From positions 995,501 through 1,059,500 of the forward strand of contig NZ_CP109787.1 of assembly GCF_025857195.1 (NCBI RefSeq): 64,000 nt of DNA, written 5' to 3'. Positions 1-64,000 of the stretch are shown piece by piece. The stretch comes from Leisingera thetidis (lineage in GTDB: Bacteria; Pseudomonadota; Alphaproteobacteria; Rhodobacterales; Rhodobacteraceae). Under the pieces are notes generated by a model. That model saw only the letters and a program-made list of their open reading frames with translations. It searched no databases and was not told where the DNA came from. Each line of letters begins with the position of its first letter. Positions within the stretch are counted from its first letter, which is position 1. Both the position numbers and the translations under genes were made by a program.

Positions 1-467
1 CCCGCGCCGCGGTTGCGCACAATTTCCATCGCGGTGATCCCGACGCCATAGCAGAACGGCGAGTGGAAGGCGATGATCGCGTAATTGCCGGTCAGGTTCT
101 CCGGTCCAAAGGCGCGCTCGGTGATGGGCAAGCCCAGCAGGACTGAATTCGAGAACAGGCAGCAGAAGCCGATGGCGATGCAGTCTTCCCAGTCCCGCTT
201 GAACAGGGTGCGGGCACCGAATACGCCGATCAGGAAGCAGGTGAAGGCACCGGTATAGAAACTCGCCAGCAAGCGCGGATCGAAACTGGCAGAGAGGTCC
301 AATTCCGCCATCGCCTTGAACAGCAGGCAGGGAATGGCGAAGCCCTGTGCAAACTTCATCACCCCTTCGATATGGTCCTGGCCCAGTACCCCCCGTGCCG
401 TGGCTGCGTAGCCCGCGCCGACAACCAGGAACACCGGCAGGATGACGTCAATAAGGCTCTGAAACAC
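1..467 (-). CDS. AEC family transporter (auxin efflux carrier-like), partial
   Basis: Reading the minus strand from a GTG at 465-467 gives about 155 residues of a hydrophobic protein; the rest lies beyond the left edge. The start is set by GAGGAA five bases upstream of the GTG. The N-terminus (SLIDVILPVFLVVGAGY) and the later segment with FSNSVLLGLPITE resemble the first half of AEC/auxin-efflux-carrier permeases, inner-membrane proteins that export organic anions. The substrate cannot be read from this fragment. The downstream context is outside the window. The family call is fairly secure; a malonate or malate permease would be the commonest alternative label. Confidence 0.75.
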   Translation of the reverse strand, partial: MFQSLIDVILPVFLVVGAGYAATARGVLGQDHIEGVMKFAQGFAIPCLLFKAMAELDLSASFDPRLLASFYTGAFTCFLIGVFGARTLFKRDWEDCIAIGFCCLFSNSVLLGLPITERAFGPENLTGNYAIIAFHSPFCYGVGITAMEIVRNRGA

Positions 468-516
468 GGTGCTTCCTCAAATCGCGCAAAAGAAAAAGGG
501 CGCTGAACCGCGCCCC

Positions 517-1314
517 TCAGACCTCCATCCGGATCACCATGCCGTCATAGGCGGGGGTGATATGGTCCGGGGTTTCGGCCTCGACCGTGGCGTAATCCAT
601 GTCGATATGCATGTTGGTGATGATGCCGCGTTTGGGCGCCATCCTGCCGAACCACTCCAGCGCCTCCTGATAGCTGAAATGGGTCGGGTGCGGGGTGCGG
701 CGCAGACCGTCCAGAATCCAGATGTCGAGCCCTTCCAGCTCCGGCAGGGCGCTGTCGGGTATGGCGGACACATCCGGCAGATAGGCGAGCCCGCCGATGC
801 GGAACCCCAGCGCATCAATGGAGCCATGGCTGACCTCGAAGGGGCGGAACGGGATCTCGCCGCCGGGGCCGCCGACCGAGAACGGCCCGTCGATGGTTTT
901 CAAATCCAGGATCGGCGGATAGGGCGAGCCGTCCGGCTGCGCAAAGGCATAGCCGAAGCGGTTCAGAAGGTCGTTCTGAGTGGGGCCATCAGCGTAGACC
1001 GGGATGCGTTCGCGCATGTTGAAATAGACCATGCGCAGATCGTCGATGCCATGCAGGTGGTCTGCGTGCGAATGGGTGTAGACCACCGCGTCCAGCCGGC
1101 TGACCTCTGCATCCAGAAGCTGGCTGCGCATGTCCGGGGTGGTATCGATCAGCACCGAGGTGGTGCCGTCCGGCCCGTCGCGCTCCACCAGCATCGAACA
1201 TCTCTGGCGGCGGTTCCTGGGATTCTTGGGATCGCAATCGCCCCAATGGCCGCCAATCCGCGGCACCCCGCCCGAGGACCCCGAGCCGAGGATGGTGAAA
1301 CGTATCTCCGCCAT
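517..1314 (-). CDS. MBL fold metallo-hydrolase, PhnP-like
   Basis: This 265-residue protein has the metallo-beta-lactamase fold signature HSHADH at residues 81-86, followed by the HGID continuation typical of the PhnP/RNase Z-like subgroup. An N-terminal GSGSSGGVPR loop and a Cys-bearing segment (residues 27-39) also match PhnP-like phosphodiesterases. It probably hydrolyses a cyclic phosphate or another phosphodiester with two bound metal ions in the cytoplasm; the substrate is unknown. Its ATG shares one base with the stop codon of the upstream tatD-family gene (TGATG at 1314), so the two are translationally coupled in a minus-strand run that also holds holB and tmk. Confidence 0.85.
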   Translation of the reverse strand: MAEIRFTILGSGSSGGVPRIGGHWGDCDPKNPRNRRQRCSMLVERDGPDGTTSVLIDTTPDMRSQLLDAEVSRLDAVVYTHSHADHLHGIDDLRMVYFNMRERIPVYADGPTQNDLLNRFGYAFAQPDGSPYPPILDLKTIDGPFSVGGPGGEIPFRPFEVSHGSIDALGFRIGGLAYLPDVSAIPDSALPELEGLDIWILDGLRRTPHPTHFSYQEALEWFGRMAPKRGIITNMHIDMDYATVEAETPDHITPAYDGMVIRMEV

Positions 1315-2135
1315 CAGGCCGCCGCCTCATACTGGGCGGCTTTCCAGAACAGCCGGTCGAAGTTCGCCTGCGTCTGCGCCGCAAAATCGGCGTAGTCCAT
1401 GCCGAACACCTCGGCGCCAATCTTGGCGGTAAAGGCGGTATAGGCGGGCTCGTTGCGCTTGCCGCGGTAGGGCGGCGGCGCCAGGTAGGGGGCGTCGGTC
1501 TCGACCAGGATGCGCTCCACCGGGGCGGCGGCGAAGATATCGCGCAGCTCCTGGCTCTTGGGGAAGGCGGCGATGCCGGACATCGACAGGTAAAAGCCCA
1601 GGTCCAGCGCCGCCCTGGCCAGTTCCGCCGAGGAGGAGAAACAGTGCATGACGCAGCTGTATGCGCCGTTCTTCATCTCTTCGCTTAAGATGCGGGCCAT
1701 GTCGCTGTCGGCGGCACGGGCGTGGATGATCAGCGGCAGGCCTGTCTCGCGGGCGGCGGCGATGTGGATGCGCAAGGACTCCTGCTGCACGGCGGCGCTG
1801 TCGGCGGTGTAGTGGTAGTCCAGCCCGGTCTCGCCGATACCGACGAATTTCGGGTGTTTCGCCAGTGCCGCCAGTTCGTCCACCGAAACCAGCGGCTCGT
1901 CCGCGGCGCTCATCGGGTGGGTGCCCGCGGCATAGAACACCGGCGCGTGCGCCTCGGCAATGGCGCGCACGGACGGCTCGTTCTTCATCTTGGTGCAGAT
2001 CGTCACCATCCGGGTCACGCCGGCCTCAGCCGCGCTGGCGATCACCTCATCCAGCCGTCCCTCGAAATCGGGGAAGTCCAGATGGCAATGGCTGTCCGTG
2101 ATCTGAGGCGTAGTCTGGGAAGCGGTCTCGGTCAT
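1314..2135 (-). CDS. TatD family metal-dependent hydrolase
   Basis: The protein (273 residues) carries the TatD signature near the N-terminus: D14-S-H16-C-H18-L-D, the first metal-binding His pair, and a late ETDAPYLAP block around residues 213-221 that contributes a metal-binding Asp. TatD enzymes are TIM-barrel nucleases or deoxyribonucleases of the amidohydrolase superfamily. Length is normal. In many proteobacteria tatD follows metG or holB, and here it follows holB by 40 bp. It is coupled to the downstream MBL hydrolase by a one-base stop/start overlap. The name yabD or ycfH could equally apply, so no symbol is given. Confidence 0.9.
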   Translation of the reverse strand: MTETASQTTPQITDSHCHLDFPDFEGRLDEVIASAAEAGVTRMVTICTKMKNEPSVRAIAEAHAPVFYAAGTHPMSAADEPLVSVDELAALAKHPKFVGIGETGLDYHYTADSAAVQQESLRIHIAAARETGLPLIIHARAADSDMARILSEEMKNGAYSCVMHCFSSSAELARAALDLGFYLSMSGIAAFPKSQELRDIFAAAPVERILVETDAPYLAPPPYRGKRNEPAYTAFTAKIGAEVFGMDYADFAAQTQANFDRLFWKAAQYEAAA

Positions 2136-2175
2136 GAATCCTCTGGTGCCACTGTGCCGCGCGGGCCTTCGGGCC

Positions 2176-3294
2176 TCAGCGCGACGCGGTTTCCTGCATC
2201 TTGAAAACCGTATCTAGGACAAGTGCTGCGGGGTCAAGGTTCACCGCCTGGCCGTGGCGGGCGCGCGCTGTCACTTCTGCGGCGAGGTCGGCCCAGGCGC
2301 GCGCCTTGCGCGGGTCAGGCGACAGCCGCGACAGCATCGCCGCCTCCTGGGGTGCCGCTTCCGGCGCTGGCGGCGCACCGGTTGCGCCGGTGCGCGCCAG
2401 CCGGGCCAGCGCCATCTCGGTCAGCGACAGCAGCAGCTCAAAGCGCTCCGCCGCGCCGCGCTGGGCGGCCGCCTCGGCCAGCGCCATGGCGCGCTGGCGG
2501 TCCAGCCGCGGCATCGAATCGAGGATCCGGACCAGTTCGGCGTAGATCTTGAGCCCGCCCAGATTGATCAGCCGCAGCGCGGCGCCGACGGAGCCGCCGG
2601 CCAGGGCGGCAAGGTGTTCCGTGTTCTCCGGCAGCCCAACACCGGATTGCGCCAGCGCGGCCTCCATGTCCGGCGCCGCCAGCGGCCCCAGCCGCAGGGT
2701 GCGGCAGCGCGAGCGGATGGTGGGCAGCAGCCGCGAGGGCTGGTGCGAGATCAGCAGCAGGGTGGTCCGCGCCGGCGGCTCCTCGAGCATTTTCAGAAGC
2801 GCGTTCGCAGCACTGATGTTCATGTCGTCGGCAGCATCCACAATGACCACCCGGCGCCCGCCATCGGTCGCCGACAGCCCGAAGAAGCGGTTCAGCTTGC
2901 GGATGTCATCCACCACGATCTGGCTGCGCAGCTTGCCCTTGTCGTCGTAGGAGCGGGTGATCGGTGCCAGTCCCGGCTCTGCCAGCGCCTGCACGCGGTG
3001 CGAGACCGGGTGTTCGGGGCTGATGTCCAGCGTGTCCGGCGGCAGCGGCGCGCCGAACAGCCCGTCCTCTGCCGGCGGCGTGGCCAGCAGGAAACGGGCG
3101 ATCCGCCAGGCCAGCGTGGCCTTGCCCACGCCCTGCGGGCCGGTCAGCAGCCAGCCGTGGTGCAGCCGGTCGGAGTTATAAGCGGTCAGGAAATCGCGTT
3201 CCGCCGCCTCCTGGCCGATGAGGCGCAGGGTCTCGCGCGGATGCGGGGCGCCTTCGGCCTGGTCGGCGCGGGGCAGGTCTTCGTCAGCGCTCAT
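2176..3294 (-). CDS. holB: DNA polymerase III subunit delta'
   Basis: This 372-residue AAA+ protein is the delta' subunit of the clamp loader. The Walker A-like loop GPQGVGKAT sits at residues 52-60 and the conserved sensor/stator block LLKMLEEPP lies near residue 165. The fold follows the N-terminal AAA+ domain and C-terminal collar arrangement of HolB. The gene starts with an ATG overlapping the tmk stop by four bases (3291-3294), the usual tmk-holB order. The C-terminal third is Ala-rich with a PPAPEAAP linker, as in other Rhodobacteraceae. Confidence 0.92.
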   Translation of the reverse strand: MSADEDLPRADQAEGAPHPRETLRLIGQEAAERDFLTAYNSDRLHHGWLLTGPQGVGKATLAWRIARFLLATPPAEDGLFGAPLPPDTLDISPEHPVSHRVQALAEPGLAPITRSYDDKGKLRSQIVVDDIRKLNRFFGLSATDGGRRVVIVDAADDMNISAANALLKMLEEPPARTTLLLISHQPSRLLPTIRSRCRTLRLGPLAAPDMEAALAQSGVGLPENTEHLAALAGGSVGAALRLINLGGLKIYAELVRILDSMPRLDRQRAMALAEAAAQRGAAERFELLLSLTEMALARLARTGATGAPPAPEAAPQEAAMLSRLSPDPRKARAWADLAAEVTARARHGQAVNLDPAALVLDTVFKMQETASR

Positions 3295-3938
3295 GCCCCG
3301 GTTCCCCTTAAGGCTTCGTCCGCCAGCCTGCGCACGTCAGCCGTCACCGCCGCGATGGGGCGGGCGCCGTCAACCACCCGGAAGCGGTCCGGGAATTCCT
3401 GCGCCAGCGCGAGGAATCCCGCGCGCATCTTCTCCTGCAGCCCGACGCCGAAGTCCTCGAACCGTTCTTCCTTGCCCTGCCGTCCCTTGGCGCGGGCCAG
3501 GCCCTCGGCCGGGTCCATGTCGATCAGCAGGGTCAGATCGGGCTCGCGGCCGATCATCAGCCTGTGCATCTGGTCTACCGCCGCGCGCAGATCGCCGCGC
3601 GACAGGCCCTGGTACATCCGGGTGCTGTCGGCAAAGCGGTCGCAGATCACCACCTTGCCCGCTGCCAGGGCAGGTTCAATGGTGCGCTCCAGGTGGTCGC
3701 GCCGCGCCGCCATGAACAGCAGCAGCTCGGTCTCTGCCGACCAGCGGTCGGGATCGCCCTCCAGCACCAGGCGGCGGATTTCCTCGGCGCCCGGCGAGCC
3801 GCCCGGCTCCCGTGTCAGCACCACGTCGCGGCCCGCGCTGCGCAGGGCTTCCGCCAGCAGGCGGCATTGCGTCGATTTGCCGGACCCGTCGATGCCTTCG
3901 AAGGTGATGAACAGGCCGCGCTTGCCGTCTGCCGTCAC
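3291..3938 (-). CDS. tmk: Thymidylate kinase (dTMP kinase)
   Basis: The 215-residue protein phosphorylates dTMP to dTDP. It shows the P-loop EGIDGSGKST at about residues 14-23, the DR(F/Y) motif as DRFADSTRMYQG in the middle of the protein, and the Arg-containing LID loop (AKGRQGKEERFE). Length fits the family. It overlaps the preceding carboxypeptidase stop and the following holB start by four bases each, so it is embedded in one transcription unit with them. Confidence 0.95.
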   Translation of the reverse strand: MTADGKRGLFITFEGIDGSGKSTQCRLLAEALRSAGRDVVLTREPGGSPGAEEIRRLVLEGDPDRWSAETELLLFMAARRDHLERTIEPALAAGKVVICDRFADSTRMYQGLSRGDLRAAVDQMHRLMIGREPDLTLLIDMDPAEGLARAKGRQGKEERFEDFGVGLQEKMRAGFLALAQEFPDRFRVVDGARPIAAVTADVRRLADEALRGTGA

Positions 3939-5116
3939 AGCGCCCCCTCGGGACCGGTCAGGAATTGCTTGATCAGCACCTGCGCCGCGGTCTTCACGCG
4001 CACCACGAAACCGCCCGCGGGCACGTCGCTTTCCGCCACCAGCGGCAGCCGCACTTCCGGCAGCTCATCGGGCTGCAGCACCAGCTCTGCCAGGCGCTGG
4101 CCCTGTTTCACCGGCGCCTCGATCGGGCCGTTATAGACAACCTCGCCCTGGATGGTGCTGGCCGCCAGCGATGGCAGCAGGATTTCCAGGTCTTTGGACG
4201 GCACCAGCCCTACCGATCGTTCCGCGCCCCGCCAAACTTCGGCTTCGGCGATGGCAATACCCTCTTTGGCGACGGTCTTTTTGGTAAATTGGCGAAACGA
4301 CCAGTTAACAAGGGCTTCTGCCTCCTCTGCGCGCCCGCGCTCGCTGTCGAGGCCGGACACCACAAAAATCACCCGCCGGTCGCCCTGTTTGGCAGAGCCG
4401 ACGAGGCCATAGCCCGCTTCCTCGGTATGGCCGGTCTTCAGCCCGTCGGCGCCGATCCCGAGCTTCAGCAGCGGGTTGCGGTTGCGGATGTTGGAGGGTG
4501 CGCGGCCGTCGAATTCGAACTGGGTTTCGGCGAACAGCGGGTAATACTCGGGGAAATCCTCGATCATCCGCTCAGCCAGAACGGCCAGGTCATGCACCGA
4601 CATCCGGTGTCCGGCAGCAGGCCAGCCGTTGGAATTGGCGAATGTCGAGGCCGTCATGCCAAGATCCTGCCCCCGCTTGGTCATGTAGCGGGCAAAGCCG
4701 GCCTCGGTGCCGTCCGGACTCAGCGCCTCGGCAATCACCACACAGGCGTCATTGCCGGACAAGACGATGATGCCGCGCAGCAGGTCCTCGACGCGGACCC
4801 GGTCCTGGGTGTCCAGGAACATGGTAGAGCCCTTGTAGCTCATCGCGTGCTCGCTGACCGGCAGCCGTTCGTCCAGCGTCAGCCGTCCGTCGCGCAGCGC
4901 TTCGAACGCCACATAGAGCGTCATCAGCTTGGACATCGAGGCCGGCGGCAGCGGCACATCAGCGTTCTTGGACAGAAGCACCGTGTCAGTGCCCGCATCC
5001 ACTACATAGGCGGCACGCGCCTTGGTATCAAAGGCGGCGGCGGAGAGCGCTGAAAGGCTGACCGCCAGACCGGCAGCCAGGGCCAGCCGCAATGCGGATC
5101 TCAGGGCATGGCCCAT
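3935..5116 (-). CDS. D-alanyl-D-alanine carboxypeptidase (PBP5/6 type)
   Basis: This is a class C low-molecular-weight penicillin-binding protein. Counting from ATG 5116, the serine-acylation motif S60-M-S-K63, the second motif S120-G-N122 and the third motif K227-T-G are all present. Residues 1-29 form a Sec signal peptide (Arg, then an Ala/Leu-rich core ending SAAA). A C-terminal PBP5_C-like beta domain follows. The frame is open further upstream (TTG 5161, ATG 5155, ATG 5149), and those starts would overlap the SPOR gene by up to 29 bp. I preferred 5116 because the signal peptide begins there, but no start has a strong ribosome site, so the N-terminus is uncertain. Confidence 0.88.
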   Translation of the reverse strand: MGHALRSALRLALAAGLAVSLSALSAAAFDTKARAAYVVDAGTDTVLLSKNADVPLPPASMSKLMTLYVAFEALRDGRLTLDERLPVSEHAMSYKGSTMFLDTQDRVRVEDLLRGIIVLSGNDACVVIAEALSPDGTEAGFARYMTKRGQDLGMTASTFANSNGWPAAGHRMSVHDLAVLAERMIEDFPEYYPLFAETQFEFDGRAPSNIRNRNPLLKLGIGADGLKTGHTEEAGYGLVGSAKQGDRRVIFVVSGLDSERGRAEEAEALVNWSFRQFTKKTVAKEGIAIAEAEVWRGAERSVGLVPSKDLEILLPSLAASTIQGEVVYNGPIEAPVKQGQRLAELVLQPDELPEVRLPLVAESDVPAGGFVVRVKTAAQVLIKQFLTGPEGAL

Positions 5117-5132
5117 GCGACGGGTTTCAAAT

Positions 5133-6050
5133 TCAGTTGGTGACAGCATAGGCATCCGCAAATCCGGTTTCCTTCACGCTTTTCAGCAGCTGGCTGCGTT
5201 CGGACTTGTTCTGCGCCGGGCCGACCAGCACCCGCCAGAACGTCTTGCCGCTGGAGGACTGCTCGCGCACCACGGGCACCATGCCGGCGCTGCGCATCAT
5301 GTTGGCGGTGCGCTTGGCGTTGGCCTCGACGCTGAAGATGCCGATCTGGATGAAAGGTTTGCCCAGTGCGGAATTCCGAGGCGCCGGGGCCGCGGCGGGC
5401 TCTGCCTTGGCCGGAGCCGCTTGTGCCGGGGCGGCGGCAGCGGCCGATGCCTCGATCGCGCTTGCAGCGCCGGCAATTGGATCAAGTGCCGTTTCCGAGA
5501 TGTCCTGGCCAGCGGCGGAGGCCAGGACCTGCACTGCATCCGTGTCTTCCGCGGATGGTTCAGCCGCCTGATCCGCGGCGGGCAGCTCGTTGCTGACCTC
5601 TTCACGCCGCAGGGCGGTCACGTTCAGTTCCACCGGCGCGCCTGCCAGCAGTCCAAGCGCGGCAGCAGCATCCGAGGAGACCTGCAGGCGCGGCCCGGGA
5701 ATTTCCCGCTCGCGCCGGAACAGGGCACCGATCACGAACTGGCCATTGGCGTTGTTGCGGATGATCACCCGCTCAGGATCCTTGGTGTCCGGGTGCGCCA
5801 CCCAGACGCCGCCGATCGATGGGCGGCCGTCCCAAAGGCCCGCTTCGGTCACCTGGAACACATCGGGCGCTTCCACGTCGCGCTCCACCAGCTTGGTGCT
5901 GCTGGAGGCCTGAACGGCGCCTTCCGTCTTTGGTTTTGGTTCCAGAAAACCCAGTTTCGGCCCGTCCTCGCAGCCGGCCAGAACCAGCAGTCCTGCGACC
6001 GCCGCGGCGAGCCGCGGGGCCGTCATTGCTCTCGACACGGTATCTGTCAT
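5133..6050 (-). CDS. SPOR domain lipoprotein, possibly RlpA-like
   Basis: From ATG 6050 (preceded by AAGGATGAAAGC) the protein has 305 residues. A lipoprotein signal with lipobox LVLAGC precedes an acidic/Ala-rich linker. The middle region (IIRNNANGQFVIG, then LQVSSDAAAALGL) resembles a degenerate double-psi beta-barrel of RlpA. The last 75 residues are a SPOR domain (KPFIQIGIFS to AYAVTN), which binds denuded glycan strands at division septa. The in-frame extension to 6173 looks non-coding in composition. Its position before the D-Ala-D-Ala carboxypeptidase fits a role in peptidoglycan maturation. The SPOR call is firm, the RlpA relationship is inference. Confidence 0.85.
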   Translation of the reverse strand: MTDTVSRAMTAPRLAAAVAGLLVLAGCEDGPKLGFLEPKPKTEGAVQASSSTKLVERDVEAPDVFQVTEAGLWDGRPSIGGVWVAHPDTKDPERVIIRNNANGQFVIGALFRREREIPGPRLQVSSDAAAALGLLAGAPVELNVTALRREEVSNELPAADQAAEPSAEDTDAVQVLASAAGQDISETALDPIAGAASAIEASAAAAAPAQAAPAKAEPAAAPAPRNSALGKPFIQIGIFSVEANAKRTANMMRSAGMVPVVREQSSSGKTFWRVLVGPAQNKSERSQLLKSVKETGFADAYAVTN

Positions 6051-6250
6051 GCTTTCATCCTTGCCTGTGCCCGCGGCGCCTGTGCGCCCCCGCCGGAATG
6101 CCCGGTCTTCTTGATTTGGCGGCATGATAGCCTGCGCATCCGGCCATGAAAACCCTGTGGGGCAGCGGCACAAGGGAAACCCGCAGCGGCGGCATAAATC
6201 CGCGCGGCGGACCGCGGTCCGCAGATTTCCCTTGCGGCACGGATTTCCCC

Positions 6251-6279
6251 TTGCCTCGCCCGTTTTTGCGCCCTAAACC
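6251..6279 (+). promoter_or_regulatory. Promoter of tRNA-Ser
   Basis: TTGCCT at 6251-6256 and TAAACC at 6274-6279 are separated by exactly 17 bp, 12 bp before the mature tRNA 5' end. The same TTGC..-17-TAAAC pattern precedes both tRNA-Glu genes in this window, which strengthens the reading. Confidence 0.55.
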
Positions 6280-6291
6280 GCTGGTCGGACC

Positions 6292-6381
6292 GGGGAGGTG
6301 GCAGAGTGGTCGAATGCGGCGGTCTTGAAAACCGTTGAACGTGAGAGCGTTCCCAGGGTTCGAATCCCTGTCTCCCCGCCA
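6292..6381 (+). tRNA. tRNA-Ser (anticodon TGA)
   Basis: The 90-nt sequence folds as a class II tRNA. The acceptor stem GGGGAGG pairs with TCTCCCC (one G-U), the anticodon loop is CTTGAAA, and there is a long variable arm (GTTGAACGTGAGAGCG region). The T arm is AGGG-TTCGAAT-CCCT, and CCA is encoded at 6379-6381. It stands alone between the SPOR gene and cobF. Confidence 0.97.
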
Positions 6382-6386
6382 CTCAC

Positions 6387-7181
6387 TCAGCCGGCCTCAG
6401 AACCGCCGTCTGCTGGATGGCCCGCGTTTCCGCCCTTGCGCAGCAGGTAGATATCCATGATCCAGCCATGCGCGGCCCGCGCCTTGGCCCGGGCTTCGAT
6501 GATCTGCTCGGCGGCCTCGGACAGCGGTCCCGCAACGGAAATCTGGTTTTCCATGCCGGCATAGGCGGTCCAGAAGATCTCTACCCCAGCCGGATCGATG
6601 GACTGAAACGAGCATTCCCCGTCCAGCATGATCACCAGCGTATCGGCACTGTCCGGCCAGCCGTCTTCACGCAGGCGCCGTCCTGTGGTGATGGTGAACG
6701 GCGCGCCGATTTCATTGACCGGGATCGCATGCGCCGCGGTCAGCGCCTGAATCGAGGTGATGCCGGGAATGACCGTCAGCTTGATCTCCGCCAGTTTCTT
6801 CAGCCGCTCGGCGATCCGCATGGTGCTGTCGTAGAGCGAGGGATCGCCCCAGACCAGGAACCCGGCCTTGCCGCCCGCGGGCAGGTGTGCGGTGATGTTC
6901 TGCCACCAGATCTCCGCGATGGCGTCGTGCCAGTCGTCGACCCGCTGGCGGTAGCTTTTGGTGGCCTCATCCCGCACCGGCAGGGCGAATTCGACGATCT
7001 TCGGGCCATCGCCCTTGATCGTCCGGTCGCAGATCGCGCGCCTGAGGCCCGCCAGGTCGTCCTTGCCCGCGCCCTTGTTGGGGATCAGGATCAAATCCTG
7101 CGCGTTCAGCGCGTCGATCGCCTGCAGTGTCATGTGCTGCGGGTTGCCGGTGCCGATGCCGATCAGGGAAAGCTCAATCAT
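6387..7181 (-). CDS. cobF: Precorrin-6A synthase (deacetylating)
   Basis: CobF methylates C-1 of precorrin-5 with SAM and releases acetate to give precorrin-6A. The protein begins MIELSLIGIGTGNP, the glycine-rich SAM loop of the cobalamin methyltransferase family, and later has LVWGDPSLYDST and VIPGITSIQAL, the family's second and third conserved blocks. ATG 7181 was chosen over GTG 7196 because AAAGG lies seven bases upstream. The gene is at the far 3' end of the cobalamin locus, behind a hairpin at 7206-7223, and only 5 bp from the tRNA-Ser 3' end, to which it converges. Confidence 0.93.
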   Translation of the reverse strand: MIELSLIGIGTGNPQHMTLQAIDALNAQDLILIPNKGAGKDDLAGLRRAICDRTIKGDGPKIVEFALPVRDEATKSYRQRVDDWHDAIAEIWWQNITAHLPAGGKAGFLVWGDPSLYDSTMRIAERLKKLAEIKLTVIPGITSIQALTAAHAIPVNEIGAPFTITTGRRLREDGWPDSADTLVIMLDGECSFQSIDPAGVEIFWTAYAGMENQISVAGPLSEAAEQIIEARAKARAAHGWIMDIYLLRKGGNAGHPADGGSEAG

Positions 7182-7205
7182 GACGGGGCCTTTCACGTGA
7201 AAACA

Positions 7206-7223
7206 CGGCCCCCTATGGGGCCG
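7206..7223 (-). terminator. Terminator-like hairpin before cobF
   Basis: CGGCCCC and GGGGCCG pair around a four-base loop, and on the minus strand the stem is followed by TGTTTTCA. It lies between the His-rich gene stop and the cobF start, so cobF is either attenuated or has its own promoter. Confidence 0.55.
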
Positions 7224-7254
7224 CGCTGAGGGTCTTGCAAGTGTGCAGTTGCGG

Positions 7255-7758
7255 TCAGGAGCCTCCGCCGTCCGCGGGAGCGGTGGTCTTGGCTTCGACC
7301 GGTTCGCCCGCGACCATCAGCGGGCTGTGGCTGTTGGTGTTGAGCGAGACCTTCACCTCGGCCCCTTCGGGCAGCGATGGGATATGCATCCAGCCGGCAT
7401 AAAGCCGGGCGAGTTTTTCACCGTTCACATAGATATGCGCATGGCCTTCGCCCGGCACATCCGCGGCGGAGGCGTTTTCGGGGGCAAACCGGAAGTTCTG
7501 CGGCAGCACTTGCAGGTTCCAGCCGGCCATCGGATCCTTGATCAGCTGAATCGCAACGCTGGGCGCATCGCTGCCCGCGGGCAGGTCGACAGCAGTGGAG
7601 TGATCATGGGCCATGGCCTCGGCATGAGTGCCGCCGTGATGGGCCGGGTCGCCGTGGTCGTGGCCGTCAAAGGTGACGCCATTGCCGGCGGCAATCACAA
7701 AACCGGCGCCGCCGCCAAAGATCAGGCCGATCGCGAAGAGAGCGAGAGAGCGGGACAT
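7255..7758 (-). CDS. His-rich exported protein of the cobalt/cobalamin locus
   Basis: This 167-residue protein is not from a family I can name. It has one N-terminal hydrophobic segment (ALFAIGLIFGGGAGFVIAA), which is a signal anchor or signal peptide. A His-rich stretch at residues 32-54 contains seven histidines in HDH, HH and DH groups. A conserved-looking domain follows, with GHAHIYVNG, GWMHIPSLP and NTNSHSP. Its location behind cbtB-cbtA suggests that it buffers or hands over cobalt in the periplasm; that is inference. The start has GAGGATGACAAG upstream. A strong hairpin terminator at 7783-7806 separates it from cbtA. Confidence 0.7.
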   Translation of the reverse strand: MSRSLALFAIGLIFGGGAGFVIAAGNGVTFDGHDHGDPAHHGGTHAEAMAHDHSTAVDLPAGSDAPSVAIQLIKDPMAGWNLQVLPQNFRFAPENASAADVPGEGHAHIYVNGEKLARLYAGWMHIPSLPEGAEVKVSLNTNSHSPLMVAGEPVEAKTTAPADGGGS

Positions 7759-7782
7759 CTTGTCATCCTCGGAAAAGAAAAC

Positions 7783-7806
7783 CCCCGCCGGACAGAGCCG
7801 GCGGGG
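7783..7806 (-). terminator. Intrinsic terminator after cbtA
   Basis: CCCCGCCGG and CCGGCGGGG form a perfect nine-pair stem with a six-base loop. The minus-strand continuation is GTTTTCTTTTCC, a good U tract. It follows the cbtA stop by 17 bp and ends the riboswitch-led transcript or attenuates the His-rich gene. Confidence 0.8.
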
Positions 7807-7823
7807 AGCAATGCGGAGCGGGA

Positions 7824-8522
7824 TCAGGCTGCCGCGGCTTCGCGCTTGCCTTCGGCCTGCCAGAAGTAGCCGGCAAAGCTGCCCAGCAGCACCCAGGCGG
7901 CCATGCCGATGCCGAATGCACGGGCGGCAAACAGCGCGCCGATCTCGGTCGGAACCGGGCCCGAGAACGTTTCCGGCTCAGGTGCGCCGACGATATGCGG
8001 GGCCATCAGCAGGAGCGCCGCGACCAGGTAGCTGACCAGATTGCCGCCAAAGGCAATCAGCCACATGGCAACACCGGCCGCTGCGACGGTGACGGTCCAC
8101 CAGACCTGGCGCACGCCGACGTCTGCGGCCGCGACACCCGGCACTTCCGGCGCCAGCGACAGGCCGGGCGCGAAGTGGAAGGTGATGAACCCCGCCAATC
8201 CCCACAGAAGGCCTGTGCGGGCATTGATCACATGCCCCTGGCGCTCGGCCACGGACATCAGCGCCGCCATCACCAGCGCATACCCGGTATAGGTCAGCAT
8301 GGTGAAGATGATGCTGAGACCGTCGCGCATGGGCTCGGCGAACAGGCCGGGCAGATCGGGGTGGGCAGTTACGGGGGCAGCGCCGAAATGCACCAGCTCG
8401 CCGCCCTCGTAGAGTTCGGCGTGGAGCAGCACGGGCTGCACGAAATACAGCTGCAGCAGGGCGGTAATCAGCCCTGCTGCAGCGCCAGCGAACAGGCCGC
8501 TGGTCAGAATGCGACTGAACAT
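7824..8522 (-). CDS. cbtA: CbtA family cobalt transporter subunit
   Basis: The 232-residue protein starts at ATG 8522 (MFSRILTSGLFAGAAAGL) and has about five to six membrane segments. CbtA is the predicted membrane subunit of a B12-riboswitch-linked cobalt transporter found in proteobacteria lacking CbiMNQO. The longer open frame (to 8597) reads through the end of cbtB and lacks membrane character, so it was not used. The start lies five bases after the cbtB stop with AAGG upstream. The cobalamin riboswitch upstream of cbtB would switch both genes off when B12 is abundant. Confidence 0.9.
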   Translation of the reverse strand: MFSRILTSGLFAGAAAGLITALLQLYFVQPVLLHAELYEGGELVHFGAAPVTAHPDLPGLFAEPMRDGLSIIFTMLTYTGYALVMAALMSVAERQGHVINARTGLLWGLAGFITFHFAPGLSLAPEVPGVAAADVGVRQVWWTVTVAAAGVAMWLIAFGGNLVSYLVAALLLMAPHIVGAPEPETFSGPVPTEIGALFAARAFGIGMAAWVLLGSFAGYFWQAEGKREAAAA

Positions 8523-8526
8523 GGCC

Positions 8527-8697
8527 TTAGTGGCAGGGGAAGCCGGTTGCGTGGCGCACGTCATGAGCGGCGTCATGCAGGGCGGATGCCTGCACATGGC
8601 CGGTCAGCGTGATGATCCCCAGGCCCAGAACCACGGCAAACAGCGCCGGAATTACAGTGGTGCCGGCGGCAGAAGCCTTAAGCGTCTTGGTCGTCAT
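8527..8697 (-). CDS. cbtB: CbtB domain small membrane protein
   Basis: This 56-residue protein has a single transmembrane helix (VIPALFAVVLGLGIITL) and a His-rich C-terminus (LHDAAHDVRHATGFPCH), the defining layout of CbtB, which pairs with CbtA in cobalt uptake. The start at 8697 has AAGGAGGACGACA directly upstream, an excellent ribosome site. The gene is the first one after the cobalamin riboswitch at about 8740-8925. Confidence 0.92.
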   Translation of the reverse strand: MTTKTLKASAAGTTVIPALFAVVLGLGIITLTGHVQASALHDAAHDVRHATGFPCH

Positions 8698-8737
8698 TGT
8701 CGTCCTCCTTGCCGTCACACCCGACGGCGTAAGTTTG

Positions 8738-8925
8738 CGTTCCCATACGGCCGGTCTCCTGACTCGCGGGTCGCTGCTGCCTTCCTCCTTCCCGGCGTCT
8801 TGCGCGCCAGTGGATAGTGGAAGGCCGCTCGCCGCTCACAGTCGCGGGGGCGGTTGAGGCTTCGGTGCCGCGATTTGGTCCACCGTCCTCATTCCCGTTT
8901 CAGTCCCAGTGCTTAGGCACTATCA
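8738..8925 (-). promoter_or_regulatory. Cobalamin riboswitch upstream of cbtBA
   Basis: On the minus strand the B12 box reads AGTCAGGAGACCGGCC at 8750-8765, matching the consensus rAGYCMGGAgACCkGCC. Upstream elements include GGGAATGAGGACGG near the 5' end, the CCGCCCCCGCGACTGTGA block and the GCCGGGAAGGAGG segment, in the order expected of an AdoCbl riboswitch. It occupies most of the 339-bp space between cbtB and the DUF1636 gene. Exact ends are approximate. Confidence 0.92.
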
Positions 8926-9036
8926 GACACCATATCGGAGTGTTGTGCCCCGCGCGGGAGCGTCCGGTCAAGGAAGAAACCGCCAAGTTCCGGTCCTTCC
9001 GCGTCATGACCGGCGGGAAATCCCGCTGCTGGCGGA

Positions 9037-9378
9037 TCAGGACAGACCGGCCGGTATCCGGGCGATCGCCTTGAACCGCAGCCCCCCCAGGGGACGGGCA
9101 TCGGCGAAATTGCCGTCCGGGCTTTCGTGATACATCTGCAGGAAGGTCAGCAGGTCCGGCAGGTCCGCGGCGCTGATCTCCCCGAACAGATAGGCGGTCT
9201 TGCCGGTTTGGCGCACCGCCAGCGTCTGCGGCCGGGTGCAGCCGGACATGCAGTCCGCCTGTTGCAGCCGGGCGTCCACCCCTGCCGCCTCCAGCGCCGC
9301 CGAAACCTGCCCGGGCAGGGCAGGGTCGGCGCCGCGGCAGGTGCGGCAGAGGGTGAGGGTGAGGGTGGGCAGGCTCAT
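9037..9378 (-). CDS. DUF1636 ferredoxin-like metal-binding protein (copy 1)
   Basis: This 113-residue protein carries C-x2-C near the N-terminus (LCRTCRG) and C-x3-C about 30 residues later (CMSGC), the thioredoxin-like [2Fe-2S] ferredoxin arrangement of DUF1636. The family is linked to cobalt and cobalamin genes; a biochemical role is not established. It is the last gene of the long cob operon, overlapping the cobA stop by four bases. A second copy at 22242-22652 heads the same operon. Confidence 0.85.
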   Translation of the reverse strand: MSLPTLTLTLCRTCRGADPALPGQVSAALEAAGVDARLQQADCMSGCTRPQTLAVRQTGKTAYLFGEISAADLPDLLTFLQMYHESPDGNFADARPLGGLRFKAIARIPAGLS

Positions 9379-10093
9379 TCCGGCTCGGCCAGCGGCCCGT
9401 AGAGGATGAGCACAGGCGCCGTGGTCTCCATCTGCCGCAGCAGGGCGGGCAGCTCGCCGACGGTGTGCCGGTGCAGCGATTGTTCGGGTGTCGAGACGCC
9501 GAGCGCCACCAGCGCGGGGGTGGTTTCAGGCAGGCCGGCCTCCATCAGCTTTTCCGACAGGTCGGCAAAGGTGCGTTTGCCCATGTAGACCACGGTGGTG
9601 GCCTCGCCGTCCGCCAGCGCCGCCATGTTGAGGTCGTCCGGCAGCCCGCCGGTCACGTCATGGCCGGTGATGAACTGCAGCCGCCGCGCCGTCTGGCGCC
9701 GGGTGAGCGGGATGTTGGCCGCCGCCGCTGCTGCCGAGGCCGCGGTGACGCCCGGCACGATTTCAAACCCGATGCCGGCTTCGCGCAGGGCAGTGATTTC
9801 TTCCTCCAGACGGCCGAAAACGCCGGAATCGCCGGATTTCAGCCGCACCACGCTGAGGCCGGAAGACGCGTAATCGACCAGCAGCTGGCTCACGTGGTCC
9901 TGCTTGGGCGAGGGGCGCCCGGCGCGCTTGCCGACGCCGACCAGATCCGCATCGGCGCGGGCGTGGCTCAGGATCGGGCCGGAGGACAGATCATCGAAAA
10001 GGATCGCATCCGCCGCCTCCAGCCGCTTGACCGCCTTGACGGTCAAGAGTTCCGGGTCGCCGGGGCCGGAAGAGACAAAGCTGACGAAACCGC

Positions 10094-10097
<4 letters not shown>
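9375..10097 (-). CDS. cobA: Uroporphyrinogen-III C-methyltransferase
   Basis: CobA adds methyl groups at C-2 and C-7 of uroporphyrinogen III to give precorrin-2, the entry step of cobalamin synthesis. The protein (240 residues) has the N-terminal SSGPGDPELLTVKA loop, the VRLKSGDSGVFGR block and VPGVTAASAAAAA, all diagnostic of SUMT. It is slightly shorter than the usual 260-280 residues but complete by motif. Four-base overlaps join it to cobB upstream and the DUF1636 gene downstream. Confidence 0.93.
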
Positions 10098-11413
<1,316 letters not shown>

Positions 11414-11417
11414 GGCC

Positions 11418-12212
11418 TTAGTCGTCCCCGTGGCTCCAGCTGGACCACGGGCTGTCGGCGCTTTGCGGCCGGTAGCGGCGGTCGTAGTCGGTGGAATAGA
11501 GGCAGCTTTCGTCAAAGCCCTCGCCCTTCAGCACCGGGCCCACCAGGATCAGCGCCGTGCGCGAAATCTTCTCGTCCAGCGACTCTTTCAGGGTTTCGAG
11601 GGTCGCACGGATGATCTGCTGGTCCGGCCAGCTGGCGCGGTAGACCACGGCCACCGGGCAATCGGCGCCGTAATGCGGTGTCAGGCTCTCGACCACATGG
11701 TCCAGATTGCCGATCGACAGGTGGATCGCCAGCGTGGTGCCGGTGCGCGCGAAGTTCTCCAGCGACTCGCCTTCGGGCATCGAGGACGCGCGCCCCGGGG
11801 TGCGGGTCAGCACCACCGACTGGCCGAGGCCGGGCAGGGTGAGTTCAGTGCCCAACGCCGCCGCGGCGGCAGCAAAGGACGGCACGCCGGGGGTGACGCT
11901 GACCGGAATGCCCTCGGCCTTCAGGCGGCGGATCTGCTCGCCCATCGCCGACCACACCGACAGATCACCCGAATGCAGCCGCGCCACGTCCTGGCCTGCC
12001 GCATGCGCGGCCTTGATCTCCGCCACGATGGCGTCGAGGTCCATCGCCGCGGTGTTTACGATCTTTGCGTCCTCGGGGCAGTGGCTCAGGATCTCCTCCG
12101 GCACCAATGAGCCTGCATAGAGGCACACCGGGCAGGACGCGATGATGTCGCGCCCGCGCAGGGTCAGAAGGTCGGCAGCGCCCGGTCCGGCGCCAATGAA
12201 GTGAACGGTCAT
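11418..12212 (-). CDS. cobM: Precorrin-4 C11-methyltransferase
   Basis: CobM methylates C-11 of precorrin-4 to yield precorrin-5. The 264-residue protein starts [20 protein letters not shown], then shows [18 protein letters not shown] and [13 protein letters not shown], which separate CobM/CbiF from other members of this methyltransferase family. It overlaps the cobE stop by four bases and is followed by cobB after a 4-bp gap. Confidence 0.95.
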
Positions 12213-12586
12213 GGCTCAAGTCTTTCTGCTATGGCCGCGGTGGCAAGCCCATCCGCGGTGACAACTCTGGGGGCGAGCAGGCGCGATCTTGCGCCCGGCA
12301 CCCCGTGGCGCGCCCCGGCCAGCGCCGCGGCTTCCGCCAGCGACCCGGTTCCGAACCGCGCCTTGATCCGGGGGGAGCAGGTCAGGGTCTGCTCCCCGGC
12401 AATGTCCTGTTCCTGCAAGGAAATCACCGGCAGGCCGGTGCTGCGCGCCAAGTCCTGCATGGCGGGCGCCGCAGCTTTCTCCGCGATGGAGGCCAGTGCA
12501 TCCACTTGCACGCCGGTCAGCGCCAGCGCCGCTTGCAGGTCTGCATCAGTGGCAGCTGCGCGAAAGCCGATGCCTGCCACCTTCAT
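12209..12586 (-). CDS. cobE: Cobalamin biosynthesis protein CobE (CbiG C-terminal-like)
   Basis: The 125-residue protein begins MKVAGIGFR at 12586 and shows the [15 protein letters not shown] and [12 protein letters not shown] blocks of the CobE/CbiG C-terminal family. CobE is needed for the aerobic pathway, but its exact reaction is unsettled. The open frame extends to 12778 as a shadow of cobL and was trimmed. It overlaps cobL (12583-12586) and cobM (12209-12212) by four bases each. Confidence 0.88.
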
Positions 12587-13782
12587 CGCGTGACACTCCA
12601 CTGGATGACAGGCCGCGCCCGTTCCCAGCCGCGCATGCTGCCCAAGGGGCCGGCCTCGGCAATTTCGGCCTTCAGCAAGTGGCCGCCGCGCGCTGCATGG
12701 GCGCGCATCAGCAGCGTCTCGGTCTCCAGCGTGACGCCATTGGCAACCAGCCGCGTGCCCTCGGGCAGGATATCCCACAGGTGGTCCAGCAGCTCTTGCG
12801 AGCCGCCGCCGCCGATGAATACGCAGTCGGGCCGGGGCTGACCCTCCAGCACTTGCGGGGCCTTGCCCAGAACCGGCGTCATCCGGTGATCCAGCCCGAA
12901 GGCCGCGGCGTTCGCACGGATGTTCTCCAGACGGCTCTCGCGCGGCTCAAAGGTGATCGCCCGTGCCCCACGGGCCGCCAGGCACCACTCCACTGAGACC
13001 GATCCGGAGCCGCCGCCGATGTCCCACAGCAGCTCGCCAGCCCGCGGTGCCAGCGCCGACAGTGTCAGCGCCCGCACGGGGCGTTTGGTGATCTGCCCGT
13101 CGCTGGCAAAGAGATCATCGGACAGACCGGAGGCCTGCGGCAGCCCCTTGTGGCCCGCGGCTTCGACTGCCACGGCAACAGGCGCCTGAATGTCCTGCAG
13201 ATCAAAGCCTTGCGCCCGCACAGAGCGCACTTTCTGACGCGGCCCGCCGAGGCATTCCATCACGGTCAGTTGCGAGGCGCCAAAACCCTCAGCGGAGAGC
13301 CACTCCGCCAGCTCCGCGGGGGCAGCCCCGTCCCGCATGGTGCAAATGACGCGCGTGCCGTTCCCAAGCAGAGGGCGCAGCCGCGCATAAGGCGCCGCGT
13401 GCAGGCCGAGGCACAGCACCTCTTCCAGCTTCCAGGCCAGATGGTTGGCCGCCAGCGCAAAGGTGGAGGGCGCCGGGTGCGAGATCCACTCGCCTGCCTC
13501 CAGGTGACGCGCCAGAGAGCCGGCGGCGCCGTGCCAGAACGGATCGCCAGAGGCCAGAACCGCAACCTTCCGCCCGCGCATTTCCAGCACCGGGTTGATC
13601 GAGAACGGCACCGGCCAGGGCTGGCCCTTGCTGCCTGCACCTGCCAGCTCCAGATGCCGCGGGCCGCCGAATACTGCCTCGGCCTCTGCCAGCGCCTTCC
13701 GGCTTGCATCGCTCACACCTTCCAGTCCATTTTCGCCCAGACCGATGATTGTAAGCCAGTGTTCCGAGAGGCCATCAGACAT
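12583..13782 (-). CDS. cobL: Precorrin-6Y C5,15-methyltransferase (decarboxylating)
   Basis: CobL methylates C-5 and C-15 and decarboxylates the C-12 acetate to give precorrin-8. The N-terminal half is a CbiE-type methyltransferase (LTIIGLGENGLEGV, VLASGDPFWHG) and the C-terminal half a CbiT-type domain with the SAM loop DIGGGSGSVSVEW. Length (399 residues) is normal for the fusion. The start ATG at 13780-13782 has AAGGA eight bases upstream. It lies in the same CATG palindrome as the cobK start on the opposite strand, so the two start codons share two bases. Confidence 0.93.
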   Translation of the reverse strand: MSDGLSEHWLTIIGLGENGLEGVSDASRKALAEAEAVFGGPRHLELAGAGSKGQPWPVPFSINPVLEMRGRKVAVLASGDPFWHGAAGSLARHLEAGEWISHPAPSTFALAANHLAWKLEEVLCLGLHAAPYARLRPLLGNGTRVICTMRDGAAPAELAEWLSAEGFGASQLTVMECLGGPRQKVRSVRAQGFDLQDIQAPVAVAVEAAGHKGLPQASGLSDDLFASDGQITKRPVRALTLSALAPRAGELLWDIGGGSGSVSVEWCLAARGARAITFEPRESRLENIRANAAAFGLDHRMTPVLGKAPQVLEGQPRPDCVFIGGGGSQELLDHLWDILPEGTRLVANGVTLETETLLMRAHAARGGHLLKAEIAEAGPLGSMRGWERARPVIQWSVTR

Positions 13783-14521
13783 GACACGCATCCTTTTGCT
13801 GGGCGGCACCACCGAGGCCTCGGCGCTGGCGAGAACGCTGGCGGAGGCGGGTGCGGATGCGGTGTTTTCCTACGCGGGCCGCACCGCCAAGCCCGTCAGC
13901 CAGCCGCTGCCCACCCGCGTCGGCGGCTTTGGCGGCGTCGAAGGGCTGGAAGCCTACTTGAGAGGTGAAGGCATTGCCCGTGTGGTCGATGCGACTCACC
14001 CGTTCGCGGCGCAGATGAGCACCAACGCGGTGCATGCCTGTGAAGCGGCGGGCGTGAAGCTCTGCGCCTTTGAGCGCCCGGTCTGGCAGCCGGAGGAGGG
14101 AGACCAATGGGTGCATGCGGGCAGCATTGAAGATGCCGCCAAGGCTCTGCCGGACGCTCCGGCGCGGGTGTTCCTGGCGATCGGCAAGCAGAACCTCGCC
14201 CAGTTCGCCGCCAAGCCCCAGCATCACTACCTGCTGCGGCTGGTGGACGAACCGCAAGCGCCCCTGCCGCTGCCGCACGCCACGGTCGAGATTGCCCGCG
14301 GGCCGTTTGATGTTGCGGGAGATACCGCGCTGATGCAGCGCCAGGGCATTACCCATGTGGTGGCCAAAAACGCAGGCGGCGCGGGTGCCGCGGCCAAACT
14401 CACCGCCGCACGCAGCCTCGGCCTGCCGGTCATCATGATCGGCAGGCCGCAGGTGCCCGCGCGGCCCGTTCTGGGCAGCGTGGCAGAGGTTATGGCCTGG
14501 CTGTCTCATCCCGCGGCCTAG
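13781..14521 (+). CDS. cobK: Precorrin-6A reductase
   Basis: CobK reduces precorrin-6A with NADPH. The 246-residue protein begins MTRILLLGGTTEASALA (dinucleotide-binding loop) and has the DATHPFAAQMS block and the late GGAGAAAKLTAAR segment of CobK/CbiJ. It is the only plus-strand gene inside the minus-strand cob operon. Its ATG sits in the CATG at 13780-13783 shared with cobL, and its TAG stop in the CTAG at 14518-14521 shared with the cobJ stop. GAGAGG lies nine bases before the ATG, inside cobL. Its promoter must lie within cobL coding sequence. Confidence 0.94.
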   Translation: MTRILLLGGTTEASALARTLAEAGADAVFSYAGRTAKPVSQPLPTRVGGFGGVEGLEAYLRGEGIARVVDATHPFAAQMSTNAVHACEAAGVKLCAFERPVWQPEEGDQWVHAGSIEDAAKALPDAPARVFLAIGKQNLAQFAAKPQHHYLLRLVDEPQAPLPLPHATVEIARGPFDVAGDTALMQRQGITHVVAKNAGGAGAAAKLTAARSLGLPVIMIGRPQVPARPVLGSVAEVMAWLSHPAA

Positions 14522-15282
14522 GCTTCGGCGGCGTAGCGGGGGGTGTAGACGTAACTGCCAACCCTTCGCGTGTCGCGGTTGCCGACGATCACCACGGTGC
14601 GCATGTCAGCCATCTCGGGCGTGGCGTCCTTCAATGGCACTGTCAGCAGCTCCTGTCCCGGTTTGGTCACGTCGCGGGCAAAGGTGATCAGCGTGTCAGC
14701 GCCGCAGGCTTCGCGCAGGATTTCCAGCGCGCGGGCAAACTGATGCGGCCGCGATTTGGAACGCGGGTTGTAGAACGCCATTGCCAGTCCGGCCTCACCC
14801 ACCAGCTGCAGGCGCTTTTCGATCAGGCTCCAGGGCTTCAGGTTGTCGCTGAGGTTGATGGCCGCGAAATCATGCCCCAGCGGCGCGCCGATAGCAGCCG
14901 CGGCGGCCAGCATCGCGGTGATGCCGGGCAGCACCTTGATCTCCAGGTTCAGCCAGTCCGGGTGGGCTGCGGCGCTGGTCTCCAGCGCCTCGAACACGGC
15001 TGAGGCCATGGCGAACACGCCGGGATCGCCGGAGGAAACCACGACCACGCGCTTGCCCTCGGCGGCCATTTCCAGCGCGTGGGTGGCGCGGTCCACCTCG
15101 ACCCGGTTGTCCGTGGCGTGCAGGGTCAGGCCCTCGCGCGGTTCGATGCGTTTCACATAGGGGATATAGCCGACGATATCGGTTGCGTCCCCGATGGCAT
15201 CGCGCACTTCCTGCGTTACCAGCGCCTCGTTGCCGGGGCCGAGGCCCGCAATCACCACCCATCCGTTTTGCGATAGCTTCAT
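14518..15282 (-). CDS. cobJ: Precorrin-3B C17-methyltransferase
   Basis: CobJ methylates C-17 and contracts the macrocycle to give precorrin-4. The 254-residue protein has WVVIAGLGPGNEALVT at the start, GYIPYVKRIEPR, VVSSGDPGVFAMA and AFYNPRSKSRPHQ, the last being characteristic of CobJ/CbiH. It overlaps cobI by four bases at its 5' end and ends tail-to-tail with cobK, sharing CTAG. Confidence 0.95.
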   Translation of the reverse strand: MKLSQNGWVVIAGLGPGNEALVTQEVRDAIGDATDIVGYIPYVKRIEPREGLTLHATDNRVEVDRATHALEMAAEGKRVVVVSSGDPGVFAMASAVFEALETSAAAHPDWLNLEIKVLPGITAMLAAAAAIGAPLGHDFAAINLSDNLKPWSLIEKRLQLVGEAGLAMAFYNPRSKSRPHQFARALEILREACGADTLITFARDVTKPGQELLTVPLKDATPEMADMRTVVIVGNRDTRRVGSYVYTPRYAAEA

Positions 15283-15995
15283 GGCCGGCGTCCCTGTCCG
15301 TGAACCAGTACGATGGAGAAATAGGGCACCTCGCCTGTGATCTCCGAGAGCTTCTGCACGGTCTGCCCCGGCATGGTGCCGCGTTCGACCAGCCAGGCGT
15401 CTTCGGCGCGGCCCGCCCGCTCCAGCGCGCGGCGCAGCTTGGGCAGGTTGCGGCCGATTTTCATCACTACCAGCGCATCGGTGTTCGCTGCGCGCTCGGC
15501 CAGCTCATCCTCGCTGAGGGTGGCCATCGCCACGGTCAGCACATCGTCGCCCCAGGTGATCGGCTGGCCGGAGGCAGTCCAGCAGCCCGACATGCCGGTG
15601 ATGCCGGGGATGATTTCCTGCGCGGCGCGGCCCTGCAGGCGGGTGTAGAGATGCATGTAGGAGCCATAGAGGAACGGGTCGCCCTCGCACAGCACCACCA
15701 CGTCCTCGGATTTGGCGATTTCGGCGAGCGTATCGGCCCACTGGTCATAGAATTCTGCCAGCACCCGGTTGTATTCGGGGTCCGCGAAATGGATCTCGGT
15801 CGTGACCGGGTATTCCATCGCGTGTTCGGTGACGCCCTCGGCCAGCATGCCCTCGACAATGGCGCGGGCCTGGCCCTGGCGGCCGGCCTTGCGGAAATAG
15901 GCGATGTGGCGCGCAGCCCCGATCAGCCGGTGCGAGCGGACGCTCATCAGGTCGGGATCCCCGGGGCCAAGCCCTGCGCAGATGACTGTGCCCAT
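15279..15995 (-). CDS. cobI: Precorrin-2 C20-methyltransferase
   Basis: CobI converts precorrin-2 to precorrin-3A by methylating C-20. The protein (238 residues) starts MGTVICAGLGPGDPDLMSV, continues with CEGDPFLYGSYMHLY and IIPGITGMSGCW, the CobI/CbiL family pattern. Three bases separate it from the cobH stop and it overlaps the cobJ start by four bases. Confidence 0.95.
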   Translation of the reverse strand: MGTVICAGLGPGDPDLMSVRSHRLIGAARHIAYFRKAGRQGQARAIVEGMLAEGVTEHAMEYPVTTEIHFADPEYNRVLAEFYDQWADTLAEIAKSEDVVVLCEGDPFLYGSYMHLYTRLQGRAAQEIIPGITGMSGCWTASGQPITWGDDVLTVAMATLSEDELAERAANTDALVVMKIGRNLPKLRRALERAGRAEDAWLVERGTMPGQTVQKLSEITGEVPYFSIVLVHGQGRRP

Positions 15996-15998
15996 GGG

Positions 15999-16628
15999 TT
16001 ACTCTTTCCAGCTCGCAAGCGCGTTGACCGCGGCGACGGTGATGGCGGACCCGCCAAGGCGGCCTTTTACGATCATCGACGGTACCGGCAGGTCTTCCAT
16101 CAGCGCCTCTTTCGATTCCATCGCGCCGACAAAGCCCACCGGGCAGCCGATGATGGCGGCGGGGCGGGGGCAGGCGGGATCCTTGAGCATGTTCAAAAGA
16201 TGGAACAGCGCGGTCGGGGCATTGCCGATGGCGACCACGGCGCCGTCCAGTTTCGGGCGCCACAGTTCCAGCGCCGCCGCCGAGCGGGTGTTGGCCATTT
16301 CCTTGGCCATGTCCGGCACCTTGGGGTCGCGCAGGGTGCAGATCACCTCGTTGTCCGCGGGCAGGCGCGGGCGGGTGATGCCTTCGGAAACCATATAGGC
16401 GTCACACAGGATCGGCGCACCCTTGGCGAGTGCGGCGCGGGCGGTTTCGGCCATGCCCTCGGAAAAGCGCACGTGCTCTTCCAGCCCCACCATGCCGGCG
16501 GCGTGGATCATGCGCACGACGACGCTTTCCTCGTCCTTGCTGAAGCGGGCGAGGTCGGCTTCGCGGCGGATGGTGGCAAAGCTTTCGGCGTAGATCGCGG
16601 CGCCGTTGGTTTCATAGGTGTGGAGCAT
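15999..16628 (-). CDS. cobH: Precorrin-8X methylmutase
   Basis: CobH moves the C-11 methyl group to C-12, forming hydrogenobyrinic acid. The 209-residue protein has the catalytic His at H42 in VRMIHAAGM, equivalent to His43 of the Pseudomonas denitrificans enzyme, then the ILCDAYMV and IGNAPTALFHLL blocks. It lies one base after the cobG stop. All features are intact. Confidence 0.95.
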   Translation of the reverse strand: MLHTYETNGAAIYAESFATIRREADLARFSKDEESVVVRMIHAAGMVGLEEHVRFSEGMAETARAALAKGAPILCDAYMVSEGITRPRLPADNEVICTLRDPKVPDMAKEMANTRSAAALELWRPKLDGAVVAIGNAPTALFHLLNMLKDPACPRPAAIIGCPVGFVGAMESKEALMEDLPVPSMIVKGRLGGSAITVAAVNALASWKE

Positions 16629-16629
16629 G

Positions 16630-17793
16630 TCAGCTGCCCTCTGTCAGAAGTTCGGGAGCGGCGCGCAGGTCAGCGGCGCTCAGGTGGGTCTTTAGCGGCT
16701 GATCCGCGGCTGTGCCATTGCGGATCAGGGAGAAGTCGTCTGTGCCGGTGGCGGTCAGGGTGAGCGGGGCGGGGCCGGGGCAGGCGCAGCCCTTGGCGCA
16801 GCCGGACAGGTGCAGCTTGGTGCCTGCCGGGACATGCGGCGCGAGTTCGCGGGCGAGGTCGCGGGTGGCGGACAGCGCCTGCAGGCAGCCGGGGGCTCCG
16901 GTGCAGGCGACCACTTGCAGGCGCGGATCCGTGGCGTCAAGGATCAGGCCGGGCAGGGCCGGGAGGGTTCCGGCGCCTTCCACCAGCAGCATCCGCCACG
17001 GGGTGAGCCGGATGCCGCCGTGGTCCGCCAGCTGTTCGAGCGTGGCCGCGGGCATCTGGCCGAACTCCAAAGCGGCGAGTGTTCCAGCGGCAACAGCGCC
17101 CGGTTTTGCGCGGAAGCTGGCCTTTGCCACCGGTGCGGCATGCGCCGCCGGCGGGCCGCGGCGCGCGATGAGACGGTGCATCCTGCCACGGCCTTCGGGC
17201 GCGCCGCCCTGGTCAAGGAACCAGCGGGCCAGTGCGAGGGCTTCGCCGGCGGCGGATTCACGTGTGACGGGCTTGCCTGTTTCCGCACCGTCGGCGCGCA
17301 GGATCAGGGTTCCGCCTGTGCGTTCGATGCGGATATCGGCGGAGGTGTCCTGCAGCACGGGTGTTTCACCGCAGTCCACGGCGAGTCCGAATTTTCCCGG
17401 CAGGGACAGGCCGGTGTCCGCGGTCAATGCGGCGCTGAGCTCCGTGGCCACGGCGCGGGTGTCATCATGCCCGGTCCAGAAGGGGGCGAGGAGCACGTTG
17501 CGCCGGGCTTCGGCATTTGCATCCGGGTCGATCAGGCCGAGATCGCGCAGCCCTGCGATCAATTCCTCATGGGCGTCCTCGCGGATACCGCGCATTTGCA
17601 GGTTTGCACGGGCGGAGATGTCGAGGAGGCCGTTACCGAATTCCTGCGAAAGCCTTGCCACACCGCGCGCTTGGTTAACCGACAATTTACCAAGCGGCGC
17701 ACGAATCCGCACAACCAGTCCGTCGCCGGACATCATCGGGCGCAGGGCGCCGGGGCACCAGCCGTAGACCTTGGGTTCAGCGGCGCCACTCAT
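16630..17793 (-). CDS. cobG: Precorrin-3B synthase
   Basis: CobG is an oxygen-dependent enzyme that hydroxylates precorrin-3A to precorrin-3B; its presence marks the aerobic pathway. The 387-residue protein belongs to the nitrite/sulfite reductase ferredoxin-like family. The C-terminal half holds the [4Fe-4S]-binding cysteines in CTGAPGC and SGCAKGCACPG, and the N-terminal half the GWCPGALRPM and LDISARANLQMRG blocks. It is somewhat shorter than the P. denitrificans enzyme. It overlaps the cobN stop by four bases. Confidence 0.93.
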   Translation of the reverse strand: MSGAAEPKVYGWCPGALRPMMSGDGLVVRIRAPLGKLSVNQARGVARLSQEFGNGLLDISARANLQMRGIREDAHEELIAGLRDLGLIDPDANAEARRNVLLAPFWTGHDDTRAVATELSAALTADTGLSLPGKFGLAVDCGETPVLQDTSADIRIERTGGTLILRADGAETGKPVTRESAAGEALALARWFLDQGGAPEGRGRMHRLIARRGPPAAHAAPVAKASFRAKPGAVAAGTLAALEFGQMPAATLEQLADHGGIRLTPWRMLLVEGAGTLPALPGLILDATDPRLQVVACTGAPGCLQALSATRDLARELAPHVPAGTKLHLSGCAKGCACPGPAPLTLTATGTDDFSLIRNGTAADQPLKTHLSAADLRAAPELLTEGS

Positions 17794-20700
17794 GCGGCGC
17801 CCTCCAGATCGGCCATGATCGAATTGCGCCGGGTGCTCCAGAGGCCCGCATCAAACAGCGCCCGGAAGCGGTCGCGCATCGCTTGCAGCGCCGCCGGGTT
17901 TTCGCGCTCCATGAAGTCGACCAGATCGCCGCGGCCCAAAGTGGCCTCGAAGTAGAGGTCGAACAGATGCGGCTGCACCACCTGCGCCAGATGCGCAAAG
18001 GCGGCCATGTGGTCGAGGGTGGCGGCGATCTCGGCAGCACCTCGGAAGCCGTGGTTCATCATCGAGGTGGCCCAGGCCGGGTTGGCGGCGCGGGCGCGGG
18101 TGACGCGGGCGATTTCCTCGCCCAGCGAACGCGCCTGCGGCTTGTCCGGACGGGTGGCGTCGAGGTGATAGAGCGCGGGCGCAGCCTGGCCGATGCGGGC
18201 CATGGCGGCGGCAAAGCCGGCCTCATGCGCGGCGTAGTCCGAGGCGACCAGCAGGTCGGTTTCCGGCAGATCCTGCAGGTGCACGAAGCTGTCAGCGCCT
18301 TGCAGCCGGGTTTCCAGCGCCTCGCGCGCATCGCTGATTGCTCCCTTGGCGTCGATCGCGTGCGAAGAGGCATTGAGCCAGGCTTCCCCTGCCGCGGCGC
18401 GGGCCTCGTCGGTGTAGTCGTCCAGATGCGGGTTCATCGACAGGCCGTACTGGCCCGGCTTGGGGCCGAACACGCGCGGGGTCTCGGTGAGGTAGGGGTT
18501 GTCCGCCGGGGCCTCCTCGCGCCGGGCGAGGGCGGCAGCGGCGGTTTCGAACATCTGGGCGAGGCCGGGGAAGACGTCGCGGAACAGGCCGGACACCCGC
18601 AGGGTCACGTCAATGCGCGGGCGGTTCAGCATCGAGAGCGGCAGCACCTCGAAGCCGGAGACGCGTTCGGAGCCTTCGTCCCACTTGGGCGCCAGCCCGG
18701 CAAGGTGCAGCGCCATCGCAAATTCCTCGCCCGCCGTGCGCATGGTGGCGGAGCCCCAGAGGTCGATCACCAGCCCCTTGGGCCAGTCGCCGTGGTCCTG
18801 AAGGTGGCGGCGCAGCAGCTCTTCTGCCAGTTTGACCCCTTGCGCATGCGCCGCCCGCGACGGCACCGCCCGCGGGTCGGTGGTAAAGAGGTTGCGCCCC
18901 GTTGGGATCACGTCCGAGCGGCCGCGGAACGGCGAGCCGGAGGGGCCGGGGGGGACGATCTTGCCGTCTAAGGCCGCAATCAGCCCGGCGCGTTCCTCCG
19001 CCCCGCACTGGCCGGTGCCGAAGATGTGCAGGCCCTCGCCGTACTGGCTTTCCTTGATGTCACAGACAAAGGCGTCGATGCGGGTGATCGCCTCGGCAGG
19101 GGAGGCATCGGGAGTGAGGCCGAGGTCGGCCTCGACGCCGGTGCCCTGCGCCTCGGCGCGGATATCGCCGATCAGGCGGTCGCGGCGGGCCGGATCAAGG
19201 CCGTCGGCGGTAGAGTATTCGTCGAGCAGGCTTTCAAGACGCGCCATGCCCTCAGGCAGGCTGGTCTGCGCCAGGGGGGGCGGCAGGTGGCCGAGGGTGA
19301 CGGCGCCGATGCGGCGCTTGGCCTGGGCGGCCTCGCCCGGGTCGTTGACGATGAAGGGGTAGGCAACGGGCAGCGGCCCGGTCAGCACCTCGGGCCAGCA
19401 TTGCCCCGACAGCGCCACCGCTTTGCCCGGCAGCCATTCCAGCGTGCCGTGGGCGCCGATGTGGACGAGGGCGTCTGCCTGGGAGCGCAGCCACAGGTAA
19501 AAGGCCGCATAGGCGTGGCGCGGGGTGCGGTCGAGGTCGTGGTAGTCATCGACGCGGGTTTTCACCTCGCCGCGCTCTGGCTGCAGCGCGACCAATGCGT
19601 TGCCTGCGCGCAGGGCCTTGAAATGAAAGGCGCCATCGCGGCAGTCCGCGTCTTCTTCCGGGCTGCCCCAGGCTTCGGCCAGCATGCCCTGAAGGTCTTG
19701 CGGCAGGGCGGCGAGCGCAGCCTTGTAGTCAGAAAGGGGGACGCTCAGCGTCTCCTCCATCAGCCGCAGCCCGGTGTTTTCGAGTGCGCCTACAGCGTAG
19801 CCCTGTGCCGCCAGCGCGCGCAGGATCTCGTCGCAGGAGGCCAGCGCGTCCAGCCCCACGGCATGCGCGAGGTTGTGGTCGCGGCCTGGATAGGTCGACA
19901 GGATCAGGGCGAGGCGCTTATCCGCATTCGGCAGTCTTGCCAGACGCAGCCAGCCCTCGACGCGGTCGACTGCAGCCTTGATGCGGTCCGCATCGGCGCG
20001 GTGGGCGAAGCGGGAGTATTGCAGGTCCGGGTCTTTCCTGCCCGGCGATTTGAAGCTGACGACGCCTGCAAAGATGCGGCCGTCGACCTCGGGCAGAACC
20101 ACATGCATGGCCAGATCAGCCGGAGAGAGGCCGCGGCCGGCCTCGGCCCAGTCCTTCTTGCGGGCGGTGGAGAGGGCGATCTGAAAGACCGGACAGCCGG
20201 TGGCGGAGAGCGGCGAGGTGCTGCCGTCGGTGCCCTGCGCTGAAAACGCGGTGGCGTTGACGATGGCGGCCGGGGCCAGTTCCGGGAGCTTTGCGCGCAG
20301 CCAGTCTGCGGCGGCGGGCGTCTTGAGACTGGCGGCAAAAACGCCGTAAGCCGCGTAGCCGCGGCCCCGCAGTTCCGCGATCAGGGCATCGACCGGGGCG
20401 GTATCGGCAGCTGTGAGGTAGGAGCGGTAGAAACTCACCAGCACCAGCGGTTTGTCCTGTGCGGACAGGTCTGCCAGAACGCCCTTGGATGGGTCGTAGA
20501 AGCCATGCTCGGGCATGGACTTGAGGCCAAGCACCGGGCCTGCGTAAAGGCCGGCTGCCAGCGACAGCTGCGCCAGTGCAGCCTGCGCCGCAACCGCACC
20601 GCCTGCATCGCAGAGCGCCTGCAGCCGGCGCAGGGTGGAAACGGGCAGGGTGGACAGCTCATCAAGCCGCGCGTCCTCGCGCCCGTCGGCGGGGAGGATG

Positions 20701-21035
20701 GCCAGTGCAATGCCCTTGCGGCGGGCCAGATCCTGCAGGGTGGCCAGGCCGTAGGACCAATAGCTTTCACCGCCGATCAGGCGGACGAGGATGCCCTTGG
20801 CGCCCTCCAGCGTCTGTTCCGCGTAGACGTCGACCGACAGCGGGTGCTTCAGCGCCACCAGATTGGCGAGGCGCAGGGAGGGCAGCTTGCCGTCCGCGCG
20901 GTGCCAGCCCGCCGCGAAGGCGCCGAGGTCGCTGTCGGAGAAGGACAGCACCACAAGGTCCGCAGGCGTCTGCCCGAGGTCCTGCGGGGTGTCGGTCTCG
21001 TCAAGGCCGTGGCTTTCGCGGAAGACGACGTGCAT
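17790..21035 (-). CDS. cobN: Cobaltochelatase subunit CobN
   Basis: CobN is the large, tetrapyrrole-binding subunit of the ATP-dependent aerobic cobaltochelatase CobNST, which inserts cobalt into hydrogenobyrinate a,c-diamide. The 1081-residue protein shows typical CobN/BchH blocks such as YPGRDHNLAHAVGLDA, HIGAHGTLEWLPGK and VIDLWGSATMRTAGEEFA. It is shorter than the 1275-residue P. denitrificans CobN. cobS and cobT, the AAA+ partners, are not in the window. The gene is followed by cobG with a four-base overlap and preceded by a hairpin-rich 169-bp gap after cobW. Confidence 0.94.
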   Translation of the reverse strand: MHVVFRESHGLDETDTPQDLGQTPADLVVLSFSDSDLGAFAAGWHRADGKLPSLRLANLVALKHPLSVDVYAEQTLEGAKGILVRLIGGESYWSYGLATLQDLARRKGIALAILPADGREDARLDELSTLPVSTLRRLQALCDAGGAVAAQAALAQLSLAAGLYAGPVLGLKSMPEHGFYDPSKGVLADLSAQDKPLVLVSFYRSYLTAADTAPVDALIAELRGRGYAAYGVFAASLKTPAAADWLRAKLPELAPAAIVNATAFSAQGTDGSTSPLSATGCPVFQIALSTARKKDWAEAGRGLSPADLAMHVVLPEVDGRIFAGVVSFKSPGRKDPDLQYSRFAHRADADRIKAAVDRVEGWLRLARLPNADKRLALILSTYPGRDHNLAHAVGLDALASCDEILRALAAQGYAVGALENTGLRLMEETLSVPLSDYKAALAALPQDLQGMLAEAWGSPEEDADCRDGAFHFKALRAGNALVALQPERGEVKTRVDDYHDLDRTPRHAYAAFYLWLRSQADALVHIGAHGTLEWLPGKAVALSGQCWPEVLTGPLPVAYPFIVNDPGEAAQAKRRIGAVTLGHLPPPLAQTSLPEGMARLESLLDEYSTADGLDPARRDRLIGDIRAEAQGTGVEADLGLTPDASPAEAITRIDAFVCDIKESQYGEGLHIFGTGQCGAEERAGLIAALDGKIVPPGPSGSPFRGRSDVIPTGRNLFTTDPRAVPSRAAHAQGVKLAEELLRRHLQDHGDWPKGLVIDLWGSATMRTAGEEFAMALHLAGLAPKWDEGSERVSGFEVLPLSMLNRPRIDVTLRVSGLFRDVFPGLAQMFETAAAALARREEAPADNPYLTETPRVFGPKPGQYGLSMNPHLDDYTDEARAAAGEAWLNASSHAIDAKGAISDAREALETRLQGADSFVHLQDLPETDLLVASDYAAHEAGFAAAMARIGQAAPALYHLDATRPDKPQARSLGEEIARVTRARAANPAWATSMMNHGFRGAAEIAATLDHMAAFAHLAQVVQPHLFDLYFEATLGRGDLVDFMERENPAALQAMRDRFRALFDAGLWSTRRNSIMADLEGAA

Positions 21036-21065
21036 GGGTCAGGCCCTTTCGGAAAGAAGAGCAGA

Positions 21066-21155
21066 GGGCAGCGCCCGGCCTCGGGAGGAAGCGAAGCGCC
21101 CTCCCGTCAAACCAAAGGTTTGCCCCTGGCAAAACGGGGAGGTCGGGCGCTGCCC
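21066..21155. repeat. Large inverted repeat in the cobW-cobN gap
   Basis: GGGCAGCGCCCGGCCTC (21066-21082) is matched by GAGGTCGGGCGCTGCCC (21139-21155), 16 of 17 positions pairing. An inner hairpin, CGGGAGG...CCTCCCG, lies at about 21082-21106. A palindrome GCCCGGCG-TTG-CCGCCGGGC follows at 21152-21171. The structure sits between two genes of one operon, so it may be a processing, attenuation or stabilising element rather than a full terminator; there is no T tract. Confidence 0.6.
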
Positions 21156-21204
21156 GGCGTTGCCGCCGGGCGAAACGTTTGAAGTTTCGCTTTGGCGCAT
21201 CTGC

Positions 21205-22239
21205 TTACGCCCCCAGCTCGGCGCGGATGGCCTGTTCGTCGATGTTGTCATGCTCGGCGATGACCACCAGGGCGGTCTTGCGCGGCTGCGCGCCCCAGGG
21301 CTGGTCGTACTGGGCGCGCAAACGCTCGCCCACGGCCTGAACCAGCATCCGCATCGGCTTTCCTTCCACCGCGACATAGCCTTTGACGCGCAGGATATTG
21401 CGTTCGCGGGCGAGTTTCACGATGGCATTCTGCAGCGCTTCCGGGTCGGAGACTTCGCCCAATTCGACAACGATGCTTTCAAAATCGTCATGCTCGTGGT
21501 CGTGGTGGCCGTCGTGGTGGCTGGGGCGGGCGTCGAGATCGTCCTCAGCCGCCGCGCCGAGGCCCAGGATGATGCGCGGGTCGATGACGCCTTCGCTCAT
21601 CGGCAGGATCGGCAGCTTGCGCGGCGCCTCGGCTTCGATCACGGCGCGGGCCTTCTCGACGCCTTCGTCGCCGGCCAGGTCGGCCTTGGACAGCAGCACG
21701 ATGTCGGCGCAGGAGATCTGGTCCTCGAATACCTCGCTGAGCGGGGTTTCGTGGTCGATGCTGTCATCCGCTTCGCGCTGGGCCTGCACGGCGTCGAGAT
21801 CGGGGGCAAACTGGCCCTTGGCGACCGCTTCAGCGTCCGCCAGCGCGATCACGCCGTCGACGGTGATGCGGGAGCGGATCGCGGGCCAGTCAAAGGCCTT
21901 GAGCAGCGGCTTGGGCAGGGCCAGGCCGGAGGTTTCGATCACGATGTGATCGGGCTTTTCCGGCAGCGCCATCAATTGCTCGATGGTGGGGATGAAGTCA
22001 TCCGCCACTGTGCAGCAGATGCAGCCGTTGGCCAGCTCCATGATGTTCTCCGCCGGGCAGTTGTCGTCGGCACAGGATTTAAGGATGTCGCCGTCGACTC
22101 CGGCAGTGCCGAACTCGTTCACCACCACCGCCAGGCGCTTGCCCTGGGGATTCTGCATCAGGTGGCGGATCAGCGTGGTTTTCCCTGCGCCAAGGAAGCC
22201 GGTGATGACGGTGACGGGGATCTTGTTGAGGTCGCTCAT
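21205..22239 (-). CDS. cobW: CobW family GTP-binding metal chaperone
   Basis: CobW is a COG0523 G3E GTPase thought to deliver cobalt to the CobNST chelatase. From ATG 22239 the protein has 344 residues. Walker A is GFLGAGKTT (residues 14-22), the metal-binding CxCC motif appears in NGCICCTV, and there is a His/Asp-rich loop (SHHDGHHDHEHDD) before the C-terminal domain. The longer frame up to 22476 overlaps the DUF1636 gene and is a shadow. It starts two bases after the DUF1636 stop. Confidence 0.95.
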   Translation of the reverse strand: MSDLNKIPVTVITGFLGAGKTTLIRHLMQNPQGKRLAVVVNEFGTAGVDGDILKSCADDNCPAENIMELANGCICCTVADDFIPTIEQLMALPEKPDHIVIETSGLALPKPLLKAFDWPAIRSRITVDGVIALADAEAVAKGQFAPDLDAVQAQREADDSIDHETPLSEVFEDQISCADIVLLSKADLAGDEGVEKARAVIEAEAPRKLPILPMSEGVIDPRIILGLGAAAEDDLDARPSHHDGHHDHEHDDFESIVVELGEVSDPEALQNAIVKLARERNILRVKGYVAVEGKPMRMLVQAVGERLRAQYDQPWGAQPRKTALVVIAEHDNIDEQAIRAELGA

Positions 22240-22241
22240 GA

Positions 22242-22652
22242 TTACTCCTCGGAGAAGAACTTGGCCGGCGGGATGCGGGCAACGGATTGCTTGCGGAAGG
22301 TCTGCGGCCGCTCGCGCCAGGGCACGAGGCCGTCGGCGGTGGCGGCATAGGCTGCAGCGCCTTCCAGGATTTCGGGAACATGCTGGTCCGGGTCGAGGTC
22401 GCCGTAGACATAAGTCCAGCGCTCCGCGCCGCCGACCAGTGCAACGGCACAGCCGCGTTTGCAGGAGGACAGGCATTCAACACCGCGCAAGGCGACGCCT
22501 GCGGGCATTCCGGCCTCTTCCAGCGCGGCGTGCAGGACAGCGCCCGGACGGGCAGCCTCGGGATCGGCGCCGTCGCGGCGGCAGGTGAGGCATACGGTCA
22601 GCGTGACCGGTCCCGGGGTGCTGGCGGGGGTAACCGCCTGATCGTCAGCCAT
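22242..22652 (-). CDS. DUF1636 ferredoxin-like protein (copy 2)
   Basis: This 136-residue protein has C-x2-C (VCLTCRRDG) and a Cys-rich second block (CLSSCKRGC), the ferredoxin-like metal-binding pattern of DUF1636. It is the first gene behind the cobalamin riboswitch at about 22758-22930 and precedes cobW by two bases. It differs from copy 1 (9037-9378) in length and carries an extra Cys in the second cluster, so the two are paralogues and not a recent duplication. The role is unknown; association with cobalt handling is inferred from location. Confidence 0.85.
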   Translation of the reverse strand: MADDQAVTPASTPGPVTLTVCLTCRRDGADPEAARPGAVLHAALEEAGMPAGVALRGVECLSSCKRGCAVALVGGAERWTYVYGDLDPDQHVPEILEGAAAYAATADGLVPWRERPQTFRKQSVARIPPAKFFSEE

Positions 22653-22757
22653 CGGCGCGTCTCCTGTCGCGGCAGGGCGTGCGGGATGGCCGAAAAGGGG
22701 CGGCAGCGTGCCAGCCCCTCAACCGGTCGCGGAACACCCCGCCCGCCCGTTGATCTC

Positions 22758-22930
22758 TCACACGCTGGCAGGTCTCCCGGCTTGCGGATGCCAAGGCCAG
22801 CGCCTTGCCGGCCATCCTGCCTTCCCGGGGTCTCTCCCAGTGGCATGGCGGCCTCATCCGGTCACGGTCGCGGGGGCGGCTGTGCTTGAGCACCCATCGG
22901 ATATGGGGGCCTTCACATTCCCTCTTCGCC
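22758..22930 (-). promoter_or_regulatory. Cobalamin riboswitch upstream of the cob operon
   Basis: On the minus strand the B12 box reads AAGCCGGGAGACCTGCCAG around 22767-22784. Upstream on the same strand are GGGAATGTGAAGG, the CCGCCCCCGCGACCGTGACCG block and CACTGGGAGAGACCCCGGG with GGGAAGGCAGG, the standard AdoCbl aptamer order. It controls the DUF1636-cobW-cobN-...-cobA operon. Ends are approximate. Confidence 0.92.
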
Positions 22931-23015
22931 TGCATTTGCAGGAACCAGCGAAACCCCCTTGCGCTATCGTGCCCTTCTTTGTCAAGACATGGGGTCAAAC
23001 AGCTGGAGAGCCCTT

Positions 23016-23651
23016 ATGAGCGAAAAGCCCGAAACCGGCATTTCGGAAGCGGAAGCCGCCCGCCACGCGTCGAAGATGGCCAAGAAGAAAGCCGCCCGCG
23101 ACCGGATGATGAAGACGAAGGAAGGCGAGAAGGGCCTGATCATCGTCCACACCGGGCCGGGCAAGGGGAAATCCTCGTCCGGGTTCGGCATGATCATGCG
23201 CTGCATCGCGCACGGGATGCCGTCCGCCGTGGTGCAGTTCATCAAGGGCGCCTGGCAGACCGGCGAGCGCACGCTGATCGAGGAGAACTTCAGCGATCTG
23301 TGCCAGTTCTATGCGATGGGCGAAGGCTTTACCTGGGAGACGCAGGACAAGGCGCGTGACATTGCCGCCGCCCAGAAAGGCTGGGAAAAGGCCAAGGAGA
23401 TGATCCTGGACGAGCGCAACACCATGGTGCTGCTGGACGAGATCAACATCGCGCTGCGCTATGAGTATCTGGATCTCGAGGAGGTGCTGGAGTTCCTGGT
23501 GGAGCAGAAGCCGCCGATGACCCATGTGGTGCTGACCGGCCGCAACGCCAAGGAAGAGCTGATCGAGATCGCCGATCTGGTGACAGAGATGGGCCAGATC
23601 AAGCATCCGTTCCGCGCCGGAGTAAAGGCGCAGAAGGGCGTCGAGTTTTAA
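23016..23651 (+). CDS. cobO: Cob(I)yrinic acid a,c-diamide adenosyltransferase
   Basis: CobO (BtuR type) transfers the 5'-deoxyadenosyl group from ATP to cobalt(I). The protein is 211 residues from ATG 23016, with GGAG seven bases upstream. The P-loop is TGPGKGKSSSGFG (residues 46-58), and MVLLDEINIALRYEYLD with FVEQKPP-like follow-up matches the family. The frame upstream of 23016 runs toward the riboswitch and was trimmed. It is divergent from the cob operon, with only about 85 bp between its start and the riboswitch 5' end. Confidence 0.95.
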   Translation: MSEKPETGISEAEAARHASKMAKKKAARDRMMKTKEGEKGLIIVHTGPGKGKSSSGFGMIMRCIAHGMPSAVVQFIKGAWQTGERTLIEENFSDLCQFYAMGEGFTWETQDKARDIAAAQKGWEKAKEMILDERNTMVLLDEINIALRYEYLDLEEVLEFLVEQKPPMTHVVLTGRNAKEELIEIADLVTEMGQIKHPFRAGVKAQKGVEF

Positions 23652-23712
23652 AGCTGAGGGCGAAGCCTGCCTGGGTAGGCGCAAAAGCGCCTGCCGGGGG
23701 CAGGCAGGCGCC

Positions 23713-23732
23713 GCCCGGCGGTGCCGCCGGGC
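23713..23732. terminator. Hairpin between cobO and glpD
   Basis: GCCCGGCGG and CCGCCGGGC pair perfectly around TG between two convergent genes. Just before it lies GGCGC-AAAA-GCGCC within a GC-rich block. The stem closely resembles the palindrome at 21152-21171. No T tract is present, so a bidirectional terminator role is only likely. Confidence 0.45.
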
Positions 23733-23742
23733 AGCTCATCAT

Positions 23743-25320
23743 TTATGCGGCGAGCTGTGCGGCCTTGCCTTGAATGTAGGCATCCACCGCTGCGCGCTGG
23801 GCCTCATCCAGTCGCAGGCCCAGCTTGGTGCGCCGCCACAGGTAGTCATCGCCCGCGCGCACCCATTCGCGGGCAATGGCCCAGTCAAGCTCCTGCGCGG
23901 TGATGGTCGCGCCAAAGTCCTGCCCCAGATCAGCGGCGGTTTTGGCATCGCCCAGCACCTCCCAGGCCTCGGTGCCATAGGCGCGGATCATCCGGCCCGC
24001 CCAATAGGGCGTCAGGAACGGGTAGTCCGCAGCCAGTCTGGTCTTCAACGTTTCCACATCCGCCACCGCGAAATCGCCGCCGGGCAGGGCGACGCCTGCG
24101 GTCCAGTCGCCGGGCAGCTGCGGGAATACCTCGCCAATCTTGGCCAGTGCCGCCTCGGCCAGTTTGCGGTAGGTGGTGATCTTGCCGCCAAAGACGTTGA
24201 GCAAAGGCGCCTGCGCCTGATCCAGCGTCAGCACGTATTCCCGGGTGGCCGCGGTGGCGGAGCTGGCACCGTCGTCATACAGAGGGCGGACGCCGGAATA
24301 GGTCCATACGATATCTTCGCGGCTCAATGGCTTCTCGAAATATTGCGATGCAAAATCAATCAGATAATCCTGCTCGGACTCGGTGCACTGCGGTCTTGTC
24401 TCCGGATCCGGGTGGTCGGCGTCAGTGGTGCCGATCAGGGTGAAATCCTGCTCATAGGGAATGGCAAAGATGATCCGCCCGTCCGTTCCCTGGAAGAAAT
24501 AGCAGCGGCCGTGGTCGAAAAGTTTCGGCACCACGATATGGCTGCCGCGCACCAGGCGCACGTTTTCGCGGCTGTTCTGGCCCAGCTTCTGATGCAGCAC
24601 GTCGGCCACCCAGGGACCACCCGCGTTGACCAGCATCTTCGCGCGGTGTTCCTGCTCCTCGCCGCTGGCGTGGTCCCTGGTGCGGATCACCCAGTGGCCT
24701 GCATGGCGCTCCGCTGACAGCACCTCGGTCCGGGTCAGGATTTCGGCGCCGCGGGCCTGCGCGTCGCGGGCGTTCAGCATCACCAGGCGGGCGTCCTCGA
24801 TCCAGCAGTCAGAGTACTCAAATGCGGTTTTGAACTTGTCTTTCAGCGGTCTGCCTGCCGGATCGGCTGCCAGGTCCAGCTTGGCGGTGCCGGGCAGGAT
24901 GCCGCGTTTGCCAAGGGAATCATACAGAAACAGCCCCAGACGGATCAGCCAGGCCGGGCGGCGGCCCTTCATCCAGGGCATGAAGGTTGTCAGGAGTTTC
25001 GACGTCGGCGTTTCGCTGTCAAACCGCATGTCCGTGTGAAACGGCAGCACAAAGCGCATCGGCCAGGAGATGTGCGGCATTGCCTTCAAGAGCACCTCGC
25101 GCTCGATCAGCGCCTCGCGGACCAGCCGGAATTCGAAATATTCCAGATAGCGCAGCCCCCCGTGGAACAGTTTGGTCGAGGCGGAGGAGGTGGCGGAGGC
25201 GAGATCGTTCATCTCGGCCAGCATCACCGAAAGGCCGCGGCCGGCGGCGTCGCGGGCGATGCCGCAGCCGTTGATGCCGCCGCCGATGATGAAAAGATCC
25301 GTAACGGGCGTGTCAGTCAT
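23743..25320 (-). CDS. glpD: Glycerol-3-phosphate dehydrogenase (FAD-dependent, aerobic)
   Basis: GlpD oxidises sn-glycerol 3-phosphate to dihydroxyacetone phosphate and feeds electrons to the quinone pool at the membrane. The 525-residue protein starts with the FAD-binding loop LFIIGGGINGCGIARDAAGRG (split over residues 9-29), has the TSSASTKLFHGGLRYLE block near residue 45 and a C-terminal DAO_C domain with YLWRRTKLGL. Length is normal. Its start overlaps the stop of the upstream DeoR-type regulator by eight bases, which identifies that regulator as its likely controller. Confidence 0.95.
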   Translation of the reverse strand: MTDTPVTDLFIIGGGINGCGIARDAAGRGLSVMLAEMNDLASATSSASTKLFHGGLRYLEYFEFRLVREALIEREVLLKAMPHISWPMRFVLPFHTDMRFDSETPTSKLLTTFMPWMKGRRPAWLIRLGLFLYDSLGKRGILPGTAKLDLAADPAGRPLKDKFKTAFEYSDCWIEDARLVMLNARDAQARGAEILTRTEVLSAERHAGHWVIRTRDHASGEEQEHRAKMLVNAGGPWVADVLHQKLGQNSRENVRLVRGSHIVVPKLFDHGRCYFFQGTDGRIIFAIPYEQDFTLIGTTDADHPDPETRPQCTESEQDYLIDFASQYFEKPLSREDIVWTYSGVRPLYDDGASSATAATREYVLTLDQAQAPLLNVFGGKITTYRKLAEAALAKIGEVFPQLPGDWTAGVALPGGDFAVADVETLKTRLAADYPFLTPYWAGRMIRAYGTEAWEVLGDAKTAADLGQDFGATITAQELDWAIAREWVRAGDDYLWRRTKLGLRLDEAQRAAVDAYIQGKAAQLAA

Positions 25321-26098
25321 TTTCGCTGCTTTCGTTTTGCGCGGCGGTTAGAATCCGGGTGCCGGCGGCCTGCGCTGCCTCGGCGAATTCGTCCGGCACC
25401 GGGCGGTCGGTGATCACCACGTCCAGTTCTGCCACGTCACAGATGCGCACCGGGGCGGAGCGGGAGAACTTGCTGCCGTCGCAGACGAGCACTTTTTGCC
25501 GGGCGTTCTTCAGGATCGCGCGGGCGACCGAGACTTCGCGGGCGTCGTGGTCCATCACCGCACCGTCGGCATCCAGCGCAGAGGCGCCGATGACCGCAAA
25601 ATCGACCTTGTAGCGGGAGATGAACTCCACCGCGTCCTCGCCCACAATGGCGCCGTCGCTTTGCCGCACGGTGCCGCCGGCCAGGATCAGCTCCTTGGCC
25701 TGGCCGCCCATCATCATGCTGATAATGTTGATGTTGTTGGACAGAACCGTCAGCCCGCGGTGGCCGGAGAGTGCCCGCGCCACTTGTTCGGTGGAAGTGC
25801 CGATATTGAGGGTGAGCGAGCAGTTGTCGGGGATCAGCTCGGCGGCCGCGGCGGCCATCATCTGTTTGCCGCTTGCGTTCAGCTTGCGCCGGTCGGCGTA
25901 ATCCTGGCTGGCCGCGGAGCTGAGCCGGACCGCGCCGCCATGCACGCGGGACAGCGCGCCGCGCGCCGACAGGTCCCGCAGGTCCGCCCGCACCGTCTGC
26001 AAGGACACGCCAAAGCGGCGGGAGAGATCCTCGACCTCGACCCGGTCCTGCCGGTTCAGCAGCGAGACAATTTCGTTCTGACGGCTGGAGGCATCCAT
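25313..26098 (-). CDS. glpR: DeoR/GlpR family transcriptional regulator
   Basis: The 261-residue protein has an N-terminal DeoR-type helix-turn-helix (RQNEIVSLLNRQDRVEVEDL, then RRFGVSLQTVRADLRDL) with the family hallmark QTVRADLRDL, and a C-terminal sugar-phosphate-sensing domain with NIGTSTEQVARAL. It presumably represses glpD and itself, relieved by glycerol 3-phosphate. AAAGGAAAGCAA precedes the ATG. Repeated TTTCGT motifs at 26156-26189 are candidate binding sites. Naming it GlpR rests on the overlap with glpD. Confidence 0.88.
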   Translation of the reverse strand: MDASSRQNEIVSLLNRQDRVEVEDLSRRFGVSLQTVRADLRDLSARGALSRVHGGAVRLSSAASQDYADRRKLNASGKQMMAAAAAELIPDNCSLTLNIGTSTEQVARALSGHRGLTVLSNNINIISMMMGGQAKELILAGGTVRQSDGAIVGEDAVEFISRYKVDFAVIGASALDADGAVMDHDAREVSVARAILKNARQKVLVCDGSKFSRSAPVRICDVAELDVVITDRPVPDEFAEAAQAAGTRILTAAQNESSEND

Positions 26099-26155
26099 TT
26101 GCTTTCCTTTCGGTGCGATTCAATAGCGTAATGCGCGCGGAGAGTCACGATATGT

Positions 26156-26189
26156 TTTCGTAACTGTTTCGTCAGCACTTAAAACGAAA
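26156..26189. promoter_or_regulatory. Putative GlpR operator repeats
   Basis: TTTCGT occurs at 26156-26161 and 26167-26172, 11 bp apart (one helical turn), and inverted as ACGAAA at 26184-26189. They lie about 60-90 bp upstream of the glpR start. DeoR-family regulators often bind TTTCGTTT-like repeats, so these are plausible autoregulatory sites; this is inference. Confidence 0.4.
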
Positions 26190-26215
26190 AAGGCGCGCCC
26201 TTCGAGGCGCGCCTT
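26190..26215 (-). terminator. Intrinsic terminator of the iron operon
   Basis: AAGGCGCGCC and GGCGCGCCTT form a perfect ten-pair stem with a six-base loop, followed on the minus strand by TTCGTTTTAAG. It lies 23 bp downstream of the DUF1513 stop and ends the bfd-bfr operon. Confidence 0.88.
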
Positions 26216-26237
26216 GGACGACACTATCCGGCAGGGC

Positions 26238-27317
26238 TCAGGTGAGCGGGATCAGGTGGTTGTCCCAGGCGGGGCCTGCGCGGAGCAGCGGCTGATTGCC
26301 CTTGTCCGAGATTGCGAAAAACTGGCCGTTGCCAGTGCTGGCAGTGAAGCCGCCGGCGGAGGCGGAGAGGCCGCAGACATCAGTCATATGGTGCTCCTGC
26401 AGCAGCGCGCCGGACACCGTGTCCATCACTTGCAGCACCCCGCCGCGCGGGGAGGTGACGCCGATCTGCGAGCCATCGGCGGAAAACGCGATGGAGCCGC
26501 CGTAGCCCTGCATGTTCAGCACCCGCGCGTCGTCTTCCGCCAGCAGGCGCGGGGCGCTACCGGGGCGGTGCAGGCCGGCAGTGGGGACCTGTTCGCCCAG
26601 ATCGCCTTGCCATTGCATGGCAAACCCGACGGTGCCGTCATCGCGCATGGCAAGGTGCCGGATCGAGTTCAGGTGCAGTTCCGGGGGCAGCTCCACCTGC
26701 TCCTGCAGGGTGCCGTCAACGCTCAGGTAGCTGAGGTTCGGGCGCATGTCCGGCAGGTTCAGCTTGGCACGGCCGCTGTCGGGGTGGGTCTCGATCCCGC
26801 CGTTGGCGATGACCAGCCCCGGCGCATCGCGGCGCAGCATCATGTCGTGCGGGCCGATGCCGCCCGACGGGAAAGACGCGATGCGCTTGTAGCCGCCTGC
26901 CGCGTCCCAGACGCCGATCACGCCACGGGCGCCTTCGAAGTCATTTTCGGTGGTGAAAAGGCATCTGCCGTCGGAAGAGAATGTGCCGTGGCCATAGAAG
27001 TGATGGCCCGCCGGGGGCTGCAGCCGGGCGATGGCAGCTCCTGTGCGGCAGTCGATCACATCGGCAAAGCGGCCCGGGCGGCGGGCAAAGGCGACGGCTT
27101 CGGGCCGGACCGGGTGCGCGGCTGCCGCATGGCCGCGGCCGGGCAGCGGGTGGAGGAACAGGATTCCGCCTGTGTCCGAGAGGCCGGCAAGGATAAAGCT
27201 TCCGCTGCGGTCCCTGCCTGCCGACAGAAAGGACGGGCTGCCTGCGCTGGCCCAGGTGGCATGCGGGGCAAGAGAGCTGGCCAGCAGGCCTGCCAGAAAT
27301 CCGCGGCGGCAGGTCAT
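26238..27317 (-). CDS. DUF1513 domain protein (Tat-exported beta-propeller)
   Basis: The 359-residue protein begins with a twin-arginine-like signal (MTCRRGFLAGLLASSLAPHATWA). The body repeatedly shows propeller-like strands such as GHGTFSSDGRCLFTTEN, GIGPHDMMLRRDAPGLVIANGG and SIRHLAMRDDGTVGFAMQWQG, matching DUF1513. The function is unknown. In many proteobacteria DUF1513 accompanies imelysin and DUF1111 dihaem genes in iron-regulated clusters, as here. It shares one base with the imelysin stop region (27317) and is the last gene before the terminator. Confidence 0.88.
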   Translation of the reverse strand: MTCRRGFLAGLLASSLAPHATWASAGSPSFLSAGRDRSGSFILAGLSDTGGILFLHPLPGRGHAAAAHPVRPEAVAFARRPGRFADVIDCRTGAAIARLQPPAGHHFYGHGTFSSDGRCLFTTENDFEGARGVIGVWDAAGGYKRIASFPSGGIGPHDMMLRRDAPGLVIANGGIETHPDSGRAKLNLPDMRPNLSYLSVDGTLQEQVELPPELHLNSIRHLAMRDDGTVGFAMQWQGDLGEQVPTAGLHRPGSAPRLLAEDDARVLNMQGYGGSIAFSADGSQIGVTSPRGGVLQVMDTVSGALLQEHHMTDVCGLSASAGGFTASTGNGQFFAISDKGNQPLLRAGPAWDNHLIPLT

Positions 27318-28312
27318 CAGTCCCCGTCCAGAGCGTTGAAACCCGCGGCGACGCCAAGTGCCGGGCCGAGCCGTTCGGAGATCAGTGCGCGCAGGTCCCT
27401 GACATCCTGGCGCAGCGCTTCAATGCGGATGCGGGAGGCCGGCTCTGCGACGCCGGCAAGGACGGGGTCGTCCAGCGCCTCCGCGCGGGTGCGGGCCTTT
27501 TCGAACCCATGCGAGAGGTCAGCTGCGAGATCGGCGTCCTCCTGCGCCAGAGCCAGCGCCAGCCGCTCGAGCGCCTGCAGCGAGACCAGCACGTGATGAA
27601 GGCTGCGGCCGGAGCGGCGGGCCTCGGCACGGTTGGGCCGCGGCGTGTCGAAGGTGCCCAGCGGGCGGCCGAGGCGGACGTCGTCCAGCACCTGCAGGCC
27701 CGTAGTGAGGGCCTTGAGCAGTTCCTGGGCGATTTCGCCCTCGCTTTGATAGCGGCTGGCAGGGCTGCGCATTTCGGCGGCGTAGTCTTCTGTCCAGTCC
27801 TGGCTGATGGCCGCTGCTGTGGCCGCGATATCAGTGCTGATCGCGCGGGTCAGGGTGCAGCGGTAGTCCGCGCTGCCTGCAGCAGAAAGCTGCGGATCGT
27901 AAAGCAGGTACTCCAGCGCGTAGAAACCGCGTGCGGCGATCGAGTAGCCGGCGAATTGCGCCGGGTCCGAGATGCCGGGGTCTTCCTTGCGGATCAGGTT
28001 GCCAAGCGCCTTGGGGGTTTTGCCGCGGGTGTCGGGCCAGAAGGCCAGCGCAAAGGCACGGCTGTCGGTTTCCGTCGGCCCGAAACGGTAGTGGCTGGCA
28101 GCGATCCAGGAGTCGAAGGCGTCGCCGTAGGCGGTGCGCAGCGGTTCGGACGTGGGGGAGCAGCCGGCCTGGGCGGCCTGAGACAGCGCCTTGGTCTCCC
28201 TGGCCAGGTCCTGAAAGGCCGGCAGGATCTGCTGATCGGTGATCCGTGCCGAAAGCTCGGACGCTCCTGCAGGCGCAGCGGCAAGGGCCAGGCAAAGGGC
28301 AAGGGCGCGCAT
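27317..28312 (-). CDS. Imelysin-like periplasmic protein (variant motif)
   Basis: From ATG 28312 the protein has 331 residues with a short Sec signal (ALALCLALAAAPAGAS). The domain is imelysin/EfeO-like, helical, with W-x-x-ARGFYALEYLLYD around residues 127-139. The family's GxHxxE motif reads G129-F-Y131-A-L-E134 here, so the His is replaced by Tyr. The start overlaps the dihaem oxidoreductase stop as TGATG. It probably binds or relays iron in the periplasm; the altered motif may change the metal site. Confidence 0.85.
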   Translation of the reverse strand: MRALALCLALAAAPAGASELSARITDQQILPAFQDLARETKALSQAAQAGCSPTSEPLRTAYGDAFDSWIAASHYRFGPTETDSRAFALAFWPDTRGKTPKALGNLIRKEDPGISDPAQFAGYSIAARGFYALEYLLYDPQLSAAGSADYRCTLTRAISTDIAATAAAISQDWTEDYAAEMRSPASRYQSEGEIAQELLKALTTGLQVLDDVRLGRPLGTFDTPRPNRAEARRSGRSLHHVLVSLQALERLALALAQEDADLAADLSHGFEKARTRAEALDDPVLAGVAEPASRIRIEALRQDVRDLRALISERLGPALGVAAGFNALDGD

Positions 28313-29874
28313 CAGAGGCTCTCCAGAAAAGTGATCAGGGCGGCGCGGTCCTCGGGAGGGAGGTCCGCGACGCGGCTCTTGGCAGCTTCCGCCTCGCCGC
28401 CGTGCCACAAGATCGCCTCCAGCAGGCTGCGGGCACGGCCATCGTGCAGGAAGGTGGCCCGTGGCGACACCTGCTGTGTCAGACCGATCCCCCATAGCGG
28501 CGCGGTGCGCCATTCGCGGCCGGTGGCACGGGCTTCGGGGCGGTTATCAGCCAGGCCCTCGCCCATGTCGTGCAGCAGGAGATCGGTGTAGGGCCAGATC
28601 AGCTGGAAGCTCTGCTCCGGGCGGTCGGCCAGCCGGTGGGTCACGTATTTCGGCACGTGGCAGGACGCGCAGCCCGCATCGTAGAACACCTGCTTGCCGT
28701 GCAGGACTTGCGGGCCGGCGGTGTTGCGGCGGGCGGGTACACCCAGATTGCGGCTGTAGAAGGTGACCAGATCCATGTTGGGCTGGTCGATCTCGGTTTC
28801 ACGGGAATCACCGCCGCCGTGCGGGGCGGATTGGCAGGCGGTTTGCAGGTCTGTGCATTCGCCCGCGTGCGCCGGCAGCAGCGGAGTGGAGATGCCGATG
28901 TCGCCGGAGAATGCGCCTGCGGATTGCTGATGCACGGTCGGCGCGCCGGCCTTGAGCCCGAAGCGGCCCAGCATGATGCGGTTGAACTCCTGCGACCAGA
29001 CCAGGTTGGCGCGGCCGGAAATGCCGTCGCTGTCCGCATCGTCCTCATCCGCATGGGCGAGGATATCGGCGGCGGGGATTGCCTCCAGCAGGCCGAGGCC
29101 GATCATCGGCGGGGCCACGCGGGGGGAGAGCATGGCGCCCTCGGCCAGCGGTCCGTAGCCCAGGTTGGCAGCGGTGTAGCGGGGACGGCGCAGAGTGGCG
29201 GTTTCGCCGCCGCTCAGGGCGACCTCGAATTCCTCGTACCCGACCTGCAGCTTGTATTCCGGGGCAATGCCGGGGGTAGAGAAATCCTGCAGCTGGGTGC
29301 CGTAATTCGGATCGGGTGCCGTGCCGATATAGTCGCTGATTTCCTGCAGCTCCGGCGGCACCGGGCCGGGGGTGGACACGCGCAGGAACATGGAGGCTGA
29401 GGCATAGTCCGGCTGCCCCGGCACATGGCCGCGGCCGTCCTTCAGGTGGCAGCGCTGGCAGGAGCGGGCGTTATACAGCGGTCCGAGCCCGTCGGACGCC
29501 TTGGTGGAGGCGGGCGAAAACACCCAGATCTTCTTGAACAGCCCGTTGCCCAGCTTGAATTCCAGCTCCTGCTCGAAACTGAGGTTGGCGGAATGCTGGG
29601 AAAATGCCTCGTCATCCGTCCGGGCGCGCACGGTGGCGGCGCCGGCGGGCAGATCCTCGAACCGTTCCGGCATGGCGAAATCGGTGGCGGGGGCTGTCAC
29701 GGCCGCGATGCGGGCGCGTTCGGCACTGGTGCGGGGGAGGGGGGAGAGGTGCGGCTCTGCCTGGTACCGGCTGGCCAGATCCAGCGCCGCAAGCGGGGTG
29801 GCCGCCGCAAACGCGGCAGCCAGCGTGAGTTCAGTCTTCCACCTCTTCCATCTTGGTGGCGTTGAGCTGGGCAT
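28312..29874 (-). CDS. Dihaem oxidoreductase (DUF1111/DHOR family)
   Basis: This periplasmic protein of about 520 residues has two c-type haem motifs, C139-Q-R-C-H143 and a second CASCH in the C-terminal third ([12 protein letters not shown]), as in DUF1111/MauG-like proteins. ATG 29874 was chosen because it gives a classical signal peptide (RWKRWK followed by an Ala/Leu core). That start lies inside bfr, a 44-bp overlap, with no clear ribosome site, so the N-terminus is uncertain. DHOR genes commonly flank imelysin genes in iron-responsive operons; the presumed task is redox handling of iron. Confidence 0.85.
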
Positions 29875-30319
29875 AGTTTTCGGCACCGATCCGGTCATGC
29901 AGTTCAAGCTGCGTTTCGAGGAAATCGATATGGCCTTCTTCATCCGCCATCAGCTCTTCAAACAGCTTTTGCGAAACGTAATCGCCTGCCTTGTTGCAGG
30001 CTTCGCGGGCTTCCTTGTAGAGCGCGCGGGCGTCCACTTCGGCGGCAAGGTCGCATTCGAGGGTTTCTTTCGGCGTCTGTCCGATCCGCAGCGGGTCCAG
30101 TTTCTGCAGGTTGGGGTGGCCGCCGAGGAACAATATCCTTTCAATCAATTTGTCCGCGTGCTGCATCTCCTCGATGCTTTCCTCGCGGCTTTTCTTGGCC
30201 ATGCTGCCCAGGCCCCAATCGTCCTGCAGCCGGTAGTGCAGCCAGTACTGGCTGACCGCGGTCAGCTCATGGCGCAGCGCTTTGTTGAGATAGTCGATGA
30301 CCTTGGCGTCGCCCTTCAT
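29831..30319 (-). CDS. bfr: Bacterioferritin
   Basis: The 162-residue protein from ATG 30319 has the haem-binding ferritin four-helix pattern. Glu-His metal ligands lie in [15 protein letters not shown] and [18 protein letters not shown], with the second E-x-x-H set in [15 protein letters not shown]. The haem-ligand Met is expected at about residue 50-52 (GSMAKKS). It stores iron as ferric mineral. GGAG lies eight bases upstream of the ATG. The 5' end lies inside bfd, overlapping it by 53 bp, an unusually long overlap. Confidence 0.95.
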
Positions 30320-30560
30320 TGCTTTTCTCCCCAATTGATGCTGCGCGTAAATTCGTAAGCTGCGCAGGTACTTCCAGATTACTGCTGGAACGCATCGTGT
30401 CGAGGAAAAGCGGCATGCAGCCGCCGCAATCAGCGGTTTTCCCCAGGGCGTGATAGATCTTGCCAGGGGTGATTATCGTTTCAGGGTCGGCATTTCGCAT
30501 CCAGTCGATGGCTGCGCGGATGTCGTGATCCGAAATATTCGTGCAGTGGCAAACGATCAT
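30267..30560 (-). CDS. bfd: (2Fe-2S) bacterioferritin-associated ferredoxin
   Basis: Bfd reduces bacterioferritin so that stored iron can be released. The 97-residue protein from ATG 30560 has C4-H-C6 and C45-G-G-C48, the fer2_BFD cluster ligands (C-x-C...C-x2-C). It is longer than a minimal 64-residue Bfd; the C-terminal tail after about residue 65 is the part that overlaps the bfr coding region. It begins the iron-storage operon, about 130 bp downstream of the porin terminator. Confidence 0.9.
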
Positions 30561-30690
30561 GCAGCTGCGTCCTTGCCCGGCGGCCTGAATGGCCAAGTGA
30601 TTCCGTTGGGAAATATATCTGACAGATTTGCTGGGGATTCAAGGGGTATCCAGAGTAAAATGCTTGGGAATGTGGCGTGAGGCGGCAACT

Positions 30691-30723
30691 CGCCTGAAAA
30701 AGGGGGCCGCAAAGCGCGGCCCC
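30691..30723 (-). terminator. Intrinsic terminator after the porin gene
   Basis: GGGGCCGC and GCGGCCCC (30703-30723) pair around a five-base loop, followed on the minus strand by CTTTTTCAGG. It separates the hemP-imelysin-porin unit from bfd. Confidence 0.85.
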
Positions 30724-30768
30724 GAGTGGGTGCTGTTCGGGGGATGCCCAACCTCACCGAGGGAAGAC

Positions 30769-31782
30769 TCAGGTGCCCAGCGGCAGGACCAGGTTCACGC
30801 CGAGAACGGTGCTTTTGATGCCGGCCTCGTCGGTGCGGGCCAGGCCGCCGCTGACGGTGGCGCCGTTTGCGAATTCGTAATCGGCACCGATGGTGATCAG
30901 GTCGGTCTCGCCGGAGGTGTCGAGATCGCGGTGGACCAGGCCGCCGGACAGGGTCACGCTGCCGATGGCGTAGGCGCCGGTCAGAGTGGCATAAAGCGCG
31001 TCATCGGCGCTGCCCCCGGCGTTGGAGAAGGAGGCCGCTTCGCCGTAAAGATCGAAACCGCCATCGAAGGAATGGGCGAAGCCTGCAACAAAGCCCTGCT
31101 CGTCATCCGCATCGCCGGTGCCCGCACTCAGGTGGCGGGCGCCTATGTGAAAGCGGGTGCTGCCGGTTTCCTGCGCCCATTGGATGGCGAAATTGTCCAG
31201 CTCGCCGGTATTGCCTGCGCCGCCATCGGCGGTGGTGGTGCGGCCGCGGTCATAGCCGATGGAGCGGCTGAGGCCGGAATCATCGGCGTAGAACACGCCG
31301 AACGACAGGGTGCCCGCGCCGGCCAGCTCGACGTCTGCCAGGATCCCGATCTGCTCGGCCAGTTCGTAATTCTCGGCAATGGAGCTGCCGAAGTAGCCGG
31401 CCGCGTCGTCCCAGGCGGTGCCGAAGACAGGATGCAGTTTGCCCACTGAAACGGTTGTGGACCCGCCGATGCCGAAGGAGACGCCGAGCTCTTCGATATA
31501 GACGCCCATATCGTCAAAGGTGCGGTCATCGGTGGCGTCGGTCAGAGACTCGGCGGTGACGGTGGCAAAGAGTCCCGCGCCGTTGCCAAAGCTATAGGCG
31601 CCGGAGGCGGTGATCACGGCAAAGGTGTCGCGGATCTCGGCAGCGGCGTCATCGGAGGACAGCACGCTTTCATTGGCAAGCTCGATCTCGCCTTCCCAGC
31701 TGAATCCCTGGGCCAGGGCGGCGTTTGCGCACAGGAAGACGGGGGCGCTGAGGGCCAGCGCCGCGGAAGTTTTGATTTTCAT
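30769..31782 (-). CDS. Outer membrane porin-like beta-barrel protein
   Basis: The 337-residue protein has a Sec signal (LALSAPVFLCANAALAQ) and then a repeated pattern of alternating hydrophobic strands and Gly/Asp-rich turns, as in alphaproteobacterial porins (FSWEGEIELANES, SFGNGAGLFATVT, SVTLSGGLVHRDL). The C-terminus (VLPLGT) lacks the usual terminal aromatic residue. It follows the first imelysin gene after 91 bp and closes that transcription unit. It could give siderophore-free iron or imelysin access to the surface, which is inference from location. Confidence 0.75.
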   Translation of the reverse strand: MKIKTSAALALSAPVFLCANAALAQGFSWEGEIELANESVLSSDDAAAEIRDTFAVITASGAYSFGNGAGLFATVTAESLTDATDDRTFDDMGVYIEELGVSFGIGGSTTVSVGKLHPVFGTAWDDAAGYFGSSIAENYELAEQIGILADVELAGAGTLSFGVFYADDSGLSRSIGYDRGRTTTADGGAGNTGELDNFAIQWAQETGSTRFHIGARHLSAGTGDADDEQGFVAGFAHSFDGGFDLYGEAASFSNAGGSADDALYATLTGAYAIGSVTLSGGLVHRDLDTSGETDLITIGADYEFANGATVSGGLARTDEAGIKSTVLGVNLVLPLGT

Positions 31783-31873
31783 GGGGAATTCTTCTTTCTG
31801 CTGAAGGGCCTGGCCGCTAATGGCAGCCGGGCCCCGTCATTTTGGTTTTGTTATGTTATTACGTAGCGAAGTC

Positions 31874-33142
31874 TTATTCAAAGACTGCCGAGGGGTTGTC
31901 AAGGCTGTCAGAGCCCTCGATGGCAACACCGTCCAGTTTCAGCGTGGCCACGACACGCTCGATCGAGCGGGTCTGCTCGATCAGCCCGTTGACGCCGCCC
32001 ATCACCAGCGCTTCGCCGGCTGTGCTGCCCTGGGCCAGCATCTGGTCGTAGGAAAAGCCGGCTTCGGCCGCGGTCTTGATGCGGCCAAGTGCGAGCATGG
32101 TGTCGGACAGCTTGCCGCGCATTTCGGCGTCCAGGCCGGAGTCCTTGGCCGCCACCAGGTCCGACAGGGACGGGCCGGAAACCAGTTCCCCGTTCACCCG
32201 GACATATTCACCCAGATAGACGTTCTGCACGCCGAGGCCGTCATAGTAATGGCTGTTGTGGGTGTTGTCGGAGAAGCAATCGTGCTCTTCCTCAGGGTCG
32301 TTCAGCATCAGTCCCAGGCGCATCCGCTCACCGGCCTGTTCGCCGTAGGACAGCGAGCCCATGCCGGTCAGCATCGCGGTAATGCCGGCGTTTTCATCGG
32401 CCAGCAGCGCGGTGCGGGCTTCCCCCCCGGCGCTCCACTGGGCGGTGATCCACTCCAGGTCGGAGATCAGCAGCTCGGTGGCCGCCTGCAGGTATTCGCC
32501 GCGGCGGCCGCAATTGCCGCCGGTGCAGGCGCCGCCTTCAGCGTAGTCGGTCCAGGGGCGGTCGCCGGCGCCATGTTCGGTGCCCTTCAGGTCCTGGCCC
32601 CACAGCAGGAATTCGATGGCGTGGTAGCCGGTGGCGACGTTGGCTTCAATGCCGTCGGCCTCATGCAGGGCGCCTTGCAGCAGCTCCGGCGTGATCTTGG
32701 CGGCGTCGACCGCCTTGCCCGACAGCTCAAAGCTGGGGTTGGCGATCACGTTCAGCGCCGCCAGGGTGTTTTCCTCGGTCGGGCCGCCATAGGAGGCGTC
32801 GACATAGTCGATCAGGCCCTCGTCCAGCGGCCAGGCGTTCACCTTGCCTTCCCAGTCGTCGACGATGGCGTTGCCGAAGCGGAAGACCTCGGACTGCTGA
32901 TAGGGCACCCGGGCGGCGATCCAGGCAGCGCGGGCGGCTTCCAGGTTTTCGGCGGAGGGGCGGGCAACCAGTTCGTCAACGGCGGCCTTCAGCACCTGCG
33001 CGGTGGCAAGGCTGTCCTGGTATTTGGCTTCGGCGATATTGGCGTAGGTGGTCAGCACCGCGGCCTTGTCGGCGGCAAGCGCGGCAGTGGTGCCAAAGGT
33101 CAGTCCGGCCAGGGCCGTGCCTGCGAGAAACAGGGTTTTCAT
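31874..33142 (-). CDS. Imelysin family iron-regulated protein
   Basis: From ATG 33142 the protein has 422 residues with a Sec signal (TLFLAGTALAGLTFGTTAALA). It is an IrpA/imelysin-type helical protein with the canonical G172-Y-H174-A-I-E177 motif in TGYHAIEFLLWGQD, plus WPLDEGLIDYVD and the late EEEHDCFSDNTHNSHYYDG segment. It probably binds iron in the periplasm. The upstream frame to 33250 is an overlap with the Cys-rich gene and was trimmed. Confidence 0.92.
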   Translation of the reverse strand: MKTLFLAGTALAGLTFGTTAALAADKAAVLTTYANIAEAKYQDSLATAQVLKAAVDELVARPSAENLEAARAAWIAARVPYQQSEVFRFGNAIVDDWEGKVNAWPLDEGLIDYVDASYGGPTEENTLAALNVIANPSFELSGKAVDAAKITPELLQGALHEADGIEANVATGYHAIEFLLWGQDLKGTEHGAGDRPWTDYAEGGACTGGNCGRRGEYLQAATELLISDLEWITAQWSAGGEARTALLADENAGITAMLTGMGSLSYGEQAGERMRLGLMLNDPEEEHDCFSDNTHNSHYYDGLGVQNVYLGEYVRVNGELVSGPSLSDLVAAKDSGLDAEMRGKLSDTMLALGRIKTAAEAGFSYDQMLAQGSTAGEALVMGGVNGLIEQTRSIERVVATLKLDGVAIEGSDSLDNPSAVFE

Positions 33143-33168
33143 TATGTGCGTCCTTGGTTCGTGTAAAC

Positions 33169-33648
33169 TCAGTGAAGAGTGGCGGCGGCGGGCCGGACCG
33201 GTTGCGGCGGCGGCTGAACGCCCATGATCTGCTGCATCAGCAGACCGCAACCGGAGGCCAGCCGGGCCAGCTCCTGCGCGTTGCGCGGGGTGACGATCAG
33301 CGAGGCGAGGATATGCGCGTCGTCCTGCTGGCCTGCGGCCGCACAGGCCAGCAGATTGGCAAAACAGTTTTCATCCGCGCCCAGGCACTTGCAGGTCATG
33401 CCGTGGCGCACCAGCGGTCGGCGGCCGTGGGTGGCGCAGAAGTTGCAAAGGCGGCCAAAGGCCTCGAACGCGGCTTCGGCCACCTCCGGGCCGAAATTCA
33501 CCTCGAAGTCGCGGCGCATCTGCTCGCGGGTCCCGGCGCCGGAAAACCAGTGGCGCAGGTAGATCACGGCGCCCGCTTCCAGCGGCGGCAGGTCGGACAG
33601 GGTGCCGACGGTCACGCCGCCGCGGGGAGGGGTCTGCGCAAGGTTCAT
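33169..33648 (-). CDS. Unrecognised Cys-rich protein between hemP and imelysin
   Basis: I do not recognise this 159-residue protein. It has no signal peptide. The central region has a Cys/His cluster: CNFC, then ATHGRRPLVRHG, then TCKC, ENC and LLAC, seven cysteines and two histidines within about 45 residues, suggesting a metal or iron-sulfur site. The last 20 residues are Pro/Ala-rich. It lies 10 bp after hemP and 26 bp before the imelysin gene, so an iron- or haem-related role in the cytoplasm is likely, but this is only context. Confidence 0.75.
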   Translation of the reverse strand: MNLAQTPPRGGVTVGTLSDLPPLEAGAVIYLRHWFSGAGTREQMRRDFEVNFGPEVAEAAFEAFGRLCNFCATHGRRPLVRHGMTCKCLGADENCFANLLACAAAGQQDDAHILASLIVTPRNAQELARLASGCGLLMQQIMGVQPPPQPVRPAAATLH

Positions 33649-33658
33649 GCCGGTCTGC

Positions 33659-33829
33659 TCACTTGGTCAGGATCAGCTTGCCCGCGCGGGTGATGCGCAG
33701 CGAATAGATCTGGCCGTTGAGCAGGATGCGGGCCTGCACGCCGCCGCGGGTCAAATCCTCGGCGTGGTAGGTGGGGAAAACTTCGGTGGTTGCGGTGGTC
33801 GGGACCGGCTTGGAGGCAATCTGGTTCAT
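33659..33829 (-). CDS. hemP: Hemin uptake protein HemP
   Basis: This 56-residue protein ends ILLNGQIYSLRITRAGKLILTK (split over residues 35-56), the HemP signature R-I-T-R-x-G-K-L-I-L-T-K. HemP is a small haem-uptake or regulatory protein. The ATG at 33829 overlaps the stop of the upstream 55-residue ORF as ATGA, and the gene precedes the Cys-rich and imelysin genes. Confidence 0.93.
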   Translation of the reverse strand: MNQIASKPVPTTATTEVFPTYHAEDLTRGGVQARILLNGQIYSLRITRAGKLILTK

Positions 33830-33993
33830 GTCTTTCGCCCATTGCTGAATTCCGCCCTGTCCAGAAGCCATTCCAGACAAAAACCGGACAGAGCGCCGGA
33901 CGGTGCAAAGACCTGCGGCCACAACTGGCGCATGTCCTCCGGGTCCAGCTCCTTGACTTGAGGGCCGCGGGGGCGGCTGTCTCCGTTCGGCAT
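33826..33993 (-). CDS. Small hypothetical protein (55 residues) coupled to hemP
   Basis: ATG 33993 opens a 55-residue frame (starting MPNGDSRPRGPQ, ending LDRAEFSNGRKT) whose TGA overlaps the hemP ATG by four bases. It contains ELDPEDMRQLWPQVFAP and GALSGFCLEWLLD, which look like a compact amphipathic helix pair. No family recognised. The composition is protein-like, and the ATGA junction is the type used for coupling throughout this window. The ribosome site is weak (GAG at nine bases). It may be real leader coding sequence or part of a longer haem-uptake module. Confidence 0.6.
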   Translation of the reverse strand: MPNGDSRPRGPQVKELDPEDMRQLWPQVFAPSGALSGFCLEWLLDRAEFSNGRKT

Positions 33994-34020
33994 GGGGGCG
34001 ATCTCGGTTGATTAAACGTC

Positions 34021-34099
34021 ACTCGGGCTCGCCCGATCCGAGTCAGGCTGGCTGGAATGCCGTATTCCTGAATTAATTGCTCGGGTATGTCAATCCGAG
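34021..34099 (-). promoter_or_regulatory. Two inverted repeats in the hemP promoter region
   Basis: CTCGG-N11-CCGAG (34022-34042) and CTCGG-N10-CCGAG (34080-34099) lie 38 bp apart upstream of the small ORF and hemP. A TTGACA-like -35 (minus strand, 34093-34088) lies inside the second. They look like operator pairs for an iron- or haem-responsive regulator, but the protein is unknown and no classical Fur, Irr or RirA site was recognised. Confidence 0.4.
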
Positions 34100-34163
34100 T
34101 TTTTTAGTCGGAATTGATTTTCCGCCTAGCAGGGGCCAGTTTATGGTCTGGGGTTGCAGGGGA

Positions 34164-34982
34164 TCACTCCGACAACTCGCCGATCAGGAAGTCCAAGAAC
34201 AGCCGGACCCGCTGCGGCAGGTGACGGCGGTCCTGATACACCAGATAGAGGGCAAGGCTGTCAGGCACGCCGTCCGGCAGCGGTCCCAGCTGCAGGGCGC
34301 CGCGGGTCAGGCTGGCGGCGCAGAGGGGTTCCGGCAGACAGGCGCGGGCGATGCCCGCCAGGACCAGTTCATGCGCCAGCTCAAGGGAGTGGCAGTAAAC
34401 GCGGCCGGGCTGCGGCGAGCTGGACAAATGGCGGGCCAGAGGTCCCAGAATGGGCAGGCTGTGATCCCCGGCCCGGCCGGGCGGGGCGGCCAGGACAACC
34501 GGTGTCCTGGACAAGAGCCGGGCAATCACGCCGCTGCCGCCGGGGCGGTTGCCGCGCAAGGCGGCATCTACCGCATCGCGGAGGAAATCGGCAGGTTCGT
34601 CACTGACGGTCACGTCCAGAGACACCTGCGGATGGAGCTCCAGAAACCGGCGGCACAGCGCGGCAAGCCGCGCCGCAGGAAAGGCTGAAGGGACCGACAG
34701 GCGGACCGTTCCCTCAGCGCTGCCTGCGGCGGACACCAGGGCGCGGGCGGCCTCGATCTCCTCCAGCCCGGCGCGGCACCGTTCCAGAAACAGAGCCCCT
34801 TCGGGCGTCAGCGCAACCCGGCGCGTGGTGCGCTCCAGCAGCCGCACCCCCAGGCTGTCTTCCAGCGCGCGCACCCGGCTGGTGACCGTGGAGGGCGGCA
34901 GCCCCAGCCGCCGCGCTGCCTTGGCAAAGCTGAGCTGGCCGGCCACTTCGGCAAAGGTCTCGATGGTTTGAAGGCTGCTCAT
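34164..34982 (-). CDS. LysR family transcriptional regulator
   Basis: From ATG 34982 the protein has 272 residues. The N-terminal helix-turn-helix is typical LysR (LQTIETFAEVAGQLSFAKAARRL, then PSTVTSRVRALEDSLGVRLLERT), followed by the substrate-binding domain. It is divergent from the MBL gene at 35076, 93 bp away, and the gap holds a perfect palindrome. By LysR logic it may regulate that neighbour and itself; the effector is unknown. It lies in the CrgA/DsdC-like group of short LTTRs by eye. Confidence 0.9.
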   Translation of the reverse strand: MSSLQTIETFAEVAGQLSFAKAARRLGLPPSTVTSRVRALEDSLGVRLLERTTRRVALTPEGALFLERCRAGLEEIEAARALVSAAGSAEGTVRLSVPSAFPAARLAALCRRFLELHPQVSLDVTVSDEPADFLRDAVDAALRGNRPGGSGVIARLLSRTPVVLAAPPGRAGDHSLPILGPLARHLSSSPQPGRVYCHSLELAHELVLAGIARACLPEPLCAASLTRGALQLGPLPDGVPDSLALYLVYQDRRHLPQRVRLFLDFLIGELSE

Positions 34983-35001
34983 TAAACGTAATTCCCGTTT
35001 A
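34983..35001. promoter_or_regulatory. LysR-type palindrome between lysR and MBL gene
   Basis: TAAACG-N7-CGTTTA is a perfect inverted repeat directly upstream of the LysR start codon. Its position next to the ATG fits an autorepression site; binding is untested. Confidence 0.5.
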
Positions 35002-35075
35002 GTACGTTCGAAATAATGCGGATAATATGCCCGGTGTCGAGTGGCTAGGGTTTCGGCACCACAATGGAGGTGCGG

Positions 35076-35972
35076 ATGAAACGACGTGAATTTCTGAAGC
35101 TCGGCAGCGCCGGGCTGGCGGCGGGGCTGTGCCCGGCGGTTGCCCGCAGCAATGAGACCGGTGCGCAGGTGCGGTGGCTGGGCGGAGCGACCCTTGAAAT
35201 CGAGGCGGCAGGGCTGCGGATCCTTGCCGATCCCTGCCTGGGAGAGGGGGCGGAAGCCTTTGTGATGGGGGACCCGAACGAGATGTTCGATATGGCCAAG
35301 GGCCCGGCCATCAAGCCGCACGCGCGGCTGACACCCTTCCCGGGGCTGGCGCATGCGCGGTATGATCTGGTGCTGCTGAGCCACGCGCATGAGGATCACT
35401 TTGACCAGGCGGCGCAGGCCTGGCTGGACCGGCGGACGCCGCTGCTGGCGCCGGAGCATGACACCGCAGCGCTGGCGGACCGGGGCTTTGCCGCTCAGGC
35501 GCTGTCACATGGCGGCGTCCGCCGTTTCGACGGGCCGCTAGGCCGGGTGACGGTCACCGCCGTGCCAGCCGTGCATTCGCTGAATCCGCAGGTCTCTGCG
35601 GTGCTGGGCATGGGCAACGGTTATCTGATCGAGGTGAAAGCCGGCGGGCAGCATCAGCGCATCTATTGGGCGGGCGACAGCTTTGATGCGGAGCCGGTCT
35701 CTGCTGCGCTGGCCGGGCTGGAGGCACCGGATCTGTTCATTCCGCATATTGGCGCGGTTGGCGGCGGCGGTTCGCTGGGGCAGATCTCCATGACCTGCGC
35801 CCAGGCGGCGGAGTTTGCCGCACGGCTGGCCCCCAAAGCGGTGCTGCCGGTGCATCACTCGACCTATGCGCTGTACCGGGAGGGGCCGGAGGGCCTGCGC
35901 GCCAGCCATGCGGCAACTGCGCCAGACTGGCAATTGCTGCTGCCCGCGGAAGGGGCGCGGATCGCGCTTTGA
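35076..35972 (+). CDS. Tat-exported MBL fold metallo-hydrolase
   Basis: The 298-residue protein starts at 35076, with GGAGG five bases upstream, which is preferred over ATG 35064. It has a twin-arginine signal, RREFLKLGSAGLAAGL. The catalytic motif HAHEDHFD lies near residue 103 and the late IPHIGAVGGGG and PVHHSTYALY blocks match the UlaG/NAPE-PLD-like branch of beta-lactamase-fold hydrolases. Export by Tat suggests cofactor or metal loading in the cytoplasm and action in the periplasm. Substrate unknown. Confidence 0.85.
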   Translation: MKRREFLKLGSAGLAAGLCPAVARSNETGAQVRWLGGATLEIEAAGLRILADPCLGEGAEAFVMGDPNEMFDMAKGPAIKPHARLTPFPGLAHARYDLVLLSHAHEDHFDQAAQAWLDRRTPLLAPEHDTAALADRGFAAQALSHGGVRRFDGPLGRVTVTAVPAVHSLNPQVSAVLGMGNGYLIEVKAGGQHQRIYWAGDSFDAEPVSAALAGLEAPDLFIPHIGAVGGGGSLGQISMTCAQAAEFAARLAPKAVLPVHHSTYALYREGPEGLRASHAATAPDWQLLLPAEGARIAL

Positions 35973-35978
35973 CAAGGA

Positions 35979-36005
35979 AAAGGCCGCTCTTCAGGAGCGG
36001 CCTTT
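35979..36005. terminator. Bidirectional terminator between MBL gene and metG
   Basis: AAAGGCCGCTC and GAGCGGCCTTT form a perfect 11-pair stem around a five-base loop between the two convergent genes, with A and T runs at both ends, so it can act in both directions. Confidence 0.88.
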
Positions 36006-36026
36006 GCTACTGCCGGGCAAGGCAGC

Positions 36027-37745
36027 TCAGTCGCGGGTGCCGGAGAAGCGGCCCTGCCATTCCTCGCGCTGCTCGTCGGTGATCTTGGCAAACAGCACCT
36101 CCGGCACGGTGAAACCGTGCCCCGCGGGCAGGGCGGAGAGGGCTGCCGCCACATCCTCCGGCCAGCTGCGGTCGTCCGAGTTCAGCGCCGCCATCAGCGT
36201 GTCCGATGCCTGCGGGATAAAGGGGGCGGAGAGCACTGCGTACAGCCGGATCAGGTTCAGGCCGAGGCGCACCTGCGCGGCGGCGCGCACGGGGTCTTCC
36301 TTGAACACCGACCAGGGGGCGGCGGATTGCAGGTATTCGTTGCCGGCAACCCAGACCGCCCGCAGTTCCTGCGCCGACTTGCGCACCTCCATCGCCTCCA
36401 TGTGGCCCTCGTAGGCCCGGATGCGGGTGGTCAGCTCGTCAATCAGTGCCTGCTCCTGCGGCCCGTATTCGCCGCCAGCGGGAACCTGCTCGCCGAACTT
36501 GGAGCGGCAGAATTTGGTGATGCGGGAAACGAAGTTGCCCAGCACGTCGGCCAGGTCCTTGTTCACCGACTGCTGGAAGTTCTCCCAGGTGAATTCGGAA
36601 TCACTGCTTTCCGGGGCGTGGCTCAGCAGCCACCAGCGCCAGTAGTCAGCCGGAAGGATCTCCAGCGCCTGATCCATGAACACGCCGCGGCCCTGGCTGG
36701 TGGAGAACTGGCCGCCGTCGTAATTCAGGTAGTTGAAGGATTTCAGGTGGTCGACCATCTTCCACGGCTCGCCCGAGCCGAGGATGGTGGCCGGGAACGA
36801 CAGGGTGTGGAAGGGAACGTTGTCCTTGCCCATGAACTGGACGTATTTGACGTCTTCCGCGCCTTTGTCGGTGCGCCACCAGCGCTGCCAGTCGGCGTCA
36901 GGTCTGCCGTTTGCATCGGCCCATTCGCGGGAGGCTGCAATGTATTCGATCGGCGCGTCGAACCAGACGTAGAAGACCTTGCCTTCCATGCCGGGCCAGT
37001 CTTCATCGCCCTTCCGGACCGGCACGCCCCAGTCCAGATCGCGGGTGATGCCGCGGTCCTGCAGCCCGTCGCCGTCATGCAGCCATTTCTTGGCAATCGA
37101 GGTGGTCAGGATCGGCCAGTCCTTCTTGGAGTCGATCCAGGCGTCCAGCTGGTCCTTCAGCTGCGACTGGCACAGATAGAGGTGCTTGGTCTCGCGCACT
37201 TCCAGGTCGGTGGAGCCGGACACGGCGGAGCGCGGGTTGATCAGGTCTGTGGGGTCCAGCTGCTTGGTGCATTCCTCGCACTGGTCGCCGCGGGCGCGCT
37301 CATAGCCGCAGTTGGGGCAGGTGCCCTCGATGTAGCGGTCGGGCAGGAAGCGGCCGTCGGCGTTGGAATAGACCTGCTTCTCGGTCACTTCGCGGATCAG
37401 TCCGGCCTCGGCCAGCTTGCCTGCGAAATGCTGGGTCAGCGCATGGTTCTGCGGGCTGGAGGAGCGGCCGAAATGGTCGAAGGACAGGGCAAAGCCTTTG
37501 GCGATTTCCGACTGGATGCCATGCATTTCAGCGCAGTATTCCGCCACCGGCTTGTCCGCCTTGGCGGCGGCCAGTTCGGCGGGGGTGCCGTGCTCGTCGG
37601 TGGCGCAGAGGAACATCACCTCGTTGCCGCGTCCGCGCTGGAACCGGGCGTAGAGGTCGGCCGGCAGCTGCGAGCCGACCAGGTTGCCCAGATGCTTGAT
37701 CCCGTTGATGTAGGGGATCGCGGAAGTGATCAGAATGCGTGCCAT
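36027..37745 (-). CDS. metG: Methionine--tRNA ligase
   Basis: MetG charges tRNA-Met. The 572-residue enzyme from ATG 37745 has the HxGN class I signature in [11 protein letters not shown], the zinc knuckle [17 protein letters not shown] (two C-x2-C pairs) and a KMSKS-like FSTSQGRG segment. It has no C-terminal tRNA-binding (Trbp111) extension. The four bases just upstream (ATGG repeats) offer alternative starts; ATG 37745 matches the family start [11 protein letters not shown]. Confidence 0.95.
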
Positions 37746-37844
37746 GCCATCCATCCAGGTAATGCGTCAAAGGCCCGTCTACCGCATGGCGCAGGCGGCG
37801 GAAACCCCGCGTGCGTATTTCGGTGAAAATTGCGGGCGGCTTCC

Positions 37845-39068
37845 CTAGCGCCGTTCGCGGGAGCGTTTGACAAGGCGGCCGATGGTGAAGGAGGTGCGCG
37901 GCGCGTAGACGTAATGGGTGCGCTCTTCCGGCACCGGCCGGGCACGCATCCGGCTGAGGCCGAAGATGATCAGCAGCACATGGCCGCAGGCGACATAGGC
38001 AAACAGCGCAGGCGGCCCGAAGGTGTCGATCAGCGCCGAGGAGACGTAAGGCGAGGCGATGGCGCCGAGCGCATACCAGAACATCAGCGCCGCCGACAGT
38101 TCGACCCGCTCGGCGGAAGTGGCAAAGTCGTTGGCGTGGGCGGCGGAGACCGAGAAGATCGGAAAAGTGGTGAAGCCGAAAAAACCGGCCGCCAGCATCA
38201 CGCCGAGGGTGCCGCTGCCGCTGGCGGCCATGGTGATGGCGCAGCTGAGGATGGCGACGCCCGACAGCCAGATCAGCACCCAGCGGCGGTCGTATTTGTC
38301 GGCCAGCCAGCCCATCGGGTATTGCGCCAGCGCCCCGCCCAGCACGAAGGACGCGAGGAAAAAGGCGATCTGATCGATGGCGAGGCCGACTTCCTGTCCG
38401 TAGACCGGGCCGACCATCCGGAAGGAGGCGGAACTGAGCGCGGCAACAATCACCCCGGCCACCGCCAGCGGCGAGCAGCGCCAGGCCAGTTTGGGGCGCA
38501 GGCGCGGGGCGTCGGGGGTTTCGGGCTGGCTGGCCTTGGTCAGGGTCAGCGGCAGCAGCGCGGCGCAGCACAGCACCGCCAGCAGGTTGTAGGAGACATA
38601 GGCCGCAGGCGGCAGCACCGCGATGATCAGCTGTGCCGCCAGCGAGGCGCTCATGTCGGCAATCCGGTAGGTGCCCATGGCACGGCCGCGGTTTTCGTTG
38701 GTGACCTTGGCGTTGAGCCAGGCCTCGATCACCGTGTAGGCGCCGGCCACGCACAGGCCGGAGGCGATCCGCATCGCCGCCCAGGCGTAGGGGCTTTCAG
38801 TCAGGGTATGGCCCAGCAGCCCCATGGCGCCAAGCGCGGTGCAGACGGCAAAGGCGCGGGAATGGCCGACATTGCCCATCAGCCGCGGCGCCCACCAGCA
38901 GCCGATGAAGAAGCCGAAGAAATGGGCCGAACCGAGGAGGCCGATCTGCTCTTTGGTGAAGTTCAGAGTCAGGCCTGAGATGGCATCGAGCGGGCCGACG
39001 CCTCCGGTCGACAGCTGCAGCAGGATGACGGAAAGAAACAGGGCGGCAAAGGAGATGATCAGGCGCAT
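37845..39068 (-). CDS. MFS transporter
   Basis: The 407-residue protein has about 12 membrane segments with the MFS A-motif-like WLADKYDRRW between segments 8 and 9, and GTYRIADMS in the first half. It belongs to the YcaD-like group of uncharacterised MFS permeases in Rhodobacteraceae. The substrate is not predictable. It lies about 100 bp upstream of metG and has no obvious regulatory partner. Confidence 0.85.
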   Translation of the reverse strand: MRLIISFAALFLSVILLQLSTGGVGPLDAISGLTLNFTKEQIGLLGSAHFFGFFIGCWWAPRLMGNVGHSRAFAVCTALGAMGLLGHTLTESPYAWAAMRIASGLCVAGAYTVIEAWLNAKVTNENRGRAMGTYRIADMSASLAAQLIIAVLPPAAYVSYNLLAVLCCAALLPLTLTKASQPETPDAPRLRPKLAWRCSPLAVAGVIVAALSSASFRMVGPVYGQEVGLAIDQIAFFLASFVLGGALAQYPMGWLADKYDRRWVLIWLSGVAILSCAITMAASGSGTLGVMLAAGFFGFTTFPIFSVSAAHANDFATSAERVELSAALMFWYALGAIASPYVSSALIDTFGPPALFAYVACGHVLLIIFGLSRMRARPVPEERTHYVYAPRTSFTIGRLVKRSRERR

Positions 39069-39177
39069 AACGGCCCGACCATGACAGGCTGGGGCACCAT
39101 TGCCAGCCGGTTTCCGCCATTCCGGTGTCGTATTTTTGCGCGGCGGTGCTTTTGCGCACCGGGCACGGGGCGGCGGC

Positions 39178-39783
39178 TCAGCCGGTCCGGCGGATGCGGG
39201 CCTTGATTTCGAGGTTCACCCGGTCGGCCACCAGCTCCGGGTATCCGGTGGCGCCGAAAGCCGCGCGGCTGAGCCGGCCGGAAAGGTGCACGTCCAGTTC
39301 GCGCAGCTCGTCCGGCGCGGTGCCGGGCAGGCGGTAGAGCGCGGCCTGCAGGGTGAGCGGCCGGGTGGTGCCGCGCAGGGTGAGGCCGCCGCGGATCTGC
39401 GCGCCGCCGGAGAGCCGCCCGTCTGGTCCCAGGCGGACCTGGGTGGAGCGGAAGCGGATCTCCGGAAACCGGGCGGTGTCGAGCATGCCGGGGCTTTTCA
39501 GCGCTTCGGTGGCAAAGATCAGCCCGGTGCGGACGCGGCGTGCGTCGAGGGTGATGTCGGCCTGGCTGCGGGAAAGATTTTGGGGGTCGATCCGGATGCG
39601 GGCCGCGCGGACCGGGACCCGGCCATGCTGCGGCTGGCCGCTGAGCAGGAAGGTGAAGCGCACTTCGGTGGCCTCCGGAACAAGGCGGTACGGCAGGGGT
39701 GCGGCCAGCAGCCGGTGCGGCGCCAGCAGCGCGGCGCTGAGGCAGGCAAGCAGGGTCCGGCGCTCAATCCGTGGGGGGCTCAT
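39178..39783 (-). CDS. YceI family protein (periplasmic)
   Basis: The 201-residue protein has a Sec/Tat-like signal (RRTLLACLSAALLAPHRLLA), then the YceI lipocalin-like barrel with VPEATEVRFTFLLSG near the N-terminus and LTLRGTTRPLTL in the middle. YceI proteins bind polyisoprenoids. The start is ATG 39783; the upstream frame runs into the imuA gap and was trimmed. The C-terminal INLEIKARIRR segment is typical. Confidence 0.85.
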   Translation of the reverse strand: MSPPRIERRTLLACLSAALLAPHRLLAAPLPYRLVPEATEVRFTFLLSGQPQHGRVPVRAARIRIDPQNLSRSQADITLDARRVRTGLIFATEALKSPGMLDTARFPEIRFRSTQVRLGPDGRLSGGAQIRGGLTLRGTTRPLTLQAALYRLPGTAPDELRELDVHLSGRLSRAAFGATGYPELVADRVNLEIKARIRRTG

Positions 39784-39937
39784 GCGGGTTTTGCCATTCT
39801 GCACCAATCCGTTTTCTGTGCTGCAGCCCGAGCTTATCCGGTATGTCTGCTGCGGGCTGCTCACTTTTCCGCGTGCGCCCGTGAAGCGGCGGCGGGCTCC
39901 CGCCAGGCTCCGGCTTCTTGGCAAAAGCCTGCGCCTG

Positions 39938-39976
39938 TTGGGCCCGGCACCGGGCAAAGCCCGGTGCCGGGCCCAA
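39938..39976. terminator. Perfect 18-pair hairpin after imuA
   Basis: TTGGGCCCGGCACCGGGC and its reverse complement flank AAA, directly after the imuA stop. No T tract follows. It shares its TTGGGCC ends and GGCCGC flank with the hairpin at 43396-43436. Confidence 0.55.
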
Positions 39977-39981
39977 GGCCG

Positions 39982-40782
39982 CTAAGGCGGCGCTGGCGCA
40001 GCCAGGGCCTCCTGCGGGCGCGGGAGGGCTCCGGCAAGGCTGCGGGGCAGGCCTTGGGCGGGCGGGGCTGGATCGCGGGCGGCAGGGCAGGGCGGGGCTG
40101 GATCGCGGGCGGCAGGGCAGGGCGGGGCCGCCCGGAGCGGGCTGCCGGCGGCGGCTTGTGTGACCTGCCAGCTGCGGGGGGGCAGGGTGCGGGCGCGCAG
40201 GCGCTGCAAGGTCCAGCAGCTCCGCGGGGCGGTGGCGCCGTCACCGGTTCGCAGCCCCTGCGCCGGGAAGGCATGGACAGGGAAGGCATGGGCCGGGGCC
40301 AGGTGCCAGCGGCTTTCGACGCCTTGGGCGCCGCCCTGGCCGGGGGTCAGCAGCAGCCCCAGCGGCGCCGGGCCGAAGCGGCCGCCTGCCTCCGCCGCCA
40401 GATGCAGCCGCCGCACCGGAGTCATGGCGGGCGGTTCGGACAGTTCCGCCACCACCAGCGCCGCTGCGCCGCTGCGCAGGGCTTCCTCCATCGCCCAGAG
40501 CTGATCCTCCGTCCGGGCGGCGCGCACAAACAGGAAACGAATGGGGCTTGCCTCGCCTGCCAGCCCGTCCGGGTTCGGCTGGCGGCCGCCCCGGGCCGGG
40601 GACAGCCACAGCACCGGCCCCGGCCTGGGGTCCTGGGCGGCAGCGGCCAGCCAAAGCGCAAAGCTGTGCCGGGCCGGACCGCAGGCCTCATGCGTGCGGC
40701 CCTGTTCCAGGGCAATCCCGTCCATCAGGGACAGCGCGGGACGGGGCCTGTGGCGGCAGCGGGTGAGCAGGTGAGTCGGCAT
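39982..40782 (-). CDS. imuA: ImuA-like SOS-induced protein (orphan)
   Basis: The 266-residue protein matches the SulA/RecA-like ImuA family: HEACGPARHSFALWLAAAA, PVLWLSP and FVRAARTEDQLWAMEEAL correspond to the degenerate RecA-core strands. ImuA normally works with ImuB and DnaE2 in error-prone repair; neither follows here. The ATG at 40782 is preceded at 16 bp by a perfect LexA box (40799-40813), so damage induction is well supported. The C-terminal 70 residues are Pro/Arg-rich and contain an exact 30-bp tandem duplication (40061-40120, a repeated PCPAARDPAP unit), so that tail may be unstable. Confidence 0.85.
   Translation of the reverse strand: MPTHLLTRCRHRPRPALSLMDGIALEQGRTHEACGPARHSFALWLAAAAQDPRPGPVLWLSPARGGRQPNPDGLAGEASPIRFLFVRAARTEDQLWAMEEALRSGAAALVVAELSEPPAMTPVRRLHLAAEAGGRFGPAPLGLLLTPGQGGAQGVESRWHLAPAHAFPVHAFPAQGLRTGDGATAPRSCWTLQRLRARTLPPRSWQVTQAAAGSPLRAAPPCPAARDPAPPCPAARDPAPPAQGLPRSLAGALPRPQEALAAPAPP
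40061..40120. repeat. Exact 30-bp tandem duplication in imuA
   Basis: The 30-bp unit at 40061-40090 is repeated exactly at 40091-40120, and adds ten residues to the low-complexity tail of ImuA. Being in frame, it does not disrupt the protein. Confidence 0.9.
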
Positions 40783-40798
40783 GGGGGGAATATATCGA

Positions 40799-40813
40799 GT
40801 TCCCTTTTTGTTC
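40799..40813 (-). promoter_or_regulatory. LexA (SOS) box of imuA
   Basis: On the minus strand the sequence is GAAC-AAAAAGG-GAAC, an exact match to the alphaproteobacterial LexA consensus GAAC-N7-GAAC. It is located 16 bp upstream of the imuA ATG. Confidence 0.88.
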
Positions 40814-40864
40814 TCAATTGCGGGCTGCAGCACGGGGAGCGCAGGCGCACTCCCGCCCGGGTCC

Positions 40865-40920
40865 GCGCCTCCGCGGGAGGCGCCTTTCCGGTTGGGCCGG
40901 GCGCCGCGCGATGCGCGGCG
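40865..40920. terminator. Two hairpins after the alpha/beta hydrolase gene
   Basis: GCGCCTCC-GCG-GGAGGCGC (40865-40883) and CGCCGCGC-GAT-GCGCGGCG (40902-40920) are stacked between the hydrolase stop and the imuA promoter. They probably stop or slow transcription before imuA; no T tract. Confidence 0.4.
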
Positions 40921-40954
40921 CGGCAGCGCTTGCGGCAGGCCGGTTCAGAAGCAG

Positions 40955-41749
40955 TCAGGCCGGGGCAAGCGCGTCTTCCAGCGCCTGGAAGAAATCCGCT
41001 CTGGCATGTGTCTCGATCCAGGGTTTGTGGCCGCAGCGCTGCAGCAGGCGGAAGCGCAAATCCGGCAGGATCTTCCGCAGGGGCTGTTCAACGCCGGCAG
41101 CCGGGTGCGGATCGTGATCGCCATGAAGCGCCAGCACCGGGCAGCGGATCCTCGCCGCCTCACGCAGCAGCGTGCCGGAGCGGCGCAGCTCTGCAGCCTC
41201 GGCCCAGACGCTTCCGAAAATCCCGCGGTCAAAGCAGAGGGGCGGACGCGGAAGGTCCGGCAGCAGCGCATAAGCCTCCGCCTTGTCCAAAAGCTGCAGC
41301 GCGCGCGCCAGTCCGGCCGCTGTGTCCATGCCGCCGCCGCAGAGCAGCGCGGTCAGCTCCTGCCATTCCTCGGGCAGCAGCCGGGCCTGCCGGGCCGCTG
41401 CGATCTGCGCGGCAAACCCGGCCTCGAACGGCGGGCAGCCCGCCAGCACCAGCTTGGATACCAAGCCCGGATGCCGGGCTGCCAGCAGGCAGGCCAGCCA
41501 GGCGCCCCAGGAAAAGCCGATCAGAACCGCAGGTGTGGCGCAGGCCGCCTCCAGCTGCAGCCGCAATTCGCAGATCTGGCCGCCCACGGAGGCGGCAGAC
41601 TGCCAGGGTTCCAGCACGCCATAGCCGCGGGCGGCCAGCTCTTGCGCCACCGGCGCCATTTCCCCGGCTGCGCCGGGGCCGCCGTGGAGCACGGCAGCCG
41701 CGAACGGCGGGAGGCCGTGCCGCCGGAGGCTATCGGGGGCGGGACGCAT
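40955..41749 (-). CDS. Alpha/beta hydrolase
   Basis: The 264-residue protein has the nucleophile elbow GFSWG, an acid residue in LALHGDHDPH and the late His in RCGHKPW, a complete Ser-Asp-His triad in the right order. The N-terminal VLHGGPGAAG is an oxyanion-hole block. Probably a small-molecule esterase or lactonase in the cytoplasm; the substrate is unknown. It ends about 140 bp before the SOS box of imuA. Confidence 0.85.
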   Translation of the reverse strand: MRPAPDSLRRHGLPPFAAAVLHGGPGAAGEMAPVAQELAARGYGVLEPWQSAASVGGQICELRLQLEAACATPAVLIGFSWGAWLACLLAARHPGLVSKLVLAGCPPFEAGFAAQIAAARQARLLPEEWQELTALLCGGGMDTAAGLARALQLLDKAEAYALLPDLPRPPLCFDRGIFGSVWAEAAELRRSGTLLREAARIRCPVLALHGDHDPHPAAGVEQPLRKILPDLRFRLLQRCGHKPWIETHARADFFQALEDALAPA

Positions 41750-41768
41750 CCTGTTGAGGCCCCGGGAC

Positions 41769-42170
41769 TCAGCCCTCGCGCGGCACCACCGGGCCGCCCT
41801 GCTTGGCCCATTCGGTGAAGCCGCCTTCCAGATGCACCACCGGCTTCAGCCCCATTTCCATCGCCGCTCTGGCACTCAGCGCCGAACGCCAGGCGCTGGC
41901 GCAGTAGAACACGTAAGTTTTGTCCTGGTTGAACACCGGCTTGTGATAGGGGCTGGCCGGGTCGATCCAGAATTCCAGCATGCCGCGCGGGCAGGAGAAG
42001 GCGCCGGGGATCATGCCCGTGCGCTGCAGCTCGCGGATGTCGCGCAGGTCAATGAAAACATGGCCCTCGTCCAGAACCTTCTGCTTGGCCTCTTCGACAG
42101 GCATGGTCTCCACCAGGCTGTTGGCTTCGGCCAGCAGCGCCTTGACGCCCTTGGTGATGGTCTGCGGCAT
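41769..42170 (-). CDS. Rhodanese-like domain protein
   Basis: The 133-residue protein is a single rhodanese domain with the active-site Cys in the loop YCASAWRSAL and the FIDLRDIRELQRTGMIPGA block. The loop length (CASAWR, six residues) suits a sulfurtransferase rather than a phosphatase. It is probably a stand-alone sulfur carrier. It lies 20 bp upstream of the alpha/beta hydrolase and may share a transcript with it. Confidence 0.9.
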   Translation of the reverse strand: MPQTITKGVKALLAEANSLVETMPVEEAKQKVLDEGHVFIDLRDIRELQRTGMIPGAFSCPRGMLEFWIDPASPYHKPVFNQDKTYVFYCASAWRSALSARAAMEMGLKPVVHLEGGFTEWAKQGGPVVPREG

Positions 42171-42289
42171 CGGATTTCCCTTCCATGTTTGTGCTTAGGC
42201 TGGCGGGTTTGCCGCGCGGGTGCAAGCGGGTTGCACTTTCCGGGGGCGGCTCTAGGGTCGCAGGCAAATCCGGAACAGGGGAGCGCGGC

Positions 42290-43333
42290 ATGAAACTGAA
42301 CCCATTGGGACGCACCGGCATGATGGTGTCCGAGCTGTGCCTGGGCACGATGACCTTTGGCACCCAGACGACCGAAGACGAGGCCCATGCGCAGATCGGC
42401 ATGGCGCTGGCGGGCGGCGTGAACTTCGTGGATACCGCCGAGATGTATCCGGTGAACCCGGTGAGTGCGGACACCCTCGGCAACAGCGAGCGCATCATCG
42501 GCAGCTGGAATGCAAAGACCGGGCGGCGCGGGGACTATATTCTGGCGACCAAGCATTCCGGCGAAGGCATGAAGCATGCGCGCGGCGGAGCGCCGATTTC
42601 ATCGGCAACCATCGCCCCGACGATCGAGGCCTCGCTGAGGCGGCTGCAGACCGACTACATCGACCTGTACCAGTTTCACTGGCCGAACCGCGGCAGCTAC
42701 ATGTTCCGGCAGAACTGGAGCTATGACCCCTCCAGCCAGAACCGCGAGGAAACGCTGGCCAATATGGAGGACTGCCTGGAAGCGCTGCAGCGCGAAGTGG
42801 AGCGCGGCACCATCCGCGCCTTTGGCCTGTCGAACGAGAGCGCCTGGGGCACTGCGCAATGGCTGCGGATCTCTGAGGAGCGCGGCTGGCCGCGGGTGGC
42901 CTCGATCCAGAACGAATATTCGCTGGTCTGCCGGATGTATGACACCGATCTGGCAGAGCTGAGCGTGAATGAGGATGTGGGGCTCATGGCGTTTTCGCCG
43001 CTGGGCACCGGACTCTTGACCGGCAAGTACCAGGACGGGGCGGTGCCGGAGGGCTCGCGCAAATCGATCAACCCGGAACTGGGCGGCCGCCACTCGCCGC
43101 GGGTCTACGATGCGGTGGCGGCCTATCTCCAGATTGCTGAGCGGCACGGGCTGGACCCGGTGCATATGGCTCTGGCCTGGTGCCGGACGCGGCCGTTCAT
43201 GGCCTCTGCGATCTTTGGCGCCACCCGTCTGCCGCAGCTGGAGCATCTGCTGAAGTCGGTGGAGCTGGAGCTGAGCCAGGATGTGCTGGATGACATCAAC
43301 GCCGCCCACAGGATGCACCCGATGCCCTATTGA
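42290..43333 (+). CDS. Aldo/keto reductase
   Basis: The 347-residue protein is an AKR11/12-like oxidoreductase with the catalytic tetrad set: FVDTAEMYP (Asp and Tyr), ILATKHSG (Lys) and DLYQFHWPN (His). NADPH binding is suggested by AFSPLGTGLLTGKY and the late Arg-rich tail. The start at 42290 follows GGGGAGCGCGGC. It resembles the Tas/YajO group. Substrate unknown. Confidence 0.88.
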   Translation: MKLNPLGRTGMMVSELCLGTMTFGTQTTEDEAHAQIGMALAGGVNFVDTAEMYPVNPVSADTLGNSERIIGSWNAKTGRRGDYILATKHSGEGMKHARGGAPISSATIAPTIEASLRRLQTDYIDLYQFHWPNRGSYMFRQNWSYDPSSQNREETLANMEDCLEALQREVERGTIRAFGLSNESAWGTAQWLRISEERGWPRVASIQNEYSLVCRMYDTDLAELSVNEDVGLMAFSPLGTGLLTGKYQDGAVPEGSRKSINPELGGRHSPRVYDAVAAYLQIAERHGLDPVHMALAWCRTRPFMASAIFGATRLPQLEHLLKSVELELSQDVLDDINAAHRMHPMPY

Positions 43334-43395
43334 GGCAGGGCGGGGCACTCCCGCGCCCGCAGGTGATCCGGCTTTGCCGGACCCCCTTGGCGGCC

Positions 43396-43436
43396 TTGGG
43401 CCAGGCTCAGCGCCGCAGGCGCTGAGCCTGGCCCAA
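43396..43436. terminator. Perfect 19-pair hairpin between AKR and the GlxA-type gene
   Basis: TTGGGCCAGGCTCAGCGCC and its reverse complement flank GCA. It sits within a wider inverted repeat (GCACTCCCGC at 43345-43354, GCGGGAGTGC at 43473-43482) between two convergent genes, so it probably stops both transcripts; it also resembles the imuA 3' hairpin. Confidence 0.6.
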
Positions 43437-43546
43437 CGGGAACGGTGCATTTTCCAAATGCGCCGGTGACGGGCGGGAGTGCTTCGTTGCCGATGTGCTG
43501 CGCACCGCCGCTGCGCGGCGTTTGACCGGCGTGCAGATGCCGCCGG

Positions 43547-44530
43547 TCAGTGCGCAGTCGGGCGCGCCTGTTCCTGCCGGAGGTCCCGCGCCGAGGTGCC
43601 ATGCGCGGTGCGGAAGGCGCGGGCAAAGCTCGATTGCGAGGTGAAGCCGGTGGCAATCGCCACCTCCATCAGCGGCATGTCGGTGTCGGTCACCAGGCGC
43701 CGGGCCTCGGCCAGGCGCAGCTGCAGGTAATGATCCTGCGGCGTGGTGTTGAGGCGCAGGCGGAACTGCTGCTGCAGGCTGCGCGGGCTGGTGCCCAGGG
43801 TCTCGGCAATGGCGCTGAGCGGCAGCGGCTCGTCCAGCGCCGCCTCCATCAGCGCATTGGCCTTGGCGGTCAGCGCATTGTGCTTGTGGCCGCCCAGGCG
43901 GCTCTGCGGGCGGGAGGATGGCGCCGGGCCGTCGTAGAGGAACAGCCCGGCTACGCGGGCGGCAAAACCGGCACCGTGGCGGGCGCTGATGATATGCAGC
44001 ATCATCTCGATCGCGGGGGTTGCGCCGCCGGAGGTCAGGCGGCCTTCGGAGACCGTGAAGCGGTCATTGCGGGTGTCCACCTCCGGGAAGCGGCCGGAGA
44101 AGTTTTCCAGATCTTCCCAGTGGGTTGTGGCGGGGTGGCCGTCCAGCAGCCCGGCCTCGGCCATCAGCCAGGGGCCGCCGTCGATGCCGGCAATTGTGGC
44201 GCCGCTGGCGGCGATCCGGCGCAGGCCCGCGAGCAGGCTGGGGGTGGCGTGGCGGGCCAGCTGGAAACCGGCAACGACGATCAGCAGCTCGCAGCCCTGC
44301 AGCCGGGTCAAGGGAACGCTGGGCACGGTGAGGCCGCTGGTCAGCATCGGCGGCTCGGCTGTGGCGCTGACGTAGTCCCAGTCAAAAGCCGCCCGGCCCG
44401 CCAGCCGGTTGGCGGCGCGCATCGGGTCCACCGCGGCGGCAAAGGACAGCGTGTTGCATTCATCCAGCACCAGCAGCGCTGTTTTCAGCGGCTTGTGCTC
44501 GGGCTGCAGGATGTTTTTTGCGGATTTCAT
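43547..44530 (-). CDS. GlxA family AraC-type transcriptional regulator, likely carnitine-responsive
   Basis: The 327-residue protein from ATG 44530 has an N-terminal DJ-1/PfpI-like GATase1 domain (CELLIVVAGFQLARHAT) and a C-terminal AraC helix-turn-helix pair (PLSAIAETLGTSPRSLQQQFRL and MPLMEVAIATGFTSQSSFARAF, split here). This is the GlxA/CdhR architecture. It is divergent from the carnitine cassette, so it probably activates it in response to carnitine, as CdhR does in Pseudomonas; that is inference from position. The TTG three bases upstream is an alternative start. Confidence 0.88.
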   Translation of the reverse strand: MKSAKNILQPEHKPLKTALLVLDECNTLSFAAAVDPMRAANRLAGRAAFDWDYVSATAEPPMLTSGLTVPSVPLTRLQGCELLIVVAGFQLARHATPSLLAGLRRIAASGATIAGIDGGPWLMAEAGLLDGHPATTHWEDLENFSGRFPEVDTRNDRFTVSEGRLTSGGATPAIEMMLHIISARHGAGFAARVAGLFLYDGPAPSSRPQSRLGGHKHNALTAKANALMEAALDEPLPLSAIAETLGTSPRSLQQQFRLRLNTTPQDHYLQLRLAEARRLVTDTDMPLMEVAIATGFTSQSSFARAFRTAHGTSARDLRQEQARPTAH

Positions 44531-44663
44531 CAACTTCGATTCGCCTGGTGTAAACTGTGCCGCAAAAGGCTGCGGCAGAGTCGCCCTTAGCGCAAATCAG
44601 AATCTGGGGAGGAGCCTGGGGATAACCCGAGGCAAAACCCTGTACATCGAAGGGAAAAGCAAA

Positions 44664-45581
44664 ATGCCTCTGGAAATGAACCGGGATGTCTTCATCACCT
44701 GTGCCGTGACCGGCTCTGGCGGCACCCAGGATCGCAGCCCGCATGTGCCGCGTTCGCCCAAGCAGATCGCCGAGTCGGCCATTGCAGCGGCCAAGGCCGG
44801 GGCGGCCATCGTGCACTGCCACGTGCGTGATCCGGAGACCGGCGTGCCGAGCCGCCGCCTGGATCTTTACCGCGAGGTGACTGACCGGATCCGCGATGCG
44901 GATGTCGATGTGGTGCTGAACCTGACCGCGGGCATGGGCGGGGATATGGTGTTCGGCGATACCGAAAACCCGCTGCCAGTAAACCCCGCGGGCACCGATA
45001 TGGTGGGCGCGACGGAACGCGTGGCGCATGTGGCGGAATGCCTGCCGGAGATCTGCACACTGGATTGCGGCACCATGAACTTTGCCGAGGCCGATTACGT
45101 GATGACCAACACCCCCGGCATGCTGCGGGCGATGGGGCAGATGATGACCGATCTGGGCGTCAAGCCGGAGATCGAAGCCTTTGACACCGGCCATTTGTGG
45201 TTTGCCAAGGAACTGGTGAAGGAGGGGGTGCTGGACAGCCCCGCCCTGGTGCAGCTTTGCATGGGGGTGCCGTGGGGGGCGCCGAATGATCTGAACACAT
45301 TTATGGCGATGGTCAACAATGTGCCGTCGGATTGGAACTGGTCGGCGTTCTCTCTGGGCCGGGATCAGATGGCCTATGTGGCGGCGTCCGTTCTGGCCGG
45401 CGGCAATGTGCGGGTGGGTCTGGAAGACAACCTGTGGCTGGGCAAGGGCCAGCTGGCGGAGAACTGGCAGCTGGTGGAGCGTGCCGTCTCCATCATCGAG
45501 AATATGGGCGGCAAGCTGATGGGCCCGCAGGACGTGCGCGAAAAGCTGGGCCTGGCCAAGCGCGCACCGGCGGCAAAGTAA
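44664..45581 (+). CDS. BKACE family 3-keto acid cleavage enzyme (dehydrocarnitine cleavage)
   Basis: The 305-residue protein is a DUF849/BKACE TIM-barrel enzyme with the metal-binding HCHVRDPETG segment and VVLNLTAGMGGDM plus MGVPWGAPN late. BKACEs use acetyl-CoA to cleave beta-keto acids. Here the partner dehydrogenase identifies the substrate as 3-dehydrocarnitine, giving acetoacetate and betainyl-CoA. The start at 44664 has AAGGGA eight bases upstream. It is the first gene of the carnitine operon. Confidence 0.92.
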   Translation: MPLEMNRDVFITCAVTGSGGTQDRSPHVPRSPKQIAESAIAAAKAGAAIVHCHVRDPETGVPSRRLDLYREVTDRIRDADVDVVLNLTAGMGGDMVFGDTENPLPVNPAGTDMVGATERVAHVAECLPEICTLDCGTMNFAEADYVMTNTPGMLRAMGQMMTDLGVKPEIEAFDTGHLWFAKELVKEGVLDSPALVQLCMGVPWGAPNDLNTFMAMVNNVPSDWNWSAFSLGRDQMAYVAASVLAGGNVRVGLEDNLWLGKGQLAENWQLVERAVSIIENMGGKLMGPQDVREKLGLAKRAPAAK

Positions 45582-45658
45582 GCGGTGGAAATTGGGGGGC
45601 ATGCGCGCACCGTTTTTACACCCCCTGTGCACCGCCGCGCTGCGGCAAAAAGGACAGA

Positions 45659-45710
45659 TTGGGGGCTAGCCCCCCAAACCCCCAGGATATTTACGGCCAG
45701 AAGAAGAGCC
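45659..45710. repeat. Palindrome plus conserved-looking tail, likely dispersed intergenic element
   Basis: TTGGGGGCTAGCCCCCCAA (45659-45677, near-perfect palindrome) is followed by CCCAGGATATTTACGGCCAG and AAGAAG. I have the impression that such GG(A/G)TATTTnnGGCCAGAAGAAG tails recur in Rhodobacteraceae intergenic regions, and a variant appears at 63401-63430 (ACTCCCGCCGGAGGC side). Its function is unknown. Confidence 0.4.
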
Positions 45711-45733
45711 GGACGGTTCTCAAAGGAAGTCAT

Positions 45734-47206
45734 ATGAAAACAGCAGCAATCATCGGCGGCGGGGTAATCGGGGGCGGCTGGGCCGCGCGGTTCCTGCTCA
45801 ACGGCTGGGACGTGCGGGTGTTCGACCCGGATCCGGAAGCGGAACGCAAGATCGGCGAGGTGCTGGACAATGCGCGGCGCAGCTTGCCGGGTCTCGGCAA
45901 TGTGGCGTTGCCGGCGGAAGGCAGCCTGACCTTCCATGACACCATTGCCGGAGCCGTGGACGGTGCGGGGTGGGTGCAGGAGAGCGTGCCGGAGCGGCTG
46001 GACCTGAAGCAGAAGGTCTATGCCGAGCTGCAGGCCCATTGCGCGCCGGATGCGGTGATCGGCTCATCCACCAGCGGCTTCAAGCCGTCGCAGCTGCAGG
46101 ACGGGCGCGAGAACCCGGGGCAGATCGTGGTGACGCATCCTTTCAACCCGGTCTATCTGCTGCCGCTGGTGGAACTGGTCACGACTGAGGCCAACCCGGC
46201 AGGTGTGATTGACCGGGCCAAGGAGATCATCTCGGGCCTTGGCATGTACCCGTTGCACCTGAAGAAGGAAATCGACGCGCATGTGGCGGACCGTTTCCTG
46301 GAGGCGGTCTGGCGCGAGGCGCTGTGGCTGGTCAAGGACGGCATCGCCACCACCGAGGAGATCGACAATGCGATCCGCTACGGCTTTGGCATCCGCTGGG
46401 CGCAGATGGGTCTGTTCGACACCTACCGCGTGGCGGGCGGCGAAGCCGGCATGAAGCATTTCATGGCGCAGTTCGGCCCCTGCCTGTCGTGGCCCTGGAC
46501 CAAGCTGATGGATGTGCCGGAATTCAATGATGAGCTGGTAGACCTGATCGCAGGCCAGTCGGATGCCCAGTCGGGCCATCTGCCGATCCGCAAGATGGAG
46601 CAGATCCGCGACGGCAATCTGGTCGGCATGATGCGCGCACTGGGCAACAACGACTGGGGCGCCGGCGCGCTGCAGAATGCCCATGACAAGGGGCGCGAGG
46701 GCGAGGCCGGGCTGGTTGGCTCGGTTGAGGATCTGGAGGACCTGAGCCAGCCGGTGCTGACCCAGAGTCGCGTGGTGCCGCTGGATTGGACCGACTACAA
46801 CGGTCATATGACCGAAAGCCGGTATCTGGATGCCTTTGCGCAGTCCACCGACCGGCTGATGATGATCATCGGCTGTGATGCGGAGTATATCGCCAATGGC
46901 GGCAGCTATTTCACCGCCGAGACCCATATCCGCCACATCGACGAGGTGCATGCGGGCGATCCGATCCAGGTGCGGACGCGGGTGATCATGGGCGCGGGCA
47001 AGAAGATGCATCTGTGGCATGAGATGTATTCCGGCGAGCGCCTGCTGGCGACGGGTGAGCATATGCTGCTGCATGTGGACCTGAAGACCCGCCGCTCGGC
47101 GCCGCCTGCGGCGCATATCGAGGCCAACCTGGTGAAACTGGCCGAGGCCCATGCGGCACTGCCGGTGCCGGACGGTCTGGGCCGCGCGATCGGAGCACCG
47201 CGTTGA
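45734..47206 (+). CDS. L-carnitine dehydrogenase fused to betainyl-CoA thioesterase
   Basis: The 490-residue protein is bifunctional. Residues 1 to about 320 are a 3-hydroxyacyl-CoA dehydrogenase-type domain with the Rossmann loop IIGGGVIGGGWAARF and the helical C-terminal half, which oxidises L-carnitine to 3-dehydrocarnitine. From about residue 335 a hotdog thioesterase follows (VVPLDWTDYNGHMTESRYLD, ETHIRHIDEVHAGD), which hydrolyses betainyl-CoA to glycine betaine. AAAGGAAG precedes the ATG. The same fusion is known from carnitine-degrading bacteria. Confidence 0.93.
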   Translation: MKTAAIIGGGVIGGGWAARFLLNGWDVRVFDPDPEAERKIGEVLDNARRSLPGLGNVALPAEGSLTFHDTIAGAVDGAGWVQESVPERLDLKQKVYAELQAHCAPDAVIGSSTSGFKPSQLQDGRENPGQIVVTHPFNPVYLLPLVELVTTEANPAGVIDRAKEIISGLGMYPLHLKKEIDAHVADRFLEAVWREALWLVKDGIATTEEIDNAIRYGFGIRWAQMGLFDTYRVAGGEAGMKHFMAQFGPCLSWPWTKLMDVPEFNDELVDLIAGQSDAQSGHLPIRKMEQIRDGNLVGMMRALGNNDWGAGALQNAHDKGREGEAGLVGSVEDLEDLSQPVLTQSRVVPLDWTDYNGHMTESRYLDAFAQSTDRLMMIIGCDAEYIANGGSYFTAETHIRHIDEVHAGDPIQVRTRVIMGAGKKMHLWHEMYSGERLLATGEHMLLHVDLKTRRSAPPAAHIEANLVKLAEAHAALPVPDGLGRAIGAPR

Positions 47207-47961
47207 GCCGGGTTCTGATCACTGCCGGCGGGTCGGGAATTGGCCGCGCCATGGCCGAGAGCTTTGCCGCCGCCGGCCATCAGGTCTGGGTGACGGATGT
47301 CAGCGCGGTTGCGCTGGCAGACGTGCCGGAGGGCTGGCGGACAACGGCGGTGGATGCCACCGATGAGGCGGGCGTGAAAGCACTGTTTGCGGAAATCGCC
47401 GACGTTTGGGGCGGGCTGGATGTGCTCTGTGCCAATGCAGGCATTGCCGGTCCGACCGCGCTGATCGAGGACGTGGCACTTGAAGACTGGCGCAAATGCG
47501 TGAGCGTCAATCTGGAGGGCTGCTTTCTGGCCGCAAAATACGCGGCGCCGATGATGAAGGCCGCCAAGGCGGGGTCGATCATCGTGACGTCTTCGACCGC
47601 GGGGCAGTACGGCTATCCGAACCGGGCGCCCTATGCTTCGGCGAAATGGGCTGTCATCGGGCTGATGAAGACACTGGCGATGGAGCTTGGCCCCTTTGGC
47701 ATCCGTGCCAACGCAATCTGCCCCGGTGCGGTGGAAGGCCCGCGGATGGAGGGCGTGCTGGAACGCGAGGCCGCGGCCAAGGGGATGACCCGGGACGAGG
47801 TCTATGCGGGCTATGCTGCCGGCACCTCGATGGGCAGCTTTGTCGAGGCCCGCGACATTGCCAATATGGCGGTGTTTCTTGGCTCCGACGCGGCGCGGCT
47901 GGTGTCCGGGCAGGTGATCGCCGTCGACGGTCATACGGTGAACCCGGATCCGAAGGTCTGA
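47203..47961 (+). CDS. SDR family NAD(P)-dependent oxidoreductase
   Basis: The 252-residue protein has the classical SDR pattern: TAGGSGIG (variant TGxxxGIG loop), NAG at CANAGIAG, and catalytic S-Y-K with TSSTAGQ, Y-x3-K in YASAKWAV. It starts with TTG 47203 (SRVLITAGG) overlapping the Cdh stop as TTGA, with GGAG upstream; this start codon choice implies coupled, lower-level translation. Its substrate is unknown. It could reduce or oxidise acetoacetate/3-hydroxybutyrate or D-carnitine, but no motif proves either. Confidence 0.88.
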   Translation: MSRVLITAGGSGIGRAMAESFAAAGHQVWVTDVSAVALADVPEGWRTTAVDATDEAGVKALFAEIADVWGGLDVLCANAGIAGPTALIEDVALEDWRKCVSVNLEGCFLAAKYAAPMMKAAKAGSIIVTSSTAGQYGYPNRAPYASAKWAVIGLMKTLAMELGPFGIRANAICPGAVEGPRMEGVLEREAAAKGMTRDEVYAGYAAGTSMGSFVEARDIANMAVFLGSDAARLVSGQVIAVDGHTVNPDPKV

Positions 47962-48021
47962 GGCCGGCTGCAAGGGAACAGGAGGGCGCCCAGCGGGGCG
48001 CTTTCTTTCCCGCAATCGCAA

Positions 48022-48120
48022 ATGCCCGCAGACGGGCAACGTTTCCCGGAGCGGGAAACGTCCCGGAAAACACGTGTTTTCCGAGCCGGAATTCGCGACG
48101 AATTCCGGCGCCGCTGCCGG
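48022..48120. repeat. Four-palindrome repeat, copy 1
   Basis: The sequence contains, in order, GCCCG-CAGA-CGGGC (48024-48037), ACGTTTCCCG-GAG-CGGGAAACGT (48039-48061), the loopless palindrome CGGAAAACAC/GTGTTTTCCG (48064-48083) and an 11-bp-armed hairpin GCCGGAATTCG-CGA-CGAATTCCGGC (48085-48109). It lies between the convergent SDR and XRE genes. A second copy lies in inverted orientation at 51159-51246. Confidence 0.92.
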
Positions 48121-48125
48121 TGTGT

Positions 48126-48986
48126 TCAGGAAATTGCGGCCCTCAGCGCCCGGAGGCGGCCGGGCAACTGCCGCGCGGTGATATCGGCTTCGCGCACCAG
48201 GTTGTCGAAATGGCCGGTGAAGGTGGCGATCCGCTCCTTGTCGCGGAAGGCAAGGTAATGGGTGCCGGCATAGAACACGCACAGAAGCGGTCCGAAGATG
48301 GTGATCGGGGATGAGTAAAGCCGCTTCGCATCGAACAGGTAGATGCGCAGGCGGGGGTAGAGCTGCTCGCAGAGACGTTCGAACTGCTGAAGCTGTTCGA
48401 TCCGGATCTCCAGCGGCAGGCCTTCGTAATAGCCGACCGCATGGGCAAAACTGTCGAGCTCATAAAGCGGCATGGCGATTTCATAATCTGACGGCGACTG
48501 GCGCATCCAGGTGAGCCGGTCCTCGGAGGCGCCGATGGCCTGGCCGGCGGTGCGGCCCAGGTGGGGGGAGTATTCCCATTCCAGGAGCGCCCGGGTTTTC
48601 AGCATGTCAGGCAGGGCGGCCGGCACATGGCGGATCTTGTATCCCTCGGCCTCCTGATGCCAATCAAAGATCCGTTCGTCCACCAGGGCTCGGGGCGCCT
48701 CGGTGAGGGTGAGGCTGGAGGCCAGCAGCTCTGCCGCGCTTTCGGGCCGGTCGGAGAGGCTGAGCAGCCAGTCGGCGGAGACCCCGAGAGCCCCAGCGCA
48801 GGCGCCGACCACATGGGCGTTGGGCAGCCGCGCGCCCTCATCCGTCAAGAGCTGCGAAATGGTGGAGCGGTCCACCCCGACGGCGCGGGCCAGGGCGCTT
48901 TGGCTGAGGCCGCTGTCGCGCAGCGCCCGGTTCAGTCTTTGCCGGAATTGCTCTGCCCGCACCCGTTTGTCGATATTTTCTATCAT
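48126..48986 (-). CDS. XRE family transcriptional regulator
   Basis: The 286-residue protein from ATG 48986 has an N-terminal XRE helix-turn-helix (FRQRLNRALRDSGLSQSALA, then GVDRSTISQLLTD) and a longer C-terminal domain of unknown type with SPLYEL-like hydrophobic blocks (IRIYLFDAKRLYSSPITIFGP). It is divergent from the DUF2061-desaturase pair, 114 bp away. The upstream frame is AT-rich leader and not coding. Effector and target are unknown. Confidence 0.85.
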   Translation of the reverse strand: MIENIDKRVRAEQFRQRLNRALRDSGLSQSALARAVGVDRSTISQLLTDEGARLPNAHVVGACAGALGVSADWLLSLSDRPESAAELLASSLTLTEAPRALVDERIFDWHQEAEGYKIRHVPAALPDMLKTRALLEWEYSPHLGRTAGQAIGASEDRLTWMRQSPSDYEIAMPLYELDSFAHAVGYYEGLPLEIRIEQLQQFERLCEQLYPRLRIYLFDAKRLYSSPITIFGPLLCVFYAGTHYLAFRDKERIATFTGHFDNLVREADITARQLPGRLRALRAAIS

Positions 48987-49100
48987 ATGTTTTGAAATAT
49001 CACATTCGATGGATTTTGTTAACTGCATTCGGAATTCTGCACAGCCTCCTGCTGCGGTACTTTGAAAACAAGCACTTATCCAAGAATAGCAGGAGGCAGT

Positions 49101-49307
49101 ATGGAAACGCGCAAGCGCTCCATTGTGAAGGCGGTAATTTGGAACGTTCTCGGGCTGGTCTCGATGACGCTGGTGGGGCTGGCGGCCACCGGCTCTGTCA
49201 AGGCGGGCGGGGTGATGGCGCTGATCAATACCGGCATCGGTTTTACCGTTTATCTGATGTACGAGCGAGTCTGGGCGCAGATCAGCTGGGGGCGGCGCCA
49301 TGTCTGA
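49101..49307 (+). CDS. DUF2061 domain membrane protein
   Basis: The 68-residue protein has the DUF2061 pattern: KRSIVKAVIWNVLGL, then LVGLAATGSVKAGG and a second helix (LINTGIGFTVYLMYERVW). Two transmembrane helices. The family is of unknown function and is often near desaturases or lipid genes. AGGAGG lies five bases before the ATG. The last eight bases overlap the desaturase start (49300). Confidence 0.9.
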   Translation: METRKRSIVKAVIWNVLGLVSMTLVGLAATGSVKAGGVMALINTGIGFTVYLMYERVWAQISWGRRHV

Positions 49308-50214
49308 GCGCAGCACCGGACATATGCCGCGGGGCGTGGAATGGGGCACCCTGTCGCTGATCGTTGCCTGTTACGGCGGCTGGCTTGCGGCGCTGTGGCT
49401 GCTGCCTTCGGTCAGTCTGGCGCTGACGGTTCTGGCGCTGGGGGTGATGACGGCGCTGCATTCCTCGCTGACCCATGAGGCGTTGCATGGGCACCCGTTC
49501 CGCCGCCGCTGGCTCAATGAGGCGCTGATGTTCTTTCCGCTGAGCCTGGCAGTCCCCTATGGCCGGTTCCGTGACACCCATCTGGCGCATCACGAGGATG
49601 AGGCGCTGACCGATCCCTATGACGATCCGGAGAGCAATTTCCAGGATCCGGGTGTCTGGTCCAGGCTGCCGGCCTGGCGCAAGGCCCTTTTGCGGATCAA
49701 CAACACGCTCTTGGGACGGGTCGTGCTGGGGCCGCTGATCGGCCAGGTCTGCTTTATGGCGGGAGACTGGCGGCTGATGCGCAGGGGCGTGCCGGGCATC
49801 GCGCGGGACTGGCTGCTGCATGCCCTGGGCCTGGTGGTGGTGATCTGGGTGGTGGTTCAGTCGCCTGCGCCGCTGTGGGCGGCGGTGCTCGGCGCCTATA
49901 CGGGGCTGGGCGTGCTGAAGATCCGCACCTTCCTGGAGCACCGGGCGCATGAGACCGCCCGCGGCCGCACCGTGGTAATCGAAGACAGGGGGCCATTGGC
50001 CTTCCTGTTCCTCAACAACAACCTGCACATCGTGCACCACATGCATCCGGGCGTGCCCTGGTATGCGCTGCCGCGGCTGTACAGGGCCCGCAGGGCGGAG
50101 TTCCTGAAAGCCAACGGCGGCTATATCTACCGCAACTACCTGCAGATTTTCCGCAACTACCTGCTGCGCGCCAAGGACCCGGTGCCGCATCCGCTCTGGC
50201 AGCAGGGGGAATAA
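49300..50214 (+). CDS. Membrane fatty acid desaturase/hydroxylase family protein
   Basis: The 304-residue protein has the three His boxes of the desaturase superfamily: H-S-S-L-T-H-E-A-L-H-G-H (49470s), H-L-A-H-H-E-D and H-I-V-H-H-M-H-P. These bind two irons. There are four or more transmembrane helices. It could desaturate phospholipid acyl chains or hydroxylate/ketolate another lipid such as carotenoid; the sequence alone does not decide. It is coupled by an 8-bp overlap to DUF2061. Confidence 0.88.
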   Translation: MSERSTGHMPRGVEWGTLSLIVACYGGWLAALWLLPSVSLALTVLALGVMTALHSSLTHEALHGHPFRRRWLNEALMFFPLSLAVPYGRFRDTHLAHHEDEALTDPYDDPESNFQDPGVWSRLPAWRKALLRINNTLLGRVVLGPLIGQVCFMAGDWRLMRRGVPGIARDWLLHALGLVVVIWVVVQSPAPLWAAVLGAYTGLGVLKIRTFLEHRAHETARGRTVVIEDRGPLAFLFLNNNLHIVHHMHPGVPWYALPRLYRARRAEFLKANGGYIYRNYLQIFRNYLLRAKDPVPHPLWQQGE

Positions 50215-50232
50215 CGGCGCATAAGCGGGGCC

Positions 50233-51135
50233 ATGTTTGCCTGGATCCCCGTTTCCATTGCCGCCGCCTCCTTTCAGACCGTGCGGTTCATGCTGCAAAA
50301 GGTCCTCAGCAGCGTGACGCTGACGCCGGGCGGAGCCACCTTCGCCCGGTTCCTCTATTCCGCACCGGTCATCCTGGCCGGGCTGGCGCTGTATCTGGCG
50401 GTTTCCGGGCGGTCTCTTCCGGCGCTGCCGCCTGCGTTCTGGCTGTATGCCGCCATTGGCGGCACCGCGCAGATCCTGGCGACGGTCTGCGTGGTGGCGC
50501 TGTTCAAACAGCGCAATTTTGCGGTGGGAATCACTTTCAAGAAAACCGAGGTCATTCAGACAGCCATTGTTGGATTGGTCGTTCTGGGCGACCCGGTTTC
50601 GCTGGGCGGCTGGCTGGCGATCCTGATCGGGCTGGCGGCGGTGCTGGTGCTGTCCCGCGCACCGGATGCGGCGGGCGCCTGGTGGCGGCACCTGACCAAC
50701 CGGGCGGCGCAGCTGGGGCTGGGGTCGGGGGTGCTGTTTGCCTTTTCCGCCGTCAGCTACCGCGGCGCCTCATTGCAGCTTGGCGGCTTGGAACCAGCGT
50801 TCCGCGCGGCGGTGACGCTGGCGGCGGTGGTCTGTTTGCAGACGCTGTTCATGGCGGTTTGGCTGGGCCTGCGCGACAGGGGCGAGATCGCCCGGGTCTG
50901 GGCTGCCCGCCGGGTGGCGGTCTGGGTGGGGCTGACCAGCATGGGCGGCTCGTTCTGCTGGTTCTGGGCCTTCACGTTGCAGAATGCGGCCTATGTGAAA
51001 GCAGTGGGGCAGGTGGAACTGCTGCTGTCGCTGCTGGCATCGGTACTGTTTTTCAAGGAGAAAGTTTCCACCCGCGAACTGGCGGGCATGGGACTGCTGA
51101 TCCTGTCGATCCTTGTGCTGGTTCTGGCCATTTGA
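50233..51135 (+). CDS. EamA family (DMT) transporter
   Basis: The 300-residue inner membrane protein has ten predicted helices in two EamA repeats (residues about 5-135 and 155-295), with VGLVVLGDPVSLGGWLA and LASVLFFKEKVSTRELAG as the equivalent late blocks. It is a metabolite exporter or importer of the drug/metabolite superfamily. Substrate unknown. It starts 18 bp after the desaturase stop and is followed by the inverted repeat copy at 51159-51246. Confidence 0.85.
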   Translation: MFAWIPVSIAAASFQTVRFMLQKVLSSVTLTPGGATFARFLYSAPVILAGLALYLAVSGRSLPALPPAFWLYAAIGGTAQILATVCVVALFKQRNFAVGITFKKTEVIQTAIVGLVVLGDPVSLGGWLAILIGLAAVLVLSRAPDAAGAWWRHLTNRAAQLGLGSGVLFAFSAVSYRGASLQLGGLEPAFRAAVTLAAVVCLQTLFMAVWLGLRDRGEIARVWAARRVAVWVGLTSMGGSFCWFWAFTLQNAAYVKAVGQVELLLSLLASVLFFKEKVSTRELAGMGLLILSILVLVLAI

Positions 51136-51158
51136 GCCGGTGCGCCAGCGGCAGGGCA

Positions 51159-51246
51159 GCCGGAATTATACGATAATTCCGGCTCGGAAAACACGTATTT
51201 TCCGGGACGTTTCCCGCACCGGGAAACGTTACCCGTCTGCGGGCAT
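51159..51246. repeat. Four-palindrome repeat, copy 2 (inverted)
   Basis: In reverse order to copy 1: GCCGGAATTAT-ACG-ATAATTCCGGC (51159-51183), CGGAAAACAC/GTATTTTCCG (51185-51204, one mismatch), ACGTTTCCCG-CAC-CGGGAAACGT (51207-51229) and CCCG-TCTG-CGGG (51232-51243). It lies between the convergent EamA and NUDIX genes, and the NUDIX stop codon lies inside it. Confidence 0.92.
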
Positions 51247-51960
51247 CGGGTAGCCCTTGAGGCGCAGGAACAGGCTGGCCTCGTCGTTGTTGTGGAAATA
51301 GGGCACGCTTTGCGGCGGCTTGGCATCGCGGACGCGGGCGGTGACTTCGGCCAGCACCACCTCGGTGATGAAGGGCAGGTCGAAACTGCGCACCCGGCTG
51401 AGCGGGATCCACTGCAAATGCGACAGTTCATCCGCGGCGCGGGAGAAATCGTCCAGGTCGCCGGTGATCTGATCGGCATCGATCAGGAAGAAACGCGCAT
51501 CGAACCGGCGCGGGCGGCCCGGGGGGGTCAGGGCGCGGAACACGAACTGCATGGCGCGCGCCGAAGGCAGGTGTCCCGTGTCGGCAAAGCTTTGCCAGTC
51601 TTCGGGCACCTCGCCGCTCCAGCTGCCGGGCTCGCCCAGGATCAGGCCGGTCTCCTCCCACAGCTCCCGCACGGCAGCGACGCTGAGGGCATGGTGCATG
51701 CCGACGGGCGCCTTGTCGGCCAGGCGTTCCTGGCAGACGGATGAGATTGGCGAGGCCAGTGGGACATGCGCGTCCGCCAAATCTACAGCGCCGCCCGGGA
51801 AGACAAACTTGTTCGGCATGAAAGCCGCCTTGGCGCCGCGCTGGCCCATCAGCACCTGCGGGTCGCCGGTCATCCGGCCGCGCATGGCAATGACCGTCGC
51901 CGCATTGCGGACTGCGGTCTTGTCGGTAGTGGTTTCGCCGCAAAGAAATGTGTTGCTCAT
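51229..51960 (-). CDS. NUDIX hydrolase
   Basis: The 243-residue protein has a Nudix box variant with A-x-R-E-L-x-E-E-x-G-L as VAAVRELWEETGLILGEPG, preceded by VFPGGAVDLADA. It resembles the MutT/CoA-pyrophosphatase-like NUDIX proteins of Rhodobacteraceae. Its C-terminal MPADG is encoded by the first palindrome of the repeat at 51232-51243. The DUF983 gene precedes it with only a 4-bp gap. Confidence 0.88.
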   Translation of the reverse strand: MSNTFLCGETTTDKTAVRNAATVIAMRGRMTGDPQVLMGQRGAKAAFMPNKFVFPGGAVDLADAHVPLASPISSVCQERLADKAPVGMHHALSVAAVRELWEETGLILGEPGSWSGEVPEDWQSFADTGHLPSARAMQFVFRALTPPGRPRRFDARFFLIDADQITGDLDDFSRAADELSHLQWIPLSRVRSFDLPFITEVVLAEVTARVRDAKPPQSVPYFHNNDEASLFLRLKGYPMPADG

Positions 51961-51964
51961 GCTT

Positions 51965-52387
51965 TTACTGCCCTTTTCCAGCCGGGGTGTCCTCGCCGAA
52001 CCCATGCATCCGCCGCGCCCATTGGTAGGCGATGACGATCCCCTTCATCCGCGGCAGAAGATACAAGGAAGAGGCCAGGCAGCCAATCGCGAACACGGTG
52101 AACATCACCAGCGGCTCGGGCCGCCAGGAGAAATAGACCACATGCATCAGCGGCGCCATGATGTGGCCGACAATCAGGATGGTGAGGTAAGCCGGCCCGT
52201 CATCGGCGCGCGCCCGGGTCAGGTCCAGGCCGCAGCGGCTGCAGCGGTCGTTCACCTTGAGATAGGAATGCAGCAGCCTGCCTGTGCCGCAATTGGGGCA
52301 TTTGCAGCGCCAGCCCCTGGCCAGGGCGGGCAAGGTGGGCCGGTCATTGTCTGCGCCGGGTGCGGCCGCGGCCGGGGACTCGTTCAT
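51965..52387 (-). CDS. DUF983 domain membrane protein with zinc ribbon
   Basis: From ATG 52387 (AGGA seven bases upstream) the protein has 140 residues: a zinc-ribbon-like CPNCG...CSRCG in the N-terminal third and then two hydrophobic helices, the DUF983 pattern. The open frame to 52411 is an alternative start. Function unknown. Together with the NUDIX gene it forms a small minus-strand pair. Confidence 0.85.
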   Translation of the reverse strand: MNESPAAAAPGADNDRPTLPALARGWRCKCPNCGTGRLLHSYLKVNDRCSRCGLDLTRARADDGPAYLTILIVGHIMAPLMHVVYFSWRPEPLVMFTVFAIGCLASSLYLLPRMKGIVIAYQWARRMHGFGEDTPAGKGQ

Positions 52388-52591
52388 GAATAAATCCTGT
52401 GTGCTGGGCATATCTTTGCGCGCTTCGGCAGGTCCGCGAAAGGGGAAAGCCCGGAGTCTGCGCCGGTTTGCCGCAACGTGCGGCGGCGGGTGGAAAAAAA
52501 CTTGCGGGTTCTGCGACGGATCCGCGGGGCTGGGGCGTTTTTCCTATGCATCGGGCAGCAAGAGGCTGCCGCAGGACAAAGGAAAGACGAC

Positions 52592-53068
52592 ATGAAACAC
52601 GTCAAGTTCATCGCCGCCATCGTTGCCGCTGCAACTGTGACCGCAGGCGGCGCTGCCCTGGCCAAGGGATTTGGCCATCACGGGGCCAGGATGTCCTTCG
52701 AGGAAATCGACGCGGATGGCAATGGCGAGGTGACCAAGGCCGAGATCCAGGCGATGAAGGACGCGCATTTTGCCAGAGCCGATGCTGATGGCGACGGCAA
52801 GCTGACGCTGGACGAGATGCAGGCGCGCGCCCAGGAACGCGCGAACGAGCGCGCCGCCCGGATGCTGGAACGTTTTGACAAGGACGCCGATGGCGCGTTG
52901 AGTAAGGAAGAGCTGCCGCAGCCGCGCCGGGCGGGCAAGAAGTTCGACCGCATGGATGCCGACGGCAGCGGCGGGATCTCCAAGCAGGAGTTCGATGAAG
53001 CCCGGATGCATCACGGCAAAGACCGGCATGGTCACGGCGGGCACGGGGACGACACGGAGCAGAACTGA
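52592..53068 (+). CDS. EF-hand calcium-binding exported protein
   Basis: The 158-residue protein has a Sec signal (VKFIAAIVAAATVTAGGAALA) and four EF-hand loops starting at D40 (DADGNGEVTKAE), D64 (DADGDGKLTLDE), D96 (DKDADGALSKEE) and D122 (DADGSGGISKQE), all with complete oxygen ligands. The C-terminus is His/Gly-rich (HHGKDRHGHGGHG). Periplasmic calcium buffering or sensing is likely. It is upstream of the sigma factor gene by 67 bp. Confidence 0.9.
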   Translation: MKHVKFIAAIVAAATVTAGGAALAKGFGHHGARMSFEEIDADGNGEVTKAEIQAMKDAHFARADADGDGKLTLDEMQARAQERANERAARMLERFDKDADGALSKEELPQPRRAGKKFDRMDADGSGGISKQEFDEARMHHGKDRHGHGGHGDDTEQN

Positions 53069-53135
53069 TCGCTGAAGGGTGCTGCATAAAGCGGAAATAT
53101 TGCGGCGCCGGCCCCCCGATGCGGGGCCGGCGGCC

Positions 53136-53717
53136 ATGAGCGCAGCGGCGGAGGAAATCTCCGACGATGCGCTTCTGGTGCTCTATGCCACTGGCGACGG
53201 ACGGGCCGCGGCTGAGCTGACCGCGCGGCTGGGTCCGCGGGTGTTCGGCGTCGCCATGCGGGTGATGGGGATCCGCGCCGAGGCCGAGGATGTGACCCAG
53301 GAGGCGATGCTGCGGCTGTGGCGGATGGCGCCGGAATGGCGGCCGGGGGAGGCGCAGGTTTCGACCTGGCTGTACCGGGTGGCGATGAACCTGTGCATTG
53401 ACCGCAAACGGCGTGCCCGCGGCGGTCATGTCGATCTGGACGCGGTGCCGGAGCCGCCGGACCCGGGCCGCTCGGCAGCGGACCAGCTGCAGGAGGGCGC
53501 GCGGCAGGATGCGCTGCAGGCGGCGCTGATGCGATTGCCCGAGCGGCAGCGGCAGGCCGTGGTGCTCAGGCATCTGGAAGAGCTTTCGAACCCGGAGATT
53601 GCCGGGATCATGGACATCAGCGTCGAGGCGGTGGAGAGTCTGACCGCCCGGGGCAAACGGGCGCTGGCCGCGGCACTGGCCGGGCGGCGCGAAGAGTTGG
53701 GGTATAGCGATGGCTGA
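53136..53717 (+). CDS. ECF-type RNA polymerase sigma factor
   Basis: The 193-residue protein has sigma region 2 (EAEDVTQEAMLRLWRMA, TWLYRVAMNLCIDRKR) and region 4 (LPERQRQAVVLRHLEELSNPEIAGIMDISVEAVESL). Spacing is typical for ECF sigma factors. ATG 53136 was chosen; the GTG at 53079 reads unlikely leader residues. The 8-bp overlap with the following membrane protein gene suggests an ECF-anti-sigma pair. Confidence 0.88.
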   Translation: MSAAAEEISDDALLVLYATGDGRAAAELTARLGPRVFGVAMRVMGIRAEAEDVTQEAMLRLWRMAPEWRPGEAQVSTWLYRVAMNLCIDRKRRARGGHVDLDAVPEPPDPGRSAADQLQEGARQDALQAALMRLPERQRQAVVLRHLEELSNPEIAGIMDISVEAVESLTARGKRALAAALAGRREELGYSDG

Positions 53718-54084
53718 GACGGATAAAGCACTGCAGGAGCTGGAGGATCTGTTTGCCGCGGCGCGCGCCGAGCCGCCTGCGCTTCCGCAGTCTCTGACGG
53801 CTGCCATCCTGGCGGATGCGGCCCATGCGCAATCCGGCTTTCAGGCCGCGGCGCCGGGGCGGGCGGCACGGCAGCCTTTGTGGCGGCAGCTGATCGAGGC
53901 GATTGGCGGCTGGCCCGCCATCGGCGGCCTGGCAGCGGCCAGCGCGGCGGGCCTGTGGATCGGGATGGCGCCGCCCTCCTTTGTGCCGGACCCGGTGGTG
54001 CTGGCCGGTTTCGAGGACGCCAATACGGCCGTTCCCTATGACAGCTACGACATGGCGGCAGTGCTGAGCGAGGACCTGCAATGA
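53710..54084 (+). CDS. Putative anti-sigma factor (single-helix membrane protein)
   Basis: This 124-residue protein has a soluble N-terminal half (about residues 1-65) and one transmembrane helix (AIGGLAAASAAGLWIGM). It has no clear zinc (HxxxCxxC) anti-sigma motif. The assignment rests on the 8-bp overlap with the ECF gene and the topology; it may instead be a regulator of other type. The C-terminal tail is short and periplasmic. Confidence 0.55.
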   Translation: MAETDKALQELEDLFAAARAEPPALPQSLTAAILADAAHAQSGFQAAAPGRAARQPLWRQLIEAIGGWPAIGGLAAASAAGLWIGMAPPSFVPDPVVLAGFEDANTAVPYDSYDMAAVLSEDLQ

Positions 54085-54572
54085 ACGCGGAAGGCAAAAG
54101 CGGAATGCGGTTATGGCTGAAGCTGCTGCTGGCGGGATCGCTGGCGCTGAACCTGGCGGTGATCGGTCTGGCGGCGGGGGCGGCCTGGCGGTTTTCCGGC
54201 AAGGAAAAACACTGGCGGCGGCCGCCGGACATTGGCGCGATGATGTTCCGCGAACTGGACCGCGATACCCGCAAGGCGCTGCGGCAGGCCGCGGGCGGGG
54301 ACCACGGCAGTTATGCCAAGCGCCGCCGTGCCGAAGGCGAGGCGGTGATCCAAGCGCTGCGCAGCGCGGAGTTTGATGGCGCCGCGCTGCTGGCGGGCCT
54401 GCGGACCCAGTCAGAGGCGCGGCATGATTTTCACACCAAGGTGCAAGAGGCCTGGGTGCGCAAGCTTGAAGCAATGACACTGCACGAGCGGGCCGCCCTT
54501 GCCGACCGCCTGGAAGAGCGGATGCAGCGCAGCGGCGGGCGCTGGCATGAACGGCGGGAAAAACGGGATTGA
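54081..54572 (+). CDS. Periplasmic heavy-metal sensor-like protein (CpxP/ZraP type)
   Basis: The 163-residue protein has an N-terminal membrane anchor (LLLAGSLALNLAVIGLAAGAAW) and an alpha-helical, Arg/Glu-rich periplasmic domain resembling the Metal_resist/CnrR family. It overlaps the putative anti-sigma gene by four bases, which places metal or envelope stress sensing upstream of the sigma factor. A terminator follows at 54610-54636. The metal is not identifiable. Confidence 0.7.
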   Translation: MNAEGKSGMRLWLKLLLAGSLALNLAVIGLAAGAAWRFSGKEKHWRRPPDIGAMMFRELDRDTRKALRQAAGGDHGSYAKRRRAEGEAVIQALRSAEFDGAALLAGLRTQSEARHDFHTKVQEAWVRKLEAMTLHERAALADRLEERMQRSGGRWHERREKRD

Positions 54573-54609
54573 GCTGCCGGCGCTGATTAATGCCAGTTTC
54601 CTGCGCCTG

Positions 54610-54636
54610 AAGGCAGCCCTGGGGGCTGCCTTTTTT
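54610..54636 (+). terminator. Intrinsic terminator of the sigma operon
   Basis: AAGGCAGCCC and GGGCTGCCTT form a perfect ten-pair stem with a three-base loop, followed by TTTT. Confidence 0.9.
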
Positions 54637-54655
54637 GATCGGCCGGGCGGCCGGA

Positions 54656-56050
54656 TCAGGCCGCTTGGATGCATTCCGGAGACAGGGTCACCTGGTTGCG
54701 GCCGGCGTTTTTCGCATTGTAGAGCGCCTGGTCAGCCTTTTCGACAAGTAGGGCAGTACTGTCATCCTTGCCGCCGCCGCCCATCACCGCGCCGATGCTG
54801 ATGGTGATCCTGACCGGTTCGGCGGCGCCGGGCACCTGGAACGGGGTGCAGTTGATTGCGTTGCACAGGGCGATCGCGGCAATGCCGGCTTCGGCCTCGC
54901 TGGCGCCGGGAAGCACCGCCATGAATTCCTCGCCGCCGACGCGGGCCAGCAGGTCGGCCGGGCGCAGCACGGCCTGCATCCTGCGGGCGGCCTCGATCAG
55001 CACAGCGTCGCCAGCCGGGTGGCCGTACAGGTCGTTGATCTGTTTGAAGTGATCGAGATCGGCCAGCATGACGGCGAATTTCCCGCCATTGGCGGCCGCG
55101 GAATGTGCCACCCGGTCCAGGAACGGCTTGGCATAACGCCGGTTGTAGAGTCCGGTCATCGGATCCAGCACCGCGGCGCGCAGCCCGTTGCGGACGCTGT
55201 CGCGCAGCCGGTCCTTGCGGACCTTGTGCTGCAGCTGGGCGGAGAGCCGCAGTTCCAGTTCCTCGACATCAAAGCCGGTCTGCAGCACGTCATGGGCCCC
55301 GCGGTCGAGCGCCTCGGCGGCGATATGCGGGTCCGCCGGATTGGGCACGGCAATCACCACCGACTGGCGGGTGGCGGCGCGGGCACGCAAGTCGGCCAGC
55401 AGGCGCAGGCCAGGGCCGGCCGAGGCCTCGTTCAGTTCGATGACGATGGCGTCTGCCACCGGTGCCTGCATCAGCCCCTGGATATCGCTGATCGCATAGG
55501 TGCGCAGATCAAAGGGCAGCCGGCCGGAAAGCCGGTCACGCCAGGCCATGGCGGTGCGCGGATCCTGCGCCACCAGGGCAACGGAGGCGTCGCGCAGATC
55601 CTCGGCGCAAGCGCGGTCGCTCAGCGGCAGGATGAAACCATGCGAGGCGTCGCGCTGCAGGTTCAGTTCTTCAGTGCTGCTGCGGGCGCGCAGCAGGCTG
55701 CGGATGCGGGCCTGCAGGATCACGTCATCCACCGGCTGCTGCAGGACGTCGTCGACGCCGGCGGCCAGAGCCTGCAAACGGGCTTTGGAACCCTCCCAGT
55801 CGGAGACCGCGATCACCGGCAGGTCGGCCAGCGCCTCATCTCCGGCCAGCTCGCGCTTCACATCGGCGGCGGTGCCATCGGGCAGCGACATGGCGCAGAG
55901 CACAAGGTCGGGACGGTGCTGGCGCGCGGCCTGCAGCGCTTCAGCCACGCTGCCGGCCTGCACCGCATCGTAATAGGCAGCCGCCAGCTGCACCTTCAGC
56001 ATGATGCGGTTGGTGGAGACGCCGTCGATGACCAGGATAGTGCCTTGCAC
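54656..56050 (-). CDS. pleD: PleD-like response regulator/diguanylate cyclase with degenerate first receiver
   Basis: From GTG 56050 (AAAGGA eight bases upstream) the protein has 464 residues: REC1, REC2 and a GGDEF domain with GGEEF and an intact RxxD (RPAD) inhibition site five residues before it, the PleD arrangement. REC1 is degenerate. Numbered as in Caulobacter PleD, the acidic pair is D9-G10, the phosphoacceptor D53 is Ala53 and K105 is Gln105. REC2 is the usual non-acceptor adaptor. The cyclase should be active, but activation by REC1 phosphorylation is lost. An upstream TTG 56074 is an alternative start. Confidence 0.88.
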   Translation of the reverse strand: MQGTILVIDGVSTNRIMLKVQLAAAYYDAVQAGSVAEALQAARQHRPDLVLCAMSLPDGTAADVKRELAGDEALADLPVIAVSDWEGSKARLQALAAGVDDVLQQPVDDVILQARIRSLLRARSSTEELNLQRDASHGFILPLSDRACAEDLRDASVALVAQDPRTAMAWRDRLSGRLPFDLRTYAISDIQGLMQAPVADAIVIELNEASAGPGLRLLADLRARAATRQSVVIAVPNPADPHIAAEALDRGAHDVLQTGFDVEELELRLSAQLQHKVRKDRLRDSVRNGLRAAVLDPMTGLYNRRYAKPFLDRVAHSAAANGGKFAVMLADLDHFKQINDLYGHPAGDAVLIEAARRMQAVLRPADLLARVGGEEFMAVLPGASEAEAGIAAIALCNAINCTPFQVPGAAEPVRITISIGAVMGGGGKDDSTALLVEKADQALYNAKNAGRNQVTLSPECIQAA

Positions 56051-56165
56051 GCGGTATCCTTTCGCCCCTTGCAATTCCTATGCCTTGCAGCTTTGCTGAG
56101 ACTGGTTAAGAAACTCTTTCGGATTTTTACTAAATTGGCCGCAATGCGGCAGGAGTGTGGGGAAC

Positions 56166-56450
56166 ATGCGGAATTCCGCCGATGGCGCTGAGACCCTGGC
56201 GCTGAAAGCCCTGGCCTGGCTGGCCGGGAATGATGAGCTTTTGCCGGTGTTTCTGGGTGCAACCGGGGCCAGCGAAGCGGATCTGCGCGCGCGGGCGGCG
56301 GAGCCGGAGTTTCTGGGCTCGGTGCTCGACTTCTTAACGATGGACGACAATTGGGTGATGCAGTTCTGCGATTGCGAAGGTCTGGCCTATGACATGCCGC
56401 TGCAGGCGCGGATGTCGCTTCCGGGCGGTGCGCAGGTGAACTGGACTTGA
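56166..56450 (+). CDS. DUF3572 domain protein
   Basis: The 94-residue protein matches the Rhodobacteraceae DUF3572 family: ALKALAWLAGNDELLPVFL, then FLTMDDNWVMQFCD and a terminal MSLPGGAQVNW. It is largely helical and cytoplasmic, with unknown function. AGGAG lies about ten bases before ATG 56166; a GTG at 56157 is an alternative. It is divergent from pleD and about 60 bp before the HAD gene. Confidence 0.85.
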   Translation: MRNSADGAETLALKALAWLAGNDELLPVFLGATGASEADLRARAAEPEFLGSVLDFLTMDDNWVMQFCDCEGLAYDMPLQARMSLPGGAQVNWT

Positions 56451-56508
56451 GATTGGCTGGGCCTGTGCCTAGGCTCGCGCCAGAATCCAGCGGAGAAAAG
56501 GACCCGCC

Positions 56509-57198
56509 ATGCCCGTTGATGCATTCCTGTTCGACAAGGACGGAACCCTGTTCAACTTTGCTGCTACCTGGAATGGCTGGGCTGCAGATTTGCTTGAAAC
56601 CCTGTCCAGGGGCGACCGGACCGTCAAGCAGGCGATGGCTGAGGCGATCAGTTATGACCTGGAGCGCCAGGCGTTCAACCCGGACAGTCTGGTCATTGCC
56701 AGTTCCAACGATGAAGTGGCCGAAGCGCTTGCCCCCTATGTCGCGGATATGAGCCTCGGAGAACTGACGGCATACCTGGCTGAAAGTGCGGCGGATGCCG
56801 AACTGGCGCCGGCAGTGCCGCTGGCGGAATTCCTCGACGGGCTGCTGGCGCGCGGCAAGGTGCTCGGGGTCATGACCAATGACGCCGAGAGTTCGGCCAG
56901 GATCCAGCTGCAGCGGGCGGGAGTGCTGGACCGGTTCGCCTTTGTCGCGGGCTGCGACAGCGGCCATGGCTCCAAGCCGGACCCTGACCCGCTGCTGGCG
57001 TTCTGCAAGGCCGCCGGCGTGGCTCCGGAGCACACCGCAATGGTGGGAGACAGCCTGCATGACCTGGAGGCCGGTGCGGCTGCGGGAATGCGGCGGATCG
57101 GCGTCCTGACCGGCATGGCGCTGCGCGAGGAGCTGGCGCCGCATGCCGATATCGTGCTGCCTGACATCGGCCACATCGCGGCCTGGATCGACCGCTGA
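56509..57198 (+). CDS. HAD family hydrolase (phosphoglycolate phosphatase-like)
   Basis: The 229-residue protein has HAD motif I FDKDGTLF at the start, motif II MTND, and motifs III/IV around GSKPDPDPLLAF and VGDSLHDLEAGAAAG. It is a Gph-like phosphatase or a related nucleotidase. It has a small cap domain between motifs I and II. It follows the DUF3572 gene and is 236 bp from the MttB start. Confidence 0.88.
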   Translation: MPVDAFLFDKDGTLFNFAATWNGWAADLLETLSRGDRTVKQAMAEAISYDLERQAFNPDSLVIASSNDEVAEALAPYVADMSLGELTAYLAESAADAELAPAVPLAEFLDGLLARGKVLGVMTNDAESSARIQLQRAGVLDRFAFVAGCDSGHGSKPDPDPLLAFCKAAGVAPEHTAMVGDSLHDLEAGAAAGMRRIGVLTGMALREELAPHADIVLPDIGHIAAWIDR

Positions 57199-57434
57199 CC
57201 GGCCAGTGATTCCCATGGACTGAGACGGCAGGGGGTGGGCCCGCCGGCGCACGGCTCTTGTGCGGCTGGTTTTGCTGCGGCATACTAGGCACAAGTGTAC
57301 AGAAATATCCCGCACCGCCGGTTCCCATAGTAAATGCGACAGGCTTGGTCGGGAACGGACTGTTCCCGCCGGCTGGGATCGGCACAGTGGGTGGCTATCG
57401 GCATTTTCGAAACTTTGATCCAGGGGAGACCGGC

Positions 57435-58994
57435 ATGGCAGACACAGGGGCGCGCAAGAGGCGGGGCGGGGGCAGGGCAGGCGCAGCGGCGCGGCGCGGC
57501 AGTGCGGCGCTGGAGCAGATGCCCTGGCAGATCCCGGTCAACATCGACCGCCCGACCGAGCCGTTGAGCGAGGAAGGCATCCAGGCGATCCATGAGGGCG
57601 CCATGCGGATCCTGGAAGAGATCGGCGTGGTGTTCCTGAATCCGGAGGCGCTGGAGATCTTCAAGCAGGCCGGTGTCAAGGTCGAGGGCGAACTGGTCAG
57701 GATGGACCGGGACTTTGTGATGGAGATGGTGGGCAAGGCGCCCCGCGAATTCTCCATTACCCCGCGCAATCCCGACCGGACCATTCCGCTGGGCGGCAAT
57801 CACATCCTGTTCGGCAATGTCTCCTCGCCGCCGAATTACTGGGACATGGAGCTGAACAGGAAAGTGGCGGGCAACCGCGAGCAGTGCCGCAACCTGCTGA
57901 AGCTGACCCAGTATTTCAACTGCATCCACTTTGCCGGCGGCTATCCGGTGGAGCCGGTGGACATCCATGCCTCGATCCGCCACCTGGATGTGCTTTATGA
58001 CAAGCTGACCCTGACCGACAAGGCGATGCACGCCTACTCGCTTGGCAAGGAGCGGGTCGAGGACGTGATGGAGATGGTGCGGATTGCCGGCGGGCTCAGC
58101 CATGAGGAATTCGATGCCAAGCCGCATATGTACACCAACATCAACTCCACCTCGCCGCTGAAGCACGATTTCCCGATGATTGACGGCTGTCTGCGGCTGG
58201 CGCGGCGGGGGCAGGCCATCGTCGTCTCGCCGTTTACCCTGGCAGGGGCCATGGCGCCGGTGACAATGGCCGGTGCGGTGGCACAGTCGATTGCCGAGAG
58301 CCTGTGTGCCATAGCGCTGTTCCAGTACGTGCGTCCCGGCACGCCCTGCGTGATCGGCACCTTCACTTCCAACGTGGACATGAAATCGGGCGCGCCGGCC
58401 TTTGGCACGCCGGAATACATGCGCTCGACCCAGATGACCGGGCAGATGGCGCGGTTCTACGGCCTGCCGATGCGCTCGTCCGGGGTCTGTGCCGCCAATG
58501 TGCCGGACGGTCAGGCGGTCTGGGAGACCTCGAACTCGCTGTGGGCGGCGGTGCAATCGGGCACCAACATGGTTTACCACGCGGCCGGCTGGCTGGAGGG
58601 CGGGCTGATCGCCAGCCCCGAGAAGTTCATCATGGACTGCGAGATCCTGCAGCAGATCGAACGTTACATGCAGCCGCAGATCTCGGCCACCGGCCCCGAT
58701 GAGATCGCCCTGGATGCAATCAGGGAGGTCGGCAACGACGGCCATTTCTTTGGCATACAGCACACCCAGGACCGCTATGCGACGGCTTTCTACCAGCCGT
58801 TCCTGAGCGACTGGCGCAACTATGAGGCCTGGGAGGCAGCGGGCGCCACTTGGACCGCGGAGCGTGCGCACAAATTGTACAAGGAGATCATTGCCGACTT
58901 CGAGGAACCGCCGATGGACGCCGCGGTCCGCGAAGAACTGGCGGACTTCGTTGCCCGCCGCAAGACTGAAGGCGGTGCCCCAACAGATTTCTGA
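57435..58994 (+). CDS. Trimethylamine methyltransferase family protein (MttB, non-pyrrolysine)
   Basis: The 519-residue protein is a COG5598 MttB-family corrinoid methyltransferase without pyrrolysine: the frame has no in-frame TAG. The N-terminal 30 residues are basic and low-complexity (RGGGRAGAAARRG). The barrel carries EGIQAIHEGAMRILEEIGV, YFNCIHFAGGYPV and NSLWAAVQSGTNMVYHAAGW. The family includes glycine betaine methyltransferases and dozens of uncharacterised paralogues in roseobacters. With the carnitine cassette in this window, a betaine-type substrate is possible but unproven. GGGGAGACC precedes the ATG. Confidence 0.88.
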   Translation: MADTGARKRRGGGRAGAAARRGSAALEQMPWQIPVNIDRPTEPLSEEGIQAIHEGAMRILEEIGVVFLNPEALEIFKQAGVKVEGELVRMDRDFVMEMVGKAPREFSITPRNPDRTIPLGGNHILFGNVSSPPNYWDMELNRKVAGNREQCRNLLKLTQYFNCIHFAGGYPVEPVDIHASIRHLDVLYDKLTLTDKAMHAYSLGKERVEDVMEMVRIAGGLSHEEFDAKPHMYTNINSTSPLKHDFPMIDGCLRLARRGQAIVVSPFTLAGAMAPVTMAGAVAQSIAESLCAIALFQYVRPGTPCVIGTFTSNVDMKSGAPAFGTPEYMRSTQMTGQMARFYGLPMRSSGVCAANVPDGQAVWETSNSLWAAVQSGTNMVYHAAGWLEGGLIASPEKFIMDCEILQQIERYMQPQISATGPDEIALDAIREVGNDGHFFGIQHTQDRYATAFYQPFLSDWRNYEAWEAAGATWTAERAHKLYKEIIADFEEPPMDAAVREELADFVARRKTEGGAPTDF

Positions 58995-59400
58995 AGCGGC
59001 GGAAGCCCGGGAAAAGCGGAGGGGGCCCCTCCGCTTTTTTGTGCGCAGGGCGCGGCATAAGGACAGAAACCGCCGGTCGGATGCCAAAGAACGTGCCGCG
59101 GGCTTGCCTATGATCGCCTGCCGGTCCAGTAGGGGCAGTGCCAGGGGGGCCGCAGCGGGCGCGCAGGCACGTGTTGGAAAGGTATGAGTTTCACCGGATG
59201 AGATCGGCCGAAGTGCCAGCTGCCAGCCAGTAATTGCGTTGCGCGCCGGGCCGGTTTCTGCTGCTGAAGGTGCAGGTTTCGTGCAAGAGTTGATTGAATC
59301 GGGTAAAATGTGCGCGTTTGACCACGCAAATTTGCTTTGTTGGGCCTTTCTTAACCTGCGGGCGCCAAGACTGGGGCATAGGCAAAGAGGGGCCATTGCA
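58995..59400. other. 406-bp non-coding gap between the MttB gene and the H-NOX-like gene
   Basis: This holds the terminator at 59012-59040 and then AT-poorer sequence with no credible gene. The last 130 bp become AT-rich before the H-NOX-like start (GAGTTGATTGAATCGGGTAA), so a promoter for the H-NOX-like/GGDEF pair is expected there, but I could not fix -35/-10 boxes. Confidence 0.6.
59012..59040 (+). terminator. Intrinsic terminator of the MttB-family gene
   Basis: AAAAGCGGAGG and CCTCCGCTTTT pair around GGGCC, with TT continuing after the stem, 18 bp past the stop codon. Confidence 0.9.
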
Positions 59401-59987
59401 TGCACGGTCTGATCAACAGGGCGATTCAGGCTTTTGTGACCAGTACCTACGGGGCGGACCGCTGGGAAGAGGTTATGGAAGAGGCCGGGCTTGGATTTAC
59501 CGAGTTCGAAGCGATGCTGTTTTACACCGACGAGCAGTCCGGCCAGATGCTGGCAGCGATGGGAAAGGTTCTCGCGCGCCCACTGCCGGAAATGCTGGAG
59601 GACATGGGCACATTTCTGGTATCCAATCCCCAGGTGGAGGCCTTGCGCCGGCTGTTGCGCTTCGGCGGCGTCAACTATGTGGAATTCCTGCATTCTCTGG
59701 ATGATCTGCCGGACCGGGCGCGGTTGGCGGTGTCGGATTTGAATCTTCCCGGGCTGGAGCTGCTGGAGCAGGCGCAGGACCAGTTTGAACTGATCTGCCA
59801 GCCGGGGCTGCCTGGCTATGCGCATGTTCTTATGGGGGTCCTGCGGGCGATGGCGGATGATTACGGCGACCTGGTCTTTCTGGACCACAGCGGCATGCAG
59901 GACGGGGCCGAAGTGATTTCGATCACCCTGGTGGAAACCAAATTTGCTGCAGGGCGCGAATTCGACTTGGGGGCGCATTCCTTATGA
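59401..59987 (+). CDS. H-NOX (heme NO-binding)-like protein lacking the heme ligand
   Basis: The 195-residue protein has the overall H-NOX fold pattern from the N-terminal M-H-G-L-I-N-R start through RWEEVMEEAG. The conserved block that carries the proximal His (NLDNLH in family members) reads SLDDLP here, with Pro at position 104; the nearest His is H98. The Y-x-S-x-R propionate motif is replaced by C133-Q-P-G-L. So haem binding by the usual mode is unlikely. It overlaps the HNOBA-GGDEF gene by four bases and presumably acts through it. An N-terminal alternative fold cannot be excluded. Confidence 0.85.
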
Positions 59988-61039
59988 TGACACTCCAGCA
60001 GCTGACCGGAATGGCGGGTGTGATCTGCCCGATGTACACCATCATAGATGCCAAGGGACGGATCGTCTCTGCCGGGCCGACCCTGAAAAAGCTGCGTCCG
60101 CAGCTGAGTTGGGAGGGGCGGCGGTTCTTCCGGGTATTCGATCTGTCCCGCCCGCGTTCGGTGCGCTCGGTGGAGGATCTGCTGAGCACCTCCGGCAGCA
60201 AGCTGCACCTGCAGTTCCGGGATGAGCCGCAGACCGGCCTCAAGGGAGTCTGCACGCCGCTGCCGGACGGCCAGGGGGCGTTTGTCAATCTCTCCTTCGG
60301 GATTTCGGTCCTGGAAGCCGTGCGCGACTATGATCTCACCAGCGCGGATTTCTCACCGACTGATCTGACCATTGAAATGCTGTATCTGGTCGAAGCGAAA
60401 TCCGCCGCGATGGAGGCCTCGCGCCAGCTGAACACCCGGCTGCAGGGCGCCAAGATCGCGGCTGAGGAGCAGGCCTTTACCGACACGCTGACCGGGCTCA
60501 AGAACCGCCGGGCGATGGACCATGTGCTGGGGCGGCTGATCAACAGCGGCCGCGAATTTGCTCTGATGCATCTGGACTTGGATTTCTTCAAGCAGGTGAA
60601 TGACACTCTGGGCCATGCGGCCGGCGATGCGGTGCTGCAGCAGGCGGCGCGGATCATGGTGGAATGCACCCGCCAGTCGGACACAGTCGCCCGGGTCGGC
60701 GGCGATGAATTTGTGATGATTCTCGAGGGGGTTCTGGACACGGCCAGGCTGGCGGCCATAGCCAAGCGGCTGATTCAGCGGCTGGAAGAGCCGATTCCCT
60801 TTGGCGGTCAGGCCTGCCGGATTTCCGCCAGTGTCGGCACCACACTGTCGACCTGGCAAAAGCTTCCTGATGCGGTGCAGCTGCTGAACCAGGCGGATCT
60901 GGCGCTTTATGCTGCCAAACGGGCCGGGCGGGCGCAGCATTTTTTCTACCGCGAAGGCATGGAGAAGGAAGAGGCGTGCGGCAGTGCCAGTGCCACGGCT
61001 TCCCCGCTTCCGGCCGCGGCTCCCGGCCCGGCCTCCTGA
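59984..61039 (+). CDS. HNOBA domain diguanylate cyclase
   Basis: The 351-residue protein has an N-terminal heme-NO-binding-associated (HNOBA) domain (residues 1 to about 145, with YTIIDAKGRIVSAGP and LKGVCTPLPDG), a coiled coil (about 140-165) and a C-terminal GGDEF at 239-243 with RxxD (R230-D233) inhibition site. It makes cyclic-di-GMP. HNOBA domains pair with H-NOX sensors; here the partner is encoded immediately upstream with ATGA coupling. The C-terminal 25 residues are Ala/Pro-rich. Confidence 0.93.
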   Translation: MMTLQQLTGMAGVICPMYTIIDAKGRIVSAGPTLKKLRPQLSWEGRRFFRVFDLSRPRSVRSVEDLLSTSGSKLHLQFRDEPQTGLKGVCTPLPDGQGAFVNLSFGISVLEAVRDYDLTSADFSPTDLTIEMLYLVEAKSAAMEASRQLNTRLQGAKIAAEEQAFTDTLTGLKNRRAMDHVLGRLINSGREFALMHLDLDFFKQVNDTLGHAAGDAVLQQAARIMVECTRQSDTVARVGGDEFVMILEGVLDTARLAAIAKRLIQRLEEPIPFGGQACRISASVGTTLSTWQKLPDAVQLLNQADLALYAAKRAGRAQHFFYREGMEKEEACGSASATASPLPAAAPGPAS

Positions 61040-61189
61040 AGAAAGACACCGCAGCAGACGGATTGGATGGGGCCAGACGGGATTGATGGCGGCGGCCGCA
61101 GCTGTTGTGCCGCCAGCTGAATTGCCGAGGTGGCGGACCAGATAATGCATGCGCCAGCATGCGCCAGTGGATTGTAAGTCTCGGGAAAG

Positions 61190-61264
61190 TGGCAGCCCGT
61201 AGGGGAATCGAACCCCTCTTTCCAGGTTGAAAACCTGGCGTCCTAACCGATAGACGAACGGGCC
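61190..61264 (-). tRNA. tRNA-Glu (anticodon TTC), copy 1
   Basis: On the minus strand the acceptor stem GGCCCGT pairs with ACGGGCT (G-T wobble at the first pair), the anticodon loop is TTTTCAA, the T arm is GAGGGG-TTCGATT-CCCCTA and CCA is encoded. It is identical to the copy at 61435-61509. A TTGCGC-N17-TAAACA promoter lies just upstream at 61283-61311. Confidence 0.97.
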
Positions 61265-61282
61265 ACGCTGTCTGTGAGGCGG

Positions 61283-61311
61283 TGTTTACTGATTGCTCCG
61301 GCCGGGCGCAA
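61283..61311 (-). promoter_or_regulatory. Promoter of tRNA-Glu copy 1
   Basis: On the minus strand TTGCGC (61311-61306) and TAAACA (61288-61283) are exactly 17 bp apart; the -10 ends 18 bp from the mature 5' end. Confidence 0.6.
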
Positions 61312-61434
61312 GAGGTTTTTTACAGCAGGAGAGTGTTTTTCCTGCAGTGCCTTCGTGCTGCAAGTGCTTGACGCACAACCGTAATTTGGTGTCCTGTCGG
61401 AGCTGCCGTCGCGGCGGGTCTGGTGGGGGGGAAG

Positions 61435-61509
61435 TGGCAGCCCGTAGGGGAATCGAACCCCTCTTTCCAGGTTGAAAACCTGGCGTCCTAACCGATAGAC
61501 GAACGGGCC
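61435..61509 (-). tRNA. tRNA-Glu (anticodon TTC), copy 2
   Basis: It is identical in sequence to copy 1, with the same acceptor stem, TTTTCAA anticodon loop and encoded CCA. The 170 bp between the copies holds no gene. Its own promoter lies at 61528-61556. Confidence 0.97.
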
Positions 61510-61527
61510 ACTCTGTGCGTGAGCGGG

Positions 61528-61556
61528 TGTTTAGTTGCAAGCGCCGGAACCCGCAA
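61528..61556 (-). promoter_or_regulatory. Promoter of tRNA-Glu copy 2
   Basis: On the minus strand TTGCGG (61556-61551) and TAAACA (61533-61528) are exactly 17 bp apart, 18 bp from the mature 5' end, the same geometry as copy 1. Confidence 0.6.
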
Positions 61557-61613
61557 GAGAAAAAATACGCATTCGTGAATTTTCTTATCCACAGGACGCA
61601 AGGTCTTGAAAAA

Positions 61614-63353
61614 TCACGCTTCTGCAGCATCCTCCAGGCGAAGCTGCGGGCTTTGGCGGCCGCCCCAGGTGTTCACTTCCAGCCGTCCGGCGAAGTGAAA
61701 GCGGGCGCCGCCGTGCTCCAGCAGCCGCGGGCCCAGGGCGGTGTCGAACGCGCCAAAGCTGATCGCGTCCACGCCCCCGCCCATGCCGTCGCTGAGGGAC
61801 AGTTTCAGATGGCTTTCGCCGACCTTCTTGGCAAAGCGCACCTGCAGATCGGGCAGCGCATAGCGCGGCGCAGGGGCGCCGGCGCCGAAGGGGCCGGCGT
61901 GTTCGATCTGCTCAATCAGATCAACGGTCACGGCACCGGGCATCAGTGCCCCGTCCAGCTTCAGGTCGGCGGGGCCGCCCTGGCCTGCACCCTGTTTGGC
62001 CAGCAGCTCCGTCAAACGCTGCATTGCCGGTTCCAGTTTGTCCCGCATCACGGTCAGGCCCGCCGCCATCTTGTGGCCGCCGCCCTTGACCAGCAGCCCC
62101 TCGGCCGCCAGCCGCTGGATCGAGGCGCCAAGGTCGACGCCGGACACCGAACGCCCCGACCCCTTGCCCTCGTCCCCGTCAAAGCCGATGACGATGGCGG
62201 GCCGGTTGGCGGCTTCCTTCAGGCGCGAGGCGACAATGCCCACCACGCCCGGGTGCCAGCCCTCGCCGGCGGCCCACACCAATGGCGTCTCCAGCCCCCG
62301 TGCCCCGGCCTGCTCCAGGGCCGCGGCGCGCACCGCGGCTTCGATATCGCGGCGTTCGGTGTTCAGCTCATCCAGCCGTTCGGCCAGGGCCGCGGCCTCA
62401 TGCGGGTTGTCGGTCGACAACAGCCGCGCGCCCAGGTCCGCCTTGCCGATCCGGCCGCCGGCGTTGACCCGAGGCCCCAGAAGAAAGCCGAGATGATAGG
62501 TGGAAGGCGCTGAATCCATGCGGCTGACGTCCGACAGCGCGACCAGCCCGGGCCGCTTGCGCGCCGACATGACCTTCAGCCCCTGGCGCACCAGCGCCCG
62601 GTTGGCCCCGATCAGAGGCGCCACGTCGGCGACGGTGGCCAACGCCACCAGATCCAAAAGCGACATCAGGTCCGGGCCTTTGGCGCCCGCCTCGCGCATC
62701 TGACGGCCGGCCTCGACCAGCATCAGAAAGACAACACCCGCGGCACAGAAATAGCCCAGATCGCCGCTTTCGTCCTGCCGGTTGGGGTTCACCACGGCCA
62801 CGCAGTCCGGCAGCGTCTCGCCGCCCAGGTGATGGTCCAGCACGATCACATCGGCGCCCTTGGCGGCGGCAATCGGTTCATGGCTGAGAGTGCCGCAGTC
62901 GACGCAGATGATCAGGTCATGCCCCGCGGCCAGCTCCTGCATCGCCGGCACGTTGGGGCCGTAGCCCTCGTCAATGCGGTCGGGAATATAAAGCGTGGCT
63001 TGCAGCCCCATCTGCCGCAGCCAGACCAGCAGCAAGGCAGCAGAGCTGCCGCCGTCAACATCATAGTCGGCAAAGACCGCAATGCGCTGCTTGCGCCGAA
63101 CGGCGTCCAGGAACCTTGTGGCGGCAGCTTCCATGTCCTTCATCTCGCGCGGGTCGGGCAGCAGCTCCTTCAGCCGGGGTTCCAGGAATCCCTTCGCCTC
63201 CATCGCCGGCACCCCGCGCCGGGCCAGCACCTGGCAGACAGAGCGGGGCAGGCTGGTCTGCTGCGCCATCATTTCCGATGCCCGGTCCACTTCCACACCG
63301 GGCCCAACCCAGCGGCGGCCGGTCAAGGATTGCTCAACACTCAAAAAGCTCAT
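61614..63353 (-). CDS. recJ: Single-stranded-DNA-specific exonuclease RecJ
   Basis: RecJ is the 5'-3' single-strand exonuclease of recombination and mismatch repair. The 579-residue protein from ATG 63353 has the DHH-domain motifs D96-Y-D-V-D-G (motif I) and D173-H-H (motif III), and the DHHA1 motif GGGHKMAAG. The frame upstream of 63353 reads through the terminator and was trimmed. It is downstream of glpX, separated by a terminator-like hairpin. Confidence 0.95.
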   Translation of the reverse strand: MSFLSVEQSLTGRRWVGPGVEVDRASEMMAQQTSLPRSVCQVLARRGVPAMEAKGFLEPRLKELLPDPREMKDMEAAATRFLDAVRRKQRIAVFADYDVDGGSSAALLLVWLRQMGLQATLYIPDRIDEGYGPNVPAMQELAAGHDLIICVDCGTLSHEPIAAAKGADVIVLDHHLGGETLPDCVAVVNPNRQDESGDLGYFCAAGVVFLMLVEAGRQMREAGAKGPDLMSLLDLVALATVADVAPLIGANRALVRQGLKVMSARKRPGLVALSDVSRMDSAPSTYHLGFLLGPRVNAGGRIGKADLGARLLSTDNPHEAAALAERLDELNTERRDIEAAVRAAALEQAGARGLETPLVWAAGEGWHPGVVGIVASRLKEAANRPAIVIGFDGDEGKGSGRSVSGVDLGASIQRLAAEGLLVKGGGHKMAAGLTVMRDKLEPAMQRLTELLAKQGAGQGGPADLKLDGALMPGAVTVDLIEQIEHAGPFGAGAPAPRYALPDLQVRFAKKVGESHLKLSLSDGMGGGVDAISFGAFDTALGPRLLEHGGARFHFAGRLEVNTWGGRQSPQLRLEDAAEA

Positions 63354-63370
63354 CTTCTGCCCCCATATGC

Positions 63371-63401
63371 AAAGGCCGGACCCAATCGGATCCGGCCCTT
63401 T
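63371..63401 (-). terminator. Terminator-like hairpin between glpX and recJ
   Basis: AAAGGCCGGACCC and GGATCCGGCC(C)TTT pair around CAATC with one bulge; the minus-strand continuation is TTTGC. It lies about 60 bp downstream of the glpX stop. Confidence 0.6.
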
Positions 63402-63461
63402 CATCTTTCCCCAAATACTCCCGCCGGAGGCAGCGGCGCAGGCCGCTTCCCGGCGGTCAGC

Positions 63462-64000
63462 TTAACTCTGATGCGGCGCCAGCGGCGTGCGGTAGGACAT
63501 GCGGCGCACCGACCCGGTCTTGGAGCGCATCAAAAGGGTGGTGGTCTCGACCCAGCCCGGGGTGCGCTTGATCGCAGGCAGCAGCGAGCCGCCGGTGACG
63601 CCGGTGGCGGCAAAGATCACGTCCTGAGTGACCATTTCGTCTCGGGTATAGACGCGGTCCAGGTCGGTGATGCCTGCCTTGGCCGCACGGCCCTTTTCGT
63701 CATCGTTGCGGAACAGAAGACGGCCGAAGATCTGCCCGCCCATGCATTTCAATGCCGCGGCTGCCAGCACGCCTTCCGGCGCGCCGCCCTGGCCCATGTA
63801 CATGTCGATGCCGGTCGCCTCGGATTCAGCGCAGTGCATCACGCCGGCGACGTCGCCGTCGGTGATCAGGCGGATGGCGGCGCCGGTTTCACGCACTTCG
63901 GCGATCATTGCCTCATGGCGCGGGCGCTCCAGAATGCAGACGGTGATGTCGGACGGTGCGCAGCCCTTGGCCTTGGCCAGCGCCTCGACACGCTCGCGCG
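63462..64000 (-). CDS. glpX: Class II fructose-1,6-bisphosphatase, partial
   Basis: The window ends inside this gene; about 178 C-terminal residues are visible. The segment has ITDGDVAG, GIDMYMGQGGAPEGVLAA and LLFRNDDE, the late GlpX motifs that bind Mg and the phosphate. GlpX hydrolyses fructose 1,6-bisphosphate in gluconeogenesis. The 5' part and start lie past 64000. Pairing with recJ downstream is common in Rhodobacteraceae. Confidence 0.93.
   Translation of the reverse strand, partial: RERVEALAKAKGCAPSDITVCILERPRHEAMIAEVRETGAAIRLITDGDVAGVMHCAESEATGIDMYMGQGGAPEGVLAAAALKCMGGQIFGRLLFRNDDEKGRAAKAGITDLDRVYTRDEMVTQDVIFAATGVTGGSLLPAIKRTPGWVETTTLLMRSKTGSVRRMSYRTPLAPHQS

What the first reader, a model, noticed from the sequence alone, without database searches (positions are those of the whole stretch)
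59401..61039. H-NOX-like sensor that has lost its heme ligand, coupled to an HNOBA-GGDEF cyclase
Seen: by alignment to family blocks, the proximal-His position is Pro104 and the Y-x-S-x-R propionate motif is C133-Q-P-G-L, while the HNOBA partner and the GGDEF active and inhibition sites are intact and joined by ATGA overlap. Known: H-NOX proteins sense NO through a His-ligated haem and act on associated cyclases. Inference: this pair may sense something other than NO with haem, or use a different ligand or a protein signal, to control c-di-GMP.
Basis: partly seen in the sequence, partly recalled or inferred. Interest (0 to 1): 0.7.

Follow-up and report, generated by a model that had tools for sequence, protein, structure and literature searches.

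The report
Haem-ligand-less H-NOX beside a diguanylate cyclase
A bacterial protein with the fold of a nitric-oxide sensor has lost the residue that holds its haem, yet it is well preserved beside a signal-making enzyme; it belongs to a group already described in print, whose real signal is still unknown.

Summary
Window 59400-59987 (+) encodes a 195-aa H-NOX whose proximal haem His is Pro104 and whose YxSxR motif is CxPxL. It overlaps by ATGA an intact HNOBA-GGDEF diguanylate cyclase. The genome is a Leisingera.

It is no local oddity. Of 132 subfamily loci examined, one per genome, 93 have Pro there, 13 His, 25 another residue, 1 a gap; none has YxSxR. None of the 120 nearest proteins has His. 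The gene is under purifying selection. It is already in print: a 2022 review names "Group 5" H-NOX (<10% His, mostly Pro), and Kumar & Spiro (2017) note the missing His in Paracoccus denitrificans.

Added here: the NO-responsive Dinoroseobacter shibae H-NOX falls in the same subfamily as a His-bearing exception; His is scattered, and is replaced by Asn or Arg in two of its seven nearest relatives; the subfamily has its own RRxxR helix.

Best reading: a haem-independent pseudo-sensor that controls (probably inhibits) the cyclase as a protein partner. New member of a known kind; its signal is unknown.

The parts
59400..59987 (+). H-NOX (HNOB) protein, 195 aa, without proximal His
59709..59711 (+). 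codon 104, CCG = Pro, at the proximal haem-His position
   Evidence: sequence; alignments
59796..59810 (+). C133-Q-P-G-L in place of Y-x-S-x-R
   Evidence: sequence; alignment
59646..59669 (+). R83-R84-L-L-R87-F-G-G, signature of this subfamily
59984..61039 (+). HNOBA-GGDEF diguanylate cyclase, 351 aa; overlaps the H-NOX gene by ATGA
57435..58994 (+). MTTB-family (trimethylamine methyltransferase-like) gene upstream, a recurring neighbour
56509..57198 (+). HAD-family hydrolase, further upstream

Best explanation
The H-NOX protein is a Group 5 H-NOX, a pseudo-sensor. The H-NOX fold, the proximal Pro and the glycines are kept, but the haem-iron ligand and the propionate clamp are lost. It most likely works without haem as a protein partner of the HNOBA-GGDEF cyclase encoded by the overlapping gene, binding it and holding it down. 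Regulation would come from something other than NO-haem: protein level, a ligand at a subfamily-specific site, or redox of Cys133. Shown here: the sequence, the gene pairing, the conservation and the predicted fold. Inferred: absence of haem in vivo, binding to the cyclase and the direction of control. The input is unknown.
For: Proximal His lost: 0 of 120 nearest proteins and 13 of 132 subfamily loci have His. YxSxR-like: 0 of 132 versus 34 of 38 other H-NOX loci. Purifying selection. Predicted fold is H-NOX, pLDDT 90, TM 0.81 to Nostoc H-NOX. A GGDEF gene follows in 110 of 128 loci with the RRxxR motif, versus 8 of 42 without. Cyclase active site and I-site intact. In P. denitrificans, whose H-NOX is stated to lack the His, the hnoX mutant makes less biofilm and no visible BapA while the mutant without both dgc genes overproduces biofilm; the authors suggest that H-NOX inhibits DgcA (PMC5588039, passages). 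So a His-less member has a biological role.
Against: I found no spectrum or haem assay of a His-less member in the papers I saw. Haem can sit in an H-NOX pocket without the His: the title of PDB entry 2kil is the S. oneidensis H103G mutant in the Fe(II)CO state. The D. shibae relative is reported to respond to NO and inhibit Dgc1 (Bedrunka 2018, not held; seen as cited). Kumar & Spiro and the 2022 review still suppose NO input in P. denitrificans, although Kumar & Spiro also find NO effects that do not need H-NOX. The window's organism carries a copper nitrite reductase match (533 bits) and so may make NO.
Confidence: 0.6

Rival explanations
1. It still binds haem through another ligand, or without one, and senses NO or another gas, as its His-bearing relative in D. 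shibae is reported to do.
For: D. shibae H-NOX lies in the same subfamily and also lacks YxSxR, yet is reported to be an NO sensor (as cited). Cys133 is 120 of 120 conserved in the nearest proteins, and the Pro that contacts haem in canonical H-NOX is kept (P117, 137 of 137 non-gapped rows without His, near-copies included).
Against: Cys133 is only 71 of 130 family-wide and is Val in 33 of 130. Position 104 takes twelve different residues among the non-gapped rows. The D. shibae protein has His.
Confidence: 0.22
2. It is a new ligand sensor: subfamily-typical polar residues (H2, R83, R84, R87, R149, D153) bind a metabolite or anion in or near the old pocket.
For: These positions are invariant over the 115 members of alignment A1 (chosen from 241 proteins by length and under 80% identity). 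Family-wide R83, R84, R87 and D153 are 98-100%, R149 93% and H2 87% of 130. The RRxxR motif marks the subfamily.
Against: The same residues could simply be the cyclase-binding surface. I had no coordinates to place them, and no ligand is known. Another invariant, R106, is not specific: Alr2278 has Arg there too.
Confidence: 0.13
3. A decaying, functionless sensor gene.
For: Loss of both haem motifs.
Against: dN/dS 0.03-0.07 against 12 close loci; 21 of 21 genomes of the genus have an HNOB match; gene pair kept across the family; deletion phenotype in P. denitrificans.
Confidence: 0.02

Closest known systems
Group 5 H-NOX (review in Biosci Rep 2022, PMC8738867; includes P. denitrificans H-NOX, Pden_3719)
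   Same: Proximal His mostly replaced by Pro; glycines kept. GGDEF, MTTB and HAD are among the neighbour families in the review's figure legend (which does not assign them to groups in the text I saw) and all three lie beside the window's gene.
   Different: The review says there is no conserved Cys. Here Cys133 is invariant in the 120 nearest proteins, though only 71 of 130 family-wide.
Dinoroseobacter shibae H-NOX / Dgc1
   Same: Same subfamily and same gene order with a GGDEF cyclase; no YxSxR.
   Different: Has His at the proximal position; reported as NO-responsive (as cited).
Canonical NO-sensing H-NOX (for example Nostoc Alr2278, Shewanella, Vibrio)
   Same: Fold and conserved Pro.
   Different: His and YxSxR are absent here.
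Haem-free redox H-NOX of Vibrio cholerae (PMC7108781)
   Same: Precedent for haem-independent H-NOX control (passages).
   Different: That one uses a Cys-ligated zinc site; this protein has a single Cys.
Alpha subunit H-NOX domain of animal soluble guanylate cyclase (recalled)
   Same: An H-NOX fold without haem, kept as a structural and regulatory partner.
   Different: Fused to its cyclase and paired with a haem-bearing beta subunit.

Membership tests
HNOB / H-NOX fold family (PF07700) | Profile score over the curated cut-off | tested here: met
   79.3 versus 25.5 bits
HNOB / H-NOX fold family (PF07700) | H-NOX fold | tested here: met
NO/O2-sensing (haem) H-NOX | Proximal His ligand | tested here: not met
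   Pro104
NO/O2-sensing (haem) H-NOX | YxSxR propionate motif | tested here: not met
   CxPxL
NO/O2-sensing (haem) H-NOX | Haem bound in the protein | not testable with these tools
   needs purified protein
Group 5 H-NOX (PMC8738867) | Proximal His mostly replaced by Pro | tested here: met
   Pro104 in the window; 93 Pro, 13 His, 25 other, 1 gap of 132 subfamily loci
Group 5 H-NOX (PMC8738867) | Glycine hinges kept | tested here: met
   G70 99%, G146 100% of 130; matching them to the published hinge is my inference
Group 5 H-NOX (PMC8738867) | No conserved Cys | tested here: inconclusive
   Cys133 120 of 120 nearest, 71 of 130 family-wide
Group 5 H-NOX (PMC8738867) | Clusters with P. denitrificans H-NOX in a similarity network | not tested
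   the P. denitrificans sequence was not fetched by name
Zinc/redox H-NOX (V. cholerae type) | Three-Cys zinc site | tested here: not met
   only one Cys in the protein
GGDEF diguanylate cyclase (partner) | GGDEF and RxxD I-site | tested here: met
GGDEF diguanylate cyclase (partner) | HNOBA domain in front | tested here: met
   23.7 bits, cut-off 23.4, residues 14-81 only: a marginal match

The most novel reading that the evidence does not exclude
A whole bacterial family (Rhodobacteraceae in the GTDB sense) rebuilt the H-NOX fold into a haem-free regulator of c-di-GMP with its own input or interface around H2, R83, R84 and R87. The NO-responsive member described, D. shibae, carries a sporadic His at a site no longer under haem constraint, so NO control cannot be carried over by homology to the rest.
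Probability: 0.35. Interest if true: 0.65.

Novelty: new member of a known kind. Interest (0 to 1): 0.38.

Why it matters
Genes of this kind are named as haem NO-binding proteins in public records, and papers carry NO control over by homology (for R. capsulatus in PMC7232146, passage; for P. denitrificans in PMC8738867). If most of these proteins cannot hold haem in the usual way, the NO-to-c-di-GMP link in roseobacters needs re-testing, and the real signal is an open question that these gene pairs make directly testable.

Tried and rejected
Shift of the ligand to H98: rejected (same predicted helix, six residues away; present together with H104 in 10 of 13 His-bearing subfamily loci).

Link of His with nitrite reductase: by strong NirK (over cut-off) or cytochrome-d1-type matches, 7 of 13 His-bearing and 8 of 24 His-less genomes. 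No clear link; the 24 were chosen by hand, mostly as tree neighbours, and the d1 profile also matches NirF/NirN-type proteins (recalled).

Single loss of His: the quick tree needs 11 changes of the His state over 130 subfamily rows, 12 of them His. Here the subfamily was split off by the haem-site motif, also 132 loci but not quite the same set as; five were left out as cut or broken (L107, which has His, L111, L178, L180, L229), and L001, L022 and L034 were added. 77 of 136 inner branches are unsupported and the counts do not depend on the root, so gain and loss cannot be told apart.

Zinc or redox site: only one Cys. No NCBIfam model matched. The promoter scan found no promoter-like site and one terminator-like site against 2.0 expected.

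Limits of the sample: 170 matches were aligned out of those in 296 matching genomes: the 30 best-scoring, 80 from the score-sorted list (seven high-scoring listed ones skipped) and 60 from 60 genomes below the listing. So 132 to 38 is not a rate of the two kinds. L181 (124 bits, Pro) falls in the 'other' set by the score rule but is probably a subfamily member. In the class-wide search only 8 candidates per genome were scored.

Full report
What is there. Window 59400-59987 (+) encodes a 195-residue HNOB (H-NOX) protein; 59984-61039 (+) encodes a 351-residue HNOBA-GGDEF protein; the two overlap in ATGA. Upstream lie an MTTB-family gene (57435-58994) and a HAD hydrolase (56509-57198). The named nearest relatives point to the genus Leisingera; 21 of 21 genomes of the genus have one HNOB match each, and the window's own genome has no second one.

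The haem site. Alignment with Nostoc Alr2278 is gap-free over the region and puts Pro104 at His105 and C-Q-P-G-L at Y-Q-S-T-R. In the 120 nearest proteins (of 5775 hits) position 104 is Pro 117, Ser 2, Ala 1, His 0; Cys133 and Pro117 are 120 of 120. dN/dS against 12 close loci (L002-L012 and L036) is 0.03-0.07; over the 36 comparisons made, up to 77-91% protein divergence classes included, it reaches 0.17, and four had saturated dS. This is a maintained protein.

How general. In 394 Rhodobacteraceae genomes (about one per genus) 296 have an HNOB match. I aligned 170 matches from these genomes: the 30 best-scoring, 80 from the score-sorted list and 60 from genomes below the listing; this is not a random draw. 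Sorted by the subfamily motif RRxxR or profile score, rather than by the haem site, 132 belong to this subfamily, one per genome: Pro 93, His 13, others 25 (Asn 5, Gln 4, Ala 3, Arg 3, Thr 2, Ser 2, Glu 2, Gly 2, Asp 1, Tyr 1), gap 1; YxSxR-like 0. Of the other 38, 36 have His (1 Gln, 1 Pro) and 34 have YxSxR-like; 11 genomes of the sample hold both kinds. A GGDEF gene follows in 110 of 128 RRxxR loci and 8 of 42 without the motif (some loci are cut short). MTTB lies upstream in 49 of 128 testable subfamily loci and 0 of 36 canonical ones (on a split by the haem motif that differs slightly). Across 385 genomes drawn from the class, 10 match the subfamily profile: four strongly (over 290 bits), all in this family; the other six, one of them in this family, score 112 bits or less, and all six have His and a YxSxR-like motif (eight candidates per genome were scored).

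The Dinoroseobacter exception. Genome G055 has contigs of 3,789,584, 190,506 and 152,970 bases, which I recall as D. shibae DFL12; no tool named it. Its H-NOX has His (DDLHDRAR) but C-I-W-H-R in place of YxSxR, and a GGDEF gene follows. It groups inside the subfamily. Of the seven nearest proteins to it (69-99% identity, the first probably the same species), five have His, one Asn and one Arg. Over the 120 listed of its 3889 hits: Pro 57, His 25, Arg 13, Ser 10, Ala 6, Lys 5, Gln 2, Asn 1, Glu 1; none of the His-bearing ones shows YxSxR. On the quick tree the His state needs 11 changes among 130 rows, with poor support inside. So His is not a conserved feature even near D. shibae.

Prior art. 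Kumar & Spiro 2017 (PMC5588039, passages) state that the R. sphaeroides and P. denitrificans H-NOX lack the axial His, citing Iyer 2003 and Plate & Marletta 2013 (neither read). They report a biofilm and BapA defect of the hnoX mutant and suggest that H-NOX inhibits DgcA. A 2022 review (PMC8738867, section 10 read) names a large Group 5 with under 10% His, mostly Pro, no conserved Cys, and asks how these sense anything; MTTB, HAD and GGDEF are among the neighbour families in its figure legend, which covers Groups 1-5 together. My His count (13 of 131 non-gapped rows, 9.9%) agrees. Earlier work calls the His absolutely conserved in 598 sequences in four groups (PMC7108781, passage). The P. denitrificans hnox biofilm defect is repeated in PMC12582929 (introduction and passages). 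D. shibae NO control is Bedrunka 2018, not held and seen only as cited.

Mechanism. The deletion phenotype of a His-less relative, the conserved gene pair and the intact cyclase point to a protein-level regulator that works without NO-haem, most likely an inhibitor. This is inference: the phenotype does not itself exclude haem or NO. Its input is unknown. Candidates are the H2/R83/R84/R87/R149/D153 set, which may equally be the cyclase interface, and Cys133.

Verdict. Real, well conserved and biologically meaningful, but a member of a published group; interest lies in the unanswered signal and in the D. shibae comparison.

Noticed in passing
57435-58994: MTTB-family methyltransferase directly upstream of the H-NOX; also upstream in 49 of 128 testable relatives and 0 of 36 canonical H-NOX loci. 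A functional link is unexplained.
   Followed up: partly
L097 (genome G106): A canonical-type H-NOX with YxSxR kept but Gln at the proximal His: a separate loss outside this subfamily.
   Followed up: no
L107, L180, L041, L229: H-NOX genes that are split over frames or carry a stop in single genomes.
   Followed up: no
54656-56074 (-): A second, response regulator-GGDEF (PleD-like) protein close by; the genome has four GGDEF matches in all.
   Followed up: no
61190-61264 and 61435-61509 (-): Two tRNA-Glu (TTC) genes just downstream of the cyclase.
   Followed up: no
window genome G000:C1:4265311-4266285 (outside the window): The same genome has a strong copper nitrite reductase match (533 bits), so it may make NO itself.
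   Followed up: partly
window H-NOX residues 185-191: A conserved C-terminal GRxFxLG tail beyond the H-NOX domain with low predicted confidence; it may order on the cyclase.
   Followed up: no
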